Source of the DNA: an uncultured Lachnospiraceae bacterium
GTDB taxonomy: Bacteria > Bacillota > Clostridia > Lachnospirales > Lachnospiraceae
Length of the DNA: 64,000 nt
Direction: 5' to 3'
Assembly: GCA_902779575.1 (NCBI GenBank)
Contig: CACZBW010000002.1
Span: 108,367-172,366, forward strand
This document shows positions 1 to 64,000 of this stretch, in pieces (position 1 is the stretch's first letter; every line of letters begins with the position of its first letter). The notes beneath the pieces were generated by a model. It saw only the letters and a program-made list of their open reading frames with translations. It was not told where the DNA came from and searched no databases. The translations under genes were made by a program, and so were the position numbers.

Positions 1-467
1 GCACCCACTCCGGTAAAAAATGTCTGAAAACCGCATTTTTCCAACACACGCCCGGATGCGGTATTTTCCAGGAGACGGATGCCATACACTTCCGTATTGC
101 CAACCATCTCTGTTATCACAGGAAGAAAACCCTTCACCGCTTCTGTCGCATATCCTTTCCCTGTGAATGCTTTTGCGACATGATATCCGATTTCCCAGTT
201 CCCCTCACCGATCGGAACCAGCTGGACATACCCGATATTTCTGTTTCCATCTTTCGTAATCACCGCATAGACTAACGGGCCTTCTTTGGATTCATACTGA
301 GATATCAAAAATTCAAGAGTTTCCTCTGCATCTTCCAATGTCTCAAAAACCTCATCCGGTACAAATCTTCTTGTGTCTTCATCCAGTGAGTTTTTGTGGA
401 CATCCATTGCCATGTCCATCGTCATTTCAGAAATAATCAATCTGTCTGTTTCTAACAATATTTTCAC
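1..467 (-). CDS. GNAT family N-acetyltransferase, RimJ/RimL type (3' end outside window)
   Basis: The reading frame is open from a GTG at 467 to the window edge, about 155 codons, so the C-terminus is missing. GAGGG lies six bases before the GTG, which decides the start. The protein begins VKILLETDRLII, the usual opening of ribosomal-protein-type acetyltransferases, and carries the acetyl-CoA site WEIGYHVAKAFTGKGYATEA, a variant of the R/Q-x-x-G-x-G/A loop, then the NTASGRVLEKCGF helix typical of motif B. Members transfer acetyl groups from acetyl-CoA to protein N-termini or small amines in the cytoplasm. The substrate cannot be told here. The next gene to the right is another GNAT, but the two are not close homologues. 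Confidence 0.85.
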   Translation of the reverse strand, partial: MKILLETDRLIISEMTMDMAMDVHKNSLDEDTRRFVPDEVFETLEDAEETLEFLISQYESKEGPLVYAVITKDGNRNIGYVQLVPIGEGNWEIGYHVAKAFTGKGYATEAVKGFLPVITEMVGNTEVYGIRLLENTASGRVLEKCGFQTFFTGVG

Positions 468-610
468 GTTTTACCCTCAGCAACTGCTTAAACACTCTGT
501 TATCACTTTCTTACTCGTTCCGTTAAACATATGCTTCCATAATCCATATTGCTCTCCTCGATTATTCTGAAAGGTATTATTTCTTTACAGCAATCTGTCG
601 ATATAATAAA

Positions 611-1060
611 CTACCAGTTCAGTTCAAATACGATCTCCCCATCATTCACATCGCCATTTGGCGCAAATCCAAAGGACTGATATAAATGAATCGCATTGAC
701 ATTACTTTCTTTTGTTGAAAGTCTGATATTGCCTGCTCCGTTTTCCTTAAAATATGAAATTATATGTTTTAAAGCCTCTTTGCCATATCCCTGTCCCTGA
801 TATTTCTCGTCGATCATAAATCTCCACAGCCAATATCTGTCATCCGGGTCCTCATAATCCGGTTCAAAAGCAAACATTGTAAATCCGACAGCTATGCCAT
901 CAGAATAGATCACGAACGGTCTTGCAACGTCAGAATACTCCTCAGCTGCCTCTAAAGAACTCTCATTAGACGCTATATACTCCGATTGTGCTTTTGTCAC
1001 TTTCAGGCGGATGCAATCAGACTTATTGTATTGATCTACCGGTTTTAATTCAATTCTCAT
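611..1060 (-). CDS. GNAT family N-acetyltransferase, spermidine-acetyltransferase-like
   Basis: This is a complete 149-residue single-domain GNAT. The acetyl-CoA loop is QGQGYGKEAL, followed by the LSTKESNVNAIHLYQSFGF strand and helix seen in the BltD/PaiA-like branch, whose known members acetylate polyamines. That branch assignment is an inference from pattern; the substrate could be another amine. The ATG lies two bases after the stop of the upstream PNPOx-like gene, so the two are almost certainly translated from one message. The ribosome site is then inside the end of that gene. Nothing is truncated. Confidence 0.85.
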   Translation of the reverse strand: MRIELKPVDQYNKSDCIRLKVTKAQSEYIASNESSLEAAEEYSDVARPFVIYSDGIAVGFTMFAFEPDYEDPDDRYWLWRFMIDEKYQGQGYGKEALKHIISYFKENGAGNIRLSTKESNVNAIHLYQSFGFAPNGDVNDGEIVFELNW

Positions 1061-1062
1061 TG

Positions 1063-1539
1063 TCAGACATTTACGTGAACAGCATTGTAGCCATTCTCAA
1101 ATTCCTTGCCCTTATCGTATTCCTCGATCTCAGAGGCCGATAAATCTCCTTTTCCGTCATAACGATAAAAGCGTCCGCCTGCAGCAATAAACTCCAGAAT
1201 GCAGTAATCCTCATCTTCGACACCTTTCGGATAGTACTTTTCATCTCCTTCATTCCAGAGGAGCTCTCTGTACTTCCTCTCAAAATGCGCTTCAAAATGC
1301 CCAAACAGGCAAAGCCCCTCAAAAGTCGAATCGTCAGAGAAATACAGACAGGCATTCCTGTTCTTCTGCAGACTCCGGACATGAGCTGAACTTGTATTTG
1401 TTGAAATCAGATGCCTGCCCAATCCTTTGTGCCATACACAGAACACTCTGCGGACATTCTGCCTGCCCAATTCGTCCGTATAACCGATTGTCGCAAAAAG
1501 AGAACGATTGACAAGATTCATCATCTCATTCTTTGTCAT
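1063..1539 (-). CDS. Pyridoxamine 5'-phosphate oxidase-like flavoprotein
   Basis: A 158-residue protein of the split-barrel PNPOx-like fold, which binds FMN or related cofactors. It shows the family pattern: an N-terminal helix MTKNEMMNLVNRSLFATIGY, then a strand with RRVFCVWHKGLGRHLISTNTSS, and NACLYFSDDSTFEG in the cofactor region. A longer frame starts 33 bases upstream, but GGAGGAAAATCC sits directly before the ATG at 1539, so the shorter start is chosen. The physiological substrate is unknown; relatives include general stress proteins and small reductases. It is the first gene of a two-gene unit with the GNAT at 611-1060, which begins two bases after its stop. Confidence 0.8.
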   Translation of the reverse strand: MTKNEMMNLVNRSLFATIGYTDELGRQNVRRVFCVWHKGLGRHLISTNTSSAHVRSLQKNRNACLYFSDDSTFEGLCLFGHFEAHFERKYRELLWNEGDEKYYPKGVEDEDYCILEFIAAGGRFYRYDGKGDLSASEIEEYDKGKEFENGYNAVHVNV

Positions 1540-1591
1540 GGATTTTCCTCCGGAGATCCGAATAATAGTCACTGATCACAGAAAACAGCTG

Positions 1592-1840
1592 TTATACCTG
1601 CCAGCTTTTTCCGCAGTTCTGGCAGACCGCCATCTTCCTGTGGATCGTCTTCATTTTATATCTCTTCGGGGCGAAGATCTTCACAATCAATGCCGGTATT
1701 GTAAAGAAGATCCACTTAATGGGAATCCACCACCAGCCAATCAAAAGCCACCAGAAAATCCCATGATGCTGCTCTTTGAGCTGCGTTTCAGTTATAAATT
1801 GTACGCTGACATCTGTGCTTCCGCATTTTGGACATTTCAT
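1592..1840 (-). CDS. Small zinc-ribbon membrane protein
   Basis: An 82-residue protein that starts MKCPKCGSTDVSVQF and ends VCQNCGKSWQV, so two CxxC pairs at the two ends could build one zinc ribbon. Between them lies a very aromatic hydrophobic stretch with several tryptophans (IFWWLLIGWWWIPIKWIFF), probably one membrane span or hairpin. The longer frame to 1912 would overlap the HD gene, and AGGAGCG precedes the ATG at 1840, so the short form is preferred. Function unknown; such proteins are common and uncharacterised in Clostridia. It follows the HD-domain gene on the same strand. Confidence 0.75.
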   Translation of the reverse strand: MKCPKCGSTDVSVQFITETQLKEQHHGIFWWLLIGWWWIPIKWIFFTIPALIVKIFAPKRYKMKTIHRKMAVCQNCGKSWQV

Positions 1841-1895
1841 ACTTTTATCGCTCCTTGTAATCAGATATTCTCCTGTATCTCCCTTGTTTTGGATG

Positions 1896-2312
1896 TCAGG
1901 ACCGGAAATCAAATTCGAGACACAGCCTGTTATAACGGGCCAGCTCGTGAGGCTTGATCTCCTTGGTGGGATCCCCCAGAGAATGGTGGATCACGTCTGC
2001 GTCTTTCAATATCTCATCCATCGGAGAATCAACTTCCGCCTTACTGTCATGATGCCAGATGGCAGAACATATGATATCTGTTTCATCTGCCGATGTTATG
2101 CCAAGTTCCTCCAGCAGTTTCCGTGCATATTCCGCTCCTTTATGTGCGTGGTCATCGTAAGAACCGCTCTTATATGCATACAGATCATGCAGCAGTCCGG
2201 CCATGGCCGCCAGTTCCGCATTTTCACCCCGTTTCTTTGCGATCATGACAGCTGCCAGAGAAACGCCGTGCAGATGGGCAACCGCTGCAGCCCGCTTCTG
2301 GTTATCGTCCAT
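1896..2312 (-). CDS. HD-domain metal-dependent hydrolase
   Basis: A 138-residue HD-superfamily phosphohydrolase. The signature is visible as a histidine near residue 15, the HD pair in GLLHDLYAYKSG, and the distal IWHHDSKAEVDSP and DADVIHHSL blocks that complete the metal site. HD proteins cleave phosphomonoesters or diesters of nucleotides and coenzymes; the substrate cannot be predicted from this short form. The ATG at 2312 is kept because an in-frame stop lies a few codons upstream. The purine-rich AAAGGGA is immediately adjacent to the ATG, so initiation may be weak. It precedes the zinc-ribbon gene on the same strand. Confidence 0.8.
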   Translation of the reverse strand: MDDNQKRAAAVAHLHGVSLAAVMIAKKRGENAELAAMAGLLHDLYAYKSGSYDDHAHKGAEYARKLLEELGITSADETDIICSAIWHHDSKAEVDSPMDEILKDADVIHHSLGDPTKEIKPHELARYNRLCLEFDFRS

Positions 2313-2442
2313 TCCCTTTAAGACTTTATGGATTTATTTCTGCAGATCCTTTATTCTGCTCATTGTCCTGCCCTCCCTCTGCCTCTCCCCGGCCTGGATA
2401 TTATAGATCACAGCATCCCGATTCCCATATGACCAGGTTCCG

Positions 2443-2724
2443 TTACCTTACTCTGAACCCATACTCATCTTCCACCGGATCCAGCCTGCGGGAATCCATA
2501 TTTTCAATCCTGATATAGCGGCCTTTTTCTATAGCCAGGATCACGGAATCAATCGCTTCCTCCGGTCCCTGGATTTCCATGGTCACAGAACCGTCGTAAT
2601 CGTTATGTACCCAGCCTGTGCAGCCATAACGGTCAGCGGCGCTGCGGGCGCGCCAGCGGAATCCCACGCCCTGCACCCAGCCATAAAAAGTGATCCGTCT
2701 GCGGATTATATATGTGTCAGACAT
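2443..2724 (-). CDS. acyP: Acylphosphatase
   Basis: A 93-residue acylphosphatase, which hydrolyses carboxyl-phosphate bonds such as those in acetyl phosphate or 1,3-bisphosphoglycerate in the cytoplasm. The family signature GWVQGVGFRWRARSAA is present with the phosphate-binding Arg at residue 23, and GWVHN supplies the catalytic Asn at residue 41. Length is normal for the family. An in-frame ATG exists seven codons upstream, but the ATG at 2724 follows the stop of a 43-codon ORF by one base, with GGGTGGG before it. The arrangement points to translational coupling, so this start was chosen. Confidence 0.9.
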   Translation of the reverse strand: MSDTYIIRRRITFYGWVQGVGFRWRARSAADRYGCTGWVHNDYDGSVTMEIQGPEEAIDSVILAIEKGRYIRIENMDSRRLDPVEDEYGFRVR

Positions 2725-2725
2725 A

Positions 2726-2857
2726 TTATCCCACCCGGATTTCATCTAAGCTGTATAATATCTCTTCACTCAGGCCAATTTCCTGTGCAGCCTTATCCTT
2801 CCCGATCATCTCTATCCACGGATGATCTTCAGGATAATATATTGTTTCTGCTTCCAT
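2726..2857 (-). CDS. Unrecognised 43-residue protein coupled to acylphosphatase
   Basis: A short frame with an excellent ribosome site (GGGAGGAAAAGCT before ATG at 2857) encodes 43 residues, beginning MEAETIYYPEDHPWIEM and ending LYSLDEIRVG. It is acidic, has no Cys pair, no membrane span and no signal peptide. Its TAA stop lies one base before the acylphosphatase ATG, which is the usual geometry of coupled genes. I do not recognise the family. It may be a small partner of the acylphosphatase or simply a translated leader that sets its expression. Confidence 0.65.
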   Translation of the reverse strand: MEAETIYYPEDHPWIEMIGKDKAAQEIGLSEEILYSLDEIRVG

Positions 2858-2923
2858 AGCTTTTCCTCCCTTTTGTCCCGTCCGGAACTATAAGTCATAT
2901 TTATCTCTGATGCAGGAAATCTG

Positions 2924-4057
2924 TCAGCCCAGTTTGGCAGAAAAATCTGCGAGAACCTCTGAGATTTTAATCTGCTGCGGACAGACCTGTTCACAGCTCC
3001 TGCACTGCAGGCAGGCCTGCGGACGCTTTTCCTCCGGAAGCGCTGAAAGCGCCATCGGCGCGATGAATCCGCCGCCGGTGTAGGCATGTTCGTTGTAGAG
3101 AGCCAGCAGGGCGGGGATATCCAGCTCCTGCGGGCAGTGGCTCACGCAGTAATGACAGGCCGTACAGGGTACCGTACCTTTTGAGAGCATTTTTTCCGCA
3201 ATACCGAGCAGGGCTTTCATCTCTGCCTCATTCAGCTTTTTATCTTCTGCGAAAGTAACCAGGTTCTTCTCAAGCTGCTCTTCATTGGACATACCGGACA
3301 GAATCACAGTCACAGAAGGGATACTCTGCAGGAAGCGGAAAGCCCAGGCCGGAATCTCCTCGTCCGGCCGAAACTCCTTCAGCTGCGCTTCATACCCGGA
3401 ATCCAGTTTTGCAAGTCTCCCGCCGCGGAGAGGCTCCATGACCCATACCGGAATATTCTGCTGATCCAGCAGCGCCACCTTCTCCCTGCCGTTCTGGAAA
3501 GTCCAGTCCAGATAGTTCAGCTGCAGCTGGCAGAACTCCATGTCACTGCCATAGGCATCCAGGAAACGCTGAAGCACAGGCATGTTTCCGTGACAGGAAA
3601 AACCAAGGTGCCTGATCCTTCCGTTCTGTTTCTGCTTCATGAGATAGCTGTAGATCCCATACTTTTCATCGTCCAGATAGGCGTCGATATTCATCTCGCA
3701 TACATTATGGAAAAGATAAAAATCGAAATATTCAACGCCCAGTTTCTTAAGCTGCCGCTCAAAGATCTCTTCCACTTTGCCCCAATTGGAAGCGTCATAG
3801 CCTGGGAATTTCGTAGCCACATAAAAGCTGTCCCTGGGATAACGGGCCAGCGCTTTGCCCATAACCAGTTCTGAATTCTCTCCATGATATCCCCATGCCG
3901 TATCGTAATAGTTGATGCCATTCTGCATGGCTGTATCGACCATACGAAGTGCAGCGGCTTCGTCGATCCTCCCGTCATCACCGTCAATTACAGGCAGACG
4001 CATAGCGCCGAAGCCAAGCGCGGATAGCTTCATTCCATGGAAATCTCTGTATATCAT
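2924..4057 (-). CDS. Aldo/keto reductase with C-terminal 4Fe-4S ferredoxin module
   Basis: A 377-residue aldo/keto reductase fused to a ferredoxin-like tail. The barrel keeps the tetrad: Asp and Tyr in NYYDTAWGYHG, Lys in VATKFPG and His in YLFHN. The tail has two cysteine clusters, CTACHYCVSHCPQ and CLQCRSCEQVCPQ, enough for two [4Fe-4S] clusters. These enzymes reduce carbonyls with NAD(P)H and the Fe-S tail suggests coupling to another electron carrier in an anaerobe, though the true substrate is unknown. AGAAAGGAAGG lies before the ATG at 4057. It is probably a single-gene unit. Confidence 0.92.
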   Translation of the reverse strand: MIYRDFHGMKLSALGFGAMRLPVIDGDDGRIDEAAALRMVDTAMQNGINYYDTAWGYHGENSELVMGKALARYPRDSFYVATKFPGYDASNWGKVEEIFERQLKKLGVEYFDFYLFHNVCEMNIDAYLDDEKYGIYSYLMKQKQNGRIRHLGFSCHGNMPVLQRFLDAYGSDMEFCQLQLNYLDWTFQNGREKVALLDQQNIPVWVMEPLRGGRLAKLDSGYEAQLKEFRPDEEIPAWAFRFLQSIPSVTVILSGMSNEEQLEKNLVTFAEDKKLNEAEMKALLGIAEKMLSKGTVPCTACHYCVSHCPQELDIPALLALYNEHAYTGGGFIAPMALSALPEEKRPQACLQCRSCEQVCPQQIKISEVLADFSAKLG

Positions 4058-4262
4058 ATGCTGTGCCTTCCTTTCTATGTCATTCGCTTTTCTGTGTGTA
4101 TATCAGGTAATCCATACGGTACCCTGCGCCGGCTTTGATGCAGCTCGTCTGCAAGCTCACAGCGCTGTATTTTCATCTGCTGCACTATCTCATTATAACC
4201 GTATATGCTTTCTTTTGCTAATAGTAATAATGAATCAGAAGTTTCCTTCCATCTCAGCAGAA

Positions 4263-4284
4263 GCGGCGGGACATTTCCCGCCGC
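4263..4284 (-). terminator. GC-rich hairpin downstream of the alcohol dehydrogenase
   Basis: GCGGCGGGA and TCCCGCCGC form a perfect 9-bp stem with a four-base loop about 47 bases after the dehydrogenase stop. No long U-run follows on the minus strand, so it may end transcription poorly or only protect the 3' end. Confidence 0.4.
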
Positions 4285-4330
4285 CTCATCATTCAGGATA
4301 TCAAAAAATTAACAGAACAGATCTTTTCGA

Positions 4331-5515
4331 TTAAAGTGCCATCCGGTAGATATTTGCCATATCCTCTTCGTAGAGAACCTTCGCACTTCCCTGTTTCCCG
4401 CCGCAGGCTTCGCGGCAGCTGCGGGCCATCTCAAGGATCTGTTCTTCGGTCGGGGTGATGCCCAGTTCCCGCATATTGGTTGGCATGCCGATACTCCGAT
4501 AGAATTCCTCCATCTTTGCAATCCCCTCCAGCGCAATTTGCTCGTCTCCCTGTCCCTCATCCTTTACGCCCATGACTTTAATGGCGTAGCGGACGAAACG
4601 CGGCATACACTCTTTGTATACATAACGCGCCCAGCTGGGCCAGATCGCGGCCAGGCCTGCGCCGTGCGTCACGTCAAACATGCCGCCCATCTCATGCTCA
4701 AGCATATGAGTCGCGAAGTCGCCGCCGTCGTTGCCGCAGCCTGTCAGATCGTTGTGCGCCAGGGAGCTCGCCCACATCACTTCCGCGCGGGCTTCGTAAT
4801 TCTGCGGATCGGCGTGAAGGATCTTCGCGTATTTCATAACTGTGCGAAGAACCGCCTCCGCGATCTCATCCGTCAGTTCCATGTTGCCGCCCTGCGTGAA
4901 ATAACGCTCCATCGTGTGCATCATAATATCCGCACAGCCGGACTCGGTCTGATAATCCGGCAGCGTTTTTGTCAGATCCGGATTCATCACGGCAAAGCGG
5001 GGGCGTGCCAGATCATCGTTGTAGGCGCGCTTTTCTCCGGTCAGTTCATTCGTGATGACACAGCTGTTGCTCATCTCACTGCCTGCAGCCGCGATCGTCA
5101 GAATGCTTGCGACCGGGAAACAGCCCACGGCACTGCGTTTGCCCTGGAAAAGCTCCCACACATCGTGATCCGGATCCGCCAGCGCATAGGCAATTGCCTT
5201 TGCCGAATCAATCACGGATCCGCCGCCGACAGCAAGGAGGAAATCAATATCGTTCTGTTTTGCGAGTTCGATGCCTTCACGCACTTTTCCCAGATGAGGG
5301 TTGGGGACTACTCCGCCAAGTTCAACGTGGAAAATACCTGCCTCATCAAGTGATTTTACGACACGGCCGATCAGTCCCGACTTCAGGGCGCTCGATCCGC
5401 CGTAATGAACCAGGACCCGGCTGCCACCGCACGCGCGGACCAGGGCGCCTGCCTGTTTCTCTGTATCTTTGCCGAAGACAACCTTTGTCGGTGCAAAGTA
5501 AGTGAATCCAAACAT
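4331..5515 (-). CDS. Iron-containing (butanol-type) alcohol dehydrogenase
   Basis: A 394-residue group III alcohol dehydrogenase that interconverts aldehydes or ketones and alcohols with NAD(P)H. The nucleotide site is GGGSVIDSAKAIA; the metal ligands are the Asp and His in CADIMMHTMERYF and the two His in HMLEHEMGGMFDVTHGAGLA, matching the YqhD/BdhA branch. A frame extends 34 codons upstream to 5617, but CAGGAGGTTTTAAGA precedes the ATG at 5515, and a promoter lies at 5589-5617 inside that extension, so the shorter start is right. It likely disposes of reducing equivalents or aldehydes in fermentation. Confidence 0.93.
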   Translation of the reverse strand: MFGFTYFAPTKVVFGKDTEKQAGALVRACGGSRVLVHYGGSSALKSGLIGRVVKSLDEAGIFHVELGGVVPNPHLGKVREGIELAKQNDIDFLLAVGGGSVIDSAKAIAYALADPDHDVWELFQGKRSAVGCFPVASILTIAAAGSEMSNSCVITNELTGEKRAYNDDLARPRFAVMNPDLTKTLPDYQTESGCADIMMHTMERYFTQGGNMELTDEIAEAVLRTVMKYAKILHADPQNYEARAEVMWASSLAHNDLTGCGNDGGDFATHMLEHEMGGMFDVTHGAGLAAIWPSWARYVYKECMPRFVRYAIKVMGVKDEGQGDEQIALEGIAKMEEFYRSIGMPTNMRELGITPTEEQILEMARSCREACGGKQGSAKVLYEEDMANIYRMAL

Positions 5516-5588
5516 TCTTAAAACCTCCTGTGTTTCTTCGCCTTCTTTCCGGTTATCGTCATTATGCGCGTCTGCAGATGTCAGTAAA

Positions 5589-5617
5589 ACTATAGCATAT
5601 TCTTTTTTTGAGAACAA
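5589..5617 (-). promoter_or_regulatory. Sigma-A-type promoter of the alcohol dehydrogenase
   Basis: TTGTTC (5612-5617) and TATAGT (5589-5594) are 17 bases apart on the minus strand, about 75 bases before the ATG. The intergenic 5516-5843 otherwise holds only the opposite-facing promoter at 5777-5805. Confidence 0.6.
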
Positions 5618-5776
5618 TGATCCCTCTCATGCCTTCTTATCCTGACTGCTGTTTTCTGTACGCCGTCGGAGCGCAGTCCATGTGCCTGCGGAAGTACCCG
5701 CTTTTATCCGGTCCACACATTCGTCAGCAGCGTATTCTATATGCCAGAGGAAGTACCTGGAAAAGCCGGGGCGGCC

Positions 5777-5805
5777 TTGCAAATACCTGAAAAATCCGTT
5801 ATCGT
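5777..5805 (+). promoter_or_regulatory. Sigma-A-type promoter of the SH3-domain gene
   Basis: TTGCAA (5777-5782), 17-base spacer, TATCGT (5800-5805), ending about 40 bases before the ATG at 5844, with GAAAGGAGC between as ribosome site. Confidence 0.5.
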
Positions 5806-5843
5806 ATGAAGAAATAGAATGATGAAAGGAGCTTTTATCAGCT

Positions 5844-6365
5844 ATGATGAAAAAAAGTATCAGACTGTTTATCCTGACACTGACGGGACTTGGGCTTTTT
5901 GGAAATATCTGCCGTGCGGAGGTCATTCCTGCCCATGGCCCGGGGCAGATCGGTTACCGGGCCGAAATACTGTGCAGCAGCCTGACTGTAAGAAAAGACG
6001 GCAATGCAGATTCCGATGCAGTGAAGACGCTGCATTATGGAGACTTTCTGATTGTGGATAATATACAGTCAGACGGATGGGTAAAATGTTTTCTTGGCGA
6101 CGATGTCAACGGAGGACCTGAAGGCTGGATCAATACGGATTACATTATCATTGACCCGGCCTGGTACCGGACGGATGACACAACGCCGGTATACGCCTGG
6201 AATGATACGAAGGCGCCGAAAGTTGCGCTGCTGGACAAGGATACCACCCTGCCGATTATAAAGGATGAAGGGGACTGGTTCATCGTCAGCCTGCGGGGCG
6301 CAGCGGGATGGGTTCTCAAAAAAGACGCCGACCGTGTTGATACGACAGCCGAAGAGAACAATTAA
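5844..6365 (+). CDS. Secreted protein with two SH3-like domains
   Basis: A 173-residue exported protein. Residues 1-24 form a signal peptide (MMKKS, a hydrophobic core LFILTLTGLGLFG, then CRA-E). Two bacterial SH3 repeats follow: roughly 38-105 (LTVRKDGNADSDAVKTLHYGD, GWVKC, EGWINTDYI) and 110-160 (VYAWNDTKAPKVALLDKDT, DWFIVSLRGAAGWVLKKD). Such SH3 domains usually bind peptidoglycan peptides or sit on cell-wall proteins; no catalytic domain is attached, so it is probably a binding or wall-sensing protein. It stands alone between a divergent gene and a bidirectional terminator. Confidence 0.8.
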   Translation: MMKKSIRLFILTLTGLGLFGNICRAEVIPAHGPGQIGYRAEILCSSLTVRKDGNADSDAVKTLHYGDFLIVDNIQSDGWVKCFLGDDVNGGPEGWINTDYIIIDPAWYRTDDTTPVYAWNDTKAPKVALLDKDTTLPIIKDEGDWFIVSLRGAAGWVLKKDADRVDTTAEENN

Positions 6366-6422
6366 GGAAAGAATTTATACGCTGTTTTTCAGGCCAATAC
6401 CTGATGGCCAGCCGGACTTAGT

Positions 6423-6464
6423 AAAAGCTGAACGTTTCGCAGGAATTACGAACGTTCAGCTTTT
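6423..6464. terminator. Bidirectional terminator between SH3 and amidohydrolase genes
   Basis: AAAAGCTGAACGTT (6423-6436) and AACGTTCAGCTTTT (6451-6464) are perfectly complementary, 14 bp, with T-rich flanks on both strands. It lies between two convergent genes. Confidence 0.85.
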
Positions 6465-6473
6465 CATTTTTAT

Positions 6474-7667
6474 TTATTTCAAGGGCAGACCAAGGTCCTC
6501 CGCGCCAAGCATCGCTGCCGCAGCGTAGAGCTGCGCTGCCTGCCGCATCGCCTGATCATCGGTATGAAAACGGGGCCGGTGAAGTTCTTCTACTGCTTCT
6601 CCTTCTGCCCTGCTGCCGACCCAGAAAAACCAGGAAGGAACATATTCGCCGTACAATGCGAAATCTTCACTGGCAAGTGAGGGCCGCGCATCTGTTATCC
6701 GGCCGGGAGCCGCCGTATCCGCCGCCTTCTTCGCACCTGCAGCCAAATCCGGAAGGTTCCTGACTGTCGGAATCTGCTTTTCCCAGATTATCTCCCATTC
6801 ACATTCATATGCGTCAGCTGTATTCCTGACGATCGCTTCCGTCCTGGAAATACTGCGTTCAAGAGCCACGTCTGAAAGTGACCGGATCGTCGCCTTCATC
6901 TCAACCTGATTCGCGACCAGATTTACGGGACTTCCTCCCTCGATATAGTTGATCGACAAAACAACTGAATCCAGCGGGCTCGTATTTCTGCTGACAATCG
7001 TCTGCAGCGACTGGATCACCGCTGCAGCACAGACAATCGGATCAACATTGAGATGCGGCATGGAACCGTGGCCGCCGCGGCCTTTGATCCGGATGGTCAT
7101 ATTCCGTTTGGCGGCCATGAGCGCTCCATCATGAAGAACTATTTTGCCGGATTCGACGGACGGCCAGTTATGAATGCCGAATATCGCACGGGGATGGATG
7201 CGGTCAAACAGTCCTGCGTCAATCAGCGCTCCTGCACCGGTCGTCCCCTCTTCCGCCGGCTGAAAGATCAGATCCACAGTGTTCCTGAGCAGTCCCTGCG
7301 TCTTCAGTCTGGCAAGAATCAGTACCGCTCCGAGAAGCGACGCCGTATGAAAATCATGGCCGCATGCGTGCATAACGCCCTCGCTGCGGGATTTCCAGGG
7401 ACTTTCATACATCTCTGTCTGCGGAAGTGCGTCAATATCCGCCCGCAGGGCAACTTCCGTTCCGCTCCCGTCTCCGGCAATCCTTGCCAGTACGCCGGTG
7501 GGGGTGCCGGTCTTAAGAAACTCCGCACAGGGCAGTTTTTCCAGAAATGTCCGGATCACACCGCTTGTTCTGAACTCTTCCTTCGAAAGCTCCGGATGCA
7601 TATGGAGATCTCTTTTGATTTGAAGAATCTGCTCAAACTCATCCGGAAGAAGTGTTATTCCATCCAT
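6474..7667 (-). CDS. M20 family amidohydrolase (hippurate hydrolase / N-acyl amino acid deacylase type)
   Basis: A 397-residue metallopeptidase-family amidohydrolase that removes acyl groups from N-acyl amino acids. Metal ligands are visible in MHACGHDFHTASLLGA, the PAEEGTTGAGALID block with the catalytic Glu pair, the IFGIHNWP His, and HRPRFHTDD near the C-terminus. The lid or dimerisation insert (GRGGHGSMPHLNVDPI) is complete, and length is usual. AGAGAGGATCATT precedes the ATG at 7667. It appears to be monocistronic. The exact acyl amino acid is not predictable; a role in salvage of acyl amino acids or peptides is likely. Confidence 0.92.
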   Translation of the reverse strand: MDGITLLPDEFEQILQIKRDLHMHPELSKEEFRTSGVIRTFLEKLPCAEFLKTGTPTGVLARIAGDGSGTEVALRADIDALPQTEMYESPWKSRSEGVMHACGHDFHTASLLGAVLILARLKTQGLLRNTVDLIFQPAEEGTTGAGALIDAGLFDRIHPRAIFGIHNWPSVESGKIVLHDGALMAAKRNMTIRIKGRGGHGSMPHLNVDPIVCAAAVIQSLQTIVSRNTSPLDSVVLSINYIEGGSPVNLVANQVEMKATIRSLSDVALERSISRTEAIVRNTADAYECEWEIIWEKQIPTVRNLPDLAAGAKKAADTAAPGRITDARPSLASEDFALYGEYVPSWFFWVGSRAEGEAVEELHRPRFHTDDQAMRQAAQLYAAAAMLGAEDLGLPLK

Positions 7668-7995
7668 AATGATCCTCTCTATACGTTCTTACAGTAAAAT
7701 CTATAATTCCCGCAGATCGCCGGCAGTAAATACCATCACCGGATACAATGCTCCTCCGCCGCTGTTCCTATCATAACACAAACTCCTGACCAATACCTTT
7801 TCAGCAGAGTATTTTGTCTCCAACTATTTTTCCGGATATGCTGACTCTGAGCGGGTGTATATGGTAGAATAATATTGTTTAATGATCCTTCCTTTGCATG
7901 ACGGAAGGATTATCATATGCATAAAGATACAATGCCATTAGCGGGAACAGAAAACTTCGTCCGGACCTGTGCTTTTTCAAAGGAGGAAACGAAAA
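7668..7995. other. Intergenic region with weak promoter and leader hairpin
   Basis: 328 bases between divergent genes. On the plus strand CTGACT, 18 bases, TAGAAT could be a weak promoter ending near 7870. An 8-bp stem ATCCTTCC/GGAAGGAT (7885-7892, 7903-7910) follows in the leader. I see no further gene. Confidence 0.35.
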
Positions 7996-8991
7996 ATGCT
8001 CAAAACGATCGGTATAATCATGGTCACTCTCTTGATAACTGTCGTTAAGCTGCCCTCTACGGCGTTTGCCGGCGAGGAAAAACCGTCGGTCTCCGAGGCA
8101 GGAGAAACCGGGGAGGAGACGACAGATCTGCAGACGCAGGGTCAGGAGAAGAGTGACGAGCAGGCGGGTCTTGAGAAGCTGCTTGCGCAGGTTAAGGAAA
8201 TTCTGCCGATCATTCTCGGGATGAACGGCGATGATCCCTTAAGCAATAAAGAGCGGATCGCTGTTCAGGTTAAAAGATTTGTGAAGAAACCCGGACAGGT
8301 TTTAGGTGATTTCTGGGATTCTGTTTTTGGAACCGGAGCCGATGGGATTTCAAAGGAGAATGTCCCCGAAAAAAAAGGGAAAGTGAATTTTGTCATGAGC
8401 CTTCCTGATCCGGTTAAGATGCCTGACACTTATTCTGTCTCCTACCATCGTCTCGACAAAAAGAAAAAAGAGGTCATAACGCTTCTCGAACGTGACTCGG
8501 ATGGAAATATCCATTTTGTTGACGGGAAAACCGAGCAGGTATTTGTCAAAACGGATGAAGGATTCCGCATGTACCCTGTCCGGGCAGGCCAGACCGGCTT
8601 CGGCAGATGGAACGGTGTAGTATTAAGCGCAAGAAGTGTGCGTGAAAAAACTGCTCCCTTCTGGGACTGTGCAGATCAGACTTTTATCAAATGGCTTGGC
8701 GTTGACCTCACGGAAAAGACAGAATATCTCGGACGTCCGTGCGGTCTTTATCACGCGCAGCCTGGGACCATTACTTTTACCTATCAGTGCGATATGGTCA
8801 TCGACGATGAGACCGGGATCTGCCTCTGCTATACTGCGGATAAACTGCTTAAAGGCGCAACATACAATATAACGGAAGATCATACGATTGAGATCGGGAT
8901 CGGCGATTACAGGATCGGCAGTGACGGGATGAAATTCTACTGTACAGAATTTAAGACCGAAGACGTTTCCTTCGATCTGCCGGAACTGTAA
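7996..8991 (+). CDS. Unrecognised secreted protein upstream of the cyclase
   Basis: A 331-residue protein with a signal peptide MLKTIGIIMVTLLITVV...STAFA cleaved before GEEK. It is followed by an acidic Glu/Thr/Gln-rich linker (about residues 25-60) and a globular remainder ending VSFDLPEL. AAAGGAGGAAACGAAAA directly before the ATG at 7996 rules out the longer frame from 7969. No membrane span after the signal, no lipobox, two cysteine-bearing segments near WDCADQ and GICLCY. I do not recognise the family. It precedes the cyclase by 79 bases on the same strand without a visible terminator, so it may report an outside condition to that enzyme, but this is speculation. Confidence 0.75.
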   Translation: MLKTIGIIMVTLLITVVKLPSTAFAGEEKPSVSEAGETGEETTDLQTQGQEKSDEQAGLEKLLAQVKEILPIILGMNGDDPLSNKERIAVQVKRFVKKPGQVLGDFWDSVFGTGADGISKENVPEKKGKVNFVMSLPDPVKMPDTYSVSYHRLDKKKKEVITLLERDSDGNIHFVDGKTEQVFVKTDEGFRMYPVRAGQTGFGRWNGVVLSARSVREKTAPFWDCADQTFIKWLGVDLTEKTEYLGRPCGLYHAQPGTITFTYQCDMVIDDETGICLCYTADKLLKGATYNITEDHTIEIGIGDYRIGSDGMKFYCTEFKTEDVSFDLPEL

Positions 8992-9070
8992 AGCTCCGGG
9001 CCGAATAAACAAACTTGCATTTGAAAGCTGACGGGAATCATCCGCCATCTGTGCTGAAAGCGGTAATCAT

Positions 9071-10417
9071 ATGGAAAAACCCAGCCTCGCCTACAGAGAC
9101 CTCAATGATAATCAGATGAGGTTTATCTTCTCGACAATTGAAGATGCCCTGTGTATCACGAACGGAAAAGGCCACATTCTGTATGTCAATCCTGCGGCGG
9201 AAGAGCTTCTGGGCGTTTCAAAAAAAGGGATCCAGAAAAAACGTCTGCATGAAGTCATACCTTTTGTGGAACGGAATGATGAATTCATACAGACCTTCAT
9301 TGATACCTTTGATAAGAAAACCAGATGCCGTCATAAACTGGTTGATTACGAAAACCTCAACGGCAAAGTACTGAAGCTTCGGATCAGCATGTCTTATTCG
9401 GATTACTTCGGCGGCATTTTCGTGGTTCTGCTCAGTGACCTGACCGAACTGTTCAGGGTTAATTCCGCCTTCTCGCGCTACACTTCTCCACAGATCGCCG
9501 AGTATGTGCTGACGACCGAAGAAGGGGAGCGCCAGGGCGGCAAATCCAGGGATGTCACCATCCTAATGAGCGATCTGCGCGGTTTCACAGCAATCAGCGC
9601 AAGACTCGACCCAATGCAGCTGATTCATCTGCTGAACAATTATTTCGAAAAAATGGTCGAAATAATCGAGAAGTACAGCGGAACGGTCATCGAATTCCTG
9701 GGTGACGGGATCTTTGTCGTATTCGGCGCTCCCGCTGATGATCCGCTTCATCCATCTCACGCTGTTCACTGTGCCGTCGAAATGCAGAATAAGATGGAAG
9801 AGGTCAATGCCTGGAACCGGGGCGAGGGTCTCCCGGAGCTGGAAATGGGCATCGGTATCCACTCGGGTCTGTCTGTCGTCGGAAACATCGGTTCGATTCA
9901 GAAAATGAAATACGGATGTATAGGGGAAACCGTCAATCTGGCCGGCCGTATCGAAAGTCTGACAATCGGAGGACAGGTCCTGATTTCTTCATCTGTCCGG
10001 GACCGGATTACCGAGCATCTCCGGATCGGATCGAAACAGACCTTCATGCCCAAGGGCTCGCAGTCAGATATCATTGTGCTGGAAGTTACTGCCATTGGAT
10101 CCACAGTGCTGACCCAGTCAGAGGATCCTGGTTTCCCGCATGAAATAGCTCCTCCCTGGCCGCAGCTGCAGTTTTCTCTTCTGAACGGAAAAACTGTCGA
10201 AATGGTCACTTACGAAGGTGTTCTGACTGCCTTCTCCGGGGATCATCGTTTCCTGTGGCTGAAGACGGCAGCCGAACTGAGGCTGCGCCGGAATGTCCTT
10301 CTGAAGGTCGGAAACGGCCTTTACGCGAAAATTCTTTCCAGGGACAAGGACACTTATATTCTTTGTCTCACCCCGAAACCGGACAACCTGGAAGAGCTAC
10401 TGCGCTCACTGTCGTAA
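9071..10417 (+). CDS. PAS domain-linked class III nucleotidyl cyclase, guanylate-type selectivity residue
   Basis: A 448-residue soluble cyclase. Residues about 12-125 form a PAS sensor (AEELLGVSKKGIQKK, then the VVLLSDLTE strand). The catalytic domain is at about 160-335. Metal-binding Asp are D168 (MSDLRGF) and D212 (FLGDG); the transition-state pair N289 and R293 is present (TVNLAGRIES), so it should be active. The position that is Lys in adenylate cyclases is Glu208 (IEFLGD), as in guanylate cyclases, and the second base-contact position is Gly282. Residues 340-448 are a beta-rich tail of unknown role. No membrane span. cGMP is therefore a serious candidate product. The ribosome site is weak. 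Confidence 0.88.
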   Translation: MEKPSLAYRDLNDNQMRFIFSTIEDALCITNGKGHILYVNPAAEELLGVSKKGIQKKRLHEVIPFVERNDEFIQTFIDTFDKKTRCRHKLVDYENLNGKVLKLRISMSYSDYFGGIFVVLLSDLTELFRVNSAFSRYTSPQIAEYVLTTEEGERQGGKSRDVTILMSDLRGFTAISARLDPMQLIHLLNNYFEKMVEIIEKYSGTVIEFLGDGIFVVFGAPADDPLHPSHAVHCAVEMQNKMEEVNAWNRGEGLPELEMGIGIHSGLSVVGNIGSIQKMKYGCIGETVNLAGRIESLTIGGQVLISSSVRDRITEHLRIGSKQTFMPKGSQSDIIVLEVTAIGSTVLTQSEDPGFPHEIAPPWPQLQFSLLNGKTVEMVTYEGVLTAFSGDHRFLWLKTAAELRLRRNVLLKVGNGLYAKILSRDKDTYILCLTPKPDNLEELLRSLS

Positions 10418-10484
10418 AGCGGTATCCCGGAGCGTACATACTCAGTAAAGAAATACAGCCGGCAAGGGGAATCTCATCGGAATC

Positions 10485-10520
10485 AAAAAAGGAGTGTGCG
10501 ATATGCCACACTCCTTTTTT
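10485..10520. terminator. Bidirectional terminator between cyclase and CNB gene
   Basis: AAAAAAGGAGTGTG and CACACTCCTTTTTT pair perfectly over 14 bp around an 8-base loop, giving U-runs in both directions between two convergent genes. Confidence 0.9.
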
Positions 10521-10575
10521 CATCTTATTGGTTTTTCTTTATACGGATTTCTCTGTCCGGTATCTGTCGTTCACA

Positions 10576-11460
10576 TTATTCGCCGCAGATTTCCGCGATC
10601 TGGTCGCAGACCTTCAGATAATCCCTGGTCAGATTCCTCAGCCGGCGGGAAAGATGGTCTGTAATCATCCAGACCTTCATCGGATTCTGCTGGAACAGTT
10701 CTGCCAGATCATCCGGTGTAATCGTCTCGATGGTTGTGTCCTCAAGCGCCACTACTGTAGCACTGCGCGGTTCACCGGCAACCATGCCCATCTCACCGAA
10801 AAACTGATTCGTAAACAGCTCCGCAATCTTCTTTTCGTCAACTGTTCCGTATCCGGTATAGACCCCGACACTTCCCCAGTGAATGTCATACATGCTGTTT
10901 GCAGTCACGCCTTCTCTGCAGATAACCGTTCCGGCCTTATACTCATTGACCTTTTTGGCGAAACCGTTTCTATGATCACTGCTCTGCAGCGTATCGACAC
11001 TGACCTGAGACAGCTTCTTCAGATTTTTCTTGTAGGTTCTGTAAGTTTCAATCCTTTCTACGATAGCACTGCCGCCCTCCACTTTTGCTCTTTCAAGATC
11101 TTCCAGCGCATTCTCATAGGTTTCGGTCATGCTTCTGATCCGTGATCCAATATATTTCATCAGCTCATAGATCTTTTCCGGCTGCTCTTTATAATACTGC
11201 GGAATCTGATCACCTGGGATCTCAAGAACACGCGTGTTGTCTTCTGCCGCAATAACCGTAGCGCTGTGCGGAATACCGCCCTCAAGCAGGGCCATCTCTC
11301 CGAAATAGGCGCCTTCCTTCAGCGTTGCAAGAGGAATCTGCTTTTCAGAATCATTCGTCACAAAGACATCCGCCGAACCATTTATAATCTGATAAAAAAA
11401 CGGATCATTCTCACCCTGTCTGATCATGACATCGCCGCTGTTAAATACCTTTTCCTGCAT
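10576..11460 (-). CDS. Protein with two cyclic nucleotide-binding domains, no HTH
   Basis: A 294-residue cytoplasmic protein made of two CNB domains joined by a helical linker. Domain 1 (about 2-110) has YFGEMALLEGGIPHSATVIA; the Arg that normally holds the cyclic phosphate is His here. Domain 2 (about 170-280) has FFGEMGMVAGEPRSATVVA and keeps that Arg. No DNA-binding helix-turn-helix or enzyme domain is attached, unlike Crp. GGGTGGAAATC precedes the ATG at 11460, so the frame extending to 11505 is rejected. It faces the cyclase gene tail to tail and is the obvious candidate effector, perhaps acting through a partner protein. Confidence 0.88.
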   Translation of the reverse strand: MQEKVFNSGDVMIRQGENDPFFYQIINGSADVFVTNDSEKQIPLATLKEGAYFGEMALLEGGIPHSATVIAAEDNTRVLEIPGDQIPQYYKEQPEKIYELMKYIGSRIRSMTETYENALEDLERAKVEGGSAIVERIETYRTYKKNLKKLSQVSVDTLQSSDHRNGFAKKVNEYKAGTVICREGVTANSMYDIHWGSVGVYTGYGTVDEKKIAELFTNQFFGEMGMVAGEPRSATVVALEDTTIETITPDDLAELFQQNPMKVWMITDHLSRRLRNLTRDYLKVCDQIAEICGE

Positions 11461-11595
11461 GATTTCCACCCTTTCTTCTGTGAATCTGCCGTTTTTCTGA
11501 AACACAAACGGTCAAAATATAAAGACCTTCGAAACAAAAACGATCAAAGCCGAAAGACTTCCGATAAAGAGTTCCCGGCTAATCTTAATATTAAA

Positions 11596-11624
11596 AATAT
11601 ATCAGTACTTAATTGAAATATCAA
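11596..11624 (-). promoter_or_regulatory. Promoter of the CNB-domain gene
   Basis: TTGATA (11619-11624), 17 bases, TATATT (11596-11601) on the minus strand. It gives a leader of about 130 bases before the ATG at 11460, long enough for post-transcriptional control, though I see no known riboswitch in it. Confidence 0.55.
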
Positions 11625-11698
11625 TCATTTTCAGCAGGATCTTTCCGCTTCTCCCATCATCAGCGCTCTGCTGCAGCTACGCCGGAAGGCTCCTGTTG

Positions 11699-12724
11699 CT
11701 AATAGCGATTATGAACCTTTTCCGCAAAGCACAGGACATCTTTAATCTGCACTGCCGTCCCGTCATCCAGGACCGCTGTGCCGCTCATCCTGCCGAAGAC
11801 CTGATGCTGATCCGACACGATCAGTTTAAAATCAAGGTCAGCCGCCCTGTCAAGAACCGGAACAAAATCCATCTCGAACCTTCCGTCAGAAGAGGTAAAC
11901 TTCCACGGATCCATATATCCGCTGTCGGGGATATGGAATGTCACATCGTCCAGTTTATGCACTTTTCCATTATAAAAGAGTACATTCTCAGACGCCGCTT
12001 TCGTATTTCCAAACCCATATCCGATATTGAATCCAAAGCTGCTGCCGTCAATATCCGCATTTCCGGAACCCCAGTACCATGTATTGTCATAGGTCCAGAC
12101 GCCTCTCCCCCAGTCAAGGGTTCCGAAATCCTTCTCCGGATTGAACTCATATCGCTTCCCATCATACATTACATACCCTGAAGCACGCATGCAGTTGATC
12201 TTCTGGTTGTAATAGAAGGCATGTCTCTGATCCCACGGCGTAGCGATTACCATGGAGTCCATATCAGGCTGCCGCAGCGTAATATCACACTTAAGATTTT
12301 TTCCCTCATGGAAATTCCGGAAGAGACACTGGATTCTCCTGCTGCCGTTTCCAGCAGAAAAACGCATGTGCAGACGTTTATCTTTATACTCCGTTATTCC
12401 ATCTGAAGAATCTTCAGGAAGATGCAGTTTTCCCATCGGAAAGGCATTCAGCACGGTTTCCGTATGCTCCCACGCTTTTTCGCCGAAAAGCAGCAAAGAA
12501 GCAGACTGCAGGCCGATATATCCGTCATCGGAAATCGTAAAAGCCACCCCGAACTGATCACTCAGCACAAGGTAATAATCCCATTCCTTGATGCGCCATT
12601 TCGGTGCCTTTATCATATCCCGGCGGTATTTCTGCACCATTCTCCGGGACCAGCCCGGTTCTCTTAATTCGCCATTTTCATCAAGCAGAAACTGTTCCGT
12701 TATGACTTCATGATTTCTACCCAT
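11699..12724 (-). CDS. DUF2804 family protein
   Basis: A 341-residue protein with the DUF2804 pattern: N-terminal EPGWSRRMVQKYRRDMI, the mid-protein WRIKEWDYYLVL, and the conserved DWGRGVWTYDNTWYWGSGNA and GFNIGYGFGNTKAASEN segments. It is predicted soluble and beta-rich. The family has no assigned biochemical role; its overall look resembles lipocalin-like hydrolases such as carotenoid or lipid-acting AttH proteins, which is an inference. GGGAGGAGGCTTT lies before the ATG at 12724, so the frame reaching 12802 is shortened. It is last in a run of four minus-strand genes (EamA transporter, esterase, small protein). Confidence 0.85.
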   Translation of the reverse strand: MGRNHEVITEQFLLDENGELREPGWSRRMVQKYRRDMIKAPKWRIKEWDYYLVLSDQFGVAFTISDDGYIGLQSASLLLFGEKAWEHTETVLNAFPMGKLHLPEDSSDGITEYKDKRLHMRFSAGNGSRRIQCLFRNFHEGKNLKCDITLRQPDMDSMVIATPWDQRHAFYYNQKINCMRASGYVMYDGKRYEFNPEKDFGTLDWGRGVWTYDNTWYWGSGNADIDGSSFGFNIGYGFGNTKAASENVLFYNGKVHKLDDVTFHIPDSGYMDPWKFTSSDGRFEMDFVPVLDRAADLDFKLIVSDQHQVFGRMSGTAVLDDGTAVQIKDVLCFAEKVHNRY

Positions 12725-12798
12725 AAAGCCTCCTCCCATTTCATATAAAAAACCGTGCCGACAGTTTTTATATCCGTCAGAATTTCTCATGATACTGT

Positions 12799-13215
12799 TC
12801 ATAAAACCATCAGCAGAGTACCTGCTCCAATCAGGATGCAGCCGAGAATCGACTTTGCCGTAAACTCCTCATGAAGAAAAATAAAAGCGAGCACAAGAGT
12901 AATAATTACGCTCAGCTTATCAATGGGAACAACCTTTGACGCTTCTCCCATCTGCAGCGCTTTATAATAACAGAGCCACGACGCTCCTGTTGCGAGACCG
13001 GACAGAATAAGAAAGATCCAGCTCTTCCGGCTGATGGAGTGTATTCCTCCCTGCTGATTTGTCAGGAAAACCATGCCCCAGGCCATTATGACAACAACTA
13101 TGGTCCGAATCGCGGTTGCCAGATTGGAATTAACGCCCTCAATACCGACTTTGGCAAGAATCGAAGTAAGAGCAGCAAATACAGCAGAACCTAATGCAAA
13201 CCAGAACCACATCAT
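12799..13215 (-). CDS. EamA-family half-size transporter
   Basis: A 138-residue membrane protein of the drug/metabolite transporter superfamily with a single EamA repeat, where the usual proteins have two. Four or five helices are visible, with MMWFWFALGSAVFAALTSILAK at the start, GASWLCYYKALQMGEASKV in the middle and TAKSILGCILIGAGTLLMVL at the end. Half-size members probably work as dimers. Substrate unknown. It starts 15 bases after the end of the esterase gene and so shares its message. Confidence 0.88.
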   Translation of the reverse strand: MMWFWFALGSAVFAALTSILAKVGIEGVNSNLATAIRTIVVVIMAWGMVFLTNQQGGIHSISRKSWIFLILSGLATGASWLCYYKALQMGEASKVVPIDKLSVIITLVLAFIFLHEEFTAKSILGCILIGAGTLLMVL

Positions 13216-13230
13216 CTATACTTTCGCCCC

Positions 13231-14064
13231 CTATCGCTCCTCAATCCAGGAAAAGAACTTATCCAGTCCTTTATTCTCTTCCCTGGTCTCCAGGAACATT
13301 CCTGCCGTGTACCATGAATGCGTATTCTTCTTATCCGTTACACTATATAATTCGCAGACAATTCCCAGTTCTTCTGCCCTTGCGGCAAAATCCTCCGCAC
13401 AGGCGTATTCAATCAGCCCGTCATGTCTGCTCTGGATCAGCAGCATGGGAATCGAACTTTTTCCCATCAGCATTACCGGTTCACCGTTTCGCCTGTCAAA
13501 GCCTTCCCGGAAAAGCTGCCCCAGCAGCAATCTGACCGTCAGAGACTGATCCTCTCTGAAACTGTAGGGTCCGCCGGAACCGATAAAGCCAATGACATTT
13601 GATATATCCACCCTGTACTTTTCCTGAACCTTCCTGCAATAGCACATGATAGATCCCAGATGTGCCCCCGCCGACGGACCGGCAATTATGATCTTTGATA
13701 TATCTGTCCCTTTTTCCTTCAAATAGCTGACTGCGGAATTATACGCCGCACAGACATCTTTAATCTGGCAGGGATATTTGTATCCGGGAGATAACCGGTA
13801 GCCCAGCGAAAAAAACCTGTACCCCTGATCACAGACGCACTGTCCGACAAAATCAAAAAACCTTGGATTACCGGCATTCCAGCCCCCTCCATGAATCCAG
13901 ACAATAATCTTATCGCTGACAATCTTCTCCGGCTCATAATACAGGAAGTACTGTTCCTTATTCTTCCCATAGGACACCATTTCAGGCTTATACTTTCTCT
14001 TTACCTGAAACATCTTTCTGTACAGCCCGAAATAGCTCAGGCTTTCTCTCAAAGAATCATTCAT
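13231..14064 (-). CDS. Alpha/beta-hydrolase, carboxylesterase/lipase type
   Basis: A 277-residue cytoplasmic esterase. The oxyanion-hole motif IWVHGGGWNAG and the nucleophile elbow IIAGPSAGAHLGS identify the hormone-sensitive-lipase-like branch; the acid is probably in IQSRHDGLIEY and the base His in KNTHSWYTAGM. The frame can be read from a TTG at 14115, but the ATG at 14064 has GGAGG eleven bases upstream and is taken. No signal peptide, so it would act on intracellular or diffusible esters. It sits between a small unknown gene and the EamA gene in the same orientation. Confidence 0.88.
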   Translation of the reverse strand: MNDSLRESLSYFGLYRKMFQVKRKYKPEMVSYGKNKEQYFLYYEPEKIVSDKIIVWIHGGGWNAGNPRFFDFVGQCVCDQGYRFFSLGYRLSPGYKYPCQIKDVCAAYNSAVSYLKEKGTDISKIIIAGPSAGAHLGSIMCYCRKVQEKYRVDISNVIGFIGSGGPYSFREDQSLTVRLLLGQLFREGFDRRNGEPVMLMGKSSIPMLLIQSRHDGLIEYACAEDFAARAEELGIVCELYSVTDKKNTHSWYTAGMFLETREENKGLDKFFSWIEER

Positions 14065-14131
14065 TCCTAAAAGAACCTCCGGAATTCTTCTTTCTTCATT
14101 TGCTTTCTTCTCCAATTATTACCAATTTACA

Positions 14132-14437
14132 TCATTCTTCCGGCAGATCATTTTCAAAAATAAAAGGCTTATCTTTTCTGTACCGGATATTCATCGTTCT
14201 TCCCGCAAGAGACTGCGGGTCCGGATCATCGAGAGGATGAAACACATACCATCCGTTCCGTCTTGTACCATCTGCGTCATATACAATTTCATATGCATTG
14301 TAATCGGCTTCCCGGGGGCCCATTTTTGTTCTTATTGTCGCCCTTTCGCACTTCCCCGTAAAAACAGCGGTGGTGGATTTCCATTTTCGCATATCCCTGT
14401 GATGCGTCAGGCGCACAAAAAAGCCAAAGAGATTCAT
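14132..14437 (-). CDS. Small conserved-looking hypothetical protein
   Basis: A 101-residue soluble protein beginning MNLFGFFVRLTHHRDMRKWK and ending PFIFENDLPEE. It alternates short hydrophobic strands and charged turns (YNAYEIVYDADGTRRNGWYVFHP, TMNIRYRKDKPFIF), suggesting a small beta barrel. I do not recognise a family. GGGAGGGG lies before the ATG at 14437, so the 24-codon extension to 14509 is not used. It is the first of a possible four-gene unit that runs through the esterase and EamA transporter to DUF2804. Confidence 0.6.
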   Translation of the reverse strand: MNLFGFFVRLTHHRDMRKWKSTTAVFTGKCERATIRTKMGPREADYNAYEIVYDADGTRRNGWYVFHPLDDPDPQSLAGRTMNIRYRKDKPFIFENDLPEE

Positions 14438-14482
14438 CTCAATACCCCTCCCTGATTCTCTGCGGTTTCTGTGTATTAATAT

Positions 14483-14502
14483 AGCCGGGACTATGCCCGG
14501 CT
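14483..14502 (-). terminator. Short hairpin after the PEP-binding protein gene
   Basis: AGCCGGG (14483-14489) and CCCGGCT (14496-14502) form a 7-bp stem 42 bases beyond the stop at 14544. The following bases are A/T-rich but not a pure U-run, so termination may be partial. Confidence 0.4.
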
Positions 14503-14543
14503 TCAACATTCCTATATGAAAAAGTTTAAGGGTTTCCGACTTC

Positions 14544-17147
14544 TCAGCCGCTGGTATCCGTTTCCGGGCTGCAGCGAAGAATGGTCTTTTCCTGTTTCAG
14601 ATCATGATACAGCTTACATCCTTTTCCTTCGGTATTTAATACTCTGACTATATTCTCAACAGGATTCTCTCCGTCAGCTTCCAGAAACTCTGCCGTAATA
14701 TCGGGAAAACAGCCAATCATCGCCGGCCGCCAGATTCTTGTACTTTCTCCGGAAAAGACCGCGGCATAGAGAATATCGGCCTCCACGAGATCCTGGAAAA
14801 AATGACTCCCATAGGATAGTTCGGGATTATATCCGATCGTTTTTTCTTCCAGCTCGCAGATCACTTCAAACTCGCTTATGTCCGCAAATACGGTGGGGAC
14901 TCCAAGTTCGGGGGAGGATGTGCCGATCCTGCCCGGGGCAATCAGCATCATCTTCTTCCCTTTTCCCCTGTATGACCAGTTTACCTTCCGAATAAAATCC
15001 GCGATCTCCGGTTTGCGGGCATAGGGCATCTGATAGTAGGATACCGGGTCAATATACACAATTCTGTCGATCGAAATGCTTCTGGACAAGCCCATTGATG
15101 AGCCGTTCGTCTCCAGAATGATACTGTCTTCAGGTATATCATCGGGTATCCGGGCGGTTCCGGTATCCTTAAATGCCTGGAGCGGCCTGCACTGGAGCAG
15201 ATTGACGCAGTATTCCCCATCATCTGCCAGATTGATCGTAAATTCAGTATCCACCGGATGATGATATTCCTTCTCCAGAAGACGCAGGATCCTGCCCATC
15301 TGCTCCATCAGCTTCTGATTTCTTACCAGGCCCCTGCAGGAAATAAAGCGGATATCACGCACGATTCCCTGCTCTCTCAGCCTGCTTTCAACCTCGTAAT
15401 CATGTTCCAGCAGAATATTCTTAAGGTATGATGGCAGATGCGCTTCCACTTTTCCAAGTTCCATTCTGGTGAGGCAGTGCTGCTTCACATCCATTGCCTC
15501 GATCTTCTTCTGCGAAAACTGATGTTTTTCCGCTATTGTCGTGGAAGGCGTCGCTTCAGGCCGGTTCAGGGCGACCAGCCTTGGATAGGATCCTTCCGTA
15601 CGGTCAACCGCGGAGGTCCCCAGGCCCATGACAAGCCGGAGCATGCCGGCCGATGGATCGATGTCTGACAGAAACCGGTATGGGCTGAAAGAATAGCCTA
15701 CTCCGGCCGCGCACGGCATATAGTAAGCGCCATAGTAGGAACCGGACACTCTCTGAATAAGCAGCGCCATCTGTTCATCCTTCTGATCCAGCCCCCTGCG
15801 CTTACGATAGTCCAGAGCGGAGAGGCTCATTGTACTGGCATAAACCGTACGGATGGCATCTTCGAATTCCTGCAGGCGCTCCTCCATCGTCCCTCTGTTG
15901 GCACAGAAAACCGACTCATATTTCCCGGCAAAGGCATTGTCAAACCCATCCTCCAGAATACTGCTCGAACGGACAATATACGGGTCCTGTCCGTAGTACT
16001 CCAGTATACTCCGGAAGCGGTCTTTCATATCTGCGGAAAACGCACCGTGTTTCAGATGATCCGCAAATTCTTCCGCCAGTGTAAAGTATTCATCGCTTGT
16101 CCGCTGGCGAATCCGGAGATCCCAGAAACCATTGTCCACAATATAGGTATAATAGACGTCGGATCCCACAAAAAAGGAATCATGCGGTTCCAGGATATCA
16201 TCCATCTCCGGTTCCAGGTTCCGGACAATTGCCCTGGATAACAGCATTCCGCACGCCTTTCCTCCAACCATCCCTGTACCGATCATGTGTTTGCGCACAT
16301 TAAAATAATCTTCCGGTTTAAAATGCTTCTCTACGAGCTCCCTCATCTTCTCATCCCGGGTCATCATGATACGGCACATGGTCCGGCACATTTCTTTCAT
16401 ATCCATGCCGCTGTCGTACAGCAGTTTCGCGGAATTGAAAAAGCGGTCCCAGGAATCAATGTACTGCTCCTCCCCGGATCTCTTAATGGTTCCCAGAAGC
16501 TGATAAAACCGGCTTGCGCGCACACCATCCAGGACAGGCTTAAAAGAGTTGTCCTTTTTATTATAGATATGCGGCAGAAACATTGTTTCCGAATCTCTCT
16601 CCCAGACCTTCAGAGGACGCACGTATACCCCGTTCCGGTCTGAATAGACATCCAGAAACAGCTGTGTGGTATTTAATATCTTTTCTACTGCATGAAAAGA
16701 GTGTTTTCCCCTGATGATCGGAAAGAAGGCCACGGTATCCAGGATGAATAAGAACGGACAGGTTACCCGGAAAAAGTTTCCCATCATAAGGTCTGTAGCC
16801 CAGGCAGTCTGCAGATCCGACAGGCAGTCAAAAACGTAAAAAGCGTCCCTGCCTTCCCTTTCAATTATGTTGTGAATCTCAACCGTAAAGGTTTCGAAGC
16901 GGTGGGATAAAGGAATCTTTACCGTTTTTATTTCACGGCACTCCGGCATCAGAGCTTCATGACTAGCAAAACGGAAATAGATGATATTTCTGTGATCCCG
17001 CTTTGCCTGCTCAATATAAGGCTCCATAAAAAGCCTGAACTCCTCCAGATGCGATACGCGCCAGACCACATTGTCTCCCAGTCTGATGAAATCAAGTGCC
17101 TGATCCATCTCCGGAATTCCGGATTTTATCTTATCGAACGCCGCCAT
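14544..17147 (-). CDS. PEP/pyruvate-binding (PEP synthase N-terminal) protein with degenerate KaiC-like N-terminus
   Basis: An 867-residue cytoplasmic protein. Residues about 1-230 start KIKSGIPEMDQALDFI and run through FYVFDCLSDLQ and a late WERDSETM, echoing KaiC/RecA folds, but no Walker A (GxxxxGKT) is present. From about 285 the PEP-synthase ATP-binding domain follows: GMVGGKACGMLL, PYIVRSSSILEDGFDNAFAG, and LVMGLGTSAVDRTEG. The swivelling phosphohistidine domain and the PEP-binding barrel of true PEP synthase or PPDK are absent. It lies 45 bases after the Amt-PII gene in the same unit, hinting at a link to nitrogen or energy state. GAAGG eight bases before ATG 17147 sets the start over the GTG at 17156. 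Confidence 0.82.
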   Translation of the reverse strand: MAAFDKIKSGIPEMDQALDFIRLGDNVVWRVSHLEEFRLFMEPYIEQAKRDHRNIIYFRFASHEALMPECREIKTVKIPLSHRFETFTVEIHNIIEREGRDAFYVFDCLSDLQTAWATDLMMGNFFRVTCPFLFILDTVAFFPIIRGKHSFHAVEKILNTTQLFLDVYSDRNGVYVRPLKVWERDSETMFLPHIYNKKDNSFKPVLDGVRASRFYQLLGTIKRSGEEQYIDSWDRFFNSAKLLYDSGMDMKEMCRTMCRIMMTRDEKMRELVEKHFKPEDYFNVRKHMIGTGMVGGKACGMLLSRAIVRNLEPEMDDILEPHDSFFVGSDVYYTYIVDNGFWDLRIRQRTSDEYFTLAEEFADHLKHGAFSADMKDRFRSILEYYGQDPYIVRSSSILEDGFDNAFAGKYESVFCANRGTMEERLQEFEDAIRTVYASTMSLSALDYRKRRGLDQKDEQMALLIQRVSGSYYGAYYMPCAAGVGYSFSPYRFLSDIDPSAGMLRLVMGLGTSAVDRTEGSYPRLVALNRPEATPSTTIAEKHQFSQKKIEAMDVKQHCLTRMELGKVEAHLPSYLKNILLEHDYEVESRLREQGIVRDIRFISCRGLVRNQKLMEQMGRILRLLEKEYHHPVDTEFTINLADDGEYCVNLLQCRPLQAFKDTGTARIPDDIPEDSIILETNGSSMGLSRSISIDRIVYIDPVSYYQMPYARKPEIADFIRKVNWSYRGKGKKMMLIAPGRIGTSSPELGVPTVFADISEFEVICELEEKTIGYNPELSYGSHFFQDLVEADILYAAVFSGESTRIWRPAMIGCFPDITAEFLEADGENPVENIVRVLNTEGKGCKLYHDLKQEKTILRCSPETDTSG

Positions 17148-17192
17148 ACCGCTCACCTTCTTTCACTCTGCCTTTTTCAGGAAACTGCTGAT

Positions 17193-18965
17193 TTACTCCA
17201 CATCCTGCAAAGCCGCGAAATCCTCTTCTCCCGTACGGATTTTCACAACCTTGCTTACAGGATAGACAAAGATCTTTCCATCTCCGATTTTCCCGGTATA
17301 AAGGGTTTTCTTCGCAGTTTCAATCACACTTTCCACCGGAATCTGGCTGACTACGACCTCAAGCTTGATCTTCGGAAGCAGCGTCATATCCATCTCAACG
17401 CCGCGGTACATCTGTCCGGCGCCTTTTTCGATTCCGCAGCCTGTCACCTGCGTCACTGTTATGCCCGTTACTCCAAGATCATTCAGGGCTCTCTTGATCT
17501 TGTCATACCTGGACAGCTTTGTTATGATTACGACCTTGCTGATCCCTGTATCAAGGCTTGTCCCTCTTACGCTTTCAGACGCATTCACCACAGGCACCGC
17601 AGCCTTTCTGGCCGCTTCACTCGCTCTCTCATACTCTGAAGTACCCAGGCTGGTATTCTCGTTGGCAACCATCGCGGCGCTCGTCATATCCACGATTGAA
17701 AAACCTGCGTAAGCAGACGCCAGTCCGTGCTCTGTAGCGTCAAGTCCTTCTATTTCTTCTTCCTCCGGTACCCTGAGGCCGACTGTTTTCCGGATGACTG
17801 TAAACGCTATGAAAATCATAACGGTTGTCCAGAGAGCCGTTACTCCCATTCCCACAATCTGTTTGAAAAGCTGTGTGAATCCCCCTCCGTAGAACAGGCC
17901 TTCCCGTATGCCCGCCACAGCAAATCCAGGTGCGGATTCTGTCGCAAACAGACCGACTGCCACTGTACCCCAGATTCCGTTCAGCATATGAACAGCAACC
18001 GCGCCGACCGGATCGTCAACATGTGTGACATAGTCGTTGAACCAGACTCCGAATACCACCAGCAGGCCTGAAACAATTCCGATGACTGCCGCACCGGCGC
18101 AGTCTGTTACATCACATGGAGCCGTTATGGCGACAAGTCCCGCAAGAGATGCGTTCAGGCACAAAGATACGTCAGGCTTTCCATACTTTATCCATGTAAA
18201 GAGCATGCAGACAACCGTAGCCACAGAAGGAGCAACCGTCGTTGTCAGAAATACGGAACCCATCGTCGGAACATCCGTTGCCGCCGCTCCGTTGAATCCA
18301 TACCAGCCCATCCAGAGAATGAAGACGCCCAAAGCTGCAATAACAAGGTTGTGCCCCGGGAAAGCGTTTATTTTTGTGATCTTCCCGCTCTCATCCTTCT
18401 CAAATTTCCCGATTCTCGGCCCCAGCATCCAGGCTCCGATAAAAGCGCAGATTCCGCCGACCATGTGGATACAGTTGGAGCCTGCATAGTCGTGAAAGCC
18501 CCACTGTACAAGGAATCCTCCGCCCCATGTCCAGTGCGCCTCGATCGGATAAATCACGGCGGATATCACTGCGGAATAGATGCAGTAGCTGGAAAACTTT
18601 GTCCTTTCCGCCATCGAACCCGATACAATGGTGGCTGTGGTCGCGCAGAATACCAGGTTGAAGACAAATGCGGAATAGTTGAAGTTTCCGTAATTTGTAA
18701 AAACGTCAAAAGAAAACCCGCCCGCAAAGCCTTTCAGGATGTTTTCCCCCAGCATCAGCGAAGCGCCGCAGATAAACCACATGACTGTACCGATACAGAA
18801 GTCCATCAGGTTCTTCATGATGATATTGCCCGCGTTTTTCGCTCTGGTAAAACCTGCTTCGCACATGGCAAATCCCGCCTGCATCCAGAATACGAAGGCG
18901 GCACCGATCAAAAACCATACCGCAAATATCTCTCCATCCATTGCTTTCAACAATTCCTGTGTCAT
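17193..18965 (-). CDS. amt: Ammonium transporter fused to a PII (GlnK-like) regulatory domain
   Basis: A 590-residue membrane protein. Residues 1-410 are an Amt/Mep channel of about eleven helices with the twin-histidine conduction site H167 and H326 and the conserved Asp159. After a linker, residues 474-585 form a complete PII domain: VVIITKLSRYDKIKRAL, the T-loop MYRGVEMDMTLLPK, TGKIGDGKIFVYPV and KIRTGEE. The T-loop tyrosine that GlnD uridylylates is Met525, so control must be by ADP/ATP/2-oxoglutarate binding alone. Normally GlnK is a separate protein that plugs AmtB; here it is tethered. GAGAAGGAGGGG sets the start. A promoter and leader attenuator lie upstream. Confidence 0.95.
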   Translation of the reverse strand: MTQELLKAMDGEIFAVWFLIGAAFVFWMQAGFAMCEAGFTRAKNAGNIIMKNLMDFCIGTVMWFICGASLMLGENILKGFAGGFSFDVFTNYGNFNYSAFVFNLVFCATTATIVSGSMAERTKFSSYCIYSAVISAVIYPIEAHWTWGGGFLVQWGFHDYAGSNCIHMVGGICAFIGAWMLGPRIGKFEKDESGKITKINAFPGHNLVIAALGVFILWMGWYGFNGAAATDVPTMGSVFLTTTVAPSVATVVCMLFTWIKYGKPDVSLCLNASLAGLVAITAPCDVTDCAGAAVIGIVSGLLVVFGVWFNDYVTHVDDPVGAVAVHMLNGIWGTVAVGLFATESAPGFAVAGIREGLFYGGGFTQLFKQIVGMGVTALWTTVMIFIAFTVIRKTVGLRVPEEEEIEGLDATEHGLASAYAGFSIVDMTSAAMVANENTSLGTSEYERASEAARKAAVPVVNASESVRGTSLDTGISKVVIITKLSRYDKIKRALNDLGVTGITVTQVTGCGIEKGAGQMYRGVEMDMTLLPKIKLEVVVSQIPVESVIETAKKTLYTGKIGDGKIFVYPVSKVVKIRTGEEDFAALQDVE

Positions 18966-18982
18966 AACAGCCCCTCCTTCTC

Positions 18983-19032
18983 AAAAAGAAAAGGCGTCTC
19001 AGGAACAGCTTTCCGCTGACTTAAGACGCCTT
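18983..19032 (-). terminator. Leader attenuator/terminator just before amt
   Basis: On the minus strand AAGGCGTCT (19024-19032) pairs with AGACGCCTT (18991-18999), a small CAGC/GCTG hairpin sits in the loop, and TTTTCTTTTT follows. It is an intrinsic terminator placed between the promoter and the start codon, so amt expression must depend on antitermination or readthrough. Confidence 0.75.
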
Positions 19033-19135
19033 TGTCCTGTTATTTTGTGACGATTGCTGCTGCGCAGTTTTATCGATTTCTGTCCGGCATCAGAGATCCG
19101 CCGTCACCTCTGACTCTCTGCCATAAAACAGAAAT

Positions 19136-19166
19136 AAGGCGCTCCGGAATGAATCCAGAACGCCTT
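19136..19166 (-). promoter_or_regulatory. First leader hairpin of amt, repeated 5' arm
   Basis: AAGGCGTTCTGGA and TCCGGAGCGCCTT pair over 13 bp (two G-U pairs) around TTCAT. The preceding AGGACAAAGGCG is repeated exactly at the attenuator 133 bases later, so either 5' arm can pair with either 3' arm. This looks like a switch. Confidence 0.65.
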
Positions 19167-19183
19167 TGTCCTTACGAGAACAT

Positions 19184-19212
19184 ATCATATGCGAAAAACT
19201 GCGGTATGTCAA
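19184..19212 (-). promoter_or_regulatory. Consensus sigma-A promoter of amt
   Basis: TTGACA (19207-19212), exactly 17 bases, TATGAT (19184-19189). The predicted transcript starts near 19177, giving a leader of about 210 bases. Confidence 0.8.
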
Positions 19213-19234
19213 GCCATTTCGCACCAGCCGTACC

Positions 19235-20290
19235 TTATTCCTGTTTCTTCCTGTTGGAATAAACGACAACCACCCTCTGAATAAAGATGAACAGCAGCAG
19301 AAGAGCTCCCGTGGCAATCTTGCCCCACCAGGAAAGCAGGTTCCCGTTGAATGTGATCAGCGCGGGAATCGCTGACTTCAGCAGTACGCCGAACAGCGTG
19401 CCGACCATATAGCCGACGCCGCCGGTCATCAGCGTTCCTCCGATAACCGCGCAGGTGATTACTTCCAGTTCCCCGCCCTGCAGAGCAAGGTTCCATCCGC
19501 TCTTAACATAGAGAACGTAGGCGAAGCCTGCCAGCACGGAGCAGAATCCATTGAAGCCGTATACCAGGATCTTCGTGCGGGCGACGGGAAGGCCCATCAG
19601 TTTTGCCGACTGCTCATTTCCGCCGATGGCGTATACATTTCTTCCGAAGCGGGTACGCTGCAGAAGAATTGTACCGATAATGATCATGACGATAAAGAGA
19701 ATGAAATTGAAATTGATGTAGCAGATCGGTTTGATCTTGGCCCATTCTCCGTCCTCGTTCCACCATTTGATATAGATCTTGAATCCTGCCAGGGCATCAA
19801 TCAATTCATTATTGATCTCGATGGATTCCCGGCTCATCAGGGAACAGATTCCTCTTGTCAGGAACATGCCGGTCAGGGTCATGATGAACGGCGGTACATT
19901 CAGGTAATGAATTCCGGCGCCCATCAGCAGGCCGAGTCCGACTCCGATGACGAGGGCGAACAGCAGGCAGAGCATGGGGGGCAGATTCATTATGGCAACG
20001 CCATAGGCAATGATCATGCCCGTGAGCGCGGAGACAGCTCCCACCGAGAGGTCAATCCCCCCTGTAATCAGCACCATCGTCATTCCGACCGCGCTGATCC
20101 CGTAGTAGGCGTTCTCTGTAAACATACTGATAATAAGCGTACGCAGGGAAAGGAATCCTTTGTCACCGTAGTTGATCGCGCCGAAGAGATAAATGATCAG
20201 AAAAATCGCGACTGTAGCGTAGACCATTATATATTTCGGGTTCATCAGACGGGAGAGAAGACTCTGTTTTTTCGAACTTGTTTTATTCAT
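19235..20290 (-). CDS. yjfF: Sugar ABC transporter permease, YjfF-type
   Basis: A 351-residue inner-membrane permease of the ribose/galactofuranose branch, with about nine hydrophobic helices. Family signatures are MTMVLITGGIDLSVGAVSAL and VIGGTLMTGGVGYMVGTLFG, the conserved loop that meets the ATPase. It is the last gene of a four-gene importer and lies 18 bases after the other permease. AAGGGGGAC precedes the ATG. In Escherichia coli the YtfQRT-YjfF system carries galactofuranose; the substrate here is only inferred from the relationship. Confidence 0.9.
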   Translation of the reverse strand: MNKTSSKKQSLLSRLMNPKYIMVYATVAIFLIIYLFGAINYGDKGFLSLRTLIISMFTENAYYGISAVGMTMVLITGGIDLSVGAVSALTGMIIAYGVAIMNLPPMLCLLFALVIGVGLGLLMGAGIHYLNVPPFIMTLTGMFLTRGICSLMSRESIEINNELIDALAGFKIYIKWWNEDGEWAKIKPICYINFNFILFIVMIIIGTILLQRTRFGRNVYAIGGNEQSAKLMGLPVARTKILVYGFNGFCSVLAGFAYVLYVKSGWNLALQGGELEVITCAVIGGTLMTGGVGYMVGTLFGVLLKSAIPALITFNGNLLSWWGKIATGALLLLFIFIQRVVVVYSNRKKQE

Positions 20291-20308
20291 AATAGAGTCC
20301 CCCTTTCA

Positions 20309-21367
20309 TTAACCCTGCAGCGCGCGTTTCTCCGAACGGCGCGCAAAATATTCTCTTACCGGTTCGCTCTGGAGGATGATGACGACCGCAATGATCAGAG
20401 CTTTGAACGCCATCGTAGCCTCCGCGACAATGCCGAAATAGTAGACGAATGTGACGATGGTCCGGATAATGATCGAACCGATAATCGTTCCGATCAGGCT
20501 GAATTTGCCTCCGGTCATCGCCGTCCCGCCGATAACGACTGCCAGAATGGCGTCCATCTCGTAGTTGATGCCGGCATTGTTGGAATCATTGGACATGATG
20601 CGGCTGGAGTAGATCAGGCCGGCGATACCCGCAAGAAGGCCGGTCAGCGTATATACGATGATAATGACCGTATCCGAGCTGATGCCGGACAGACGGCTGG
20701 CACTCTTGTTCACGCCCACCGATTCAACAAAGGTTCCGAAGGCCGTCTTCCTCACGAATACGGCCATGGCGATGCATACGACCGTCATGATAATGATCGG
20801 CATGGGAATCGGGCCCAGATGCCCCTGCCCGATCACCCGGAAGGGGGAATACATGGTGGTAAACTGTTTGCCGTTTGTCAGGATCTGGGCAATCCCCCGT
20901 CCGCTGACCATCAGGATCAGAGTCGCGATGAACGGCTGCATTCCGCCTTTGGAGATCAGAATTCCGTTGAAAAGCCCCATCAGCATGCAGGTAAGAAGAG
21001 GCAGCAGAATCGCCATCCAGAACGGATAGACCGTGTAGTCTCCGGGCGTCGAGTATTCCAGTACGTCCCAGCGCATCAGCTTCAGCGCCATTGCGCCGGA
21101 GACAGCCACCAGGGCGCCTACCGACAGATCGGTTCCGCCCAGCGCGATCGCCAGCGTCATACCCATGGCAATGATGGTGATTTCCGCGGAACGGTTCAGA
21201 ATATCGATCAGGCTTCCGTACAGCACGCCGGTGGACGGCTGAATGCTGATGGAAAAGAAATCCGGCCGGATAATAAAGCAGACCAGCAGGATCAGAATCT
21301 CTGCCACTACCGCCCAGGTGATCTTCGACCGGGTGATTACAGAAAAATCTATTGCCTTCTTTTTCAT
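20309..21367 (-). CDS. ytfT: Sugar ABC transporter permease, YtfT-type
   Basis: A 352-residue permease, paralogous to the next gene, with the same signatures GMTLAIALGGTDLSVGALVAV and VVIGGTAMTGGKFSLIG. It heterodimerises with the YjfF-like protein. The frame can be extended to 21439, but the ATG at 21367 shares ATGA with the stop of the ATPase gene and has GGAAGGAGG upstream, the usual geometry of coupled translation. Residues 1-25 are a short cytoplasmic tail rich in Lys before the first helix. Confidence 0.92.
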   Translation of the reverse strand: MKKKAIDFSVITRSKITWAVVAEILILLVCFIIRPDFFSISIQPSTGVLYGSLIDILNRSAEITIIAMGMTLAIALGGTDLSVGALVAVSGAMALKLMRWDVLEYSTPGDYTVYPFWMAILLPLLTCMLMGLFNGILISKGGMQPFIATLILMVSGRGIAQILTNGKQFTTMYSPFRVIGQGHLGPIPMPIIIMTVVCIAMAVFVRKTAFGTFVESVGVNKSASRLSGISSDTVIIIVYTLTGLLAGIAGLIYSSRIMSNDSNNAGINYEMDAILAVVIGGTAMTGGKFSLIGTIIGSIIIRTIVTFVYYFGIVAEATMAFKALIIAVVIILQSEPVREYFARRSEKRALQG

Positions 21368-22893
21368 ACACTGGCCTCCTTCCCATTTTCCGCGGCAGAA
21401 CCTTCTGCGATGATATTCAGGATATCCTGCTGTGTGCATGTTGCGCCGTCTACCTCGGCCACCTTCTGGCGGTCGCGCATGACGACGATCCGGTTGGAAC
21501 AGCGTATGATCTCGTCAAGTTCTGAACTGATGAAGATGACAGACACCCCGTCTCTGCACCTTTCAAGCATCAGCCGCTGGATCTCTGCCTTGGCTCCGAC
21601 GTCGATACCGCGCGTAGGCTCATCGAGGATCAGCACATCCGGCTCCGTCGCCATCCATCTGGCAAGGATCACCTTCTGCTGATTGCCTCCGGACAGCTCG
21701 CCGATCTTCTTCTCGGCATCCGGCGTGGCGATTCCAAGCGCTTTGATATAATAATCGGCAAGTTTATCCTGCTCTGCCCTTGACATGGGATGCATGAATC
21801 CTCTTCGTGCCTGCACCGCGAGCATAATGTTCTCACGGATGGACAGGTCTCCGATGATGCCGTCCGTCTTCCGGTCTTCCGGGCAGAAGGCAATCCTGTT
21901 CATGATCGCCTCGTGCGGAGTCTTCAGGCTGATATCGCTTCCCTTCTTTCTGATCTTCCCCTGCGCTGTCTTTTCAGCGCCGAAGAGCATCTCCGCCGTC
22001 TCGGTTCTTCCGCTTCCCAGAAGGCCCGCAAAGCCTAACAGCTCTCCTTCTTTCAGGGTCACACTGATATCTTTCACTTTGCCGGGCACGCCGATATGCT
22101 CTGCTTCCAGCATATACGCAGCATCTTCTTTCACATCCGCGCGTTTCAGATTGAAGATTACATCGATGTCTTTACCGATCATCTCTGTAACAAGCTGCAC
22201 CTTGTTCAGCTGCCCGATCTCATAGGAACCGATCAGATGGCCGTTTCTGAGAATCGTCATCCGGTCGGAGATCTCATAGACCTGGTCCAGGAAATGCGTG
22301 ATAAAGATGATCCCCATTCCTTCCGCTTTCAGCTGTCTCATGACTTCAAACAGAAGCCGGACTTCATTGTCATCCAGCGAGGATGTCGGCTCGTCCAGGA
22401 TCAGGATTTTCGCCTGTATGTCAACTGCGCGGGCTATGGAGACCATCTGCTGAACGGCGGTCGAATAGAAGGACAGCGGCCGGGTCACATCGATATCCAG
22501 ATGGAACCGTTCCATCAGCTCATTGGCCCTCTTGTTGATGGTCTTCCAGTCGATCCCTCCGCGCTTCATGGGCTGGCGGCCGATGAAGATATTTTCCGCC
22601 ACTGTCAGGTTCGGGCACAGGTTGATCTCCTGGAACACAGTCGAAATGCCAAGATCCACTGCCTGCTGCGGGCTGGTCGGATTAATTTCCTGTCCGTTCA
22701 GAAGGATCTTTCCGCCATCCTTCCGGTTGACCCCTGTCAGGCATTTGATCAGAGTGGATTTGCCTGCTCCGTTTTCGCCCAGAAGAGAGTGGACCTCACC
22801 TTTCCGCAGAGTAAAATCTACTTTGTCCAGAGCCTTGACGCCGGGAAACTTTATTTCTATTTCTTTCATTTCAAGAATGATATTTTCCGGCAA
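21364..22893 (-). CDS. ytfR: Sugar ABC transporter ATP-binding protein with two ATPase domains, YtfR-type
   Basis: A 509-residue ATPase with two nucleotide-binding domains, as in RbsA/YtfR. Domain 1 has a full Walker A (GENGAGKSTLIK) and ILILDEPTSSLD; domain 2 has the typical degenerate Walker A GLLGSGRTETAE, LSGGNQQKVILARW and LILDEPTRGIDVGAKAE. It energises sugar import. The start is probably the TTG at 22893, since AAGGAGGTAGAAAC lies just before it; the ATG at 22920 lies upstream of that site. Its last four bases overlap the YtfT start. Confidence 0.93.
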   Translation of the reverse strand: MPENIILEMKEIEIKFPGVKALDKVDFTLRKGEVHSLLGENGAGKSTLIKCLTGVNRKDGGKILLNGQEINPTSPQQAVDLGISTVFQEINLCPNLTVAENIFIGRQPMKRGGIDWKTINKRANELMERFHLDIDVTRPLSFYSTAVQQMVSIARAVDIQAKILILDEPTSSLDDNEVRLLFEVMRQLKAEGMGIIFITHFLDQVYEISDRMTILRNGHLIGSYEIGQLNKVQLVTEMIGKDIDVIFNLKRADVKEDAAYMLEAEHIGVPGKVKDISVTLKEGELLGFAGLLGSGRTETAEMLFGAEKTAQGKIRKKGSDISLKTPHEAIMNRIAFCPEDRKTDGIIGDLSIRENIMLAVQARRGFMHPMSRAEQDKLADYYIKALGIATPDAEKKIGELSGGNQQKVILARWMATEPDVLILDEPTRGIDVGAKAEIQRLMLERCRDGVSVIFISSELDEIIRCSNRIVVMRDRQKVAEVDGATCTQQDILNIIAEGSAAENGKEASV

Positions 22894-22924
22894 GTTTCTA
22901 CCTCCTTGTTTTCCTGTCATGAAA

Positions 22925-22949
22925 CAGGGCGGTGAAAGCCACCGCCCTG
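22925..22949 (-). repeat. Strong hairpin between ytfQ and ytfR
   Basis: ACAGGGCGGTG and CACCGCCCTGT form an 11-bp stem with loop GCTTT, followed by TTTC. With the stem at 22971-23030 it probably reduces transporter expression relative to the binding protein or protects the ytfQ mRNA end. Confidence 0.6.
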
Positions 22950-22970
22950 TCGAAATACTTATTCAGCAGC

Positions 22971-23030
22971 TTCAAACTTCGTTGCGAGTTTCTGTCTCAC
23001 AAGGGGGACAATGATTTACGAAGTTTTGAA
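22971..23030 (-). repeat. Stem-loop directly after the ytfQ stop
   Basis: TTCAAAACTTCGT (23018-23030) and ACGAAGTTTGAA (22971-22982) pair over 12 bp with one bulged A. It begins at the ytfQ stop codon. No U-run follows, so a processing or stability element is more likely than a terminator. Confidence 0.5.
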
Positions 23031-24023
23031 TTAATAGATACGCTCGTCGATCACATCTGCTGCAGCGACAGAAGTAACAGTTCCAAGATCGATTCCGCCT
23101 TCCATATCATAGACGCCTTCTTCCGGATGTACGATCTCTTTGCTCATCTCTTCGCCGTTCTCAAGAGCTTCGATGGTTTCCTCAACAAACGGGCCATACA
23201 GCGGTGTGCACTCGATGGTGGCGTTCATTTCGCCTGCAACAATCGCTTCGAAAGCAGCCTTGACAGAGTCGCAGCCGACAATGATGATATCTTCGCCCGG
23301 TACAAGGCCGGCAGCCTTGATGGCATCGATTGCGCCGAGAGCCATGTCGTCGTTCTGAGCGATCAGGACATCGATCTTGTCGATGGACTTCAGCCAGCTC
23401 TCCATAACAGCCTGGCCTTCAGCACGGGTGAAGTTACCGGTCTGCTGTCCGACCAGCTTCAGGTTGGGATACTCTTCCAGAGCAGCCAGGTTTCCTTCGG
23501 TACGTCCGGTCTGTGCGGAAGCGCCGGTCGTTCCTTCCATAATAACAACATTGACTTCTTCATCGCCGCGGCCGACGCTCTTCAGATATTCGCCTGCCCA
23601 TGCAACCTGGCGGCGTCCCTCTTCCACGAAGTCTCCGCCGAATGCCGCTACATAATCGATATCATCGATGCAGTCCGGAAGACGGTCGATCAGGATCAGC
23701 GGGATCTCTGCTTCATTTACTTCTGCAAGAACTTCTTCCCATCCGGTGGAAACAACGCCGGTGAAAAGGATATAGTCGACGTCCTGCGTGATGAAGTTGC
23801 GGAGAGCCTTGATCTGGTTTTCCTGTTTCTGCTGTGCGTCATCGTAAATCAACTCCCAGCCTTCGTGCGCTTCGATGGTTCCGTTGATGGAATCCGTGTT
23901 CGCTGTACGCCAGTCAGATTCCTGACCGATCTGGGAGAATGCGATCTGAACGTCAGCCATTGCCGGAGCAGCAAAGCCCATGCACATAGCAGCAGCTAAA
24001 CCCAAAGCCAATACCTTTTTCAT
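23031..24023 (-). CDS. ytfQ: Galactofuranose-type sugar-binding protein of the ABC importer
   Basis: A 330-residue periplasmic-binding-protein-family receptor. After the signal peptide (MKKVLALGLAAAMCMGFAAPAMA) it starts DVQIAFSQIGQESDWR and has QQKQENQIKALRNFI, LILIDRLPD and IAQNDDMALGAIDAIKAAG, all hallmarks of YtfQ. There is no lipobox Cys at the cleavage site, unusual for a Gram-positive binding protein. AAAGGAGGGTAACTAA precedes the ATG. It is first in the importer unit and close in sequence to the lipoprotein at 27340-28377, which probably senses the same sugar. Confidence 0.93.
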   Translation of the reverse strand: MKKVLALGLAAAMCMGFAAPAMADVQIAFSQIGQESDWRTANTDSINGTIEAHEGWELIYDDAQQKQENQIKALRNFITQDVDYILFTGVVSTGWEEVLAEVNEAEIPLILIDRLPDCIDDIDYVAAFGGDFVEEGRRQVAWAGEYLKSVGRGDEEVNVVIMEGTTGASAQTGRTEGNLAALEEYPNLKLVGQQTGNFTRAEGQAVMESWLKSIDKIDVLIAQNDDMALGAIDAIKAAGLVPGEDIIIVGCDSVKAAFEAIVAGEMNATIECTPLYGPFVEETIEALENGEEMSKEIVHPEEGVYDMEGGIDLGTVTSVAAADVIDERIY

Positions 24024-24046
24024 TTAGTTACCCTCCTTTGTTAATT

Positions 24047-24063
24047 ATGTTGTATAACAACAT
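24047..24063 (-). promoter_or_regulatory. Palindromic operator-like site in the ytfQ leader
   Basis: ATGTTGT-ATA-ACAACAT is a perfect 7-bp inverted repeat with three central bases, 24 bases before the start codon. Its shape suits a dimeric repressor such as the GntR or LacI type, but which protein binds it is unknown. Confidence 0.5.
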
Positions 24064-24134
24064 TTTCCAGTGAGGATATCTTAGTATTTCTGCCTATACA
24101 ATTCAATAAATTATCATTTTGACTTGGTTAAAAA

Positions 24135-24165
24135 ACGCATCGGGAAGGGAATACCGCCGATGCGT
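24135..24165 (-). terminator. Terminator of the sensor operon
   Basis: ACGCATCGG and CCGATGCGT form a 9-bp stem followed by TTTTTTAA on the minus strand, 13 bases past the regulator stop. It separates the sensor genes from the importer unit. Confidence 0.85.
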
Positions 24166-24177
24166 CTGGTTAATTTT

Positions 24178-25779
24178 TTATTCAAACAGGGTGGATTTTT
24201 TTTCACGGTATTCACTGGGCGTCATACCGGTATTCTTTTTAAACAGATAGCTGAAATAATGCCGGTCACTGTAGCCGATCTCGGAGCTGATCTCCGAGGA
24301 GCGCAGCTTTGTGGCCCGCAGAAGTTCTTTTGCCTTGGCGATCCTGAGATTTGTCAGATATTCTGTAAAGGTGACGCCCATTTCCTGCGAAAAAACAGTG
24401 GAAAAACGGCTGTTTGACATGCCTGCCGCTCTGGCGGCGTCCTGCAGCATCAGATTCGGGTCCGTAAAGTTCTGCGCCAGATATCTGCATGCATTCATCA
24501 CGGCCCTGTTTCCATGGAGCGGATTCTGCTGATCCCTGTAAACCAGCGCTTTTCTCAGCAGACGTTCTGCCGCCTCCGGCAGGGAAATCTGCGTATCCGG
24601 CAGCATGGCATTTTCATAGTCTCTCAGGTTCAGGATCTGTCCGGGGTCTCCTCCGGCTTCCCGCACGATCCGGGATGCGGTGAGCACCGCCTCCATCCGC
24701 AGATAGTCTTCCGAAAGATTGGGATGAGGCGCAGCCTCATGGATCGAGCGGATATAGGCGCGGAACACTTCGTCAAAATCTTCCGCCCGGATATACTGCA
24801 GCTGCTCATAGAGCGGCTGGATTTCCAGATTCTGGAGCTTCAGCGGCGTGTCCTCCATCTCCTGCACGCCGACGATCTTTCTGCGGAACGGCTCTTCCCT
24901 TGCATCCAGGATATGGCGGACATGGCGGGCGGAACGCATGGAATTATGCACGCCCTCCAGACTTTCGCAGGGCTCTCCGATACAGACCAGCAGATTCTCG
25001 GCGCCATCCTTCTCCAGCGTATAAGTAATCATGGACGCGTAGGTATAGCAGCGCTCTTCCAGTTCTTCTCGGCCTGCGTCCATCACAAGCGCGTACGCTC
25101 CGTTGGAAGCCGTACTGAGCAGGATGCCTCCCCCGCCCGAATCGGCCAGGGACTGGAGCAGGGTGATTCCCCGTTCCCGGCCGCCTTCTTCGGGGGCATA
25201 GCGGAAACGGATATCCAGAACATTGTAGCAGGGCGCCGTCACATGGATTCCCAGGTTTTCCATCTGCGCCCGCATCCGGGCTGCCCCCTGCTCATCCGTC
25301 TGCTCTGACAGAAGAGAGCCCAGAAGCTTATCCTGCAGGAAGGTAATACCGGACGCCATCCGGCTGCGGATCTGCTGCTCTTCCTCGCGTTTTCTTTTCT
25401 CCTCCAGCTTCTTCTCCCGGATGCGTTCCAGCACCGTGCGAAGCTCTTCCACCGTCACCGGTTTCAGCAGATATTCCTCGACACCCAGAGAAATCGCCTG
25501 TCTGGCGTATCCAAAGTCGCTGTAGCCCGAGAGGATCACGATATGGATCCAGGGCATGCTTCTTTTGACTGCCCGGCTCAGCGCCAGCCCGTCCATGAAG
25601 GGCATCCGGATATCGGTAACCACCACGTCCGGCTTTTCATCCGCGATCATGGGAAGCGCGATCTCTCCGTCCGGCGCTTCTCCGACCAGAGTGAAATTCT
25701 GATCATCCCACAGAGAGGCGGAACGGATCCCTTCCCGGGTCGCAATTTCGTCGTCTACGATAAATACTTTCAGCAGCAT
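24178..25779 (-). CDS. AraC-type response regulator, YesN-like
   Basis: A 533-residue two-component regulator. Residues 1-120 are a receiver with the acidic pair in FIVDDE, the phospho-accepting Asp in VVVTDIRMP and the switch Lys in YLLKPVT. A coiled region (EKKLEEKRKREEEQQ) and an uncharacterised middle domain follow. Residues about 435-530 hold two AraC helix-turn-helix units ending YSDRHYFSYLFKKNTGMTPSEYR. It pairs with the adjacent kinase and most likely activates the ytf importer genes immediately downstream. Their order and the intervening terminator suggest separate transcripts. Confidence 0.93.
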   Translation of the reverse strand: MLLKVFIVDDEIATREGIRSASLWDDQNFTLVGEAPDGEIALPMIADEKPDVVVTDIRMPFMDGLALSRAVKRSMPWIHIVILSGYSDFGYARQAISLGVEEYLLKPVTVEELRTVLERIREKKLEEKRKREEEQQIRSRMASGITFLQDKLLGSLLSEQTDEQGAARMRAQMENLGIHVTAPCYNVLDIRFRYAPEEGGRERGITLLQSLADSGGGGILLSTASNGAYALVMDAGREELEERCYTYASMITYTLEKDGAENLLVCIGEPCESLEGVHNSMRSARHVRHILDAREEPFRRKIVGVQEMEDTPLKLQNLEIQPLYEQLQYIRAEDFDEVFRAYIRSIHEAAPHPNLSEDYLRMEAVLTASRIVREAGGDPGQILNLRDYENAMLPDTQISLPEAAERLLRKALVYRDQQNPLHGNRAVMNACRYLAQNFTDPNLMLQDAARAAGMSNSRFSTVFSQEMGVTFTEYLTNLRIAKAKELLRATKLRSSEISSEIGYSDRHYFSYLFKKNTGMTPSEYREKKSTLFE

Positions 25780-25793
25780 GGCAATTCATCCTT

Positions 25794-27254
25794 TTACAGG
25801 TAAGGAGCAGTGTTTTTCAAAGCAGGGACGCGGAAAGAGACCGTGGTCCCGGAAGGCCCGCTCTCAATATGCAGTCCGGTATCCAGGCTGTAGTACAGCC
25901 GGATTCTCTGATCCACATTATAAAGGCCGAACCCCCCGCCGGGTTCGGGTTCGTTCGGACCGCGCCGCATCTGTATTCCCAGACGCATCGCTTCCCTGAT
26001 CTCCTCCAGCCGTTCCGGAGTCATGCCGCAGCCGGTATCCTGCACGACAAAAAGCAGCATGCCGTCCTGCAGCATTCCGTGTACACGGATCACGCCGCCT
26101 CCGCGTTTGTACTTAATGCCGTGGTACAGGGCATTCTCCACCAGAGGCTGCAGCAGGAGCTTTAAGATCATGTACCCGTTCATGGAGGGATCCGCTTCCA
26201 CCTCATAATTCAGAATATCGCGATAGCGCGCCTTCTGAATGGAGAGATATCCGTTCAGGTGTCTCAGTTCCTGCTCAACCGTTACCCAGTCCTCGCCGGA
26301 TGAGAGGGAACTGCGGAAAAAGTCGCTCAGCGCTTTTGTCATGACGACGACTTCGTCGTTTTTTCCGGATTCCGCCTGCCACACGATCGTATCCAGCGTA
26401 TTATAAAGAAAATGCGGATTGATCTGTGCCTGCAGCGTACGGAGCTCTGCCTTTTTCAGATTCTCCTGCTCCCTGCGGTTCTGCTCCATCAGATCCTCCA
26501 GCTGTTCCGCCATCGTGTTGATATCACCTGTCAGGGCGGACAGCTCTTTCACCGGCACTTTTTCGACACGCGCCTGCAGATTCCCCCCTGCCAGCTCCTT
26601 TGTCAGAAGTTCCAGCTGCCTGATCGAGCCTTCCATGGTTTCTGTCTGGCGCCTTGCGGCCCAGCCTGACACAATGAGAGCAGAGAGCAGCAGAAAAAGG
26701 CTGATGCCCACGACCAGAAAGATGGAGCGCTGGAAAGAAACATTCTTCCGGTATACTTCCAGCGCTTCATCTTCTATGAAGGCTTCCAGCATATCTCCGA
26801 TCAGAGCGGCAACAGAGCGCACTTCCTCCAGGGTTTTCTCACTGGCTGTCACGGGAACCTTCTCATCCGCCATCTCCTGCTCGATCCGGTCCGAATAAGC
26901 CGCCAGCGTATCCATGGTACGACGGGCCACGGTGATGCGGGTCCCTTTGTTTTCCCCCATCTGGGAAAGGAAACTGTCCAGCGAACGGTCGACCTGCAGG
27001 ATCGCATCGTCCACTCCGCTCTCTTCAAAGCTTTCCCTTCCGGCAATCACGGACCAGAGCCTCTCGGGAATCTCCTCCACGACCGGCCGCAGCGCGGCAA
27101 CATTTCCCATCATGGAGACAGACCGGTGGAAGGACACCGCATAGGCCGCCGTCACCACAAGACTGATGACTGTCGGGATCAGCAGTATGATTACAATGAG
27201 TCTGGAAAAAAACCTGACCTGTCCGGCAAGGCTGTTTTCATGTGCCTTTCTCAT
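25794..27254 (-). CDS. Sensor histidine kinase, YesM-like
   Basis: A 486-residue membrane kinase. Two helices (about residues 12-38 and 178-200) enclose an extracellular helical domain of about 140 residues. Then come HAMP, a coiled coil (EQLEDLMEQNRREQENLKKAELRTLQ split here for length), and the LytS/YesM-type core with phospho-His in INPHFLYNTLD, the N-box LVENALYHGIK and G-box GGGFGLYNVDQR. GGAGGGAAATGACAGG before the ATG at 27254 replaces the longer frame from 27323. It lies between a sugar-binding lipoprotein and the regulator, so it likely reads the sugar-bound state of that lipoprotein. Confidence 0.92.
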   Translation of the reverse strand: MRKAHENSLAGQVRFFSRLIVIILLIPTVISLVVTAAYAVSFHRSVSMMGNVAALRPVVEEIPERLWSVIAGRESFEESGVDDAILQVDRSLDSFLSQMGENKGTRITVARRTMDTLAAYSDRIEQEMADEKVPVTASEKTLEEVRSVAALIGDMLEAFIEDEALEVYRKNVSFQRSIFLVVGISLFLLLSALIVSGWAARRQTETMEGSIRQLELLTKELAGGNLQARVEKVPVKELSALTGDINTMAEQLEDLMEQNRREQENLKKAELRTLQAQINPHFLYNTLDTIVWQAESGKNDEVVVMTKALSDFFRSSLSSGEDWVTVEQELRHLNGYLSIQKARYRDILNYEVEADPSMNGYMILKLLLQPLVENALYHGIKYKRGGGVIRVHGMLQDGMLLFVVQDTGCGMTPERLEEIREAMRLGIQMRRGPNEPEPGGGFGLYNVDQRIRLYYSLDTGLHIESGPSGTTVSFRVPALKNTAPYL

Positions 27255-27339
27255 CCTGTCATTTCCCTCCGGGACAAAACCGGGGCCTTTCTGTAGGGCA
27301 AACCTGTCTCCTGCATACAGCAAATTAAAGATTTAAATT

Positions 27340-28377
27340 TCAATATCCCCTGGGGGCCAGGCTGCTGAGGTCGTCATACTCCGTAAAGCAGCCTTCGGCC
27401 GGATGCGTGACCCGCGGGTAGTCCTGCCCGCTGACGATCTTTTCCGCCAGATCCATCACGGCATCTCCCAGCATGGGCGAGCATTCCACCACACAGTTGA
27501 TCTTCCCTTCCTTCAGAAGGTCGACCGCTGCCTGTTCCCCGTCTACCGAGATAATCACGATATCCTTTCCGGGCTCTATCCCCTGCTCTTCCATCACTTC
27601 GATGGCGCCCAGGGTCATCGCGTCATTGTGGGAATACAGCACATCGATCTGCCCGGGGTATTTTTTAAGCAGGCTTCTCATGCATTCTCTGCCTTTGGAC
27701 CGGAGGAAATCACCGGATACCGTTTCCAGAATCTCAAACCGATCATCATTGTCGATCAGATCATGAAAACCTTTATAGCGGCTGATCATCGGGCTTGATC
27801 CTTCCGTTCCGGAAAGCTCCGCGATGCGTATTTTCCCGCTTTCTTCCTCTGCCGCGGAATCATTCGCAGCCTGCATTTCCTCCGCTTTTTTCATCAGAAA
27901 TCTGGCTGCGTTAACGCCTTCGAGATAATGGTCAGGACCTATATACGCATCATACAAATCCGAATCCTTTATATTGATCAGACGGTCCATCATAATGACA
28001 GGAATCCCGGCTTCCTTCGCTTCCTGCAGGACATTGGCCCATCCCTCTTCCACGATCGGCGCAAAGACGATCACGTCCACCTGATAGGCAATAAAGGAAC
28101 GGATGGCCGCAATCTGGTTCTCCTGCTTCTGCATCCCGTTATTTACCACCAGGCTGATACCGTGTTCCCTGGCGGCATTCTCCATGCTGGCTGTATTTCC
28201 AAGCCGCCAGGCGCTTTCACTTCCCAGCTGCGAAAACCCGATCACAAGGCCGGCGCTCTCTCTGCCGCTTTCCGCGTCTTCTTTCTTTGCGCTGCCGCAG
28301 CCGCCGAGCAGAAAGCAGAGCAGCAGACATACGCTTATAAAAACAGCCCGTGATTTCCGAAACTTTTGTTTTCTCAT
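27340..28377 (-). CDS. Sugar-binding lipoprotein, sensor component of the three-component system
   Basis: A 345-residue lipoprotein homologous to YtfQ. The signal ends in the lipobox LLGGC, so it is anchored at the outer face of the membrane. The receptor part has IGFSQLGSESAWRLGN, QKQENQIAAIRSFI, IMMDRLINIKDSD and SHNDAMTLGAIEVMEE. Compared with the transport receptor at 23031, it has a longer acidic insert (NDSAAEEESGK). It is the first gene of the kinase and regulator unit, not of the permeases, which suits a sensing rather than a transport role, as XylFII does for LytS in Clostridium. GGAGAGGCAGAA precedes the ATG at 28377. Confidence 0.9.
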   Translation of the reverse strand: MRKQKFRKSRAVFISVCLLLCFLLGGCGSAKKEDAESGRESAGLVIGFSQLGSESAWRLGNTASMENAAREHGISLVVNNGMQKQENQIAAIRSFIAYQVDVIVFAPIVEEGWANVLQEAKEAGIPVIMMDRLINIKDSDLYDAYIGPDHYLEGVNAARFLMKKAEEMQAANDSAAEEESGKIRIAELSGTEGSSPMISRYKGFHDLIDNDDRFEILETVSGDFLRSKGRECMRSLLKKYPGQIDVLYSHNDAMTLGAIEVMEEQGIEPGKDIVIISVDGEQAAVDLLKEGKINCVVECSPMLGDAVMDLAEKIVSGQDYPRVTHPAEGCFTEYDDLSSLAPRGY

Positions 28378-28435
28378 TTCTGCCTCTCCGGTATACTGCA
28401 CGCCTCTCCGCGCAACAGGGTCGCCATTTATTGAG

Positions 28436-28459
28436 AAATATCGTACCATAACGATATTT
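28436..28459 (-). promoter_or_regulatory. Inverted repeat upstream of the sensor operon
   Basis: AAATATCG and CGATATTT are separated by eight bases, 59 bases before the lipoprotein ATG. Possible operator or leader hairpin. I see no clear sigma-A promoter beside it. Confidence 0.35.
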
Positions 28460-28566
28460 GACTGTCATCTTTGTATATGCAAAGGCACCGGAAGCATTTG
28501 TTTTTTCTGAAATCATCTGAACAAAGAAAAAAAGGAAGCCGCTGATGAATCCGTGTTTCCGCATAA

Positions 28567-28617
28567 AAAAAGCTTTCACGCTCCAGCCGTTCGCCAGGCA
28601 CCTTCGTGAAAGCTTTT
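28567..28617 (-). terminator. Terminator after the purine nucleoside permease gene
   Basis: AAAAGCTTTCACG and CGTGAAAGCTTTT pair over 13 bp around a 24-base loop; on the minus strand the stem is followed by a run of seven T. It lies 50 bases past the stop at 28667. Confidence 0.85.
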
Positions 28618-28666
28618 CCTTACTCTTCGATTCATTTATGAGGGACGGTCTGTTTTAACATTCCTC

Positions 28667-29701
28667 TCACAGATCCGGTTTATCAAGAATCCAGTCGATT
28701 ATGATCCGCCCTGCATCAAAATTGTTTTTCATCGCCGACGCAAAAATATCCGCCGCTTCCGGACTGTCTTCCGAAGACAGCGGCATCTCTCCGTCTCCCC
28801 AGAGGCTTTCAGGGGCGGCGCCTGCCATGAACACGTCCATATTCACACTGTCCCGGAGGATAATCAGGCGGTCCAGCATCCCCATCCGTTCCGCCGTCCG
28901 TGCCACGGCGACGTCCTCCATCTCGGTTGTCACGTAGGGATCGGGGCATTGATAGGTTTCTGCCATGAGCAGCGCGTTTTCGTGGCCGTGCGCACCTTTC
29001 CAGTAATTATCCCCCGTAACCGTGGTCCCCCGAAAAACTTTCGGATCCCGGACAGCCCATTTTGCACCGTCAAAAGAATACCGCATAAACTCGCGGGTAC
29101 GCTCTGTCGTAGCAACAGGCGTATTTTTTACCATCGTGTATACCTTGTCCATCAGGTCCTGATTCAGGAAAACCACAGCTCCGCTGTCAAAATCCGCGTC
29201 ATGAAACCAGGCCGTCCCATCCGGGTCCGAAAGATCCCTGCCATCCGCATGGTGTCCCAGATCATAGTCCACTGCGGCAGTGATCAGGAATACATCTCCC
29301 ATAACCGTGGTCCCCGCTGCTGACCCCGCGCAGCCGGTATCGAGGATATAAGCCTGCGAATAATCAAAGCGCTCATCTGAGAGAATTGCCATGGTGCCTA
29401 AGGCTGCGTTGACCTTGCCTATGCCCAGCAGGCAGAGCGCGACCCCGTCCCTGTAATACAGCTTAGAGCCCTCCGGGCCGTTCGGGACATCATATTCCTC
29501 TGCTCCGTTAAGATACTGCTCGTAATAATACTGCGCCTCACCGGGAAAATCTCCCGTCATTTCGCCGATCTCAAATTTGGGAAGCACAAGCACTTTCACA
29601 GGCAGGGGAGACGCGGAATCAGCAGGCTGCGCCGCCATGGAAGGCAGGCCCGCCCCGCACATTAAGGCAATCGTCAGAGCGGCGGTAAGAATTTTATTCA
29701 T
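28667..29701 (-). CDS. Purine nucleoside permease (NUP) family protein
   Basis: A 344-residue exported protein of the NUP family, whose founding members are fungal purine nucleoside permeases and which resembles nucleoside phosphorylases in fold. A signal peptide (MNKILTAALTIALMCGAGLPSMAA) is followed by VKVLVLPKFEIGEMTGDFPGEAQ, YILDTGCAGSAAGTTVMGDV, GAHGHENALL and TTEMEDVAVARTAER, all family blocks. It has no other membrane span, so a transport role by itself is doubtful; it may bind or split nucleosides at the surface. GGAGGAGTTCCG precedes the ATG, which overlaps the GNAT stop by ATGA. Confidence 0.88.
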   Translation of the reverse strand: MNKILTAALTIALMCGAGLPSMAAQPADSASPLPVKVLVLPKFEIGEMTGDFPGEAQYYYEQYLNGAEEYDVPNGPEGSKLYYRDGVALCLLGIGKVNAALGTMAILSDERFDYSQAYILDTGCAGSAAGTTVMGDVFLITAAVDYDLGHHADGRDLSDPDGTAWFHDADFDSGAVVFLNQDLMDKVYTMVKNTPVATTERTREFMRYSFDGAKWAVRDPKVFRGTTVTGDNYWKGAHGHENALLMAETYQCPDPYVTTEMEDVAVARTAERMGMLDRLIILRDSVNMDVFMAGAAPESLWGDGEMPLSSEDSPEAADIFASAMKNNFDAGRIIIDWILDKPDL

Positions 29702-30462
29702 CGGAACTCCTCCTCACAGACAGTGCTCTCCGTTTCAATCCATGCGGGGATAAAGCCGCTGGCCAGTGCAGTCTTCCAGGACGGAATATTGGAAAGACTC
29801 GTACCATAATACGGGATCGCTCCCCTTCTGAAGGCTTCGTCCCGAAGCAGTCCCACGAGTGTTTTCGCGACTCCTTTCCCCCTGTATTCCGGGCTGACAT
29901 CGATTCCGATCTGCCACATGTCCGGCGAATCAGCTGAACATCCGGCCATTCCCATAATTTTGTCTCCGTCCAGGGCCGTTACCGCCAGTACGTCCGGTCT
30001 CTCCGGATGGAAACGGTCGCACAGCGCATTCGGAAACTCTTCTCTTCCGTAATACGCTCCAATATCTTTCTGCTCCAGCCAGTTTACTTTCAGATCCGTT
30101 TTGATATCCAGATACTCCGACGAAGGAAGAAACATATGGTGCGTCGGAGCCATCCTGTATCCATATTCCCGGAGCTTCTTCTCCAGCTGGTAGAAATTCT
30201 GCTGTTCAAAGAGCCAGAAGCCCTTTCTGCCCCTGACCCAGTCACGCAGCCAGGGATGGATGCTTTCATCAGCCGATATAACCGCATTCTTTCCAAAAGT
30301 CACAATCTGAAGAAAATACGGTTTATCTGAAAACATCCTTCTTTTTTCATGAAGAACCGGCAGCGTAATAACGGTTTCTTCTTTCAGAAAATCCTCCGGT
30401 TCACAATTCAGCTCATATGAAAGCTGCGTTCTGACTGCCGCCTCAATCTGCTCTCTTCTCAT
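29698..30462 (-). CDS. GNAT family N-acetyltransferase, two-domain form
   Basis: A 254-residue protein with an unassigned N-terminal half (residues 1-135) and a GNAT C-terminal half. The acetyl-CoA site is SPEYRGKGVAKTLVGLLRDEA, then PYYGTSLSNIPSWKTALASGF. No known substrate for this subfamily. It is the upstream gene of a two-gene unit; its stop overlaps the start of the NUP gene by four bases, so translation is coupled. This pairing is unusual and no functional link is apparent. Confidence 0.85.
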   Translation of the reverse strand: MRREQIEAAVRTQLSYELNCEPEDFLKEETVITLPVLHEKRRMFSDKPYFLQIVTFGKNAVISADESIHPWLRDWVRGRKGFWLFEQQNFYQLEKKLREYGYRMAPTHHMFLPSSEYLDIKTDLKVNWLEQKDIGAYYGREEFPNALCDRFHPERPDVLAVTALDGDKIMGMAGCSADSPDMWQIGIDVSPEYRGKGVAKTLVGLLRDEAFRRGAIPYYGTSLSNIPSWKTALASGFIPAWIETESTVCEEEFR

Positions 30463-30603
30463 AATTCAAAACCCACACTCCTGATTTTCAGATCCGAAAA
30501 TGACAGACTTCTCTGTCCTTACCCATGCAGGGAAAGTTTAACATATACCAAAAAACGTCTCAATATGATTCTGCCTGTGTCAGAACGCCGGCAGACGCAG
30601 GAA

Positions 30604-30623
30604 GCCGGGAATCATTCCCCGGC
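30604..30623 (-). terminator. Imperfect hairpin after the pectin operon
   Basis: GCCGGG and CCCGGC flank AATCATTC-like loop sequence, 23 bases past the pectinesterase stop. There is no U-run, so termination is uncertain. Confidence 0.35.
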
Positions 30624-30645
30624 TCCTTTCGGTGGACTGACATTA

Positions 30646-31842
30646 TTAAAATTTCCAGAAATCCGGTTCCCGGATCTGCAGAACATTTTCCGGTATATAT
30701 TCAGCTGCTTCCTCCTTCGACAGACAATGCGAGAAGGATGCAGCCGGGCCGGATGAAGGATGAAAGTCTACAGCTTTCCCCTCCCTTGCCCCATCTTCCC
30801 ATACGCAGTCGTATCCGGCGAAAAAGCTCCTTGTATGAGCCGCCTCTTTTCCCCAGTCATCCCAGAGTTCCTTCCGGATATGACCGCCGATCCGGCAGCG
30901 CAGGAATACAGCTTTTGCGTCCTCCCGCCAGGGCCTGCCAAGAAAACAGCTCTCCGGAGGACAGTCAGATGTGAGAAGGCAGCGGTTGAAAGCATAGCCG
31001 AAAGCCTGTCCCGCCGGAGTGGAGGCAGCCGTCACATAGGCAATCGGCAGCCGCTTCTGCTCCGGATAATGCGGATCCCGGCAGAAAATTTCGCAGTTCT
31101 CGAACCAGGCGCAGGCTCCCCCGAATATGAAATCGATATTTCCTTCCACATAACACTCCTGAAAATACATCCGGCAGAGTCTGCGCTCAAATGATTCGGT
31201 CGGCCCGCGGAAGCCTCCGGGTTCGACCTCTTTTTCAGGTAGCGGTCCCGTAAAGAGGGTATCCTGCTGCCCGAGCAGCCGCACTCTGTAAAAGCGGAGC
31301 CGGTCGGCGTAGGCGTGCAGCGCGATCGCCTGTCCGGCCAGATGACCGGGTCCCGCGGCATTTTCTATCGTCAGGTTTTCCAGCGTAACATCATCCGCTG
31401 TAATCAGAACCGTCTGAGTCCGGAAAGTTCCCCGCTTGATCCCGTCTTCCAGAATCTCATAGCCCCCGAGGGAGCCTGTGATCCGCACTTCGTTCCGAAG
31501 CGATGAGGCGGCGGCTTCTTTCTCTTTCCCTTCGTCCGGAATACAGGATGCTTCCACGTTCTCCCGCGTTTCCCCCCGCAGAGTCAGTCCCTTTGTCCGG
31601 ATGACAAGATGCTCCCGGTAGATACCGGGAGCAATCTGAATGACAATGGGATGTCCGGAGTGTTCCTCCGCATGGCGGATGGCGTCCCTGATCGTATGAA
31701 AAGCTTCGCTTTCAGGGTTCTGACTGACATACAGAACCAAAGCCGCTTCCGGACCTGCCGGTCTTTCCATATACTCTTTATGATCTGACTCAGACGGACT
31801 TCCTGCGGCTGCTTCCGGATTCATCTCAGCCGCGGATCTCAT
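30646..31842 (-). CDS. Pectinesterase (carbohydrate esterase family 8), intracellular
   Basis: A 398-residue pectin methylesterase, which removes methyl groups from galacturonate residues. Motifs are GQDTLF, the catalytic strand VEGNIDFIFGGACAWFENC and FLGRPWR with the substrate-binding Arg. The first 35 residues are hydrophilic and there is no signal peptide, so it should act on imported oligogalacturonides. The ATG overlaps the KduD stop by ATGA. It is the last gene of the locus. A small internal start at MERPAG is possible, but the coupled ATG is preferred. Confidence 0.93.
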   Translation of the reverse strand: MRSAAEMNPEAAAGSPSESDHKEYMERPAGPEAALVLYVSQNPESEAFHTIRDAIRHAEEHSGHPIVIQIAPGIYREHLVIRTKGLTLRGETRENVEASCIPDEGKEKEAAASSLRNEVRITGSLGGYEILEDGIKRGTFRTQTVLITADDVTLENLTIENAAGPGHLAGQAIALHAYADRLRFYRVRLLGQQDTLFTGPLPEKEVEPGGFRGPTESFERRLCRMYFQECYVEGNIDFIFGGACAWFENCEIFCRDPHYPEQKRLPIAYVTAASTPAGQAFGYAFNRCLLTSDCPPESCFLGRPWREDAKAVFLRCRIGGHIRKELWDDWGKEAAHTRSFFAGYDCVWEDGAREGKAVDFHPSSGPAASFSHCLSKEEAAEYIPENVLQIREPDFWKF

Positions 31843-32639
31843 GGCTGTTTTCCGATGTAGGCAAGAATGCCGCCGTCCACATAAAGGATGTGTCCGTTGA
31901 CAAAATCGGACGCTGAGGAGGCAAGGAATACGGCCGCGCCCATCAGATCTTCCGGATCTCCCCAGCGCTCGGCCGGAGTCTTTCCGATGATAAAACGGTC
32001 AAAGGGATGACGGCTGCCGTCCGGCTGGATCTCACGCAGCGGAGCGGTCTGCGGCGTAGCGATATAGCCGGGGCCGATCCCGTTGCACTGGATATTATAG
32101 CATCCATACTCGGACGCGATATTGCGGGTAAGCATCTTCAGGCCGCCTTTTGCGGAAGCATAGGCCGACACGGTCTCTCTGCCCAGTTCACTCATCATGG
32201 AGCAGATGTTGATGATCTTGCCGCTGCGGTGCTCCATCATTCCCGGAAGGACTGCCTTGGACATGATAAAGGGGGCGGTCAGGTCGATATCCACAACCTC
32301 GCGGAACTCTTCCGCGCTCATCTCCGTCATCGGGATCCGTTTGATAATGCCGGCGTTGTTGACCAGAATATCAACCGGGCCAAGTTCCTTCTCAATGGAG
32401 GCGATCATCTCCGCCACCTGGTCTTCCTTCGTCACATCGCAGATATATCCGCGCGCATCAATCCCGGCTGCCTCGTAATCGGCCATGGCCTGATCCATAT
32501 GATGCTGCCCGCGGCAGTTGAAGGCGATCTTCGCGCCTGCTCCGGCCAGTCCCTGCGCGATTGCAAAGCCGATGCCGTAGGCTGCTCCCGTAACCAGGGC
32601 CACTTTTCCCTCCAGGGAGAATTTCTTCAGAATATCCAT
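31839..32639 (-). CDS. kduD: 2-dehydro-3-deoxy-D-gluconate 5-dehydrogenase (KduD)
   Basis: A 266-residue short-chain dehydrogenase. It has the NAD motif TGAAYGIGFAIA, NNAGI, the catalytic Ser in NICSMMSELG and the YxxxK in SAYASAKGG. KduD reduces 2,5-diketo-3-deoxygluconate to 2-keto-3-deoxygluconate in uronate breakdown. Identification rests on context with KduI and pectinases as well as length, since SDRs are hard to separate. GAGGAAAGAGG precedes the ATG. It lies between kduI and pectinesterase. Confidence 0.88.
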   Translation of the reverse strand: MDILKKFSLEGKVALVTGAAYGIGFAIAQGLAGAGAKIAFNCRGQHHMDQAMADYEAAGIDARGYICDVTKEDQVAEMIASIEKELGPVDILVNNAGIIKRIPMTEMSAEEFREVVDIDLTAPFIMSKAVLPGMMEHRSGKIINICSMMSELGRETVSAYASAKGGLKMLTRNIASEYGCYNIQCNGIGPGYIATPQTAPLREIQPDGSRHPFDRFIIGKTPAERWGDPEDLMGAAVFLASSASDFVNGHILYVDGGILAYIGKQP

Positions 32640-32758
32640 ACTCTACCTCTTTCCTCTTCCTCAATCATATACCGAACCCATTCAGTCGCTGCGGCCTGCC
32701 GGGCCAGACACCACTGCTGTCTGAGTCTGCAGCGCCGGCAGTATTCCGCATGGGGGAA

Positions 32759-33601
32759 TTATCTCAGTTCGGTTGTCGGAATGTTGTCCATGTCATCGAA
32801 GGCCTGATTTTCACCGCCCATTGCCCAGATGAAGGTATAATTGCTGGTGCCGGCGCCGGCGTGGATACTCCAGGACGGGCTGATCACTGCTTCTTCATTC
32901 TGCATGACGATATGACGGGTCTCATTTCCCTCACCCATCATATGGAAGACCACATTGTCCTTCGGAATCTCGAAATACATGTAGATTTCCATGCGGCGCT
33001 CATGGGTATGGGCCGGCATCGTATTCCAGACACTGCCCGGCTCCAGAACCGTCATTCCCATGGAAAGCTGGCAGGTCTTGAGAACATCCGGATGAATGAA
33101 CTGGTTGATCACGCGCTTGTTGGAGGTTTCCATCGCGCCGAGCGGGCGCTTGTTGGCTTTCTCAATCGGGATCAGGGTCGTCGTGTAAGCGCAGTGAGCC
33201 GGCGCGCTGACCATGTAGAACTTGGCGGGCTTTTCCGGATCCAGGCTCTTAAAAGTAACGACCTTTGTGCCCTGCGTAATATAAAGGCAATCCTTATAAT
33301 TCATCTCAAATGTCTGGTCATCCGCTTTGACGACGCCCGGACCGCCGATATTGAACATGCCGAGTTCGCGGCGCTCCAGCAGATAATCCGTGCCGAAGTT
33401 TCCCCATACATCAATTCCTTTGTCAATGGATACCTCTTCCTGAACCGGCATGCAGCCCAGGGTAACCATACGGTCCACATGTGAATAGACCGCTGTGACC
33501 TGATCGGGCTGATACAGGCCTGTGATCAGGAATTCATCCCGCATCTCCTGCGTGGTATATCTTTTAAAATCTCTCTGATTGACAGAATAACGAATATCCA
33601 T
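32759..33601 (-). CDS. kduI: 5-dehydro-4-deoxy-D-glucuronate isomerase (KduI)
   Basis: A 280-residue cupin-type isomerase that turns 5-keto-4-deoxyuronate into 2,5-diketo-3-deoxygluconate. The metal site HTHERRMEIYMYFE is the family hallmark and MDIRYSVNQRDFKRY is the usual N-terminus. The open frame reaches 33661, but the family start and GGAAAGGGGAACT point to ATG 33601. A 6-bp hairpin GGCACA/TGTGCC (33615-33629) lies just before the ribosome site and a TATAAT-like box about 70 bases further up, so it may have its own promoter. Confidence 0.95.
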   Translation of the reverse strand: MDIRYSVNQRDFKRYTTQEMRDEFLITGLYQPDQVTAVYSHVDRMVTLGCMPVQEEVSIDKGIDVWGNFGTDYLLERRELGMFNIGGPGVVKADDQTFEMNYKDCLYITQGTKVVTFKSLDPEKPAKFYMVSAPAHCAYTTTLIPIEKANKRPLGAMETSNKRVINQFIHPDVLKTCQLSMGMTVLEPGSVWNTMPAHTHERRMEIYMYFEIPKDNVVFHMMGEGNETRHIVMQNEEAVISPSWSIHAGAGTSNYTFIWAMGGENQAFDDMDNIPTTELR

Positions 33602-33752
33602 AGTTCCCCTTTCCCGGCACAGGATGTGCCGTGTGAGCCGGCAGCCGGAGGCGGCCTCCATTTTGTTGTTAGTTTTATGCCTGTATACGGCATATTATAA
33701 AGCAGCTTCTGATCCGCCCTTCTGCACGGAAGAAACCGCTTCTGATTTCAGA

Positions 33753-34460
33753 TCATGCCTGCGGCGTATCCGGTCCTGCTTCTGCAGGCTCCTGCGCCTG
33801 GCCTTCCCAGTTGAATTCTTTCGGTTCCTCTGCTTCCTCTGTTTCAACTGTCTTCGGAATATAACGTTCGAACACCCGCATAAAGTAAATGGACAAAAGA
33901 TACGCGATCCAGCCGATCCCTACTGTCAGGGTGAGAAAGTTCGTCCACACGATCGTCGTCACATTCAGGTAGATCACGACGCCGACCAGGATGACCATCT
34001 GCAGGGTCCAGCCAAAATGCTTTATGGGGAGGATCAGAGCGTAGTGTATCGTATCCCGGACACTGTTGACAAATTTCGCCTGTATGGCAAAAACGTACAG
34101 CAGTGACAATCCGTAAGGAATGAGGATGGCGATCGCGAACGCGTGCCCGACCCGGAGAGTCGTCCCATCCATCAGATTCCAGAAGATCAGCCCGTAGACC
34201 AGCAGTGCTCCGACCGCGGCGTAAATCAGCCATATAATGGTCGCCTGGCGGAAATTCTCCCGGAAAGACCGGAAATAGTTGGCCGTCGGATAGCCTTCGT
34301 CACCCTGCAGTTTCATGCAGGCGTAGAACAGCGCCGTGGTCGAAGCGCCGATCGTGATCACAGGCAGGCTGGTCAGAACCCAGAGTATGTTCAATAACCA
34401 CAGATAGCCGATCTTGCGTATAAAACGCCATACCGGATTGTCTACACTGAAAAATCTCAT
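33753..34460 (-). CDS. YesL-like (DUF624) membrane protein
   Basis: A 235-residue protein with about five membrane helices, beginning MRFFSVDNPVWRFIRKIGYLWLLN, the standard YesL/DUF624 opening, and ending in an acidic tail (EEAEEPKEFNWEGQAQE). Members always sit with carbohydrate ABC importers in Bacillota; their role, possibly helping the transporter, is not established. Its ATG overlaps the GH28 stop by ATGA. Confidence 0.88.
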   Translation of the reverse strand: MRFFSVDNPVWRFIRKIGYLWLLNILWVLTSLPVITIGASTTALFYACMKLQGDEGYPTANYFRSFRENFRQATIIWLIYAAVGALLVYGLIFWNLMDGTTLRVGHAFAIAILIPYGLSLLYVFAIQAKFVNSVRDTIHYALILPIKHFGWTLQMVILVGVVIYLNVTTIVWTNFLTLTVGIGWIAYLLSIYFMRVFERYIPKTVETEEAEEPKEFNWEGQAQEPAEAGPDTPQA

Positions 34461-36079
34461 GAATGTCCCTCTTCGATCCTGTCGATCTGATCCAGATCAC
34501 AGGCAGGACCGGTCGTTCCCTCGATCTGTACATGGTCCAGCACAAGACGATGCACATTCCGGATAAACATGCCGCCGGCGCAGCTTTCCTCCACGCCTTC
34601 CGCCATCGCGGCAAGGCCTTTCTGCGGCCTGTCGGACATCCGGATCGAAACGTTTCTGAATACCGCTTCCTCTATCTTGTTTTCCGGCAGACCTTCGATG
34701 TGAACGGCGCGCACATGTGCGCCGCGGCAGTCGATCTGTTCAAAGCAGACCTTTCCGATGGAAGGCGTCCGCTCGTCGACCGGAAAGGCGCTGCGGTCTG
34801 ATACATACGAAGTATGGCCGTCCGGGTCACAGTAATAGAAGCTGTTGATGACAAAGGGCGTCAGCACTTCCTCCATATCGATCCGGCGGAAGCTGATGGC
34901 GTCAAGCACCGAATCTTTTCCGCGGCCGCGCCTTGTCTTGATCCTGAGACCCCGGTCTGTGTGCCGGAAAATGCAGTCCTCCACCGTTACGTCGCGAACG
35001 CCTCCCGCAATCTCGGATCCGATCGTGACGGCGCCGTGCCCGTTCTCCAGCAGGCACTGCCGGATAATCATCTTCTGTGAAGGAGTATGGAGCTTCCTGG
35101 CCATATAGATCTTCCCGGATTTGATCGCGATACAGTCATCTCCCAATGAGAAATGCATGCCGACAATCCGGACGTCGCTGCAGGATTCCGGATCGAGTCC
35201 GTCTGTATTGGGCGATATGGCCGGATTGAAAACGCGCGTGCCATAAAAGGCAAGTTCCTCGGAAAAGTAGGGATGAATGGTCCAGGAAGGGCTGTTCTGG
35301 AAACAAAGTCCCTGGACTGCTACATTCCTGCAGTGGGAAAGGAAGAAAAGCCTGGGTCTTGCCGGAAGGGCTTTCACCCGTTCCTTCCTCCACCAGTTCT
35401 CATGGCTTGCCGCCCCGTCGATGATCCCTTCTCCGCTGAGCAGGATGTTCTCCGCGTTCAGCCCGCTGACCAGAGGCATCCGCATCGGAAGCGGATTGCC
35501 TTCCCAGCTGCCGAGATTGTATTCGTCCGTCTCATCGTAATAGGAAACCGTACCGGGCAGCAGCGGAAGCCGTGCCTCATCCGTAAATGCCTTCAGGACC
35601 GCGCCCTTCTCAAGATGCAGCTTCAGAAAACTTTTCAGCTGCAGGCAGGTAAAACGGTATGTCCCTGCAGGCACCACGACTCTCCCGTCTTTCGGGCAGG
35701 CCCAGACCGCCGTCTGCAAAAACAGGGTATCGTCGCTGACGCCGTCCCCCTTCGCGCCGAAGTCCTTCACATTCAGGGATACGCTCTCATATTCGGTATG
35801 GAAAGAGACGCTTACTTCCTCTCTGCCTTCATCCGGACAGCCTTCCGTTCCCGCCTCCTCCGGCGATGCCGCCGGACGCACCCGGACCGTGACCGCACTG
35901 TCGGGCTTCAGGCCGAACAGATTGTTTATCGTGCGCTTTGTCTCAAAAGGCGCTTCCCCGTTTACACAGATCCGGTAGGGCCGGAGGGTTTCATAGCGTC
36001 CTCCGTCCACAATTTCAAGCACTGCCGTGCGGGCGCTGCGGAACAGAATCCGCAGCTCAAAACTGTTTTCATTCCTCAT
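34457..36079 (-). CDS. Polygalacturonase-type glycoside hydrolase family 28, probably exo-acting and intracellular
   Basis: A 540-residue GH28 enzyme. The N-terminal about 100 residues form a fibronectin-III-like domain as in exo-polygalacturonosidases. The beta-helix carries the catalytic set: NTDGLDPES, SLGDDCIAIKSG, GHGAVTIGSE and RIKTRRGRG. No signal peptide is present, so it probably trims imported oligogalacturonides from one end. The start has only CAGGAA before it, a weak site. The frame overlaps YesL by four bases. A hairpin and a weak promoter-like box lie in the 139 bases upstream. Confidence 0.92.
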   Translation of the reverse strand: MRNENSFELRILFRSARTAVLEIVDGGRYETLRPYRICVNGEAPFETKRTINNLFGLKPDSAVTVRVRPAASPEEAGTEGCPDEGREEVSVSFHTEYESVSLNVKDFGAKGDGVSDDTLFLQTAVWACPKDGRVVVPAGTYRFTCLQLKSFLKLHLEKGAVLKAFTDEARLPLLPGTVSYYDETDEYNLGSWEGNPLPMRMPLVSGLNAENILLSGEGIIDGAASHENWWRKERVKALPARPRLFFLSHCRNVAVQGLCFQNSPSWTIHPYFSEELAFYGTRVFNPAISPNTDGLDPESCSDVRIVGMHFSLGDDCIAIKSGKIYMARKLHTPSQKMIIRQCLLENGHGAVTIGSEIAGGVRDVTVEDCIFRHTDRGLRIKTRRGRGKDSVLDAISFRRIDMEEVLTPFVINSFYYCDPDGHTSYVSDRSAFPVDERTPSIGKVCFEQIDCRGAHVRAVHIEGLPENKIEEAVFRNVSIRMSDRPQKGLAAMAEGVEESCAGGMFIRNVHRLVLDHVQIEGTTGPACDLDQIDRIEEGHS

Positions 36080-36167
36080 TTCCTGACGGGTCCTTCCGTA
36101 TTTCTCCGGTTCATCCGCGGGATTCTCTGCGCAGCTTTCCGGACTGCTTCATTTTAACATACATAAG

Positions 36168-36195
36168 GCTGACGCAGAAGATCTGCGGCAGCCCT
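36168..36195 (-). repeat. Stem-loop between the permease and GH28 genes
   Basis: GGCTGCCGCAGA and TCTGCGTCAGCC pair over 11 bp with one mismatch and loop TCT. It likely shapes mRNA decay within the operon. TTCTGC, 17 bases, TAAAAT just after it is a weak internal promoter candidate for GH28. Confidence 0.45.
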
Positions 36196-36218
36196 GAAAA
36201 AAATGTTTCAAAGATCCA

Positions 36219-37130
36219 TCAGCCTTTGACACCGCCCGCAGAGATACCTTCCACAAACTGGTCCTGTGCCAGGAAGAAGATAACGATGGACGGAATAATG
36301 GAAATCAAGGATGTTGCCAGAACGCGGTTCCAGCTGAAGCCCGCATCCGAGTCCATGGAGAGCTTTACGAAATAAGAAGCCGGATATTTGGCCGGTGTAT
36401 TGACATAAAGCAGCGGACCCATGAAGTCGTTGGAGGACCACATAAACTGGAAGAGGGCGCAGGAGATGAGGGCCGGCATAAGCATCGGCACCACCACCTT
36501 CACCAGTGTCTGGACTACGTTGCAGCCGTCGATTTTGGCCGCTTCCTCAAGCTCGTGCGGAACATTGTGAAGGAACTGCACCAGCATGAAGATAAAATAG
36601 GTATCGCAGGCGAACAGGGACGGTACGATCAGCGGAAGATACAGGGGGGAGCCGACCCATCCGAGTCTGTTGTAAAGGATGTACTGCGGTACATTCAGGA
36701 CAACCTGCGGAAGGAACAGCGTGCTGATCATGATCGGATAGAGGATTTTCTTTCCGACGAAATTGAACCGTCCGAAGCCATATGCGGTCAGCGTCGCGGA
36801 TACCAAGGTGAAGATTACCTTAGGGATAACAATGCAGAAGGTATTGAACAAAGCCTTCCAGATATTGATATTGCCGCCGTAGCTCTTGACCGCGTTCTGG
36901 TATCCTTCCAGAGTCGGATGCCTCGGGATGATGTTCAGGCCAGCGAAGATCTCACTGTTTTCCTTGAAGGTCGCGCCTACCATCCACAGAAGCGGATAGA
37001 CCATGAAAATGCCGACCACAATGAGAACGGTATAGCGGATAATGCTGGAGATCTGGTTCTTTCTCTTAACCTTTCTGTTGTAATAGTAGGAAAGGTCTTC
37101 TGCGCTCATATTTGCTGTATTTTTTGCCAT
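36219..37130 (-). CDS. Carbohydrate ABC transporter permease (UgpE/YesQ type)
   Basis: A 303-residue permease with six helices. The EAA loop ELEEAAKIDGCNVVQTLVKVVVPML, given here by its first residues ELEEAAKIDG, contacts the ATPase. AGGAGGTCTGAAGCT precedes the ATG. It pairs with the upstream permease; the shared multi-sugar ATPase (MsmK type) is not in the window, which is normal for this transporter class. The likely cargo is oligogalacturonide, from the neighbours. Confidence 0.92.
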   Translation of the reverse strand: MAKNTANMSAEDLSYYYNRKVKRKNQISSIIRYTVLIVVGIFMVYPLLWMVGATFKENSEIFAGLNIIPRHPTLEGYQNAVKSYGGNINIWKALFNTFCIVIPKVIFTLVSATLTAYGFGRFNFVGKKILYPIMISTLFLPQVVLNVPQYILYNRLGWVGSPLYLPLIVPSLFACDTYFIFMLVQFLHNVPHELEEAAKIDGCNVVQTLVKVVVPMLMPALISCALFQFMWSSNDFMGPLLYVNTPAKYPASYFVKLSMDSDAGFSWNRVLATSLISIIPSIVIFFLAQDQFVEGISAGGVKG

Positions 37131-37144
37131 AGCTTCAGACCTCC

Positions 37145-38023
37145 TTACTCTTCATCTGCATAGTAAACCCAATGCTTCTGGCTCCAGAACGAGATCGCGG
37201 TAAAGAATACCAGGATGACGAACAGTACCCAGGCCATCGCGCTTGCAAGACCCATATCATACTTCTGGAACGCGGCATTGTAGATCAGGATCGACATAAG
37301 CGTCGTCTTTCCGCGCGGTCCGCCGTTGGTAATAATGAACGGGCCGTTGAATTCCTGGAACGCCTGTACCAGCTGTGTGATCAGGTTATAGAAAATAACC
37401 GGCGTGATCAGCGGAATCGTGATACTGAAGAACTGTCTCCATTTTCCCGCGCCGTCCAGAGAAGCCGCCTCATACAGGTCCTCCGGCACGCCTTTCAGGG
37501 CAGCCAGGAAGATGACCATCGTCGAACCAAACTGCCAGACTCGAAGCAGGCAGATGATAAACAGCGCCCAGTTCGGATCCGTCATAAAGCTGGGCGGATT
37601 GCCGCCGAGCATACGGATCATCTGCTGAATCAGACCGTCATCCTTGAACAGCGCGCGCCACAATACGGAGATTGCGACAGAGCCGCCGAGGATGGAGGGA
37701 ATATAATATGCCGTGCGGAAAAGGTTTACGCCCTTCAGCTTGAAATTCAGGATATACGCAACAAAAAGCGCTACCACCAGCTTGAGCGGCACCGTCATGA
37801 ATGCGTATTTGAATGTGATGATCAGTGCCTCCCTGTACTGTCTTTTTTCAAATACAGCTATATAGTTCATCAGTCCGGTTTCTTTGATGCCTTTAAACAG
37901 ATTGTAATCTGTAAAACTGTAGACCAGAGAAGATCCGAACGGATACAGCTTGAATATAAGAAATCCGATCAGCCACGGGATAATGAAGAAAAATCCGATA
38001 TTGCTTTTAGCCCATTTCTTCAT
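37145..38023 (-). CDS. Carbohydrate ABC transporter permease (UgpA/YesP type)
   Basis: A 292-residue permease with six helices, starting MKKWAKSNIGFFFIIPWLIG. The EAA loop is DLYEAASLDGAGKWRQFF. It ends 14 bases before the second permease. AAGGGAGTAAATGC is the ribosome site. Together with the binding protein at 38245 it resembles the Bacillus YesOPQ rhamnogalacturonan importer, but this cluster points to homogalacturonan. Confidence 0.92.
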   Translation of the reverse strand: MKKWAKSNIGFFFIIPWLIGFLIFKLYPFGSSLVYSFTDYNLFKGIKETGLMNYIAVFEKRQYREALIITFKYAFMTVPLKLVVALFVAYILNFKLKGVNLFRTAYYIPSILGGSVAISVLWRALFKDDGLIQQMIRMLGGNPPSFMTDPNWALFIICLLRVWQFGSTMVIFLAALKGVPEDLYEAASLDGAGKWRQFFSITIPLITPVIFYNLITQLVQAFQEFNGPFIITNGGPRGKTTLMSILIYNAAFQKYDMGLASAMAWVLFVILVFFTAISFWSQKHWVYYADEE

Positions 38024-38080
38024 GCATTTACTCCCTTATGCCATGTAGTTTTTCTTCAGCGGAAACGATTCGAACTACAA

Positions 38081-38121
38081 CCGGCTGTCCTTGTTGCGCT
38101 CTGGCAAACCGGGGCAGCCGG
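38081..38121 (-). repeat. Stem-loop between binding protein and permease genes
   Basis: CCGGCTG (complement at 38115-38121) and CAGCCGG (38081-38087) form a 7-bp stem across 27 bases in the 221-base gap. Such structures commonly keep the binding protein more abundant than the permeases. Nothing else was seen in the gap. Confidence 0.45.
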
Positions 38122-38244
38122 TCATAATTCATTGTATTTCACTCATCCGGGGTATGCTCTGTCCGGAAGCTGCTTCAGGAATGCCGCCGCCTTCCTGCCG
38201 CGGACCAGCCGCTCCAGGAATCACAGACAGGTCAGATACCTTTA

Positions 38245-39543
38245 TCAGCCTTCGCAGGCGTCAACCATACCGTTGTACAGTTCTTCCGCGCCTTCTTCGG
38301 TATCGAACTCATCATAGGAAAGTCCGCCGAATACATACCTGTAGGTTCCTTCGGAACCCTTCAGATCGTTGCTCTCGAATACAGGAACTTCCGGATATTC
38401 GGATGCTGCCATAACCTTGCTGTGTGCTTCCGCGATAACCGGATCAAGAGAACCAGCCTCTTCCAGAACCGCGTATGCAGCCTTGGATTCCGGAATACCG
38501 CGCTCAGATGCCATGATGGCGACGCCTTCCGGATCGTTGCACAGATAGTTGATCAGCATAGCGGCTTCCTTCGGATGCTCGCTGGTCGTAGAGATCGCGA
38601 AACCAAGAGAAACCTTCGTGAACACGCCGGTCTTGCCGTTCTCGCCGAAATCGGTGAACTCATCGCCGACAACCAGTTCTCTTCCCTCGCTCAGAGCGCT
38701 CATGTATTTCTTCGGAGCGGAATCCCACTCAAGAATGCCGGCATATTTGCCGTCGATGAACTTCGGGTTCTGATCCAGGCTGGCAGCGGCGTCGCCGTCG
38801 ATGGTAACGATGGACGGGATCACATGATCCGCTTCCAGGGACATGATGAAATCAAGGCCGTCCTGCAGCTCTTCCACTGTCATGTTGACAGTTCCGTCAG
38901 CAAGGATTGGTTTCTCATATTTTGCCTGCAGATAGAAGGTCATCAGGATCATGCGGTCGAACTCGCCCAGAGCCAGCGGATAATAATCATCGCCGAGCTT
39001 CTCCTGGAATACTTTTCCGGCTTCGCGAAGCTCTGCCAGAGAAGTCGGAACTTCCAGTCCTGCCTCATCAAAAGTGGTCTTGTCCCAGTAGAACACACGG
39101 CCGGTCATGGATACCGGAACGCCTGCCAGCTGGCCGGTCTGATCCTTCATCATATCCAGATAAGCTTCATCCCACTGTGTAAGATCCAGGGTGTCAGATA
39201 CGGTGTTCAGATCCAGGAAAACATCTCCGTTGGAGTCGAATTCGTCGATCCAGCTCAGGTTGATCTGGTTGACATCCGCCGCTGTTCCGGACTGGAACTC
39301 AAGTGCTCTCGCGGACTCCCAGTCTGACCATGCGCCGAAGTTGACTTCCACATTGATGCCCGGATACTTTTCCATGAAGGCATTGACAGCCTGCTGGGTC
39401 ACTTCATGTCTGGAGTCGCCGCCCCACCATGCGAATTTGAGCGTGCACTCTTCATAGTCTGCTGCAGCCGCCGTGAATCCCATAGCCATGGTCAGCGCCA
39501 TTACAGAAGCAATCCCGAATCCCACGATTTTCTTCATCTTCAT
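38245..39543 (-). CDS. Carbohydrate ABC transporter substrate-binding protein
   Basis: A 432-residue solute receptor of the CUT1 type. The signal peptide MKMKKIVGFGIASVMALTMAMG ends in AAA-A with no lipobox Cys. The mature part begins LKFAWWGGDSRHE, then INVEVNFGAWSDW and AADVNQINLSWIDEF, usual for YesO-like pectin receptors. AAAAGGAGAGTAGCT precedes ATG 39543; the open frame extends 110 codons further upstream but is not coding. It has its own promoter at 39596. It feeds the two permeases downstream. Confidence 0.92.
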   Translation of the reverse strand: MKMKKIVGFGIASVMALTMAMGFTAAAADYEECTLKFAWWGGDSRHEVTQQAVNAFMEKYPGINVEVNFGAWSDWESARALEFQSGTAADVNQINLSWIDEFDSNGDVFLDLNTVSDTLDLTQWDEAYLDMMKDQTGQLAGVPVSMTGRVFYWDKTTFDEAGLEVPTSLAELREAGKVFQEKLGDDYYPLALGEFDRMILMTFYLQAKYEKPILADGTVNMTVEELQDGLDFIMSLEADHVIPSIVTIDGDAAASLDQNPKFIDGKYAGILEWDSAPKKYMSALSEGRELVVGDEFTDFGENGKTGVFTKVSLGFAISTTSEHPKEAAMLINYLCNDPEGVAIMASERGIPESKAAYAVLEEAGSLDPVIAEAHSKVMAASEYPEVPVFESNDLKGSEGTYRYVFGGLSYDEFDTEEGAEELYNGMVDACEG

Positions 39544-39595
39544 AGCTACTCTCCTTTTCTGTTTTCCCGAAACTGATGGTTTTTCGTTCCTTTTT

Positions 39596-39625
39596 ATCAT
39601 AAGCTGCCTGTGCAGTTCTGAACAA
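39596..39625 (-). promoter_or_regulatory. Promoter of the pectin binding-protein gene
   Basis: TTGTTC (39620-39625), 18 bases, TATGAT (39596-39601), about 55 bases before the ATG. This gives the receptor and permeases extra expression inside the operon. Confidence 0.6.
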
Positions 39626-39667
39626 ATAATTGATACCGGCTCTTTCCGCCCTCCTGTGAAGCAGGCG

Positions 39668-40762
39668 TCAGCCAAGCTGCAGGTACTCCGCGTAAGCCAT
39701 AAGGAAAGGTCCGACACCCTTCGCGTCATCCGCCGAAATCGGCTCCGACAGGTAGTACTCCACACTGCCATTCCGCTTCTCGCCCGGGCCGAGGCCAGCC
39801 ACATGGCAGATGTCCTGCAGGCGGACGATTCCGTCCTCCCCCTCGCGCAGCTTTCTTTCGCAGACGCTCTCAAACATCTCTTTTCCCACGGGGAGATACT
39901 TTTCCGGAAGCAGGAGTCCGAGCCGTACCGCTTTCATAATAGCGGCCGCCGCCATGACACTGCCGGAACTCTCGGTATAATTGCCTTCCAGATCCCCCCT
40001 GCTGATCAGCTGATAAATCAGCCCGTCTTCTTCGGAACGGTAGCTCAGGAGGCTCTTCACGGACTCCCGGAGAAGCTCTTTGAGCTCCGCGTACTGTTCA
40101 TAGATCTGGATATTCATCACTTCCAGCGTATCGACCAGGGCGATCAGCCACCAGCCGTAAGCTCTGCTCCAGAAGTTAGCCGAGCAGCCTGTAACCGGAT
40201 CCGCCCAGGGCTGCACCCGCGCCTCATCATAACCGTGGTAATACAGCCCGGTCTTTTCATCCCGCAGGAAGCGGCGCACATTGCGGAACTGCTCCAGAAT
40301 ATCGGAATAGTTCTCCATGCCCCCGTAACGGGTCTCATACTCCATGTACAGCGGCTGCGCCATATAAAGACCGTCCAGCCAGATCTGGTAAGGATAAATA
40401 TCCTTGTGCCAGAAATTACCGCATTTGCACCTCGGATGGCTGTGCAGGCGCTTCATATGATACTCCAGCGCCCTGCGGTATCTCCCGTCCCCTGTCTCGT
40501 CGATTGCGAAAAACAGAAGCTTGCCGCAGTTCAGGTCATCCAGATTATCATGGTCCGTTTTATAGGAAGGAATGCTTCCGTCCTCCAGTACCCTTTTCTG
40601 CAGGTAACTGAGAATGTATTCCTTATAAGAAGGATCGCCGGTGGCTTCGTACATGCGCTTCACGCCCATCAGAAGGCAGCCGTCCTCATAATTCCAGTAT
40701 TTCTGGTAAGCCTGATACCTGTCAAGGTAATCTCTGACATACTTGTCAATCCGTTCACTCAC
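39668..40762 (-). CDS. Unsaturated glucuronyl/galacturonyl hydrolase (GH105/GH88, YesR/YteR-like)
   Basis: A 364-residue cytoplasmic alpha/alpha-barrel hydrolase that removes 4,5-unsaturated galacturonate from the non-reducing end of pectin fragments. Visible landmarks are HDNLDDLNCGKLL, LWLDGLYMAQP-like IWLDGLYMAQPLY, RVQPWADPVTGCSANFWSRA and AYGWWLIALVDTLE. The start is a GTG at 40762 with GGGGGAACGTGCT upstream. It is the first gene after the main promoter of the pectin locus. Its first codons are partly duplicated in its own leader (see findings). Confidence 0.9.
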   Translation of the reverse strand: MSERIDKYVRDYLDRYQAYQKYWNYEDGCLLMGVKRMYEATGDPSYKEYILSYLQKRVLEDGSIPSYKTDHDNLDDLNCGKLLFFAIDETGDGRYRRALEYHMKRLHSHPRCKCGNFWHKDIYPYQIWLDGLYMAQPLYMEYETRYGGMENYSDILEQFRNVRRFLRDEKTGLYYHGYDEARVQPWADPVTGCSANFWSRAYGWWLIALVDTLEVMNIQIYEQYAELKELLRESVKSLLSYRSEEDGLIYQLISRGDLEGNYTESSGSVMAAAAIMKAVRLGLLLPEKYLPVGKEMFESVCERKLREGEDGIVRLQDICHVAGLGPGEKRNGSVEYYLSEPISADDAKGVGPFLMAYAEYLQLG

Positions 40763-40920
40763 AGCACGTTCCCCCGCATCTTAATCCCTTATGGCAGCGA
40801 TCTGTGCGAAATGACGGAGTAAAACGGTCAATCCGCGCTTCTCCCAAACGGCAATTATCTGTGGAAATGACGAAGCGGACCAGCCAGTCCGCACCGATCC
40901 TTATGCAACTGTACAATGGA

Positions 40921-40949
40921 ATTATAGCACCGTCCGTTTTTCCCAACAA
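40921..40949 (-). promoter_or_regulatory. Main promoter of the pectin operon
   Basis: TTGTTG (40944-40949), 17 bases, TATAAT (40921-40926) on the minus strand, giving a leader of about 150 bases before the GTG of the GH105 gene. Confidence 0.75.
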
Positions 40950-41051
40950 CCGATGTAATGTCTGATCTCCTGCCGAATTACAGATATTTTGTCTTTTTCA
41001 TTCCCCACTTCTGTGCTAAAATATAGCCATATACAAAAGGAGTTTGTGTAA

Positions 41052-41090
41052 ATGAGAAAATTTCGGTACATATTAATGCATCTTCATTAA
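41052..41090 (+). CDS. Possible 12-residue leader peptide before the AraC gene
   Basis: AAAGGAG lies nine bases before ATG, and the frame MRKFRYILMHLH ends in TAA. A TAAAAT box 20 bases upstream could begin the transcript, placing this ORF first. AATGCAT (41075-41081) and ATGCATT (41095-41101) form an inverted repeat across its stop. A regulatory uORF is plausible but unproven. Confidence 0.35.
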   Translation: MRKFRYILMHLH

Positions 41091-41208
41091 TAACATGCAT
41101 TCCATACGTTTTATTCCGCATGCCAGAACAGTTTCAGGTCAGGCAGATAGATACGCCTGAGGGAAAGGAAAAAGCTGACTGACCCGGATGGGGGGGAAAG
41201 GGAAAAGC

Positions 41209-42129
41209 ATGGCAGAACTGCATGAACTGTCGCAGGACCGGCGGCTGCGCAACCATTTCAATATCGACAAGCGGAGACGGACAAGCCGGCATATCCAGCC
41301 GGATCCGCACTTTCACTCCTATTATGAATTTTATTATCTGATCGACGGCGCCTGCCGTTTTTTTGTACTCGATACCATGTATACCCTGGCATCGGGAGAT
41401 CTTCTGATCTGCGCGCCGGGAGAGTATCACAGGAATTCCTACTACGGCTCCCAGATGCACGACCGTTTCACTGTCTACTTTGATTCGTACCGGATTACGG
41501 AAGAGTTAGTCCCCTACCTGGGATTTCTGCCGGACGCTCCCGGCGGCCGGCGCCAGTATCATATCCCGGAGCACCTTCAGGAAGATTTTCTGGATCTCCA
41601 GAATTACATGCTGCACCAGTATCAGCTGGATTCCCCGGAGGGGGAATTTTCCCTGGTTCACCTGCTGCCGGTCTATCTGATGTTCATTCACCAGAACGCG
41701 CAGCCGGCTGCAATGGAAAATCAGCAGACCAACCAGACGGAGCAGGCTCTGCAGGCGGCAGCCCAGTACATTGCCTCGCATTTCAGCGACGCGATCACGC
41801 TGGATCAGGTTTCCAGGCTCGCCGGCTTCTCTCCCACTTACTTCTCCAGGAGATTCAAGGACTTCGCCGGCATCAGCTTCAGCAGTTATCTCACCCATAT
41901 CCGGCTGCGTGAGGCCGCTTCCATGCTGCGCGGCACGGAGCTGCCCATCTCTGAAATCTCCCAGAGCTGCGGCTTCTCGGGCGCGAACTATTTCGGGGAC
42001 GTCTTCCGCCTGGCTTACGGAATCTCTCCGCGTGAATACAGGAGGAAGGAAGAGGTCGAGCAAAAAGAGCGGCCCCTGTTCCGGACGGCCGGCGGTATCC
42101 GGAGCCTGTCCCCCTTCCGTTCGGGATAA
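41209..42129 (+). CDS. AraC-family regulator of the pectin locus
   Basis: A 306-residue regulator. Residues about 25-120 form a cupin sugar-sensing domain (HIQPDPHFHSYYEFYYLIDG, ICAPGEYHRNSYYG) and about 190-290 hold the two helix-turn-helix units (ITLDQVSRLAGFSPTYFSRR, ISEISQSCGFSGANYFGDVF). GGGGGGAAAGGGAAAAGC precedes the ATG at 41209. It faces away from the pectin operon and shares the 446-base control region, so it probably activates that operon in response to galacturonate products. The isomerase gene follows 99 bases later. Confidence 0.9.
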   Translation: MAELHELSQDRRLRNHFNIDKRRRTSRHIQPDPHFHSYYEFYYLIDGACRFFVLDTMYTLASGDLLICAPGEYHRNSYYGSQMHDRFTVYFDSYRITEELVPYLGFLPDAPGGRRQYHIPEHLQEDFLDLQNYMLHQYQLDSPEGEFSLVHLLPVYLMFIHQNAQPAAMENQQTNQTEQALQAAAQYIASHFSDAITLDQVSRLAGFSPTYFSRRFKDFAGISFSSYLTHIRLREAASMLRGTELPISEISQSCGFSGANYFGDVFRLAYGISPREYRRKEEVEQKERPLFRTAGGIRSLSPFRSG

Positions 42130-42228
42130 ATCCCCGGGGCTGCGCCTCAAAAGTATCGTTATGAAATGTTCACTGGAGTTTTTTATTAAGATATCAGAAT
42201 AAAGATTGCACAAGAAAGGGGAATCCGA

Positions 42229-43071
42229 ATGATCCAGTTTGGTATGCGCGGACACGACATCTGTCCCAAAGGGCCGCTTACGCAGGTCCTTGACAGTTTT
42301 GAGGCACTTGGAATTGAGCATATTCAGCTTGCGCCGGGAAAATCCTTCAGTGATTACGATTTCTCTGCCGGGCATTACAGCACCGGCCTGGGCTGGTATC
42401 TGGGGCGGGAGCTTGCCGCGAGACATCTGCATGTTGCCGTTCTCGGCTGCTATATCAATCCGGCCAGTCCCGACCCGGACACGCGGGAAAAGGCCATCCT
42501 CCGTTTCATCGATCATCTTCGATACGCAAAGCGGATCGGAGCAGATATGGTCGGCACCGAGACAGGGCGCTTCAGCGCGGATTTTTCCGTCACGCCGGCT
42601 ACCCGGACCGAAGAATGCTATCAGACCGTACTGGAGAGTTTCCGCAGGATTGTCCGCGCCGCGGAACAGATCGGCGTGACCGTAGGCGTAGAGGGGGTAT
42701 TCGACCACACCCTTTACAATCCGAAGATGATGAAACGCTTCCTCGACGACATCGATTCCGAAAATGTTGAAGTCATCCTGGACGCCGTGAATCTGATTCC
42801 CCCGGAAGCGGAATTTGACCCTGACATGCAGACCCGGATCATCGCCGAGGCTTTCGAACTCTACGGACGCCGGATCAGTGTCCTCCACCTGAAGGATTTT
42901 GTGTTTGAAGGCAGCAGGCAGCTCTACCGCCATCCCGGAGAAGGACATTTCCATTATCCGGCGCTAATGCAGCAGATCCGAAACGGAAAGCCGGGAATCA
43001 TCGGACTTCTCGAAAACTCCACCCCTGATCTCTATCGCCGTGACTGCGAATACCTGAAAAATCAGCTTTAA
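42229..43071 (+). CDS. Sugar phosphate isomerase/epimerase (xylose isomerase-like TIM barrel)
   Basis: A 280-residue AP-endonuclease-2/xylose-isomerase-type barrel. Metal ligands are expected at Glu in GVTVGVEGVFDH, Asp in VEVILDAVNLI, His in ISVLHLKDF and Glu in GLLENSTP. Such enzymes isomerise or epimerise sugars, keto acids or inositols. Placed after the AraC regulator of a pectin locus, it may act on a uronate intermediate or on a side-chain sugar, but this is not determinable. AGAAAGGGG lies before the ATG. It ends before a bidirectional terminator. Confidence 0.85.
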   Translation: MIQFGMRGHDICPKGPLTQVLDSFEALGIEHIQLAPGKSFSDYDFSAGHYSTGLGWYLGRELAARHLHVAVLGCYINPASPDPDTREKAILRFIDHLRYAKRIGADMVGTETGRFSADFSVTPATRTEECYQTVLESFRRIVRAAEQIGVTVGVEGVFDHTLYNPKMMKRFLDDIDSENVEVILDAVNLIPPEAEFDPDMQTRIIAEAFELYGRRISVLHLKDFVFEGSRQLYRHPGEGHFHYPALMQQIRNGKPGIIGLLENSTPDLYRRDCEYLKNQL

Positions 43072-43157
43072 CTAAAGATCCAAACGTTCTGTTTTTGAGC
43101 AAACCGGCGTTTCCATGAGTTTAAAAAAGTACTGAAGATTGGGCACTGACGAATGGA

Positions 43158-43224
43158 AAAAAAGCAGCCCGGCAGACTGATGTCATCTTAACTGAATGGC
43201 ATCGTCCCTCCGGGCTTGCTTTTA
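43158..43224. terminator. Bidirectional terminator with long stem
   Basis: AAAAGCAGCCCGG pairs with CCGGGCTTGCTTTT (one bulge), and GATGTCAT pairs with ATGGCATC inside it. Oligo-A and oligo-T flanks serve the convergent isomerase and phosphoesterase genes. Confidence 0.8.
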
Positions 43225-43250
43225 ATTTCAGATCTGTTAAATCTGCCCTG

Positions 43251-44381
43251 TTAATTCAGGCCTGTTACTGTGAGTTTTGCGGAATTTTTCGGATGATTCT
43301 CAATCACGGCTTTAATCCATGGTCCGTAATTGTCGTCCCACAGCGCCTCAATCATTTTTTCATAATAGGGATCATTCAGGATCCGGTCCGCGCTGTCTCC
43401 CAGCATCCCTTCCGTATAAGCCTTCAGGAAGAAAGTCAGAAGATTCAGCATCCCCTCGGTTTCTTCCTGACTGTCGCCCTGCAGGAGAGCGCGGAAGGAT
43501 TCTGCCTGCTTCCTGCCCCTCTCTTCCTCTTCCCGCGAAAGCTTTTCCGCAAGGCCTTCCGCCCCGTACTTCGCGAAATCAATCGGCAGCGTACGGTAAT
43601 CTGCTGTTCCGCCGCGGATTTCGATAAGGCCCAGAGTATGCGGCGCAGAAAGGGGCATCGCTCCGGTAAGCTCATACATCCCGTCCAGTTCCAGAAGGTT
43701 CTGGCTGTGATAGTGACCGGACAGGAGAAGCTTTACGCCGTATTCCTTCAGAAGGCCCGCCAGGGCGCTGTTCCGCTCTCCCTCCCCCGCAAAGTTCAGG
43801 GTACTGTGATGGGAGAGATATACCATCGGATACGCGCTGTATTTTTCCAGCATCTCGCCCAGCCAGCTCAGGGAAGCAGGCGAATACTGCCCCTCTCCCT
43901 CCGGATTCAGAGAGCTGTCGTCCATGGCAAAAAACACGACGCCGTCCGACACGGCGACATAACTCAGCGAGTCCGGATCCCGGTCAAGAGGATCGATCAG
44001 GTCAAAATAACAGTCTTCAAAGTCTGCGGGATCCGAGCGGTCAAAATCATGATTCCCTGTTGTCAGGATGATCTGTATCCCCGCATCCCTGACTTGCTGA
44101 AGTTTCAGGGCCAGTTCCATGCAGTCGGCCGGCGCGCCGGAATTCGTATTGTCCCCGGTCAGAATGAATACGTCCGGCTTCATGCTGATCACCTGGTCGA
44201 TCAGCGCCTGCGTTATCTCATCCGCATATGCCATGCCCGGGATGATAAGGGGACTCTGCCCAGAGTTTTTTGTATAATGCAGGTCTGTTGTCACGACTGC
44301 GCTCATGGCGGAAATATTCCGGAATGAAGGGGCGGCGCCGAGAAAACAGATACAGAAAAGACAGATCAGCAGTTTCTTCAT
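43251..44381 (-). CDS. Exported calcineurin-like metallophosphoesterase
   Basis: A 376-residue phosphoesterase with an N-terminal hydrophobic segment (MKKLLICLFCICFLGAAPSF) that is a signal peptide or anchor. The dimetal motifs are complete: TTDLHY, ILTGDNTNSG, TTGNHDFD, YLSHHS and LSGHYHS. It probably cleaves phosphomonoesters or diesters at the cell surface. The ATG directly follows the TGA of the metallo-hydrolase gene, so the two are coupled. Substrate unknown. Confidence 0.9.
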   Translation of the reverse strand: MKKLLICLFCICFLGAAPSFRNISAMSAVVTTDLHYTKNSGQSPLIIPGMAYADEITQALIDQVISMKPDVFILTGDNTNSGAPADCMELALKLQQVRDAGIQIILTTGNHDFDRSDPADFEDCYFDLIDPLDRDPDSLSYVAVSDGVVFFAMDDSSLNPEGEGQYSPASLSWLGEMLEKYSAYPMVYLSHHSTLNFAGEGERNSALAGLLKEYGVKLLLSGHYHSQNLLELDGMYELTGAMPLSAPHTLGLIEIRGGTADYRTLPIDFAKYGAEGLAEKLSREEEERGRKQAESFRALLQGDSQEETEGMLNLLTFFLKAYTEGMLGDSADRILNDPYYEKMIEALWDDNYGPWIKAVIENHPKNSAKLTVTGLN

Positions 44382-45230
44382 TCATCGCCCCTTAATCTCG
44401 ATCCTGTCCAGGATTCCCTGCACGCCTACATTGCGGTGCGTCAGGTACATCCGCACGACATCCTCGATCAGTACTTCCCCCGCTCCCGTCTTTTTCCGGA
44501 TCTTCTGCAGAGAGAATCCCCGGTCCGTGTATTTTATTATCTTCTCAACCAGTGCGTACAGTTCCTGATGAACAGTGCCCACTTCTTTTTCTGCTTCCGG
44601 CACTGCTTTTTTATTTCCTTCTGCCCCAGCGCCTTCCTTCTTTTCCTGTCGAGGATGCGCAGTTTTCGCATGCCCATAGTATATGGTCACGGGATCTGCC
44701 TCGAGCAGCCGTTTCCAGCTCTTTTCGATCTTCGTTCCCGCGTGCAGCTCCAGTTCATACAGAGGATTCAGGTCTCCCACAAAAAGACTGCCGTCATCCA
44801 GAAGAAGGGAAATGCTGTCCTCACTGTGCCCCGGCGTGTGGATGATCTCGCCGTTAAGTCCCAGTTCTTCCAGAAACTCCCTGCTCTGCGAAAGAGGTAC
44901 GATCCTCAGATCCGCGTCCTTTACCGGTATAAAAAAGCGGTTATCTTCTTTCTGAAATATGTAATCCGACTGATGAATATAATCCTTCTGGACATCCGCC
45001 GCCGCAATCACGGGGCCCCGGGACGCAATCTCCTGGGCGATTCCCATATGGTCCGGATGGTAATGAGAGATCAGGATATAACGGATCTCCTGCAGAGAAC
45101 AGCCTGCCTCGCCGAGCGCCCTGCAGAACTGCGGAAATGTGCCTGCCCAGCCTGTGTCAAACAGAAGAAGGCCTTTCTTCCCCCTGACCAGATATGTATT
45201 TGTCGCGGAATATTTCAATTCTGTGACCAT
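44382..45230 (-). CDS. Metallo-beta-lactamase fold hydrolase
   Basis: A 282-residue cytoplasmic enzyme. The metal motif SHYHPDHMG is near residue 55, with HTPGHSEDS, VGDLNPL and YYGHAKTAHP completing the site. A Lys/Glu-rich linker follows and a C-terminal helical domain (EKIIKYTDRGFSLQKI) typical of RNase Z-like or lactonase relatives. The true substrate is unclear. It precedes the phosphoesterase, whose start touches its stop. Confidence 0.88.
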   Translation of the reverse strand: MVTELKYSATNTYLVRGKKGLLLFDTGWAGTFPQFCRALGEAGCSLQEIRYILISHYHPDHMGIAQEIASRGPVIAAADVQKDYIHQSDYIFQKEDNRFFIPVKDADLRIVPLSQSREFLEELGLNGEIIHTPGHSEDSISLLLDDGSLFVGDLNPLYELELHAGTKIEKSWKRLLEADPVTIYYGHAKTAHPRQEKKEGAGAEGNKKAVPEAEKEVGTVHQELYALVEKIIKYTDRGFSLQKIRKKTGAGEVLIEDVVRMYLTHRNVGVQGILDRIEIKGR

Positions 45231-45332
45231 CCTGTCCCCTGCTGCCCATATTATTTTGCCGGTTTCGATGCAAGTTTGCCGCAGCTGAAGCTGCGGGCAC
45301 AGGCCAGGGTCTGACCTGCGGTATACAGGCCT

Positions 45333-46271
45333 TTACCAGTACTTCACTTCCCGGAAAAGCGGAGTCGAAAAATAACGCTCGGCGGTATCCGGCAGAACGG
45401 TCACAACCGTTTTTCCCGGCCCCAGTTTCTTTGCCAGGCGAAGCGCCGCGCAGACATTGGTTCCGCTGGAAATACCGCACATGATACCTTCCAGGGAGGC
45501 GAGCTGCTTGGAAGTTTTAATCGCCTGCTCATCCTTTACAATGCAGATCTCATCGTAAATATCCTGATCGAGGATTCCCGGAATCAGCCCGTCCCCGATC
45601 CCCATCTGCAGATGCGTTCCGACAGAGCCTCCCGAGAGAATCGCGGCGTGCTCCGGCTCAACCGCCCAGATCTCAACATCCGGGTTGGCCTTGCGCAGAG
45701 TCTGTCCGATCCCGGTGATTGTACCGCCGGTCCCGATACCGGAACAGAAGCCGTCGATCTTCCTGCCGGCGTCCTTCAGAATCTCCTCCCCGGTCAGTCT
45801 CTGGATTTCCACATTTGCCGGATTTTCAAACTGCTGCGGCACATAAACCTTCGGATCCTCCTTCTGCATACGCTCCGCTATATTGACACATTCATTGATA
45901 CATTCCCCGATATTTCCGTCATCGTGTACCAGGACCACTTCTGCCCCGTAATGTTCGATGAGCTTCCTGCGTTCCTCGCTGACGGAATCAGGCATAATAA
46001 TCCTGACCCGGTAACCTCTCACCGCTCCGACCAGCGCCAGGCCGATTCCCTGGTTTCCGCTTGTCGGTTCCACGATTACACTGTCCGGCTGAAGAAGTCC
46101 CTGCTCCTCCGCTTTACAGATCATGGCGTATGCTGTCCTGGTCTTGATGGACCCGCCCACGTTCAGGCCTTCAAACTTGACCAGAACCTCGGCGCTGTCC
46201 TCATCCGTCATCCGGCCCAGCCGGATCAGCGGTGTATGTCCCAATGCATCCAGAATGTTGTCATATATCAT
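45333..46271 (-). CDS. cysK: Cysteine synthase-family PLP enzyme
   Basis: A 312-residue fold-type II PLP enzyme. It starts MIYDNILDALGHTPLIRLGRM, the CysK opening, has TSGNQGIGLALVG for substrate binding and ends with LPDTAERYFSTPLF. The PLP lysine sits in GGSIKTRTA, where standard O-acetylserine sulfhydrylases have SVKDR, so acceptor or donor preference may differ. CAGGAGACAGAAAA before ATG 46271 fixes the start over 46310. It stands alone. O-acetylserine sulfhydrylase is the best guess but relatives make beta-substituted amino acids. Confidence 0.85.
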   Translation of the reverse strand: MIYDNILDALGHTPLIRLGRMTDEDSAEVLVKFEGLNVGGSIKTRTAYAMICKAEEQGLLQPDSVIVEPTSGNQGIGLALVGAVRGYRVRIIMPDSVSEERRKLIEHYGAEVVLVHDDGNIGECINECVNIAERMQKEDPKVYVPQQFENPANVEIQRLTGEEILKDAGRKIDGFCSGIGTGGTITGIGQTLRKANPDVEIWAVEPEHAAILSGGSVGTHLQMGIGDGLIPGILDQDIYDEICIVKDEQAIKTSKQLASLEGIMCGISSGTNVCAALRLAKKLGPGKTVVTVLPDTAERYFSTPLFREVKYW

Positions 46272-46487
46272 TTTTCTGTCTCCTGTCAGCTGATATTTTG
46301 TAAATTGCATAGATGATAATATGCTGTTTCAACCATTTTACTACTGACCATGGCAATAATCCATAGCGAACCGGTCAGCTTCCAGATCCTCATCCGATTC
46401 CGGAATTACAGCAGGCATCCCGCAGCCGCTCTGTCCGCCAGTTCTCAAAAACTGACCCTGCAGGTACAGCCGCTGATCCCGGCTTCC

Positions 46488-47096
46488 TCACTCAAAAGGG
46501 GAGGTTGGAATCCTCATGTATCCCAGTTTTCTGTACTGCAGGAAGATAAGGATCGATGAAATCCCGGAAAATGCGTAACATGCCGCGGTCAGATATGCGG
46601 CTGCTCCCCCGGGGCCGCGCACGGCGGCAGCGGCGGCGGAAAAAGCGCAGAGCAGAAGCAGGCCCCCGTGAAAGAGAGGCATAATCTTAAGCTGGAAAGA
46701 GAGATCCATCAGCGCCCGGCTCGTCAGTACATTCTTTCTCAGGAGCAGCTGAATTACTCCCGAGACCTCAAAGAGTAAAAGCACAGCGGAGAGAAGGCTT
46801 CCCCCGAAGACAATCCGGTCCGCGCTGACATAGCTTTTCTGCAAAACAGCGCAGAAATAAAGCAGCACGCAGGCGACACACAGGATCCCGATACGGATCT
46901 TCGCCTTCTTCAGCTTAAGAGCGTCGTCGTTCGGAGCAAAATAATCCCCGATATAGCTGTATTCCATCCGGTAACCCTGCTTATTGTCAGCAGGAATCTT
47001 TTCCGCCTTATAGTTTCCCTCGATTTCCTCCCGGATGGTCGGAAACCAGGGCGACTTCTGATCCCGTCCGCTGTCCCTCTCTCTGTCTGATTCCAT
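46488..47096 (-). CDS. Unrecognised membrane protein with four helices
   Basis: A 202-residue protein. The first 65 residues are charged and probably cytoplasmic, followed by about four hydrophobic segments (IRIGILCVACVLLYFCAVL, FGGSLLSAVLLLFEVSGV, FHGGLLLLCAFSAAAAAV, AYLTAACYAFSGISSILIF). I do not recognise the family; a YIGDYFAPNDDALKLKK box before helix 1 looks conserved-like. GGGG sits before ATG 47096. It lies between tRNA-Thr and the cysteine synthase. Confidence 0.75.
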   Translation of the reverse strand: MESDRERDSGRDQKSPWFPTIREEIEGNYKAEKIPADNKQGYRMEYSYIGDYFAPNDDALKLKKAKIRIGILCVACVLLYFCAVLQKSYVSADRIVFGGSLLSAVLLLFEVSGVIQLLLRKNVLTSRALMDLSFQLKIMPLFHGGLLLLCAFSAAAAAVRGPGGAAAYLTAACYAFSGISSILIFLQYRKLGYMRIPTSPFE

Positions 47097-47327
47097 CTTT
47101 TCTGTACCCCTTTCCGGCATTCTGCTGCCGGCTGTCCGAATTCTAATCCCGGCAGCCGCACAGCCCGGCTGTCTGCCGCATCCCAGTTTAGCACGACAGC
47201 GGCCGGCTTAACAAGACGCAGAGAATCAGATGCGTACGGATGCAGTTCGACAACTGAAGCAAAGAAAAAGCCCGGCGGCTTCGTCCCGTCAGGCTTCCTG
47301 TACCCCAATCTTTCAGGCAATAAAAAA

Positions 47328-47400
47328 AGCTGCTAACCAGAATCGAACTGGTGACCTCCACATTACCAATGTGACGCTCTACCGACTGAGCCATAGCAGC
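47328..47400 (-). tRNA. trnT: tRNA-Thr(GGT)
   Basis: A full cloverleaf of 73 nt is readable on the minus strand: acceptor GCTGCTA/TAGCAGC, D-arm GCTCAGTCGGTAGAGC, anticodon loop TTGGTAA with anticodon GGT, T-arm CACCAGTTCGATTCTGGT-like. No CCA is encoded; seven T follow and serve as terminator. Confidence 0.97.
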
Positions 47401-47428
47401 TTATTGACATCTCTTGTCAACGAAAAGG

Positions 47429-47457
47429 ATTCTAACACAGGGCGGGATGCTTGTCAA
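47429..47457 (-). promoter_or_regulatory. Promoter of tRNA-Thr
   Basis: TTGACA (47452-47457), 17 bases, TAGAAT (47429-47434), starting transcription about 22 bases before the tRNA. It lies inside the hairpin at 47438-47484. Confidence 0.8.
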
Positions 47458-47484
47458 TCTGTTTTTTACAAACTTCCCGCCCTG
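47438..47484 (-). terminator. Stem-loop between secG and tRNA-Thr
   Basis: CAGGGCGGGA (complement at 47475-47484) and TCCCGCCCTG (at 47438-47447) form a perfect 10-bp stem about 80 bases past the secG stop. The 3' arm overlaps the tRNA promoter spacer. It may end secG transcripts. Confidence 0.5.
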
Positions 47485-47563
47485 AGAGGAATTCTTTTCC
47501 GGGTTCCGGTATGAACCATTACCGTTATAATCCCCGGGATCTGTCCGGGTCAGAAAGCAGAAA

Positions 47564-48079
47564 TTATTTCTCCGTCTCTGCTTCCGTTTCACTTTCAGCT
47601 TCTGTCTGAGCTGCCGCCTCAGCTGCCGCTTCCGCCTCGGTCTGTACGGCCGCTTCCGCTTCGGTCATAACTGCTTCCGCTTCCGTCTGCGCCGCTGCCT
47701 CAGCCTCAGTCATAACTGCTTCCGCTTCCGTCTGCACGGCCGCCTCTGCTTCGGTCATAACCGCTTCCGCCTCGGTCTGTGCTGCCTCTGCTTCCGTAAC
47801 TGCTTCTGTAGCCTTCTCAGTTACAGGAGTATTGTTCTTTGAAGAGGACTTGTCCGGAATCATGTTCAGTGCAAGCGCGATAATCAGAAAAGCTGCCGCA
47901 AGCAGTTTGGTGACTCTGACAAGAGTGCCTTCCATGGACTTGGACTTGTTCTTTCCCCAGTATGTATCACCGAGACCGCCGATCGAACCCAGTCCTGCTG
48001 CCTTTCCTTCCTGCATCAGAACGATGGCTGTCAGGGCAACGCAGACAACCAGAAAGATAATTGTCAGAAAAATCTTCAT
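47564..48079 (-). CDS. secG: SecG protein-export subunit with a repeat-rich C-terminal tail
   Basis: A 171-residue SecG; residues 1-78 are the normal protein with two membrane helices and the conserved MQEGKAAGLGSIGG and DTYWGKNKSKSMEG stretch between them. It supports SecYE during export. Residues 82-171 are an acidic tail of Thr, Glu, Ala and Gln, with three exact-length 15-residue units starting at Q101, Q116 and Q131 (QTEAEAVMTEAEAAV/A) and degenerate flanks. Usual Gram-positive SecG is about 75 residues. AAGGAGTGGAAGAAG sets the start at 48079. Confidence 0.92.
   Translation of the reverse strand: MKIFLTIIFLVVCVALTAIVLMQEGKAAGLGSIGGLGDTYWGKNKSKSMEGTLVRVTKLLAAAFLIIALALNMIPDKSSSKNNTPVTEKATEAVTEAEAAQTEAEAVMTEAEAAVQTEAEAVMTEAEAAAQTEAEAVMTEAEAAVQTEAEAAAEAAAQTEAESETEAETEK
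47645..47779 (-). repeat. Three tandem 45-bp repeats in secG
   Basis: The units encode 15 residues each and differ by a few silent or Val/Ala changes, so copy number may vary among strains by slippage without changing frame. Confidence 0.8.
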
Positions 48080-48189
48080 CTTCTTCCACTCCTTGTTAAT
48101 ATCAATGTATTGCTGCTGTTCACAGCCCTTCACACAACAGGCCGCAGCTCGGCAGAGAATGGCAGCAATGTATTCACAACATAAACGGT

Positions 48190-48219
48190 ATCATACCATA
48201 GATCCCATATCCGAATCAA
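48190..48219 (-). promoter_or_regulatory. Promoter of secG
   Basis: TTGATT (48214-48219), 18 bases, TATGAT (48190-48195). The leader of about 105 bases holds ATTGCTGC (complement 48162-48169) and its inverse (48109-48116). Confidence 0.6.
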
Positions 48220-48279
48220 GAGCAAAAAACCTTTGAAACAGGAAAGTTTCATCCAAAATCACGATTCACAGGATGCCGG

Positions 48280-49050
48280 TTATGACAGTCTCTGCCGCAC
48301 GATTTCATAGGCCAGCACACCGGCCGCGACAGAAGCATTCAGGGAATCAATCTCACCCCGGACGGGAATTGCCGCCGTGAAGTCACATTTCTCCCTGACC
48401 AGTCTTCCGACGCCTTCTCCTTCATTGCCGATCACAACTCCGATCGGCCCTTTCAGGTTCAGCCTGTACATCAGTTCCCCGTTCATATCTGCGCAGACAA
48501 ACCAGATCCCTTCTTTTTTCAGGGCTTCAATCGTCTGGCTAAGATTGTTTACTCTGGCAACCGGCGTAAAACTGACCGCGCCGGCGGATGCTTTCACGGC
48601 CGTAGGCGTCAGGCCTGCCGCCCGCCGCTTCGGGATAATCACGCCATGGGCGCCCGCCAGGTTTGCCGTACGGATAATCGCTCCCAGATTATGCGGATCC
48701 TCGATATTGTCCAGGAGAAAGATAAACGGATCCTCCCCTTTCTTTCTCGCATTGTCCAGGATATCATCAAGTTCCGCGTATTCATAAGCCGCCGCGTGGG
48801 CGATCACGCCCTGGTGTCTGCCGGTCTCCGACATCTGGTCAAGGCGTTCTTTTGAGACATAACTGATGATGGCGTCCGTCTTTTTTGCCATCTGGACCAG
48901 GGCCAGAACCGGGCCGTCCCGCAGGCCGTCCTGAACATACAGGCGTTCAATGGGCCTGCCGGCGCGAAACGCCTCCTTTATGGGATTTCGTCCTTCGACT
49001 ATGAATTCTTCTGCGGGAATATCGTTCCCGTTCTTTTCACGGTCTGTCAT
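48280..49050 (-). CDS. rlmB: 23S rRNA (guanosine-2'-O)-methyltransferase RlmB
   Basis: A 256-residue SPOUT methyltransferase. The N-terminal domain (EFIVEGRNPIKEAFRAG) binds rRNA; the knot motifs are NLGAIIRTANLAG, VVIGNEGEGV and DSLNASVAAGVLAYE. It methylates a guanosine of the 23S rRNA peptidyl-transferase centre region from S-adenosylmethionine. It follows mrnC in the classic cysS-mrnC-rlmB order. AGAAGAGCAGAGAG is before the ATG. Confidence 0.95.
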   Translation of the reverse strand: MTDREKNGNDIPAEEFIVEGRNPIKEAFRAGRPIERLYVQDGLRDGPVLALVQMAKKTDAIISYVSKERLDQMSETGRHQGVIAHAAAYEYAELDDILDNARKKGEDPFIFLLDNIEDPHNLGAIIRTANLAGAHGVIIPKRRAAGLTPTAVKASAGAVSFTPVARVNNLSQTIEALKKEGIWFVCADMNGELMYRLNLKGPIGVVIGNEGEGVGRLVREKCDFTAAIPVRGEIDSLNASVAAGVLAYEIVRQRLS

Positions 49051-49134
49051 CTCTCTGCTCTTCTTTTCTTTCTTTAAATTTTTATAGACTATACTCTAAT
49101 ATGGAAGGAATCCACGACACTGGTCCGCTTTCCC

Positions 49135-49629
49135 TCACAGCGCATTCCGGAGCAGTTCCGTGATCCTGCCATAACGCTTTTTAAGGTACAGGTATCCGAT
49201 CAGTGCTTCCAGCCCGGTCGCCTCCAGATATTCTCTGCGCTCCGCGTTTTTTGCGCTGTGTCCCGGACTGGAATTGCGGCCCCGCCTCATGACCGCCGCT
49301 TCCTCTTCTGTCAGAAGCGGGCCGATCTCTTCCGCGATCCTGGCCTGATTCCTGGCGTTTACCACAGCCGTCGCTTTCCGGTGCAGTCTGTCGGGGCTCA
49401 TATTCGCATTTTTTACAATCTGCGTCCGCACCAGCAGGTCGAATACCGTATCTCCGAGCCACGCAAGCGTAAGGGGGGAATACTGGCTCCAGTCATGCTC
49501 CGGCAGATCAAATGTACTGCTGATTATACTGTCAAAATCCGTCTCGCACAGGGTCCGTCCGGTATCATCCGGCCGTTCCGCTCCCGGATCATCCCCTGAC
49601 TGCTTTAAGCTGCTCAGCTTCTCTTCCAT
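49135..49629 (-). CDS. mrnC: Mini-ribonuclease III
   Basis: A 164-residue RNase III without a double-strand RNA-binding domain, which matures 23S rRNA ends. The catalytic block SPLTLAWLGDTVFDLLVR and LEATGLEALIGYLYL hold the acidic residues; RGRNSSPGHSAKNA lies between. The first 40 residues are an unusual acidic, serine-rich extension. Its start lies inside the last codons of cysS (16-base overlap) with AAGGAG four bases before. Confidence 0.95.
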   Translation of the reverse strand: MEEKLSSLKQSGDDPGAERPDDTGRTLCETDFDSIISSTFDLPEHDWSQYSPLTLAWLGDTVFDLLVRTQIVKNANMSPDRLHRKATAVVNARNQARIAEEIGPLLTEEEAAVMRRGRNSSPGHSAKNAERREYLEATGLEALIGYLYLKKRYGRITELLRNAL

Positions 49630-51020
49630 TTGACTCCTTCTCTGGTGTCAAGAAGTGTGATACCCATTTCCAGAAGCCTGCCGCGGATCTCATCAGCTTT
49701 CTTAAAGTCTTTTGCCTTTCTGGCTGCCTGACGCTCTGCGATCAGCTCCTCGATCTCGGAGTCAAGGACTTCTTCTTTCTTCTCAAAACGTAGGCCGAGA
49801 ATGTCGCCGAGTATAAGGATCTCTTCCTTCAGAGCCTTTGCATATTCTCTGGATATCTCCCCGGCGGCCTCGCTGTTCGCGAATTTAACCAGATCGAAAA
49901 CGACCGAAACCGCGTCCGCGGTATTGACGTCATCGTCCATCGCCTCGTCAAATCTGCCCGTAAACGCTTTGACCTGAGGAAGTTTTGCCTTTTCCTCCTC
50001 CGTCATTGCCTCCTGCCCGGCATTCTGCGCAAGGAAATTCAGGTTGTCAACCGCGTTGCAGATTCTCTCAAATGCAGACTTGGAACTCTCCATCAGCTCA
50101 TGGCTGAAATTGAGCGGGCTCCTGTAATGGGCGCTGAGCATGAAGAGGCGGAGAATCTGCAGGTCATACTGCTTCTCGATCTCCCGCACTGTAAAGAAAT
50201 TGCCCAGGGATTTGCTCATTTTCCTGTTGTCGATATTCAGGAAGGCGTTATGCAGCCAGTAATGAGCGAATTCCACGCCGTTGCACGCCTCCGACTGGGC
50301 GATCTCATTCTCATGGTGCGGGAAGATCAGGTCCTCGCCGCCCGCATGGATGTCAATCGTATTGCCCAGATATTTCCTGGACATCACAGAGCACTCGATA
50401 TGCCAGCCCGGCCTTCCTTCGCTCCAGGGAGACTCCCAGAAAGGCTCGCCTTCTTTTTTCGGCTTCCAGAGCACGAAATCGAGCGGGTCCTCCTTCTCAT
50501 CCTCACCTGTAACAAGCAGGCTCCTGTTTCCGGACCTGAGATCGTCCAGGTTCTTATGACTGAGTTTGCCGTAATCTTCGAAGGTTCTGGTACGGAAATA
50601 AACGGTGCCGTTTTTCGCATAGGCGAAGCCTTTATCGATCAGGTCCTGAATCATCTCTATCATGCCGCCGATTTCCTGTGTCGCGCGGGGATGGACCGTG
50701 GCAGGCTTCACATTCATGTGCTCCATATCCTGCCGGCATTCCTTAATATAGCGCTCGGAGATTTCATCCGCGCTCACGCCTTCGCTGATGGCTTTCGCGA
50801 TAATCTTGTCATCAACGTCAGTGAAGTTGGATACATAGTTGACTTCATATCCCTTATGCTCCATATAGCGGCGCAGGGTGTCAAAAATAATCATGGGGCG
50901 GGCGTTGCCGATATGAATAAAGTCGTATACGGTCGGGCCGCAGACATACATGGAAACCTTTCCGGGCTCGATCGGTACAAACTCTTCTCTCTTCTTCGTT
51001 AAGGTATTGTAAAATAACAT
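49614..51020 (-). CDS. cysS: Cysteinyl-tRNA synthetase
   Basis: A 468-residue class I synthetase that charges tRNA-Cys. HIGH appears as FIHIGNARP, KMSKS as RKMSKSLGN, and the zinc ligands are in VCGPTVYDF, WHIECSVMS and PHHENEIAQ. The C-terminal anticodon region ends ITLLDTREGVKWKRS. GGAGTGATACT precedes the ATG. It has its own promoter, and no T-box leader is seen although clostridial cysS often has one. Confidence 0.97.
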   Translation of the reverse strand: MLFYNTLTKKREEFVPIEPGKVSMYVCGPTVYDFIHIGNARPMIIFDTLRRYMEHKGYEVNYVSNFTDVDDKIIAKAISEGVSADEISERYIKECRQDMEHMNVKPATVHPRATQEIGGMIEMIQDLIDKGFAYAKNGTVYFRTRTFEDYGKLSHKNLDDLRSGNRSLLVTGEDEKEDPLDFVLWKPKKEGEPFWESPWSEGRPGWHIECSVMSRKYLGNTIDIHAGGEDLIFPHHENEIAQSEACNGVEFAHYWLHNAFLNIDNRKMSKSLGNFFTVREIEKQYDLQILRLFMLSAHYRSPLNFSHELMESSKSAFERICNAVDNLNFLAQNAGQEAMTEEEKAKLPQVKAFTGRFDEAMDDDVNTADAVSVVFDLVKFANSEAAGEISREYAKALKEEILILGDILGLRFEKKEEVLDSEIEELIAERQAARKAKDFKKADEIRGRLLEMGITLLDTREGVKWKRS

Positions 51021-51127
51021 AGTATCACTCCGTTTCAGGCTGAAATCCTGTCATGAAAGAACATCATATGCGCTCCTGCCGCGCTGCTGCCCGCCCGCCG
51101 GACGAGAGTTTAACACTGACCTGTACA

Positions 51128-51156
51128 AGTTTAAGCAATCAGCTTCTTTTTGTCAA
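51128..51156 (-). promoter_or_regulatory. Promoter of the cysS operon
   Basis: TTGACA (51151-51156), 17 bases, TAAACT (51128-51133), about 105 bases before the cysS ATG. The leader has no T-box specifier or GGTGG bulge. Confidence 0.75.
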
Positions 51157-51175
51157 TGAAGGCGCGGTAATCCGG

Positions 51176-51212
51176 AGCGGAACCGCTGCCGCCTTCCGCG
51201 GGGGTTCCGCTC
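51176..51212 (-). terminator. Strong hairpin after the PPC-domain gene
   Basis: GAGCGGAACC and GGTTCCGCTC form a perfect 10-bp stem 29 bases past the stop. No U-run follows on the minus strand, so it is likely a terminator only with Rho help or an mRNA-end block. Confidence 0.45.
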
Positions 51213-51240
51213 GGGATGAATTCTGCCTGCGGCAGCTTCC

Positions 51241-51669
51241 TCACATCGCTTCCAGCTGCTTTACATTGTTCTCATCGAGCGCATGTCTGAAATTGCCGTC
51301 AGGAATCTCCATAATAACCACTTCGCACAGATACAGGACCGTACACCCGTGCTCCACATGGCCGGAATAAGCAACCTTGCGGTTGGACACTACCATGTGC
51401 ATGTGAATATCCCCGTCCGCGATCACTCCCGATAACGCGGAAAGCTCCAGCGGTTCGTTCGGCATGTGATCATAATAGTTCACCGGCGGATACGTGGTAG
51501 TCGTAACCATGTGAAGCTCACAGTTCTTAAACGTCGCGATTCCGGTCACAATCACGCCGTGCTTCAGGCCGGTCTCCTCCACGAACTTCTCTATCGATCC
51601 GAGAAGATCCTCGTCAGGATTAATCCGGATTGTATAAATTGTTCCCGCTGTTCCCTTAAAATACTGCAT
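51241..51669 (-). CDS. PPC (DUF296) domain protein
   Basis: A 142-residue protein that is a single PPC/DUF296 domain, a trimeric fold found alone in bacteria and fused to AT-hooks in plants. The family core is DIHMHMVVSNRKVAYSGHVEHG; DEDLLGSIEKFVEETGLK opens the first helix. The His triad might hold a metal. Function in bacteria is not established. AGAAGGAGGACAGC precedes the ATG. It lies between ispF and cysS in the same orientation but has an own ribosome site and spacing. Confidence 0.88.
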   Translation of the reverse strand: MQYFKGTAGTIYTIRINPDEDLLGSIEKFVEETGLKHGVIVTGIATFKNCELHMVTTTTYPPVNYYDHMPNEPLELSALSGVIADGDIHMHMVVSNRKVAYSGHVEHGCTVLYLCEVVIMEIPDGNFRHALDENNVKQLEAM

Positions 51670-51760
51670 GCTGTCCTCCTTCTGAAAACACCCTTATTGT
51701 TTTCTTTTCCATTTCCCGTTTTATATAATCTTTCGTATGCGTTCCCTTCCGATAAATGAA

Positions 51761-52309
51761 TCAGAGCGCGTTTCTGCCCGGACACATGGCGCATCCGGAG
51801 GGCTGCACTCCCATCCGGGAATCCGCGATCTCATCCATCAGGGAATTCAGCAGGCAGGTCGCCTGCGCCGCAATTCCCTCTCCTCTCCCGGTAAAGCCAA
51901 GGCCTTCCTCTGTCGTCGCCTTGATCGATACACGGTCAATCCCGATCCCGAGCGCATCTGCCACATTCTGCCTCATCTGCGTAAGATGCGGCATCATCTT
52001 CGGTCTCTGGGCGATGATGATCGAATCGATATTTCCGACCTCATAATTGTTCTCTTCCAGCAGCTCCCCAACCTTCTTAAGGAGAGCAATACTGGATATT
52101 CCCTCATAGGCCGGATCCGTATCCGGAAAATGCTGGCCGATATCCCCGAGCGCAGCCGCTCCGAGCAGCGCATCCATGATCGCGTGAACAATCACATCCG
52201 CATCTGAATGCCCCAGGAGGCCTTTCCCGTAAGGGATCTCCACGCCGCCGAGAATCAGTTTTCTGCCCTCTGCAAATTTATGTACGTCATATCCGATTCC
52301 TACTCTCAT
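51761..52309 (-). CDS. ispF: 2-C-methyl-D-erythritol 2,4-cyclodiphosphate synthase
   Basis: A 182-residue IspF of the MEP isoprenoid pathway that closes CDP-methylerythritol phosphate into the cyclic diphosphate. Zinc ligands are in GYDVHKF and [12 protein letters not shown]; the substrate loop is [14 protein letters not shown] and the C-terminal [20 protein letters not shown] is intact. About 20 extra residues ([21 protein letters not shown]) follow the usual end, with two Cys. TAAGGGAGAGATCT is the ribosome site. It has a promoter back to back with DUF4317. Confidence 0.96.
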
Positions 52310-52352
52310 AGATCTCTCCCTTAGGCTGTGAATAGTAACCCTGTCGGACTAC

Positions 52353-52382
52353 ATTTTAAACTGCGCTTACTTGCCTCGTCAA
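52353..52382 (-). promoter_or_regulatory. Promoter of ispF
   Basis: TTGACG (52377-52382), 18 bases, TAAAAT (52353-52358). Its -35 box abuts the -35 box of the opposite promoter. Confidence 0.6.
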
Positions 52383-52399
52383 CCAATCTTTGCTATACT
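52371..52399 (+). promoter_or_regulatory. Promoter of the DUF4317 gene
   Basis: TTGCCT (52371-52376), 17 bases, TATACT (52394-52399). The two divergent promoters share one 12-bp -35 block, so the polymerases should compete. Confidence 0.65.
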
Positions 52400-52459
52400 C
52401 AGTGTCCCGATATCCGGGTATATGAAGAATCTGACAGCAGTGGGAGGAACCGCTTCATT

Positions 52460-53623
52460 ATGAATAAGAAAGAAATCGCAGAGATCAAAAAACAGCTCGC
52501 CCCTGACAAAAACGCAATCAGCAGGATCGCCGGCTGCTATGTCAGCGCCGAGAAAGAAAAGATCATCACTTTCTCGGAGAGTTTCGGCATGCTGCCGGAG
52601 GAAGAGCTGTTCAAATATTATGAGATTTTCCGCAAGGCTCTGTCCGGCAGCATAGGGAAGAATATGCTGGATATGGAATTTCCGGATGAGGCGGAGGAGG
52701 AAGGCGGCACTCAGTCTTCTTTGCTGGAGTTATGCAATTCCCGGCTGGAAGATGACGACCTTCTGGAAGAATTCTATGACAAGATTATCGACAGCTATGT
52801 GACAGGGGAGAACTACCTGATTCTTCTCATTCACAATTCCTACGACGTACCCGGCCGCGGAAAAGACAGAGTGGAACTTTTCGATGCCTCCGAGGAAGTA
52901 TACGATTATATTCAGGCGGTTATCTGCCCGGTGGATCTGGCAAAGCCCGCCCTCTCCTACCATTCCGATACGCAGAGCTTCCGCAACAGGGAGCGGGACT
53001 GGATCGTCGGGATGCCGCAGATCGGATTCCTTTTTCCGGCTTTCAATGACCGCCGGACGGATATTCACGGCGTGCTTTATTATTCCAAAAACGCGGAAGA
53101 ACTCCATTTCGATTTTACTGACAGTCTGCTCGGATGCCAGCTTCCTCTTTCCGCCGGTCTGCAGAAAGAAGCTTTCCAGGTCCTGATTGAAGAGACGCTC
53201 GGAGAAAACTGCAGTTTCGATACAGTTAAAAATATCCACGACCAGCTGCAGGAGATCACACAGCAGTCAAAAGACAGCCCTGATCCGGTAACTCTGGACC
53301 GCATTACCGTGCGGAACCTCCTGGAAGAATCCGGCGCAGGCGCTGCCGAAATGGAAGACTTTGATACGAAGTTCGAAGAAAATGCGGGTGAGAAAGGCAG
53401 CTTTCTCGCGGCAAATGTAGTCGGCAGAGGGCGTTTCGAAGTGCGCACCCCCGACGTGACGATCACGGTCAGCCCTGACCGCTCTGACCTGGTGGAGACA
53501 AAGATCATTGACGGCAGGGAATGCCTGGTCATCCCGATTACCGACGAGGTACAGGTCAACGGAATCCGGATCCGGCACGCGCATCCGCAGAAAGATTCTG
53601 CCGGGATTCCGGCAGCAGAATAA
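52460..53623 (+). CDS. DUF4317 family protein
   Basis: A 387-residue cytoplasmic protein, beginning MNKKEIAEIKKQLAPDKNAI then RIAGCYVSAEKEKI, the diagnostic start of DUF4317, a family found mainly in Clostridia. It is acidic and has no catalytic motif I can name. The open frame begins at 52328, but GGGAGG stands twelve bases before ATG 52460, and the promoter ends at 52399. It is followed by a terminator. Confidence 0.88.
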   Translation: MNKKEIAEIKKQLAPDKNAISRIAGCYVSAEKEKIITFSESFGMLPEEELFKYYEIFRKALSGSIGKNMLDMEFPDEAEEEGGTQSSLLELCNSRLEDDDLLEEFYDKIIDSYVTGENYLILLIHNSYDVPGRGKDRVELFDASEEVYDYIQAVICPVDLAKPALSYHSDTQSFRNRERDWIVGMPQIGFLFPAFNDRRTDIHGVLYYSKNAEELHFDFTDSLLGCQLPLSAGLQKEAFQVLIEETLGENCSFDTVKNIHDQLQEITQQSKDSPDPVTLDRITVRNLLEESGAGAAEMEDFDTKFEENAGEKGSFLAANVVGRGRFEVRTPDVTITVSPDRSDLVETKIIDGRECLVIPITDEVQVNGIRIRHAHPQKDSAGIPAAE

Positions 53624-53636
53624 GGAGACAGAACAG

Positions 53637-53657
53637 ATGCCGGTACAACGCCGGCAT
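53637..53657 (+). terminator. Terminator after DUF4317
   Basis: ATGCCGG and CCGGCAT form a 7-bp stem with seven-base loop, followed by TTTTCC, 13 bases past the stop. Confidence 0.65.
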
Positions 53658-53717
53658 TTTCCTGTCTTTCGCAGAATGCACTCCGTCTTCCGCACAATTA
53701 AATTTAATAAAATTATT

Positions 53718-53744
53718 TTAGCACTCAACTATTGACAGTGCTAA
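53718..53744 (+). promoter_or_regulatory. CIRCE-like HrcA operator before lon
   Basis: TTAGCACTC, nine bases, CAGTGCTAA. This matches the CIRCE consensus TTAGCACTC-N9-GAGTGCTAA except for one base in the second arm. HrcA repression is expected, giving heat-shock induction of Lon. Confidence 0.8.
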
Positions 53745-53760
53745 TAGACAGTGTTATCTT
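53732..53760 (+). promoter_or_regulatory. Promoter of lon overlapping the CIRCE
   Basis: TTGACA (53732-53737), 17 bases, TATCTT (53755-53760). The -35 box lies within the operator, so bound HrcA should block RNA polymerase. Confidence 0.75.
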
Positions 53761-53893
53761 AAACTCAACCATTCATTTGCTTACCCGCAGACAGGCCGGG
53801 GGATAACAGGCCGGGCTTTTTCCCTGCCGGAAGCGCAGACCTTAAACAGCGGCGGATTAATGGAAATGCATTACAGAAGGAGGATCACACTAT

Positions 53894-56332
53894 ATGATTA
53901 CCATTCCTGTTTATAATATGATTATCCTTCCGAATATCTCTCTGACATTCAAGAAGGATTTTTTTGATGAAGAAAGCTTCCAGCTGATGCATACCGGCGA
54001 CAGCATCCTCTTCCTCTTCCAGAAGAACGAGAAGAGACGCGCGGAACTCACAGCGGAAGATTTTTACCCGATCGGACTGTCAGCGCGCATCGAATCGATC
54101 GATGACGATAATGATGTGACTGTACGGACTGACAGCCGTATGGATATCAGCCAGATCGAAATCAGTGAATCAGATCTTTTTGCCCAGGCAGTCATCCGGG
54201 GAGATACGGAAGATGTGGAGAGGGAGGAACGCAGACAAAGGCTGAACGCCATGCGGAACCGCCTCTACGAGTTCGTCCAGCGCTTCCCCTGGGGCCTCAT
54301 GGCCAGGGCTTATCTGAACCGCTGGAAAAGTCTGGAAGAGTGTGCGACCGCCCTCTCGTCCTATCTGAATCTCGGACCGGAAGAAAAGTACCGGATTCTG
54401 GAGGCAGACCGGATCTCGGAGCGTCTTGACCTGATCGAGAAGGCGGTTTACGGATTTATCGCAGTCTCTGACGTTACAAACGAAGCGGAAGAACACGCCA
54501 AAGAAACCAACGAGAAGCTCTACAGGGAAGACGCCCTGAGGAAGCAGATCGATTTCCTCCAGCAGCAGCTCGACGACATGCATCCGGAGAACATCTCCGA
54601 CGTGCGCATGTTCGAGAAGAAGATCGCCGAATCCGGCATGAATGAAACTGCCCGCCGGGAAGCCGACAAAGTACTGAACCGGATGAAGCAGGAAGGCAAG
54701 AACAGCCACGAATACGGTATGCTCTACGACTACCTTGATTTTGTGACTTCCCTGGACTGGAAAAAGGCAAAACCCAAAAAGATCAACCTGAAAAAGGCCC
54801 AGGAGATTCTGGATGAAGACCATTACGGACTGAAAAAAGTCAAGGACAGAGTCATCCAGCAGCTCGCCGTCATGAGCCTGAACCGGAAGCAGTCCGGCTC
54901 GATCCTGCTCTTTGTCGGGGCTCCCGGAACGGGCAAAACCAGTATCGGGCAGAGCATCGCCAAGGCGCTTGGCAGGAAATATGTGCGCATCTCCCTGGGC
55001 GGAGTCCGCGATGAAGCAGAGATCCGCGGCCACCGCAGGACCTACATCGGCGCCATGCCCGGCCGCCTTATGAACGCCATGAAAACGGCCGGAACTTCCA
55101 ATCCTGTCATCGTGCTCGATGAGGTGGATAAGCTGAGCCACGATTATAACGGCGATCCGGCCAGCGCGCTTCTGGAAGTGCTGGATCCGGAGCAGAATTT
55201 CAGCTTCACCGATCATTACATGAACGTTCCCTATGACCTGTCAGACGTTCTCTTCGTCTGCACGGCCAATACTACCGACACGATCCCCGAACCTCTGCTG
55301 AACCGCATGGAGACGATTCAGTTCCCGGGCTATACGGCAATCGAAAAGTTCCAGATCGCGAAGAGACACCTTCTCCCCCGCGCCATGAAGGCAACGGGCA
55401 TCAAAGAAGAGCATCTTGAGGTTACGGATGAAGCGATCCGGGCTGTGATCGACGGGTTTACGATGGAATCCGGCGTACGCGGACTGAAAAAGCAGATGGA
55501 CACTCTCTGCCGTTACGCGGCGGTTGAGATTGTAAAAGCAGGTTCCGGTGAAGGCGCGGAAGGCGGAAAAGTTGTCGTAAAACCGGAAGAGCTCCGCAAA
55601 TATCTGGATCAGAGGCCGATCCGCCACGATTCCATTCTGGAAGAAAAACGGCCGGGCATCGTAACCGGGCTTGCCTGGACGGCAGCCGGCGGCGAGATCC
55701 TGTTCATAGAAACGCTCTTTACCAAAGGAAGCGGGAAAGTGATCGTCACCGGCCAGCTGGGCGACGTGATGAAGGAATCCGTACAGATTGCCATTTCCCT
55801 GATCAAGGCCATGTATCCGGAGAAGGAGAATCTGTTTGAGGAAAATGACCTTCATATCCATGTTCCGGAGGGAGCGGTTCCCAAAGACGGGCCTTCCGCG
55901 GGCATCACGCTCACCACGGCTCTCGCCTCCCTGGTCACCGGCCGGGAAGTCAGCCCGCTGTGGGCCATGACCGGAGAAGTATCGCTCAGAGGCGGCGTCA
56001 TGCCGATCGGAGGCCTTCCGGAGAAGCTCATGGCTGCCCAGAGAGCAGGCATCAAAAAAGTCTTCATTCCGAAGGAAAATGCGGATGATCTGGAGGATGT
56101 GGCCCAGGAAGTGCGGGACGCGCTTGAGATCCATCCGGTAAAGAAGATCAGTGACGTTCTGGAGACCCTGGATCTGCATCCTGCGGTACCGGAGAAAAAA
56201 TCCAAGAAAGGCTCCGGTTCCTCCAGAAAGAAAAACAGCCTTCCTGTTGATCCCTTCGGAAACCTGAATGCCTTCTGGGGACCTGTTCAGGTTGACAAAA
56301 CCGGGGTTGAATATCCGGGAGAACATCTGTGA
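53894..56332 (+). CDS. lon: ATP-dependent protease Lon
   Basis: An 812-residue LonA. The N-terminal substrate domain is about 1-200, then a coiled region, the AAA+ module with Walker A GAPGTGKTS, Walker B VIVLDEVDKL, and the protease domain with catalytic Ser668 (KDGPSAG) and Lys711 (LPEKLMAA). It degrades misfolded proteins. After about residue 765 an unusual Lys/Ser tail (EKKSKKGSGSSRKKNS) and a Pro/Gly end of 45 residues follow. AGAAGGAGGATCACACTAT precedes the ATG. Regulated by the CIRCE-like site upstream. Confidence 0.96.
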   Translation: MITIPVYNMIILPNISLTFKKDFFDEESFQLMHTGDSILFLFQKNEKRRAELTAEDFYPIGLSARIESIDDDNDVTVRTDSRMDISQIEISESDLFAQAVIRGDTEDVEREERRQRLNAMRNRLYEFVQRFPWGLMARAYLNRWKSLEECATALSSYLNLGPEEKYRILEADRISERLDLIEKAVYGFIAVSDVTNEAEEHAKETNEKLYREDALRKQIDFLQQQLDDMHPENISDVRMFEKKIAESGMNETARREADKVLNRMKQEGKNSHEYGMLYDYLDFVTSLDWKKAKPKKINLKKAQEILDEDHYGLKKVKDRVIQQLAVMSLNRKQSGSILLFVGAPGTGKTSIGQSIAKALGRKYVRISLGGVRDEAEIRGHRRTYIGAMPGRLMNAMKTAGTSNPVIVLDEVDKLSHDYNGDPASALLEVLDPEQNFSFTDHYMNVPYDLSDVLFVCTANTTDTIPEPLLNRMETIQFPGYTAIEKFQIAKRHLLPRAMKATGIKEEHLEVTDEAIRAVIDGFTMESGVRGLKKQMDTLCRYAAVEIVKAGSGEGAEGGKVVVKPEELRKYLDQRPIRHDSILEEKRPGIVTGLAWTAAGGEILFIETLFTKGSGKVIVTGQLGDVMKESVQIAISLIKAMYPEKENLFEENDLHIHVPEGAVPKDGPSAGITLTTALASLVTGREVSPLWAMTGEVSLRGGVMPIGGLPEKLMAAQRAGIKKVFIPKENADDLEDVAQEVRDALEIHPVKKISDVLETLDLHPAVPEKKSKKGSGSSRKKNSLPVDPFGNLNAFWGPVQVDKTGVEYPGEHL

Positions 56333-56439
56333 TTACAGGTTACCCTGTTCACATCGCCCGGAAGTCTTCCCACACATCATGAAGAAAAAACAGACAGCCG
56401 GATCGTCTGAATCTTGTGATAAAATACTTCGGCATATTG

Positions 56440-56472
56440 AAAGCCAGGGTCAATTAAACTGACCCTGGCTTT
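56440..56472. terminator. Terminator after lon
   Basis: AAAGCCAGGGTCA and TGACCCTGGCTTT are perfectly complementary over 13 bp with a seven-base loop; usable in both directions between convergent genes. Confidence 0.9.
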
Positions 56473-56565
56473 TCTGTCGTTATTTCTATTCCAGATCCCG
56501 GTACTGCAGTCCGGCACGGTACTTCACTGCCGCGGAGGCTTTTCCGGGCCTCTCTTCCGGAAGTA

Positions 56566-57177
56566 TCATGGTTCCTGATGTTCCTCTTCCTGTCCCGGCG
56601 GCAGGCCTTCCAGCTCCTGGGAATCAGCCTGTTCCTTCGCGGCTTTCCGGCGGCGAATCAGGCTGCCTGCCCTGTCTGAAAAACGGCTGAAGACATTCTT
56701 TGTCCCGGCAGCCGCTCCTCCGAGAAATTCGCCGGTCTTGTCCGCCGCTTCGGAAGCGATCTTCCCCGCCTCCTCGCCGGCTTCTTTTACGTCAGCCGCG
56801 ACTTTGCCCGCAGTACTGTTCTCCGCAGCCGGAAGCTTTGTTCCGCACTTTCCGCAGAATTTATCTCCCTCGGCAGCCGGTTTTCCACACTTGGGACAGT
56901 AAACCAGTCCCTTGATCTGATCCAGCTGCTCCCTGTACTTCGCAAGATTCCCGTACGCCACCTTCACTGCGGCATACTCATCCTCCATTCCCGGAATCGG
57001 ATGATCCGGATCCTGCTTGTAAACGGTTTCCCCGATCATTGCCAGAAGACGCGTAAGCGACTTCTTTTCAGCCTGAATTTTATTATTGATTGTAACGGAA
57101 TCACTCATTTTCTGTACACCATTCTTTGTATCCTGCCCGATCCGGACGATCTTATTTCCCAAATCACTCAAACCCAT
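56566..57177 (-). CDS. Zinc-ribbon, coiled-coil-rich protein
   Basis: A 203-residue soluble protein. Residues 1-80 are helical (MGLSDLGNKIVRIGQDTKNG), then a zinc ribbon YCPKCGKPAAEGDKFCGKCG at about 94-113, and an alanine/lysine-rich helical tail (VAADVKEAGEEAGKIASEA) ending very acidic and proline-rich. No enzymatic motif. Similar proteins occur in Clostridia without assigned role. GGGGGAGCGGCT precedes ATG 57177, so the frame to 57279 is not used. Monocistronic. Confidence 0.8.
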   Translation of the reverse strand: MGLSDLGNKIVRIGQDTKNGVQKMSDSVTINNKIQAEKKSLTRLLAMIGETVYKQDPDHPIPGMEDEYAAVKVAYGNLAKYREQLDQIKGLVYCPKCGKPAAEGDKFCGKCGTKLPAAENSTAGKVAADVKEAGEEAGKIASEAADKTGEFLGGAAAGTKNVFSRFSDRAGSLIRRRKAAKEQADSQELEGLPPGQEEEHQEP

Positions 57178-57309
57178 AGCCGCTCCCCCGCTTCTGCACC
57201 CTTCTCTCCGTTCGCTCCGGGCGGCTGCCGAAAGCACCCGCCGCGGATAAGAAGCATAACTACCATGTAAGTATAGCATAATCCGGAGAATTTGGGAAAT
57301 GATGATTCA

Positions 57310-59319
57310 TTATGCCGTGATCGCGTTTCCGGTATACAGCTGATAATAACGGCCTTTCGCTTCGATCAGCTGTTCATGTGTGCCGCGCTCTATAATACGC
57401 CCCTGTTCCAGTACCATGATGCAGTCCGCGTTTCGGACAGTTGACAGTCTGTGGGCAATGACAAAAGTGGTTCTTCCCGCCATCAGCCTGTCCATCCCTT
57501 CCGAAACGATCCGCTCTGTCCGCGTATCGATGGAGGATGTCGCCTCGTCGAGAATCAGTGCCGGCGGGTCGGCTATGGCCGCGCGGGCAATGGAGAGCAG
57601 CTGTCGCTGCCCCTGGGAAAGGTTGCCGCCGTCTCCGGTCAGAACCGTCTGGTAGCCGTCAGGCAGCTGGCGGATGAAGAGGTCCGCATTTGCAAGCTTC
57701 GCGGCGGCTATGACTTCCTCGTCGGTCGCATCCAGTTTCCCATAACGGATATTTTCCATGACAGTTCCCGTAAACAGATGCGTATCCTGCAGAACCATAC
57801 CAAGGGAACGCCTCAGATCTCCCTTCCGGATCTTGTTCACATTGATCCCGTCATAACGGATCTTCCCGTCCTGGATGTCATAGAAGCGGTTGATCAGATT
57901 CGTAATCGTCGTCTTTCCGGCTCCGGTGGATCCGACAAAAGCGATCTTCTGGCCCGGCTTCGCGTAGAGGGTGATATTATGCAGAACCATTCTGTCCGGC
58001 ACATAGCCGAAGTCCACATCGTCCATGACGATCGCGCCTTCCAGCGGCTTGTAATCTGTGGTATCTGTCGCCTGGTGATAATGCTTCCAGGCCCAGCTCC
58101 CGGTATGATGATCCGTTTCCCTCAGCTGTCCGTCAGCGGACCGTTCCGCGTTCACAAGCATGACGTAGCCCTCATCCTGTTCGGGCTCGGCGTCCAGAAG
58201 ATTGAAGATACGCTGCGCGCCGGCCATCGCCATGACGATGGCGGTAAGCTGGTTGGAGATCTGGGAAACCGGCATTCCGAAGGACTTGTTCAGAGTCAGG
58301 AAAGAGGCCAGCGATCCCAGTGTGAATCCCCCGATGCCCCGCAGCGCCAGAGCGCCTCCTGCAATTGCGCACAGGACATAACTCAGGTTCCCGATCTGCC
58401 CGTTCAGCGGTCCCAGGATATTGGAATAGCTGATTGCCTTGTCCGCGGACTCATAGAGTTCCTGATTCAGCTCATCAAAAATCTGCTGGTTCTCTTCCTC
58501 ATGACAGAAGACCTTCACTACCTTCTGCCCGTTCATCATCTCTTCAATAAAGCCGTTCACGGCTCCGAGGGAATTCTGCTGCTGAATAAAATGCTTCTGG
58601 GAAATCCCGGCGCATTTTGTGGTCGTAAACATCGTAAGCGCAACCATGGCGAGGGTCAGCAGGGTCAGCGGCAGGGAAAGAATAATCATGGCCGCCAGAG
58701 TCGAAACCACCGTGATGACCGCCTGGAAGATCTGGGTGATCGTCTGGGAGACCAGCTGGCGCATGGTATCGACGTCATTGGTGTAAACCGACATGATATC
58801 TCCGTGGGAATGCTGGTCAAAATAGCTGATCGGAAGGCTTTCCATATGATCGAACAGATCTTTCCGAAGGTCCCTCATACTGCCCTGGGTAACGTAAACC
58901 ATCGTCAGGCTCTGCGCGAAAGACGCGGCAATTCCGATGGCATAAAACAGCGCGACTCTTCCGATCGCCCTCGCGAGCGGGCCGAAATCCGGGTTCGCCT
59001 GGGAAATCATCGGAACAATATAAGAGTCGATCAGAGTTCTCATAAAGAGGGTTCCCTGGAGATTCGCGAAAACCGAAACCGCGATCGCCGCCAGAACAAA
59101 GAGGAACTGGAATTTATACCGCGCCATGACATACTTCAGGACTCTCCCCAGAAGCTTCCACGGATGATCGATCTTCGGCTTCGGGCCTCTTGCCCGTCCT
59201 CTTCCGCCGGGTCCGCCGCCTGCGGCCTGAACGGAAGCCGGCTTATAATGCGCCTTCGCTTTCCTTGCCTGCTCCTTCAGGTCAGCTGACGCGGAGCTTT
59301 TTCTTTTTTCCGCCGCCAT
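57310..59319 (-). CDS. ABC exporter subunit (consensus ATPase site half)
   Basis: A 669-residue half-transporter: six helices (about 60-350) and an ATPase domain. Walker A GSTGAGKTT, signature LSQGQRQLLSIARA, Walker B ILDEATSSID with the catalytic Glu, and H-loop VIAHRLS are all intact, except that the signature is SQ rather than SG. The first 55 residues are basic and Gly/Arg-rich. The upstream gene's TGA shares one base with the ATG at 59319, after GGAGGTGATCA. It forms a heterodimer with the neighbour. Confidence 0.92.
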   Translation of the reverse strand: MAAEKRKSSASADLKEQARKAKAHYKPASVQAAGGGPGGRGRARGPKPKIDHPWKLLGRVLKYVMARYKFQFLFVLAAIAVSVFANLQGTLFMRTLIDSYIVPMISQANPDFGPLARAIGRVALFYAIGIAASFAQSLTMVYVTQGSMRDLRKDLFDHMESLPISYFDQHSHGDIMSVYTNDVDTMRQLVSQTITQIFQAVITVVSTLAAMIILSLPLTLLTLAMVALTMFTTTKCAGISQKHFIQQQNSLGAVNGFIEEMMNGQKVVKVFCHEEENQQIFDELNQELYESADKAISYSNILGPLNGQIGNLSYVLCAIAGGALALRGIGGFTLGSLASFLTLNKSFGMPVSQISNQLTAIVMAMAGAQRIFNLLDAEPEQDEGYVMLVNAERSADGQLRETDHHTGSWAWKHYHQATDTTDYKPLEGAIVMDDVDFGYVPDRMVLHNITLYAKPGQKIAFVGSTGAGKTTITNLINRFYDIQDGKIRYDGINVNKIRKGDLRRSLGMVLQDTHLFTGTVMENIRYGKLDATDEEVIAAAKLANADLFIRQLPDGYQTVLTGDGGNLSQGQRQLLSIARAAIADPPALILDEATSSIDTRTERIVSEGMDRLMAGRTTFVIAHRLSTVRNADCIMVLEQGRIIERGTHEQLIEAKGRYYQLYTGNAITA

Positions 59320-61076
59320 CACTGATCACCTCCCTTGTCAAAATCCCCGCTGCCTTCGATCTGTGATTCATAGACGTCTCTGTAGATCTCATTGGATGCC
59401 AGCAGCTCTTCATGCGTTCCGAACCCGTTGATCCGTCCGTCTTCCATAACGAGGATCCGGTCCGCATTCTGCACCGAGGAAATCCGCTGTGCGATGATGA
59501 ATCTCGTGGTATCAGGGATATATTCGCGGAAGGTGCTCTGGATCTTCGCGTCTGTCGCGGTATCGACCGCGCTCGTGGAATCATCCAGGATCAGGATCTT
59601 CGGATGCTTCATCAGAGCCCTTGCGATGCACAGGCGCTGCCTCTGTCCGCCGGACACATTGGTCCCTCCCTGCTCGATGTAGGTTTCGTAGCGGTCCGGC
59701 AGCCGTTCAATGAATTCATCCGCGCAGGCAAGCCGGCAGGCCTCCATGCACTCCTCATCCGTCGCTTCCGGATTGCCCCATCTCAGGTTCTCCAGAATCG
59801 TGCCGGAGAAGAGAACATTTTTCTGAAGCACAACCGCTACGGCGCTGCGAAGCGCCTCTATATCATAGCTGCGTACGTCCTTTCCCCCTACATAGACCGC
59901 CCCGTCAAGAACGTCATACAGTCTCGGAATCAGGTTCACCAGGGAGGACTTGGAACTTCCCGTTCCGCCGATGATTCCGATCGTCTCCCCGGCTTTTACC
60001 TCAAAGCTGACATCATCCAGAACCGGTTTTTCTGCTTTCTCGCTGTATGAAAATGTTACATGATCGAACTTTACAGCCCCGTCCGGGATATCATAATCCG
60101 GATTCTCCGGATTTTTTAATGTGATCTGCTCATCCAGAACAAGAGCGATCCTTTCCATGCTTGCCTCGCTCATCGTAAGCATGACGAAAATCATGGAAAC
60201 CATCATAAGGCTGACCAGGATATTCATGCAGTAGGCCAGCAGACTCATCAGTTCTCCTGTCGTGAGTCCCCCCGCCACGATCATCTTCGCCCCGAACCAG
60301 CTCAGGAGGAGAATACAGGCATACACCGCTCCCATCATAACCGGCCCGTTGGTGATAACCGTCCGCTCCGCCCGCACAAAGAGCTCGTAAACTTGAAGCA
60401 CGGCCTTCTCAAACCTGCTTTTCTCATATTCCTCGCGGACAAAGGATTTGACCACGCGGATGGCAGAAACATTTTCCTGGACACTCTCATTCAGCGCGTC
60501 ATATCTGGTGAAAACCTCGCGGAAATAGCGGCTGGCTTTCTTCATCACCATAAACAGAAAGATGCCCAGCGCAAGAACCGCGACCAGGTAAATGCTGGCA
60601 AGTTTCGCATTGATGAAAAAAGCCATGGCCATCGCCACAATCAGCGTGGTCGGTGCCCGGAAGCCAATCCTTAAAACCATCTGAAAAGCATTCTGGATGT
60701 TCGTTACGTCTGTCGTCAGCCTGGTGACAAGTCCGGACACACCGAAATGATCGATATTGGCAAATGAAAATTCCTGTATGTGTTCAAACTGCGCATGCCT
60801 TAAGTTTCTGGCAAGTCCCGTGGAAGCCCTGGCACCGAAAAAGCCGCCGCCAAGACCGCACGCCAGGCCGATCAGTGCACATACGACCATCCAGAGTCCC
60901 GTCATAATAATGTGATTCATATCGCCCTTGTTGACGCCATCGTCAATGATCGACGCCATCAGAAGAGGAATCACCATCTCCATCGCAACCTCTCCGATCA
61001 TGAAGACCGGCGTCATAATTGCCTGCAGTTTAAATTCCTTTACCTGAGACAATATAAGTTTATACTTACCCTTCAC
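59319..61076 (-). CDS. ABC exporter subunit (degenerate ATPase site half)
   Basis: A 585-residue half-transporter. The ATPase has Walker A GGTGSSKSS (Ser for the usual Gly), Walker B ILDDSTSAVD with Asp for the catalytic Glu, and the H-loop His replaced by Gln (IIAQRIS). These losses mark the non-hydrolytic site of TM287/288-like heterodimeric exporters. Start GTG at 61076 with GGGAAA before it. Together with the next gene it probably exports drugs, peptides or lipids under control of the MarR regulator upstream. Confidence 0.93.
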   Translation of the reverse strand: MKGKYKLILSQVKEFKLQAIMTPVFMIGEVAMEMVIPLLMASIIDDGVNKGDMNHIIMTGLWMVVCALIGLACGLGGGFFGARASTGLARNLRHAQFEHIQEFSFANIDHFGVSGLVTRLTTDVTNIQNAFQMVLRIGFRAPTTLIVAMAMAFFINAKLASIYLVAVLALGIFLFMVMKKASRYFREVFTRYDALNESVQENVSAIRVVKSFVREEYEKSRFEKAVLQVYELFVRAERTVITNGPVMMGAVYACILLLSWFGAKMIVAGGLTTGELMSLLAYCMNILVSLMMVSMIFVMLTMSEASMERIALVLDEQITLKNPENPDYDIPDGAVKFDHVTFSYSEKAEKPVLDDVSFEVKAGETIGIIGGTGSSKSSLVNLIPRLYDVLDGAVYVGGKDVRSYDIEALRSAVAVVLQKNVLFSGTILENLRWGNPEATDEECMEACRLACADEFIERLPDRYETYIEQGGTNVSGGQRQRLCIARALMKHPKILILDDSTSAVDTATDAKIQSTFREYIPDTTRFIIAQRISSVQNADRILVMEDGRINGFGTHEELLASNEIYRDVYESQIEGSGDFDKGGDQ

Positions 61077-61249
61077 TTTCCCGCGCTCCTGTCTCTTCTT
61101 TCTGTCCTGCCTGTCGCTGAAAAACCGGGCTCCCTGCAGAAACGTTCTACTTTTTTCTCTGATAAGCTGCCTGCACAGGGTCTCTGTGCCCCGTCTGAAG
61201 AATCAATCAACCGTTTCCTGCCGCTGCGGAAATATGCAGCTTCCTGCGG

Positions 61250-61765
61250 TCAGAGCTCTTCTGCGATGGGCCGTGCGGCCATCTCCTTCCTGGACACATC
61301 GCCGTTCGGGTAATCGGATTCAATAAGGTTCTTCTTCATCTGTTCGATACAGTGGAAAAAAACATCAAGTTCCTCATCAGACAGCCCTTCTCTCAATGTG
61401 CGTTCAAAACTCTGGTGAATCTCAAAGGAGTTCTGTTTCTGAATGGCAATCGCTTTTTCTGTCAGAAGAATCCGTTTGAGACGGGCATCCTTCATGACAG
61501 AGACACGCCGGATATAGCCTTTCTTCTCCATCAGCTGGAGGATGCTGGTTACAGTGGAGCGGGTGATGCAGAAGTGTTTTTCAATATCCTTCTGATAGAC
61601 TTCCTTTTCCCTGTTTTCATAGAGAAACTGCATAATCCAGGCCTGCATCATAGTAATGTCCCCAAAATTATTCGCCTGAACAATCCCCACAATTTTCCGG
61701 CCGATCAGATGCTCAAGCGTATTAATCTCATATCCGATCTCATGGGGGTACCTTTTAGATATCAA
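61250..61765 (-). CDS. MarR-family repressor of the ABC exporter
   Basis: A 171-residue winged-helix regulator. The DNA-binding part is YQKDIEKHFCITRSTVTSIL and KGYIRRVSVMKDARLKRI; the wing is conserved. It probably represses its own operon, released by a small ligand. The start is a TTG at 61765, after GAGGAGGTGTAGGCT. The 173 bases to the exporter have no terminator that I see, so the three genes are likely one unit. Confidence 0.9.
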   Translation of the reverse strand: MISKRYPHEIGYEINTLEHLIGRKIVGIVQANNFGDITMMQAWIMQFLYENREKEVYQKDIEKHFCITRSTVTSILQLMEKKGYIRRVSVMKDARLKRILLTEKAIAIQKQNSFEIHQSFERTLREGLSDEELDVFFHCIEQMKKNLIESDYPNGDVSRKEMAARPIAEEL

Positions 61766-61783
61766 AGCCTACACCTCCTCTTT

Positions 61784-61818
61784 AATGTTCGCCTGCAAAT
61801 TGTTCAATTCCGAACATT
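61784..61818 (-). promoter_or_regulatory. Operator-like nested inverted repeats before the MarR gene
   Basis: AATGTTCG (61784-61791) and CGAACATT (61811-61818) are perfect 8-bp arms 19 bases apart; within, TGTTC and GAACA (61801-61805, 61812-61816) make a second one. They lie between the promoter and start codon, as expected for self-repression. Confidence 0.65.
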
Positions 61819-61847
61819 AGTATAGAATCCCCACTCGGCACTGTCAA
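61819..61847 (-). promoter_or_regulatory. Promoter of the MarR-ABC operon
   Basis: TTGACA (61842-61847), 17 bases, TATACT (61819-61824), directly followed by the operator. Confidence 0.75.
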
Positions 61848-61946
61848 GCAGCTCTGAACAGACTTTCCTCCACAGAACAAAGCAGTAAGCGGGATCACCT
61901 GGCTCAAAATGGCAGCGAATCGCATCTTTGCATTTCCACATTTCTC

Positions 61947-61975
61947 TTGTCCTTCTTAAAAAAATCTTATATAGT
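61947..61975 (+). promoter_or_regulatory. Promoter of the 62009 gene
   Basis: TTGTCC (61947-61952), 17 bases, TATAGT (61970-61975), 34 bases before the ATG at 62009. Confidence 0.65.
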
Positions 61976-62008
61976 AATTGCATGCTCAAAAAAGCGGAGG
62001 AACAATCT

Positions 62009-62482
62009 ATGAGATGGTCTGACAAGTGTATGCTGGAGCTGACGCACCACAATCTGTTTGAAAATGATGAACACCGCAGCCGTTTCCGTGATCTTCTGGA
62101 ATGCTATTCCGAAGCGCCTTTTTTTACCAAAGGCCTGTGCAAATGCATGTATCTGTCCGCCTGGGACAATGAGCATTTCGCCGTCATGCTTGACATTCTG
62201 AACGCCATGACGATCAATCGCCAGAATAATCTGGACGATATGAAGGATCAGGGCGAGGTACTGGAGGCAGCAGCCGAAAACGGGGAACTGGAAGACGCTT
62301 CCTCAGCCGAGATCTGGAAGCTGTCGAACGCATTTCTGAATAATAAGCCCTATGACAGCTCGTCTCTGCGCAGCCTCGAGATCGAAGATCCCGATACCGC
62401 CTATCTGCTCAAACGGGCTCTTCTTACCGCCGATGTCATAGACCAGATTCCGGGCAAAGAAGACCGGAGAGTATACACCTGA
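62009..62482 (+). CDS. Unrecognised cytoplasmic protein
   Basis: A 157-residue acidic, helical protein: MRWSDKCMLELTHHNLFEND opens it, followed by RFRDLLECYSEAPFFTKGLC and an acidic part (LEAAAENGELEDASSAEIW). It has five Cys but no pair pattern of a metal site. I do not know the family. GCGGAGGAACAATCT precedes ATG 62009, while the frame extends to 61928 above the promoter; hence this start. A YczE-like gene follows 44 bases later on the same strand. Confidence 0.7.
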   Translation: MRWSDKCMLELTHHNLFENDEHRSRFRDLLECYSEAPFFTKGLCKCMYLSAWDNEHFAVMLDILNAMTINRQNNLDDMKDQGEVLEAAAENGELEDASSAEIWKLSNAFLNNKPYDSSSLRSLEIEDPDTAYLLKRALLTADVIDQIPGKEDRRVYT

Positions 62483-62526
62483 TCTCAGCAGCTTTTCAGC
62501 GGCATCTCCTTTGAAAGGTTTTGAAT

Positions 62527-63165
62527 ATGCAGAAAAAAAGAATTCTTATGGCTTTTTTCGGCCTGATGGTCTGCGCCTTTTCCGTCGGCCTGTTCCGGAT
62601 GGCCCGTTTCGGCGTGGATCCCTTCCAATCCCTGATGAGCGGCCTGAACTGCGTGGTTCCGCTTGATTTCGGAACCATGTATCTGATCGCCAGCGCGATC
62701 CTCTTCCTGTTCATGCTGATCGCAGACCGGCACTACATCGGATTCGTCACTTTCATCAATATGTTCCTGGTCGGATATATCGTGGATTTTTCCCACACCT
62801 CCCTGCAGAAAATCTTCGGAAATCCTTCGCTCCCCGGACGCGTCATCTTCCTGATCGCGGGAATCGTCCTGATGTGTTTCGGCTCCGCTTTCTACTTTGA
62901 AGCAGACATGGGGGTATCTGTATACGATGCCATTTCCCTCATTATAGCCAATACCTGGAAGATCGGCCAGTTCAAATACGTCCGCATCATCTCGGACCTG
63001 ATCTGCGTCATCTCCGGCTGCGCGCTGTTCTTCCTCTCCGGCGGAAAATTCAGCGGGATCGGCTCCATCGCCGGAATCGGCACTGTCATCACTGCCTTCT
63101 TTATGGGACCTCTGATCGACTTTTTCGAGGTCCATATCACAAGGCCCATGCTGCAGAAAGAGTAG
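62527..63165 (+). CDS. YczE/YitT-like membrane protein
   Basis: A 212-residue protein with about five helices. The opening MQKKRILMAFFGLMVCAFSVGLF then ARFGVDPFQSLMSGL, the YczE/YitT hallmark, and SAFYFEADMGVSVYDA repeats the motif in the second half. Members are uncharacterised inner-membrane proteins. The ATG at 62527 (AAAGG ten bases before) is preferred over the TTG at 62521. Confidence 0.85.
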   Translation: MQKKRILMAFFGLMVCAFSVGLFRMARFGVDPFQSLMSGLNCVVPLDFGTMYLIASAILFLFMLIADRHYIGFVTFINMFLVGYIVDFSHTSLQKIFGNPSLPGRVIFLIAGIVLMCFGSAFYFEADMGVSVYDAISLIIANTWKIGQFKYVRIISDLICVISGCALFFLSGGKFSGIGSIAGIGTVITAFFMGPLIDFFEVHITRPMLQKE

Positions 63166-63537
63166 TCCGGGTCAGAACAGCGCAGCAGGATTCCTGTCAA
63201 AACAGTACCGCAGAATAAGCACCCGCCCTTTCAGAAAAGCGGCCAGTAACAGCCTGTTACAAACCGGGCAAAACACAAAATACACAAAAATACCCTGCAA
63301 ACAGCGTCTTTCAAGATGCATTTGCAAGGCAATCAGTAGCAGAGAGGAGATTCGAACCTCGAAGAAAGCCCGCAAAGGTGCATGGTTGCTGAATTTTTTT
63401 CGAAAAAACCTTAACCAAACCTTATCCAGAGTCTCCTCTCCGCCAAATGAAATCAAAATTGAAGGGAGGAAATCAATCCTCTGCTCCACAGCTCCGGGTA
63501 ATGCCGGGGCTGTTAATACCGGTTGTATAGCGGTACG
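63166..63537. other. Degraded intergenic zone
   Basis: 372 bases with no gene. It includes the toxin-like fragment, the tRNA-like stem (63341-63441) and direct repeats AACCTTA (63408-63425 region). It looks like a scar of lost mobile DNA. Confidence 0.4.
63341..63441 (-). other. tRNA-like 101-nt element with T-arm motif
   Basis: On the minus strand GGAGAGGAGA (63432-63441) pairs 9/10 with TCTCCTCTCT (63341-63350), and a GGTTCGAATC T-loop motif precedes the 3' arm. No anticodon stem is convincing, so it is a pseudo-tRNA or attachment-site relic at best. Confidence 0.3.
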
Positions 63538-63541
63538 TCAT
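63473..63541 (-). pseudogene. Possible truncated toxin gene after the antitoxin
   Basis: ATG overlaps the antitoxin stop as ATGA, and the first residues MTYRYTTG resemble the openings of RelE/ParE toxins (MTYR), but the frame stops after 22 codons. It is most likely a remnant cut by a rearrangement. Confidence 0.3.
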
Positions 63542-63759
63542 AATGAAACTCCCTCACTTGCTGCAAACTCTTCAAGTGTAATGGTCTCATGCTTATCAGG
63601 CCTCTCGTTTTTCAGATATTCATTGATCAGATTATCACAAAAAAGATCGTCCTCAATTTCATCATCAAGTTTCATCCCCTGAAGGAAGACCAATAATTGA
63701 CCTATTTTATAATCCGGAATCTGATCGATAATCTGATGGACTTTCTCTCTTTCACTCAT
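63538..63759 (-). CDS. Antitoxin-like small protein
   Basis: A 73-residue acidic protein: MSEREKVHQIIDQIPDYKIG, QLLVFLQGMKLDDEIEDDL and ETITLEEFAASEGVSL. It matches in style the small antitoxins (RelB or DUF2281-like) paired with RelE/ParE toxins in Clostridia. No intact toxin follows. It lies just downstream of the IS605-type end, possibly separated by it from its old promoter. Confidence 0.65.
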   Translation of the reverse strand: MSEREKVHQIIDQIPDYKIGQLLVFLQGMKLDDEIEDDLFCDNLINEYLKNERPDKHETITLEEFAASEGVSL

Positions 63760-63815
63760 ATCAGCATCTCTATAATTTGTTTATTTTAATCAACTAGATA
63801 GGATCTCTTTTCGTA

Positions 63816-64000
63816 GTGAACCTCCCATGACTAAAGTCACGGGCTTCCCGATGCGGCTTTTGCCGCAGGCTGCTTTATGCAGCCGGACCTGGTCCTCCGA
63901 GGGTCAGCCGGTCTCCTCAGCTCAGAATCCTTACGGATATTCTTTGCCGCAGAAACGGTATCCACCGGCAGGACTGCCTGTGTTTACGCCGCCTTTTCTC
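63816..64000 (-). mobile_element. Right end of an IS200/IS605-family element with omega-RNA-like scaffold (runs out of window)
   Basis: On the minus strand CCCGTGACT and AGTCATGGG form a 9-bp stem followed by AGGTTCAC, the typical TnpB-element right end with its reRNA 3' hairpin. A fragment VDTVSAAKNIRKDSELRR resembles the DxNAAxNI end of TnpB but is cut by an in-frame stop at 63984. The element continues beyond the window. Confidence 0.6.
63837..64000 (-). pseudogene. tnpB: TnpB C-terminal remnant
   Basis: The frame ending at 63837 encodes VDTVSAAKNIRKDSELRRPAD and stops, but a TAA at 63984-63986 lies in frame seven codons upstream of the conserved part. Unless a frameshift is hidden outside, the RNA-guided nuclease gene is broken here. 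Confidence 0.45.

Follow-up and report, generated by a model that had tools for sequence, protein, structure and literature searches.

In the literature covered, tested cases of bacterial cGMP signaling are very few, namely, those of Synechocystis, Rhodospirillum centenum, and Xanthomonas campestris, and among the literature matches listed, there was no report of cGMP signaling by Clostridia or Lachnospiraceae themselves. Class III cyclases generally form homodimers with two composite sites. Adenylyl cyclases have a conserved Lys and Asp, which in guanylyl cyclases are replaced by Glu and by various residues, respectively, and Cya2 of Synechocystis PCC 6803 has an E-G pair, together with a Tyr before the catalytic Arg that enhances its guanylyl activity (PMC4215837). 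Cya2 receives its input through CHASE2 and a transmembrane part, its E488K form is an adenylate cyclase, and fusions with each form are specific (PMC5995499); according to a review, its selectivity resides in turnover rather than in affinity (PMC4284465). The cGMP-forming class III cyclase XC_0250 of X. campestris, which carries TPRs and in which Leu and Ala replace the Asn/Arg pair, is linked to the gene of a cNBD receptor, XC_0249 (PMC3770947), in which one cNBD is fused to GGDEF. Pycsar systems likewise consist of a class III cyclase and a cNBD protein as a two-gene unit (PycC with PycTIR or PycTM), with the effector on the cNBD protein, and tandem cNBDs are shared by the PKA regulatory subunit and PKG, the latter with a kinase domain.

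The locus studied here lies in a window of 64,000 nucleotides, by which we mean the whole stretch of DNA that was analyzed. Our best reading, to which we assign a probability of about 60% from sequence evidence, is a Cya2-type, PAS-regulated guanylate cyclase that would feed a stand-alone tandem-cNBD receptor. The cyclase gene (9071..10417, + strand; ATG start, 448 aa, stop codon within the coordinates) encodes a PAS domain at residues 15-126 (9113..9448, +; the best stretch over several PAS models, PF00989/PF13426) and a class III cyclase domain at residues 159-319 (9545..10027, +), placed by PF00211 and by alignment with Cya2 and CyaB. The features of class III membership (the PF00211 domain, two metal Asp residues, and the Asn/Arg pair) are all present; the Guanylate_cyc match in Pfam has an E value of 3.4e-28 and 98.9 bits against a cutoff of 21.9, and the assembly, with a completeness of 95.3%, contains no other PF00211 match. 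The C-terminal region (residues 345-448; 10103..10414, +) is β-rich in a low-confidence model. Its strand pattern gave the idea of a PilZ domain, which we rejected, as seven C-terminal pieces returned no PilZ in Pfam at E values up to 10, and a PDB search with a 12-row profile returned three matches, of which the best had an E value of 0.21. AlphaFold2 models of the cyclase, built from a two-row alignment (mean pLDDT of 43.3), and of the cNBD protein, built from a single sequence (38.7), were too poor to use.

On the same strand, a gene for 340 aa (7969..8991, +) ends 79 bases before the cyclase gene and is perhaps cotranscribed with it. Its product has a start that looks like a signal peptide by eye, shows no Pfam or NCBIfam match, and was found in none of the fetched relatives. 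Between the cyclase gene and the convergent cNBD gene lies a terminator-like hairpin of 14 pairs (10485..10520, +), from a scan that overall is not enriched over shuffles (6 hairpins found versus a mean of 4.3), and no RNA family reached its gathering threshold in 5000-15000. Elsewhere in the window, 17193-18965 (−) encodes a 590-aa protein in which a P-II domain is joined to an ammonium transporter, and 14544-17156 (−) encodes an 870-aa protein whose sole Pfam match is a PPDK_N ATP-binding domain at 296-674. A mobile origin of the locus was also considered and rejected: no carrier was seen among the 25 of 691 plasmid matches that were listed or among 9 phage records, with identity reaching at most about 37%.

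The cyclase matched 59 PDB sequences, the best being 6fht (188 bits), a bacteriophytochrome-cyclase fusion, followed by 2w01 (174 bits), which carries the label adenylate cyclase and which we take to be the Cya2 structure, and then by the CyaB structure 3r5g (99 bits). The bacteriophytochrome fusion of Cya2 is described in PMC5995499. The preliminary description had read Glu208 and Gly282 at the two base-contact positions, with both metal Asp residues and the Asn/Arg pair kept, and alignment with the solved Cya2 and CyaB domains agrees with these residues and their numbering: D168 and D212 are the metal Asp residues, E208 (codon 9692..9694, +) takes the first base-contact position, where adenylate cyclases have Lys, G282 (codon 9914..9916, +) takes the second, and N289/R293 form the transition-state pair. 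In this residue-level alignment, named beforehand as one test able to refute the proposal, the selectivity position holds Glu, not Lys, and E208/G282 is the same pair as in the guanylyl cyclase Cya2. Cya2 (2w01, and the catalytic part of 6fht) thus shares with the window cyclase the E-G pair, the metal Asp residues, the Asn/Arg pair, and, as described below, a branch of the tree; an F-x-R-Y motif precedes the catalytic domain in both (FGRY in Cya2, FSRY here). They differ in input, which is PAS in the window cyclase, and beside the catalytic Arg, where the activity-boosting Tyr of Cya2 is replaced by Gly292. A Tyr at this position, an accessory feature, is likewise absent from all other Glu cyclases tabulated, which have G, S, or A. 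Unlike XC_0250, the window cyclase keeps the Asn/Arg pair. Given the E-G pair and the Cya2 precedent, and despite the missing Tyr, GTP is the likeliest, if unproven, substrate, and cGMP is the predicted product.

To place these residues in an evolutionary frame, we searched genome samples of the family (299 genomes, 61 with a match), the genus (19, 10 with a match), and the phylum (398, 135 with a match); in the larger samples (family and phylum), some matches to the cyclase query span the PAS part only, and the selectivity residues were read in the fetched loci, which are roughly the 30 top matches of each search. The resulting 76 rows comprise 47 with K/T (including CyaB), 19 with E/G, 7 with E/N, 1 with E/S, and 2 fragments without these positions. 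Setting aside Cya2 and three duplicate fragments, the E/G rows represent 15 distinct cyclases, including that of the window. A tree built without both selectivity columns has one branch that parts 24 Glu rows (23 from the window's phylum plus Cya2, the only characterized guanylate cyclase in the tree) from 46 Lys rows including CyaB, with support of 100/95; the split is present in 100% of 200 bootstrap trees, and the window cyclase groups with Cya2. Because the split persists without the selectivity columns, Glu marks a clade. Both genes of the pair are under purifying selection: the cyclase has a dN/dS of 0.17 (NG86) or 0.12 (YN00) against a 78.8% identical congener, and the NG86 values between the window and genome G302 are 0.17 for the cyclase and 0.18 for the cNBD gene. 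The supported Glu clade and this selection together argue against Glu208 being a chance substitution. The named genome collection yielded a single relative, 46% identical, in an uncultured Lachnospiraceae metagenome-assembled genome.

Several neighboring groups deserve mention in their own right. In the sister clade of seven E/N cyclases (L041-L047), a TIR-like gene adjoins the cyclase in 7/7 loci (confirmed by Pfam in L041 and L045 and recognized by sequence similarity in the others), and at L045:6691-11853 a GAF-GGDEF gene and a PF01261 TIM-barrel gene come after; these loci could form a separate signaling or defense cluster. CHASE2-type Lys/Thr cyclases from the same bacterial family have the same catalytic Pfam domain as the window cyclase, and some have a cNBD gene nearby, but they carry the Lys/Thr pair, occupy a separate branch, have CHASE2 input (one scanned, L024), and are associated with receptors that carry a fused DUF2225 domain (three scanned) or SpoIIE domain (one scanned). 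Lys/Thr cyclases at L149, L147, L148, and L077 lie near cNBD-DUF2225 genes (Pfam scanned in L121, L123, and L077). At the base-contact position, L124 has Asp and the three scanned genes encode Asn; Asn reads uracil in PycTIR, and the product of these cyclases may merit attention.

Much of the case for a signaling route is carried by a linked gene that the preliminary description, which had suggested such a route from the cyclase, did not include. Convergent with the cyclase gene, a tandem cNBD gene (10576..11460, −) encodes the proposed receptor, whose 294 aa are counted from the ATG at 11460. The mechanical open reading frame runs to a GTG at 11505 (309 aa); we prefer the ATG because the congener's protein starts there and an AGGG-type ribosome site is seen upstream by eye. 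The product has two PF00027 domains and no further Pfam match, so that it has no output domain, and membrane-type domain matches are absent in Pfam from both this protein and the cyclase. The FGE...PRSA cassette is intact in domain B (10684..10944, −), and His replaces the usual phosphate-binding Arg in domain A (11188..11451, −). This replacement is shared by the window and G302, with relatives keeping the Arg in both or nearly both domains, and because domain A is without it, sensing probably falls to domain B. In the PDB, the tandem protein is most similar to cGMP-dependent protein kinases and to regulatory subunits of PKA, a likeness of architecture only, with no kinase domain in the 309-aa reading frame. 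Of the four cNBD matches in the assembly, two lie in the tandem gene, one on contig C20, in a 224-aa CRP-like protein whose cassette, by eye, is without the usual motif, and one on contig C68. The last (L146:247-3907) is a second tandem-type gene of the same genome, cut by the contig end, preceded by a STAS gene and a gene without Pfam match, and adjoining an open reading frame that by eye resembles a transposase.

The ligand of this protein bears on the first alternative, that the enzyme is an adenylate or promiscuous purine cyclase, its Glu/Gly pair not excluding ATP, and that the tandem protein is a CRP-type cAMP receptor. In cNBDs, a position in the last helix reads the base, with Ser128 of CRP for adenine, Asn143 of PycTIR for uracil, and Glu146 of XC_0249 for guanine (PMC11224242). 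Alignment by eye puts Thr here in both domains of the window protein, which differs from XC_0249 in this residue as well as in having two cNBDs and no GGDEF. A Thr is close to the Ser of CRP, so that cAMP would fit the receptor too; the cyclase is without the Tyr to which Cya2 owes enhanced guanylyl activity; and a Ma1120 double variant directed toward guanylyl cyclase residues keeps at least 40% of its adenylyl cyclase activity at pH 9 (PMC4215837). Against this stand the E-G pair and the clade that the enzyme shares with Cya2, which acts little on the other nucleotide and turns into an adenylyl cyclase only with E488K (PMC5995499). The guanylate-type interpretation of the preliminary description is upheld as far as the E-G pair goes, with Gly292 and the receptor's Thr neutral or unfavorable to it, and we regard an adenylate or promiscuous cyclase as unlikely.

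The receptor would permit cGMP without requiring it. In Clr, a Thr-Thr motif binds cAMP as well as cGMP (PMC10127613); we infer that this motif lies at the same place as the window Thr. The R. centenum receptor is also without the XC_0249 diad (PMC3770947). Of the 17 domains of E/G-linked cNBDs (10 proteins), 15 by eye have Thr at the base-contact position and 2 have Ser. Among eight cNBD proteins near Lys cyclases, with the cyclases of G101, G125, and G212 read as Lys, the residue is Asn in six and Asp in one, and one protein, about 5 kb from its cyclase, was unalignable; the weak fragments L084 and L091, both ending before this position, were left out, and one false row of L093 was not counted. 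Descent confounds the contrast between Thr and Asn, as the E/G-linked proteins were all found as homologues of one query. With Thr at the position where PycTIR has Asn, a pyrimidine ligand is disfavored.

Whether the two genes belong together can be judged from their joint occurrence. In the genus (19 genomes), both genes occur in 9 genomes and neither in 8, while one genome (G315) has the cyclase alone and one (G309) the cNBD gene alone (Fisher P = 0.0011, kinship not corrected for). Both genes are on one contig in six of these nine genomes, and the other three have the cyclase on contigs of 3 to 7 kb. In the family sample, 4/5 E/G genomes have a cNBD match at an E value of 1e-15 or better versus 1/294 of the others (P = 7.6e-8, ignoring kinship), at a threshold picked after inspection of the list and with E/G status read only from the stronger cyclase matches. 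At the level of loci, a cNBD gene lies close to 9 of the 15 E/G cyclases, in three gene orders: convergent in the window and G302; upstream on the same strand in G079, G080, G241, G301, G311, and G314; and downstream on the same strand in G304. Single-domain cNBD genes also occur, two in G080 and one in G241. The other six cyclases have none in the available flanks, which are 6 to 8 kb for L006 and G238 and contigs of 3 to 7 kb for G305, G310, G312, and G315. The pair is kept in G302, where tblastn at an E value of 1e-6 found 0/9 of the other window genes compared, in a locus that ends 0.4 kb beyond the cNBD gene.

These data also weigh on a second alternative, in which the guanylate cyclase is rightly identified but the tandem-cNBD protein is not its receptor and the genes adjoin for another reason. 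In a control limited to about 1.5 kb of flank, a cNBD gene was found at 7/15 E/G cyclases and also at 6/45 Lys cyclase loci (all from cyclase searches, which excludes the Lys locus L121, found through a cNBD search), so that a cNBD neighbor is a habit of class III cyclases that is commoner in the Glu clade. L006 and G238, where no cNBD gene is nearby, and G309 and G315, each with one gene in the absence of a match to the other, fit this alternative as well. G309 (locus L112), given as 100% complete, has a tandem cNBD gene and no match to the cyclase query, and its receptor may have another ligand source. An incidental neighborhood accounts poorly, however, for the co-occurrence across the genus and for a pair kept in three gene orders, and we consider it improbable. 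Weaker still is the view of a pyrimidine cyclase in a Pycsar-like antiphage system, for which there are PADLOC matches (cyclase to PycC, E value of 3.4e-21; neighbor to PycTIR, E value of 1.6e-28), but which we disfavor because the general Pfam cyclase model fits better, the PycTIR match covers the cNBD part only (query 7-128, profile 28-143 of 288), the tandem protein has two cNBDs only, with no TIR, transmembrane, or other effector domain, and Thr in place of the uracil-reading Asn (PMC11224242), and the cyclase has a PAS domain and close kinship with Cya2.

In the reading that we prefer, that of a guanylate cyclase with a tandem-cNBD receptor, a signal would meet the PAS domain of the soluble cyclase and be passed by the short coupling helix with the FSRY motif to the catalytic domain. 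The enzyme, which by analogy with its family would work as a homodimer with two composite sites, would then make cGMP, which would bind the adjacent tandem-cNBD protein. Because this protein has no DNA-binding or enzymatic Pfam domain, its output would have to go through a partner protein that it binds. STAS genes, which adjoin the G304 cyclase and the truncated tandem gene on C68, are leads to such partners. Outside the family, the E/S cyclase of G621 (L104:9655-11780) adjoins STAS and 5TMR-SpoIIE-HATPase genes, a neighborhood that hints at partner switching. PF01261 TIM-barrel genes, another lead, adjoin the cyclases of L006, G079, and G241; such a gene was rejected as a fixed third part of the system, since, although it stands beside several relatives, the window genome has only one weak match, on another contig (E value of 3.6e-7). 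A bolder version, which we advance tentatively and consider unlikely as a whole, is a self-contained cGMP circuit in Clostridia of this family, made up of a PAS-gated Cya2-type cyclase and a PKA-R-like tandem receptor that has no output domain and would switch a partner, represented in one genus by two lineages of the pair that differ in gene order.

The similarity to the systems described from Synechocystis and X. campestris extends to the base-contact pair of the cyclase in the former and to a linked cNBD receptor gene, here predicted, in the latter. The receptor architecture, with two cNBDs and no output domain, would differ from those tested. If true, a conserved cyclase-receptor pair in an anaerobic family of Clostridia would extend bacterial cGMP signaling.
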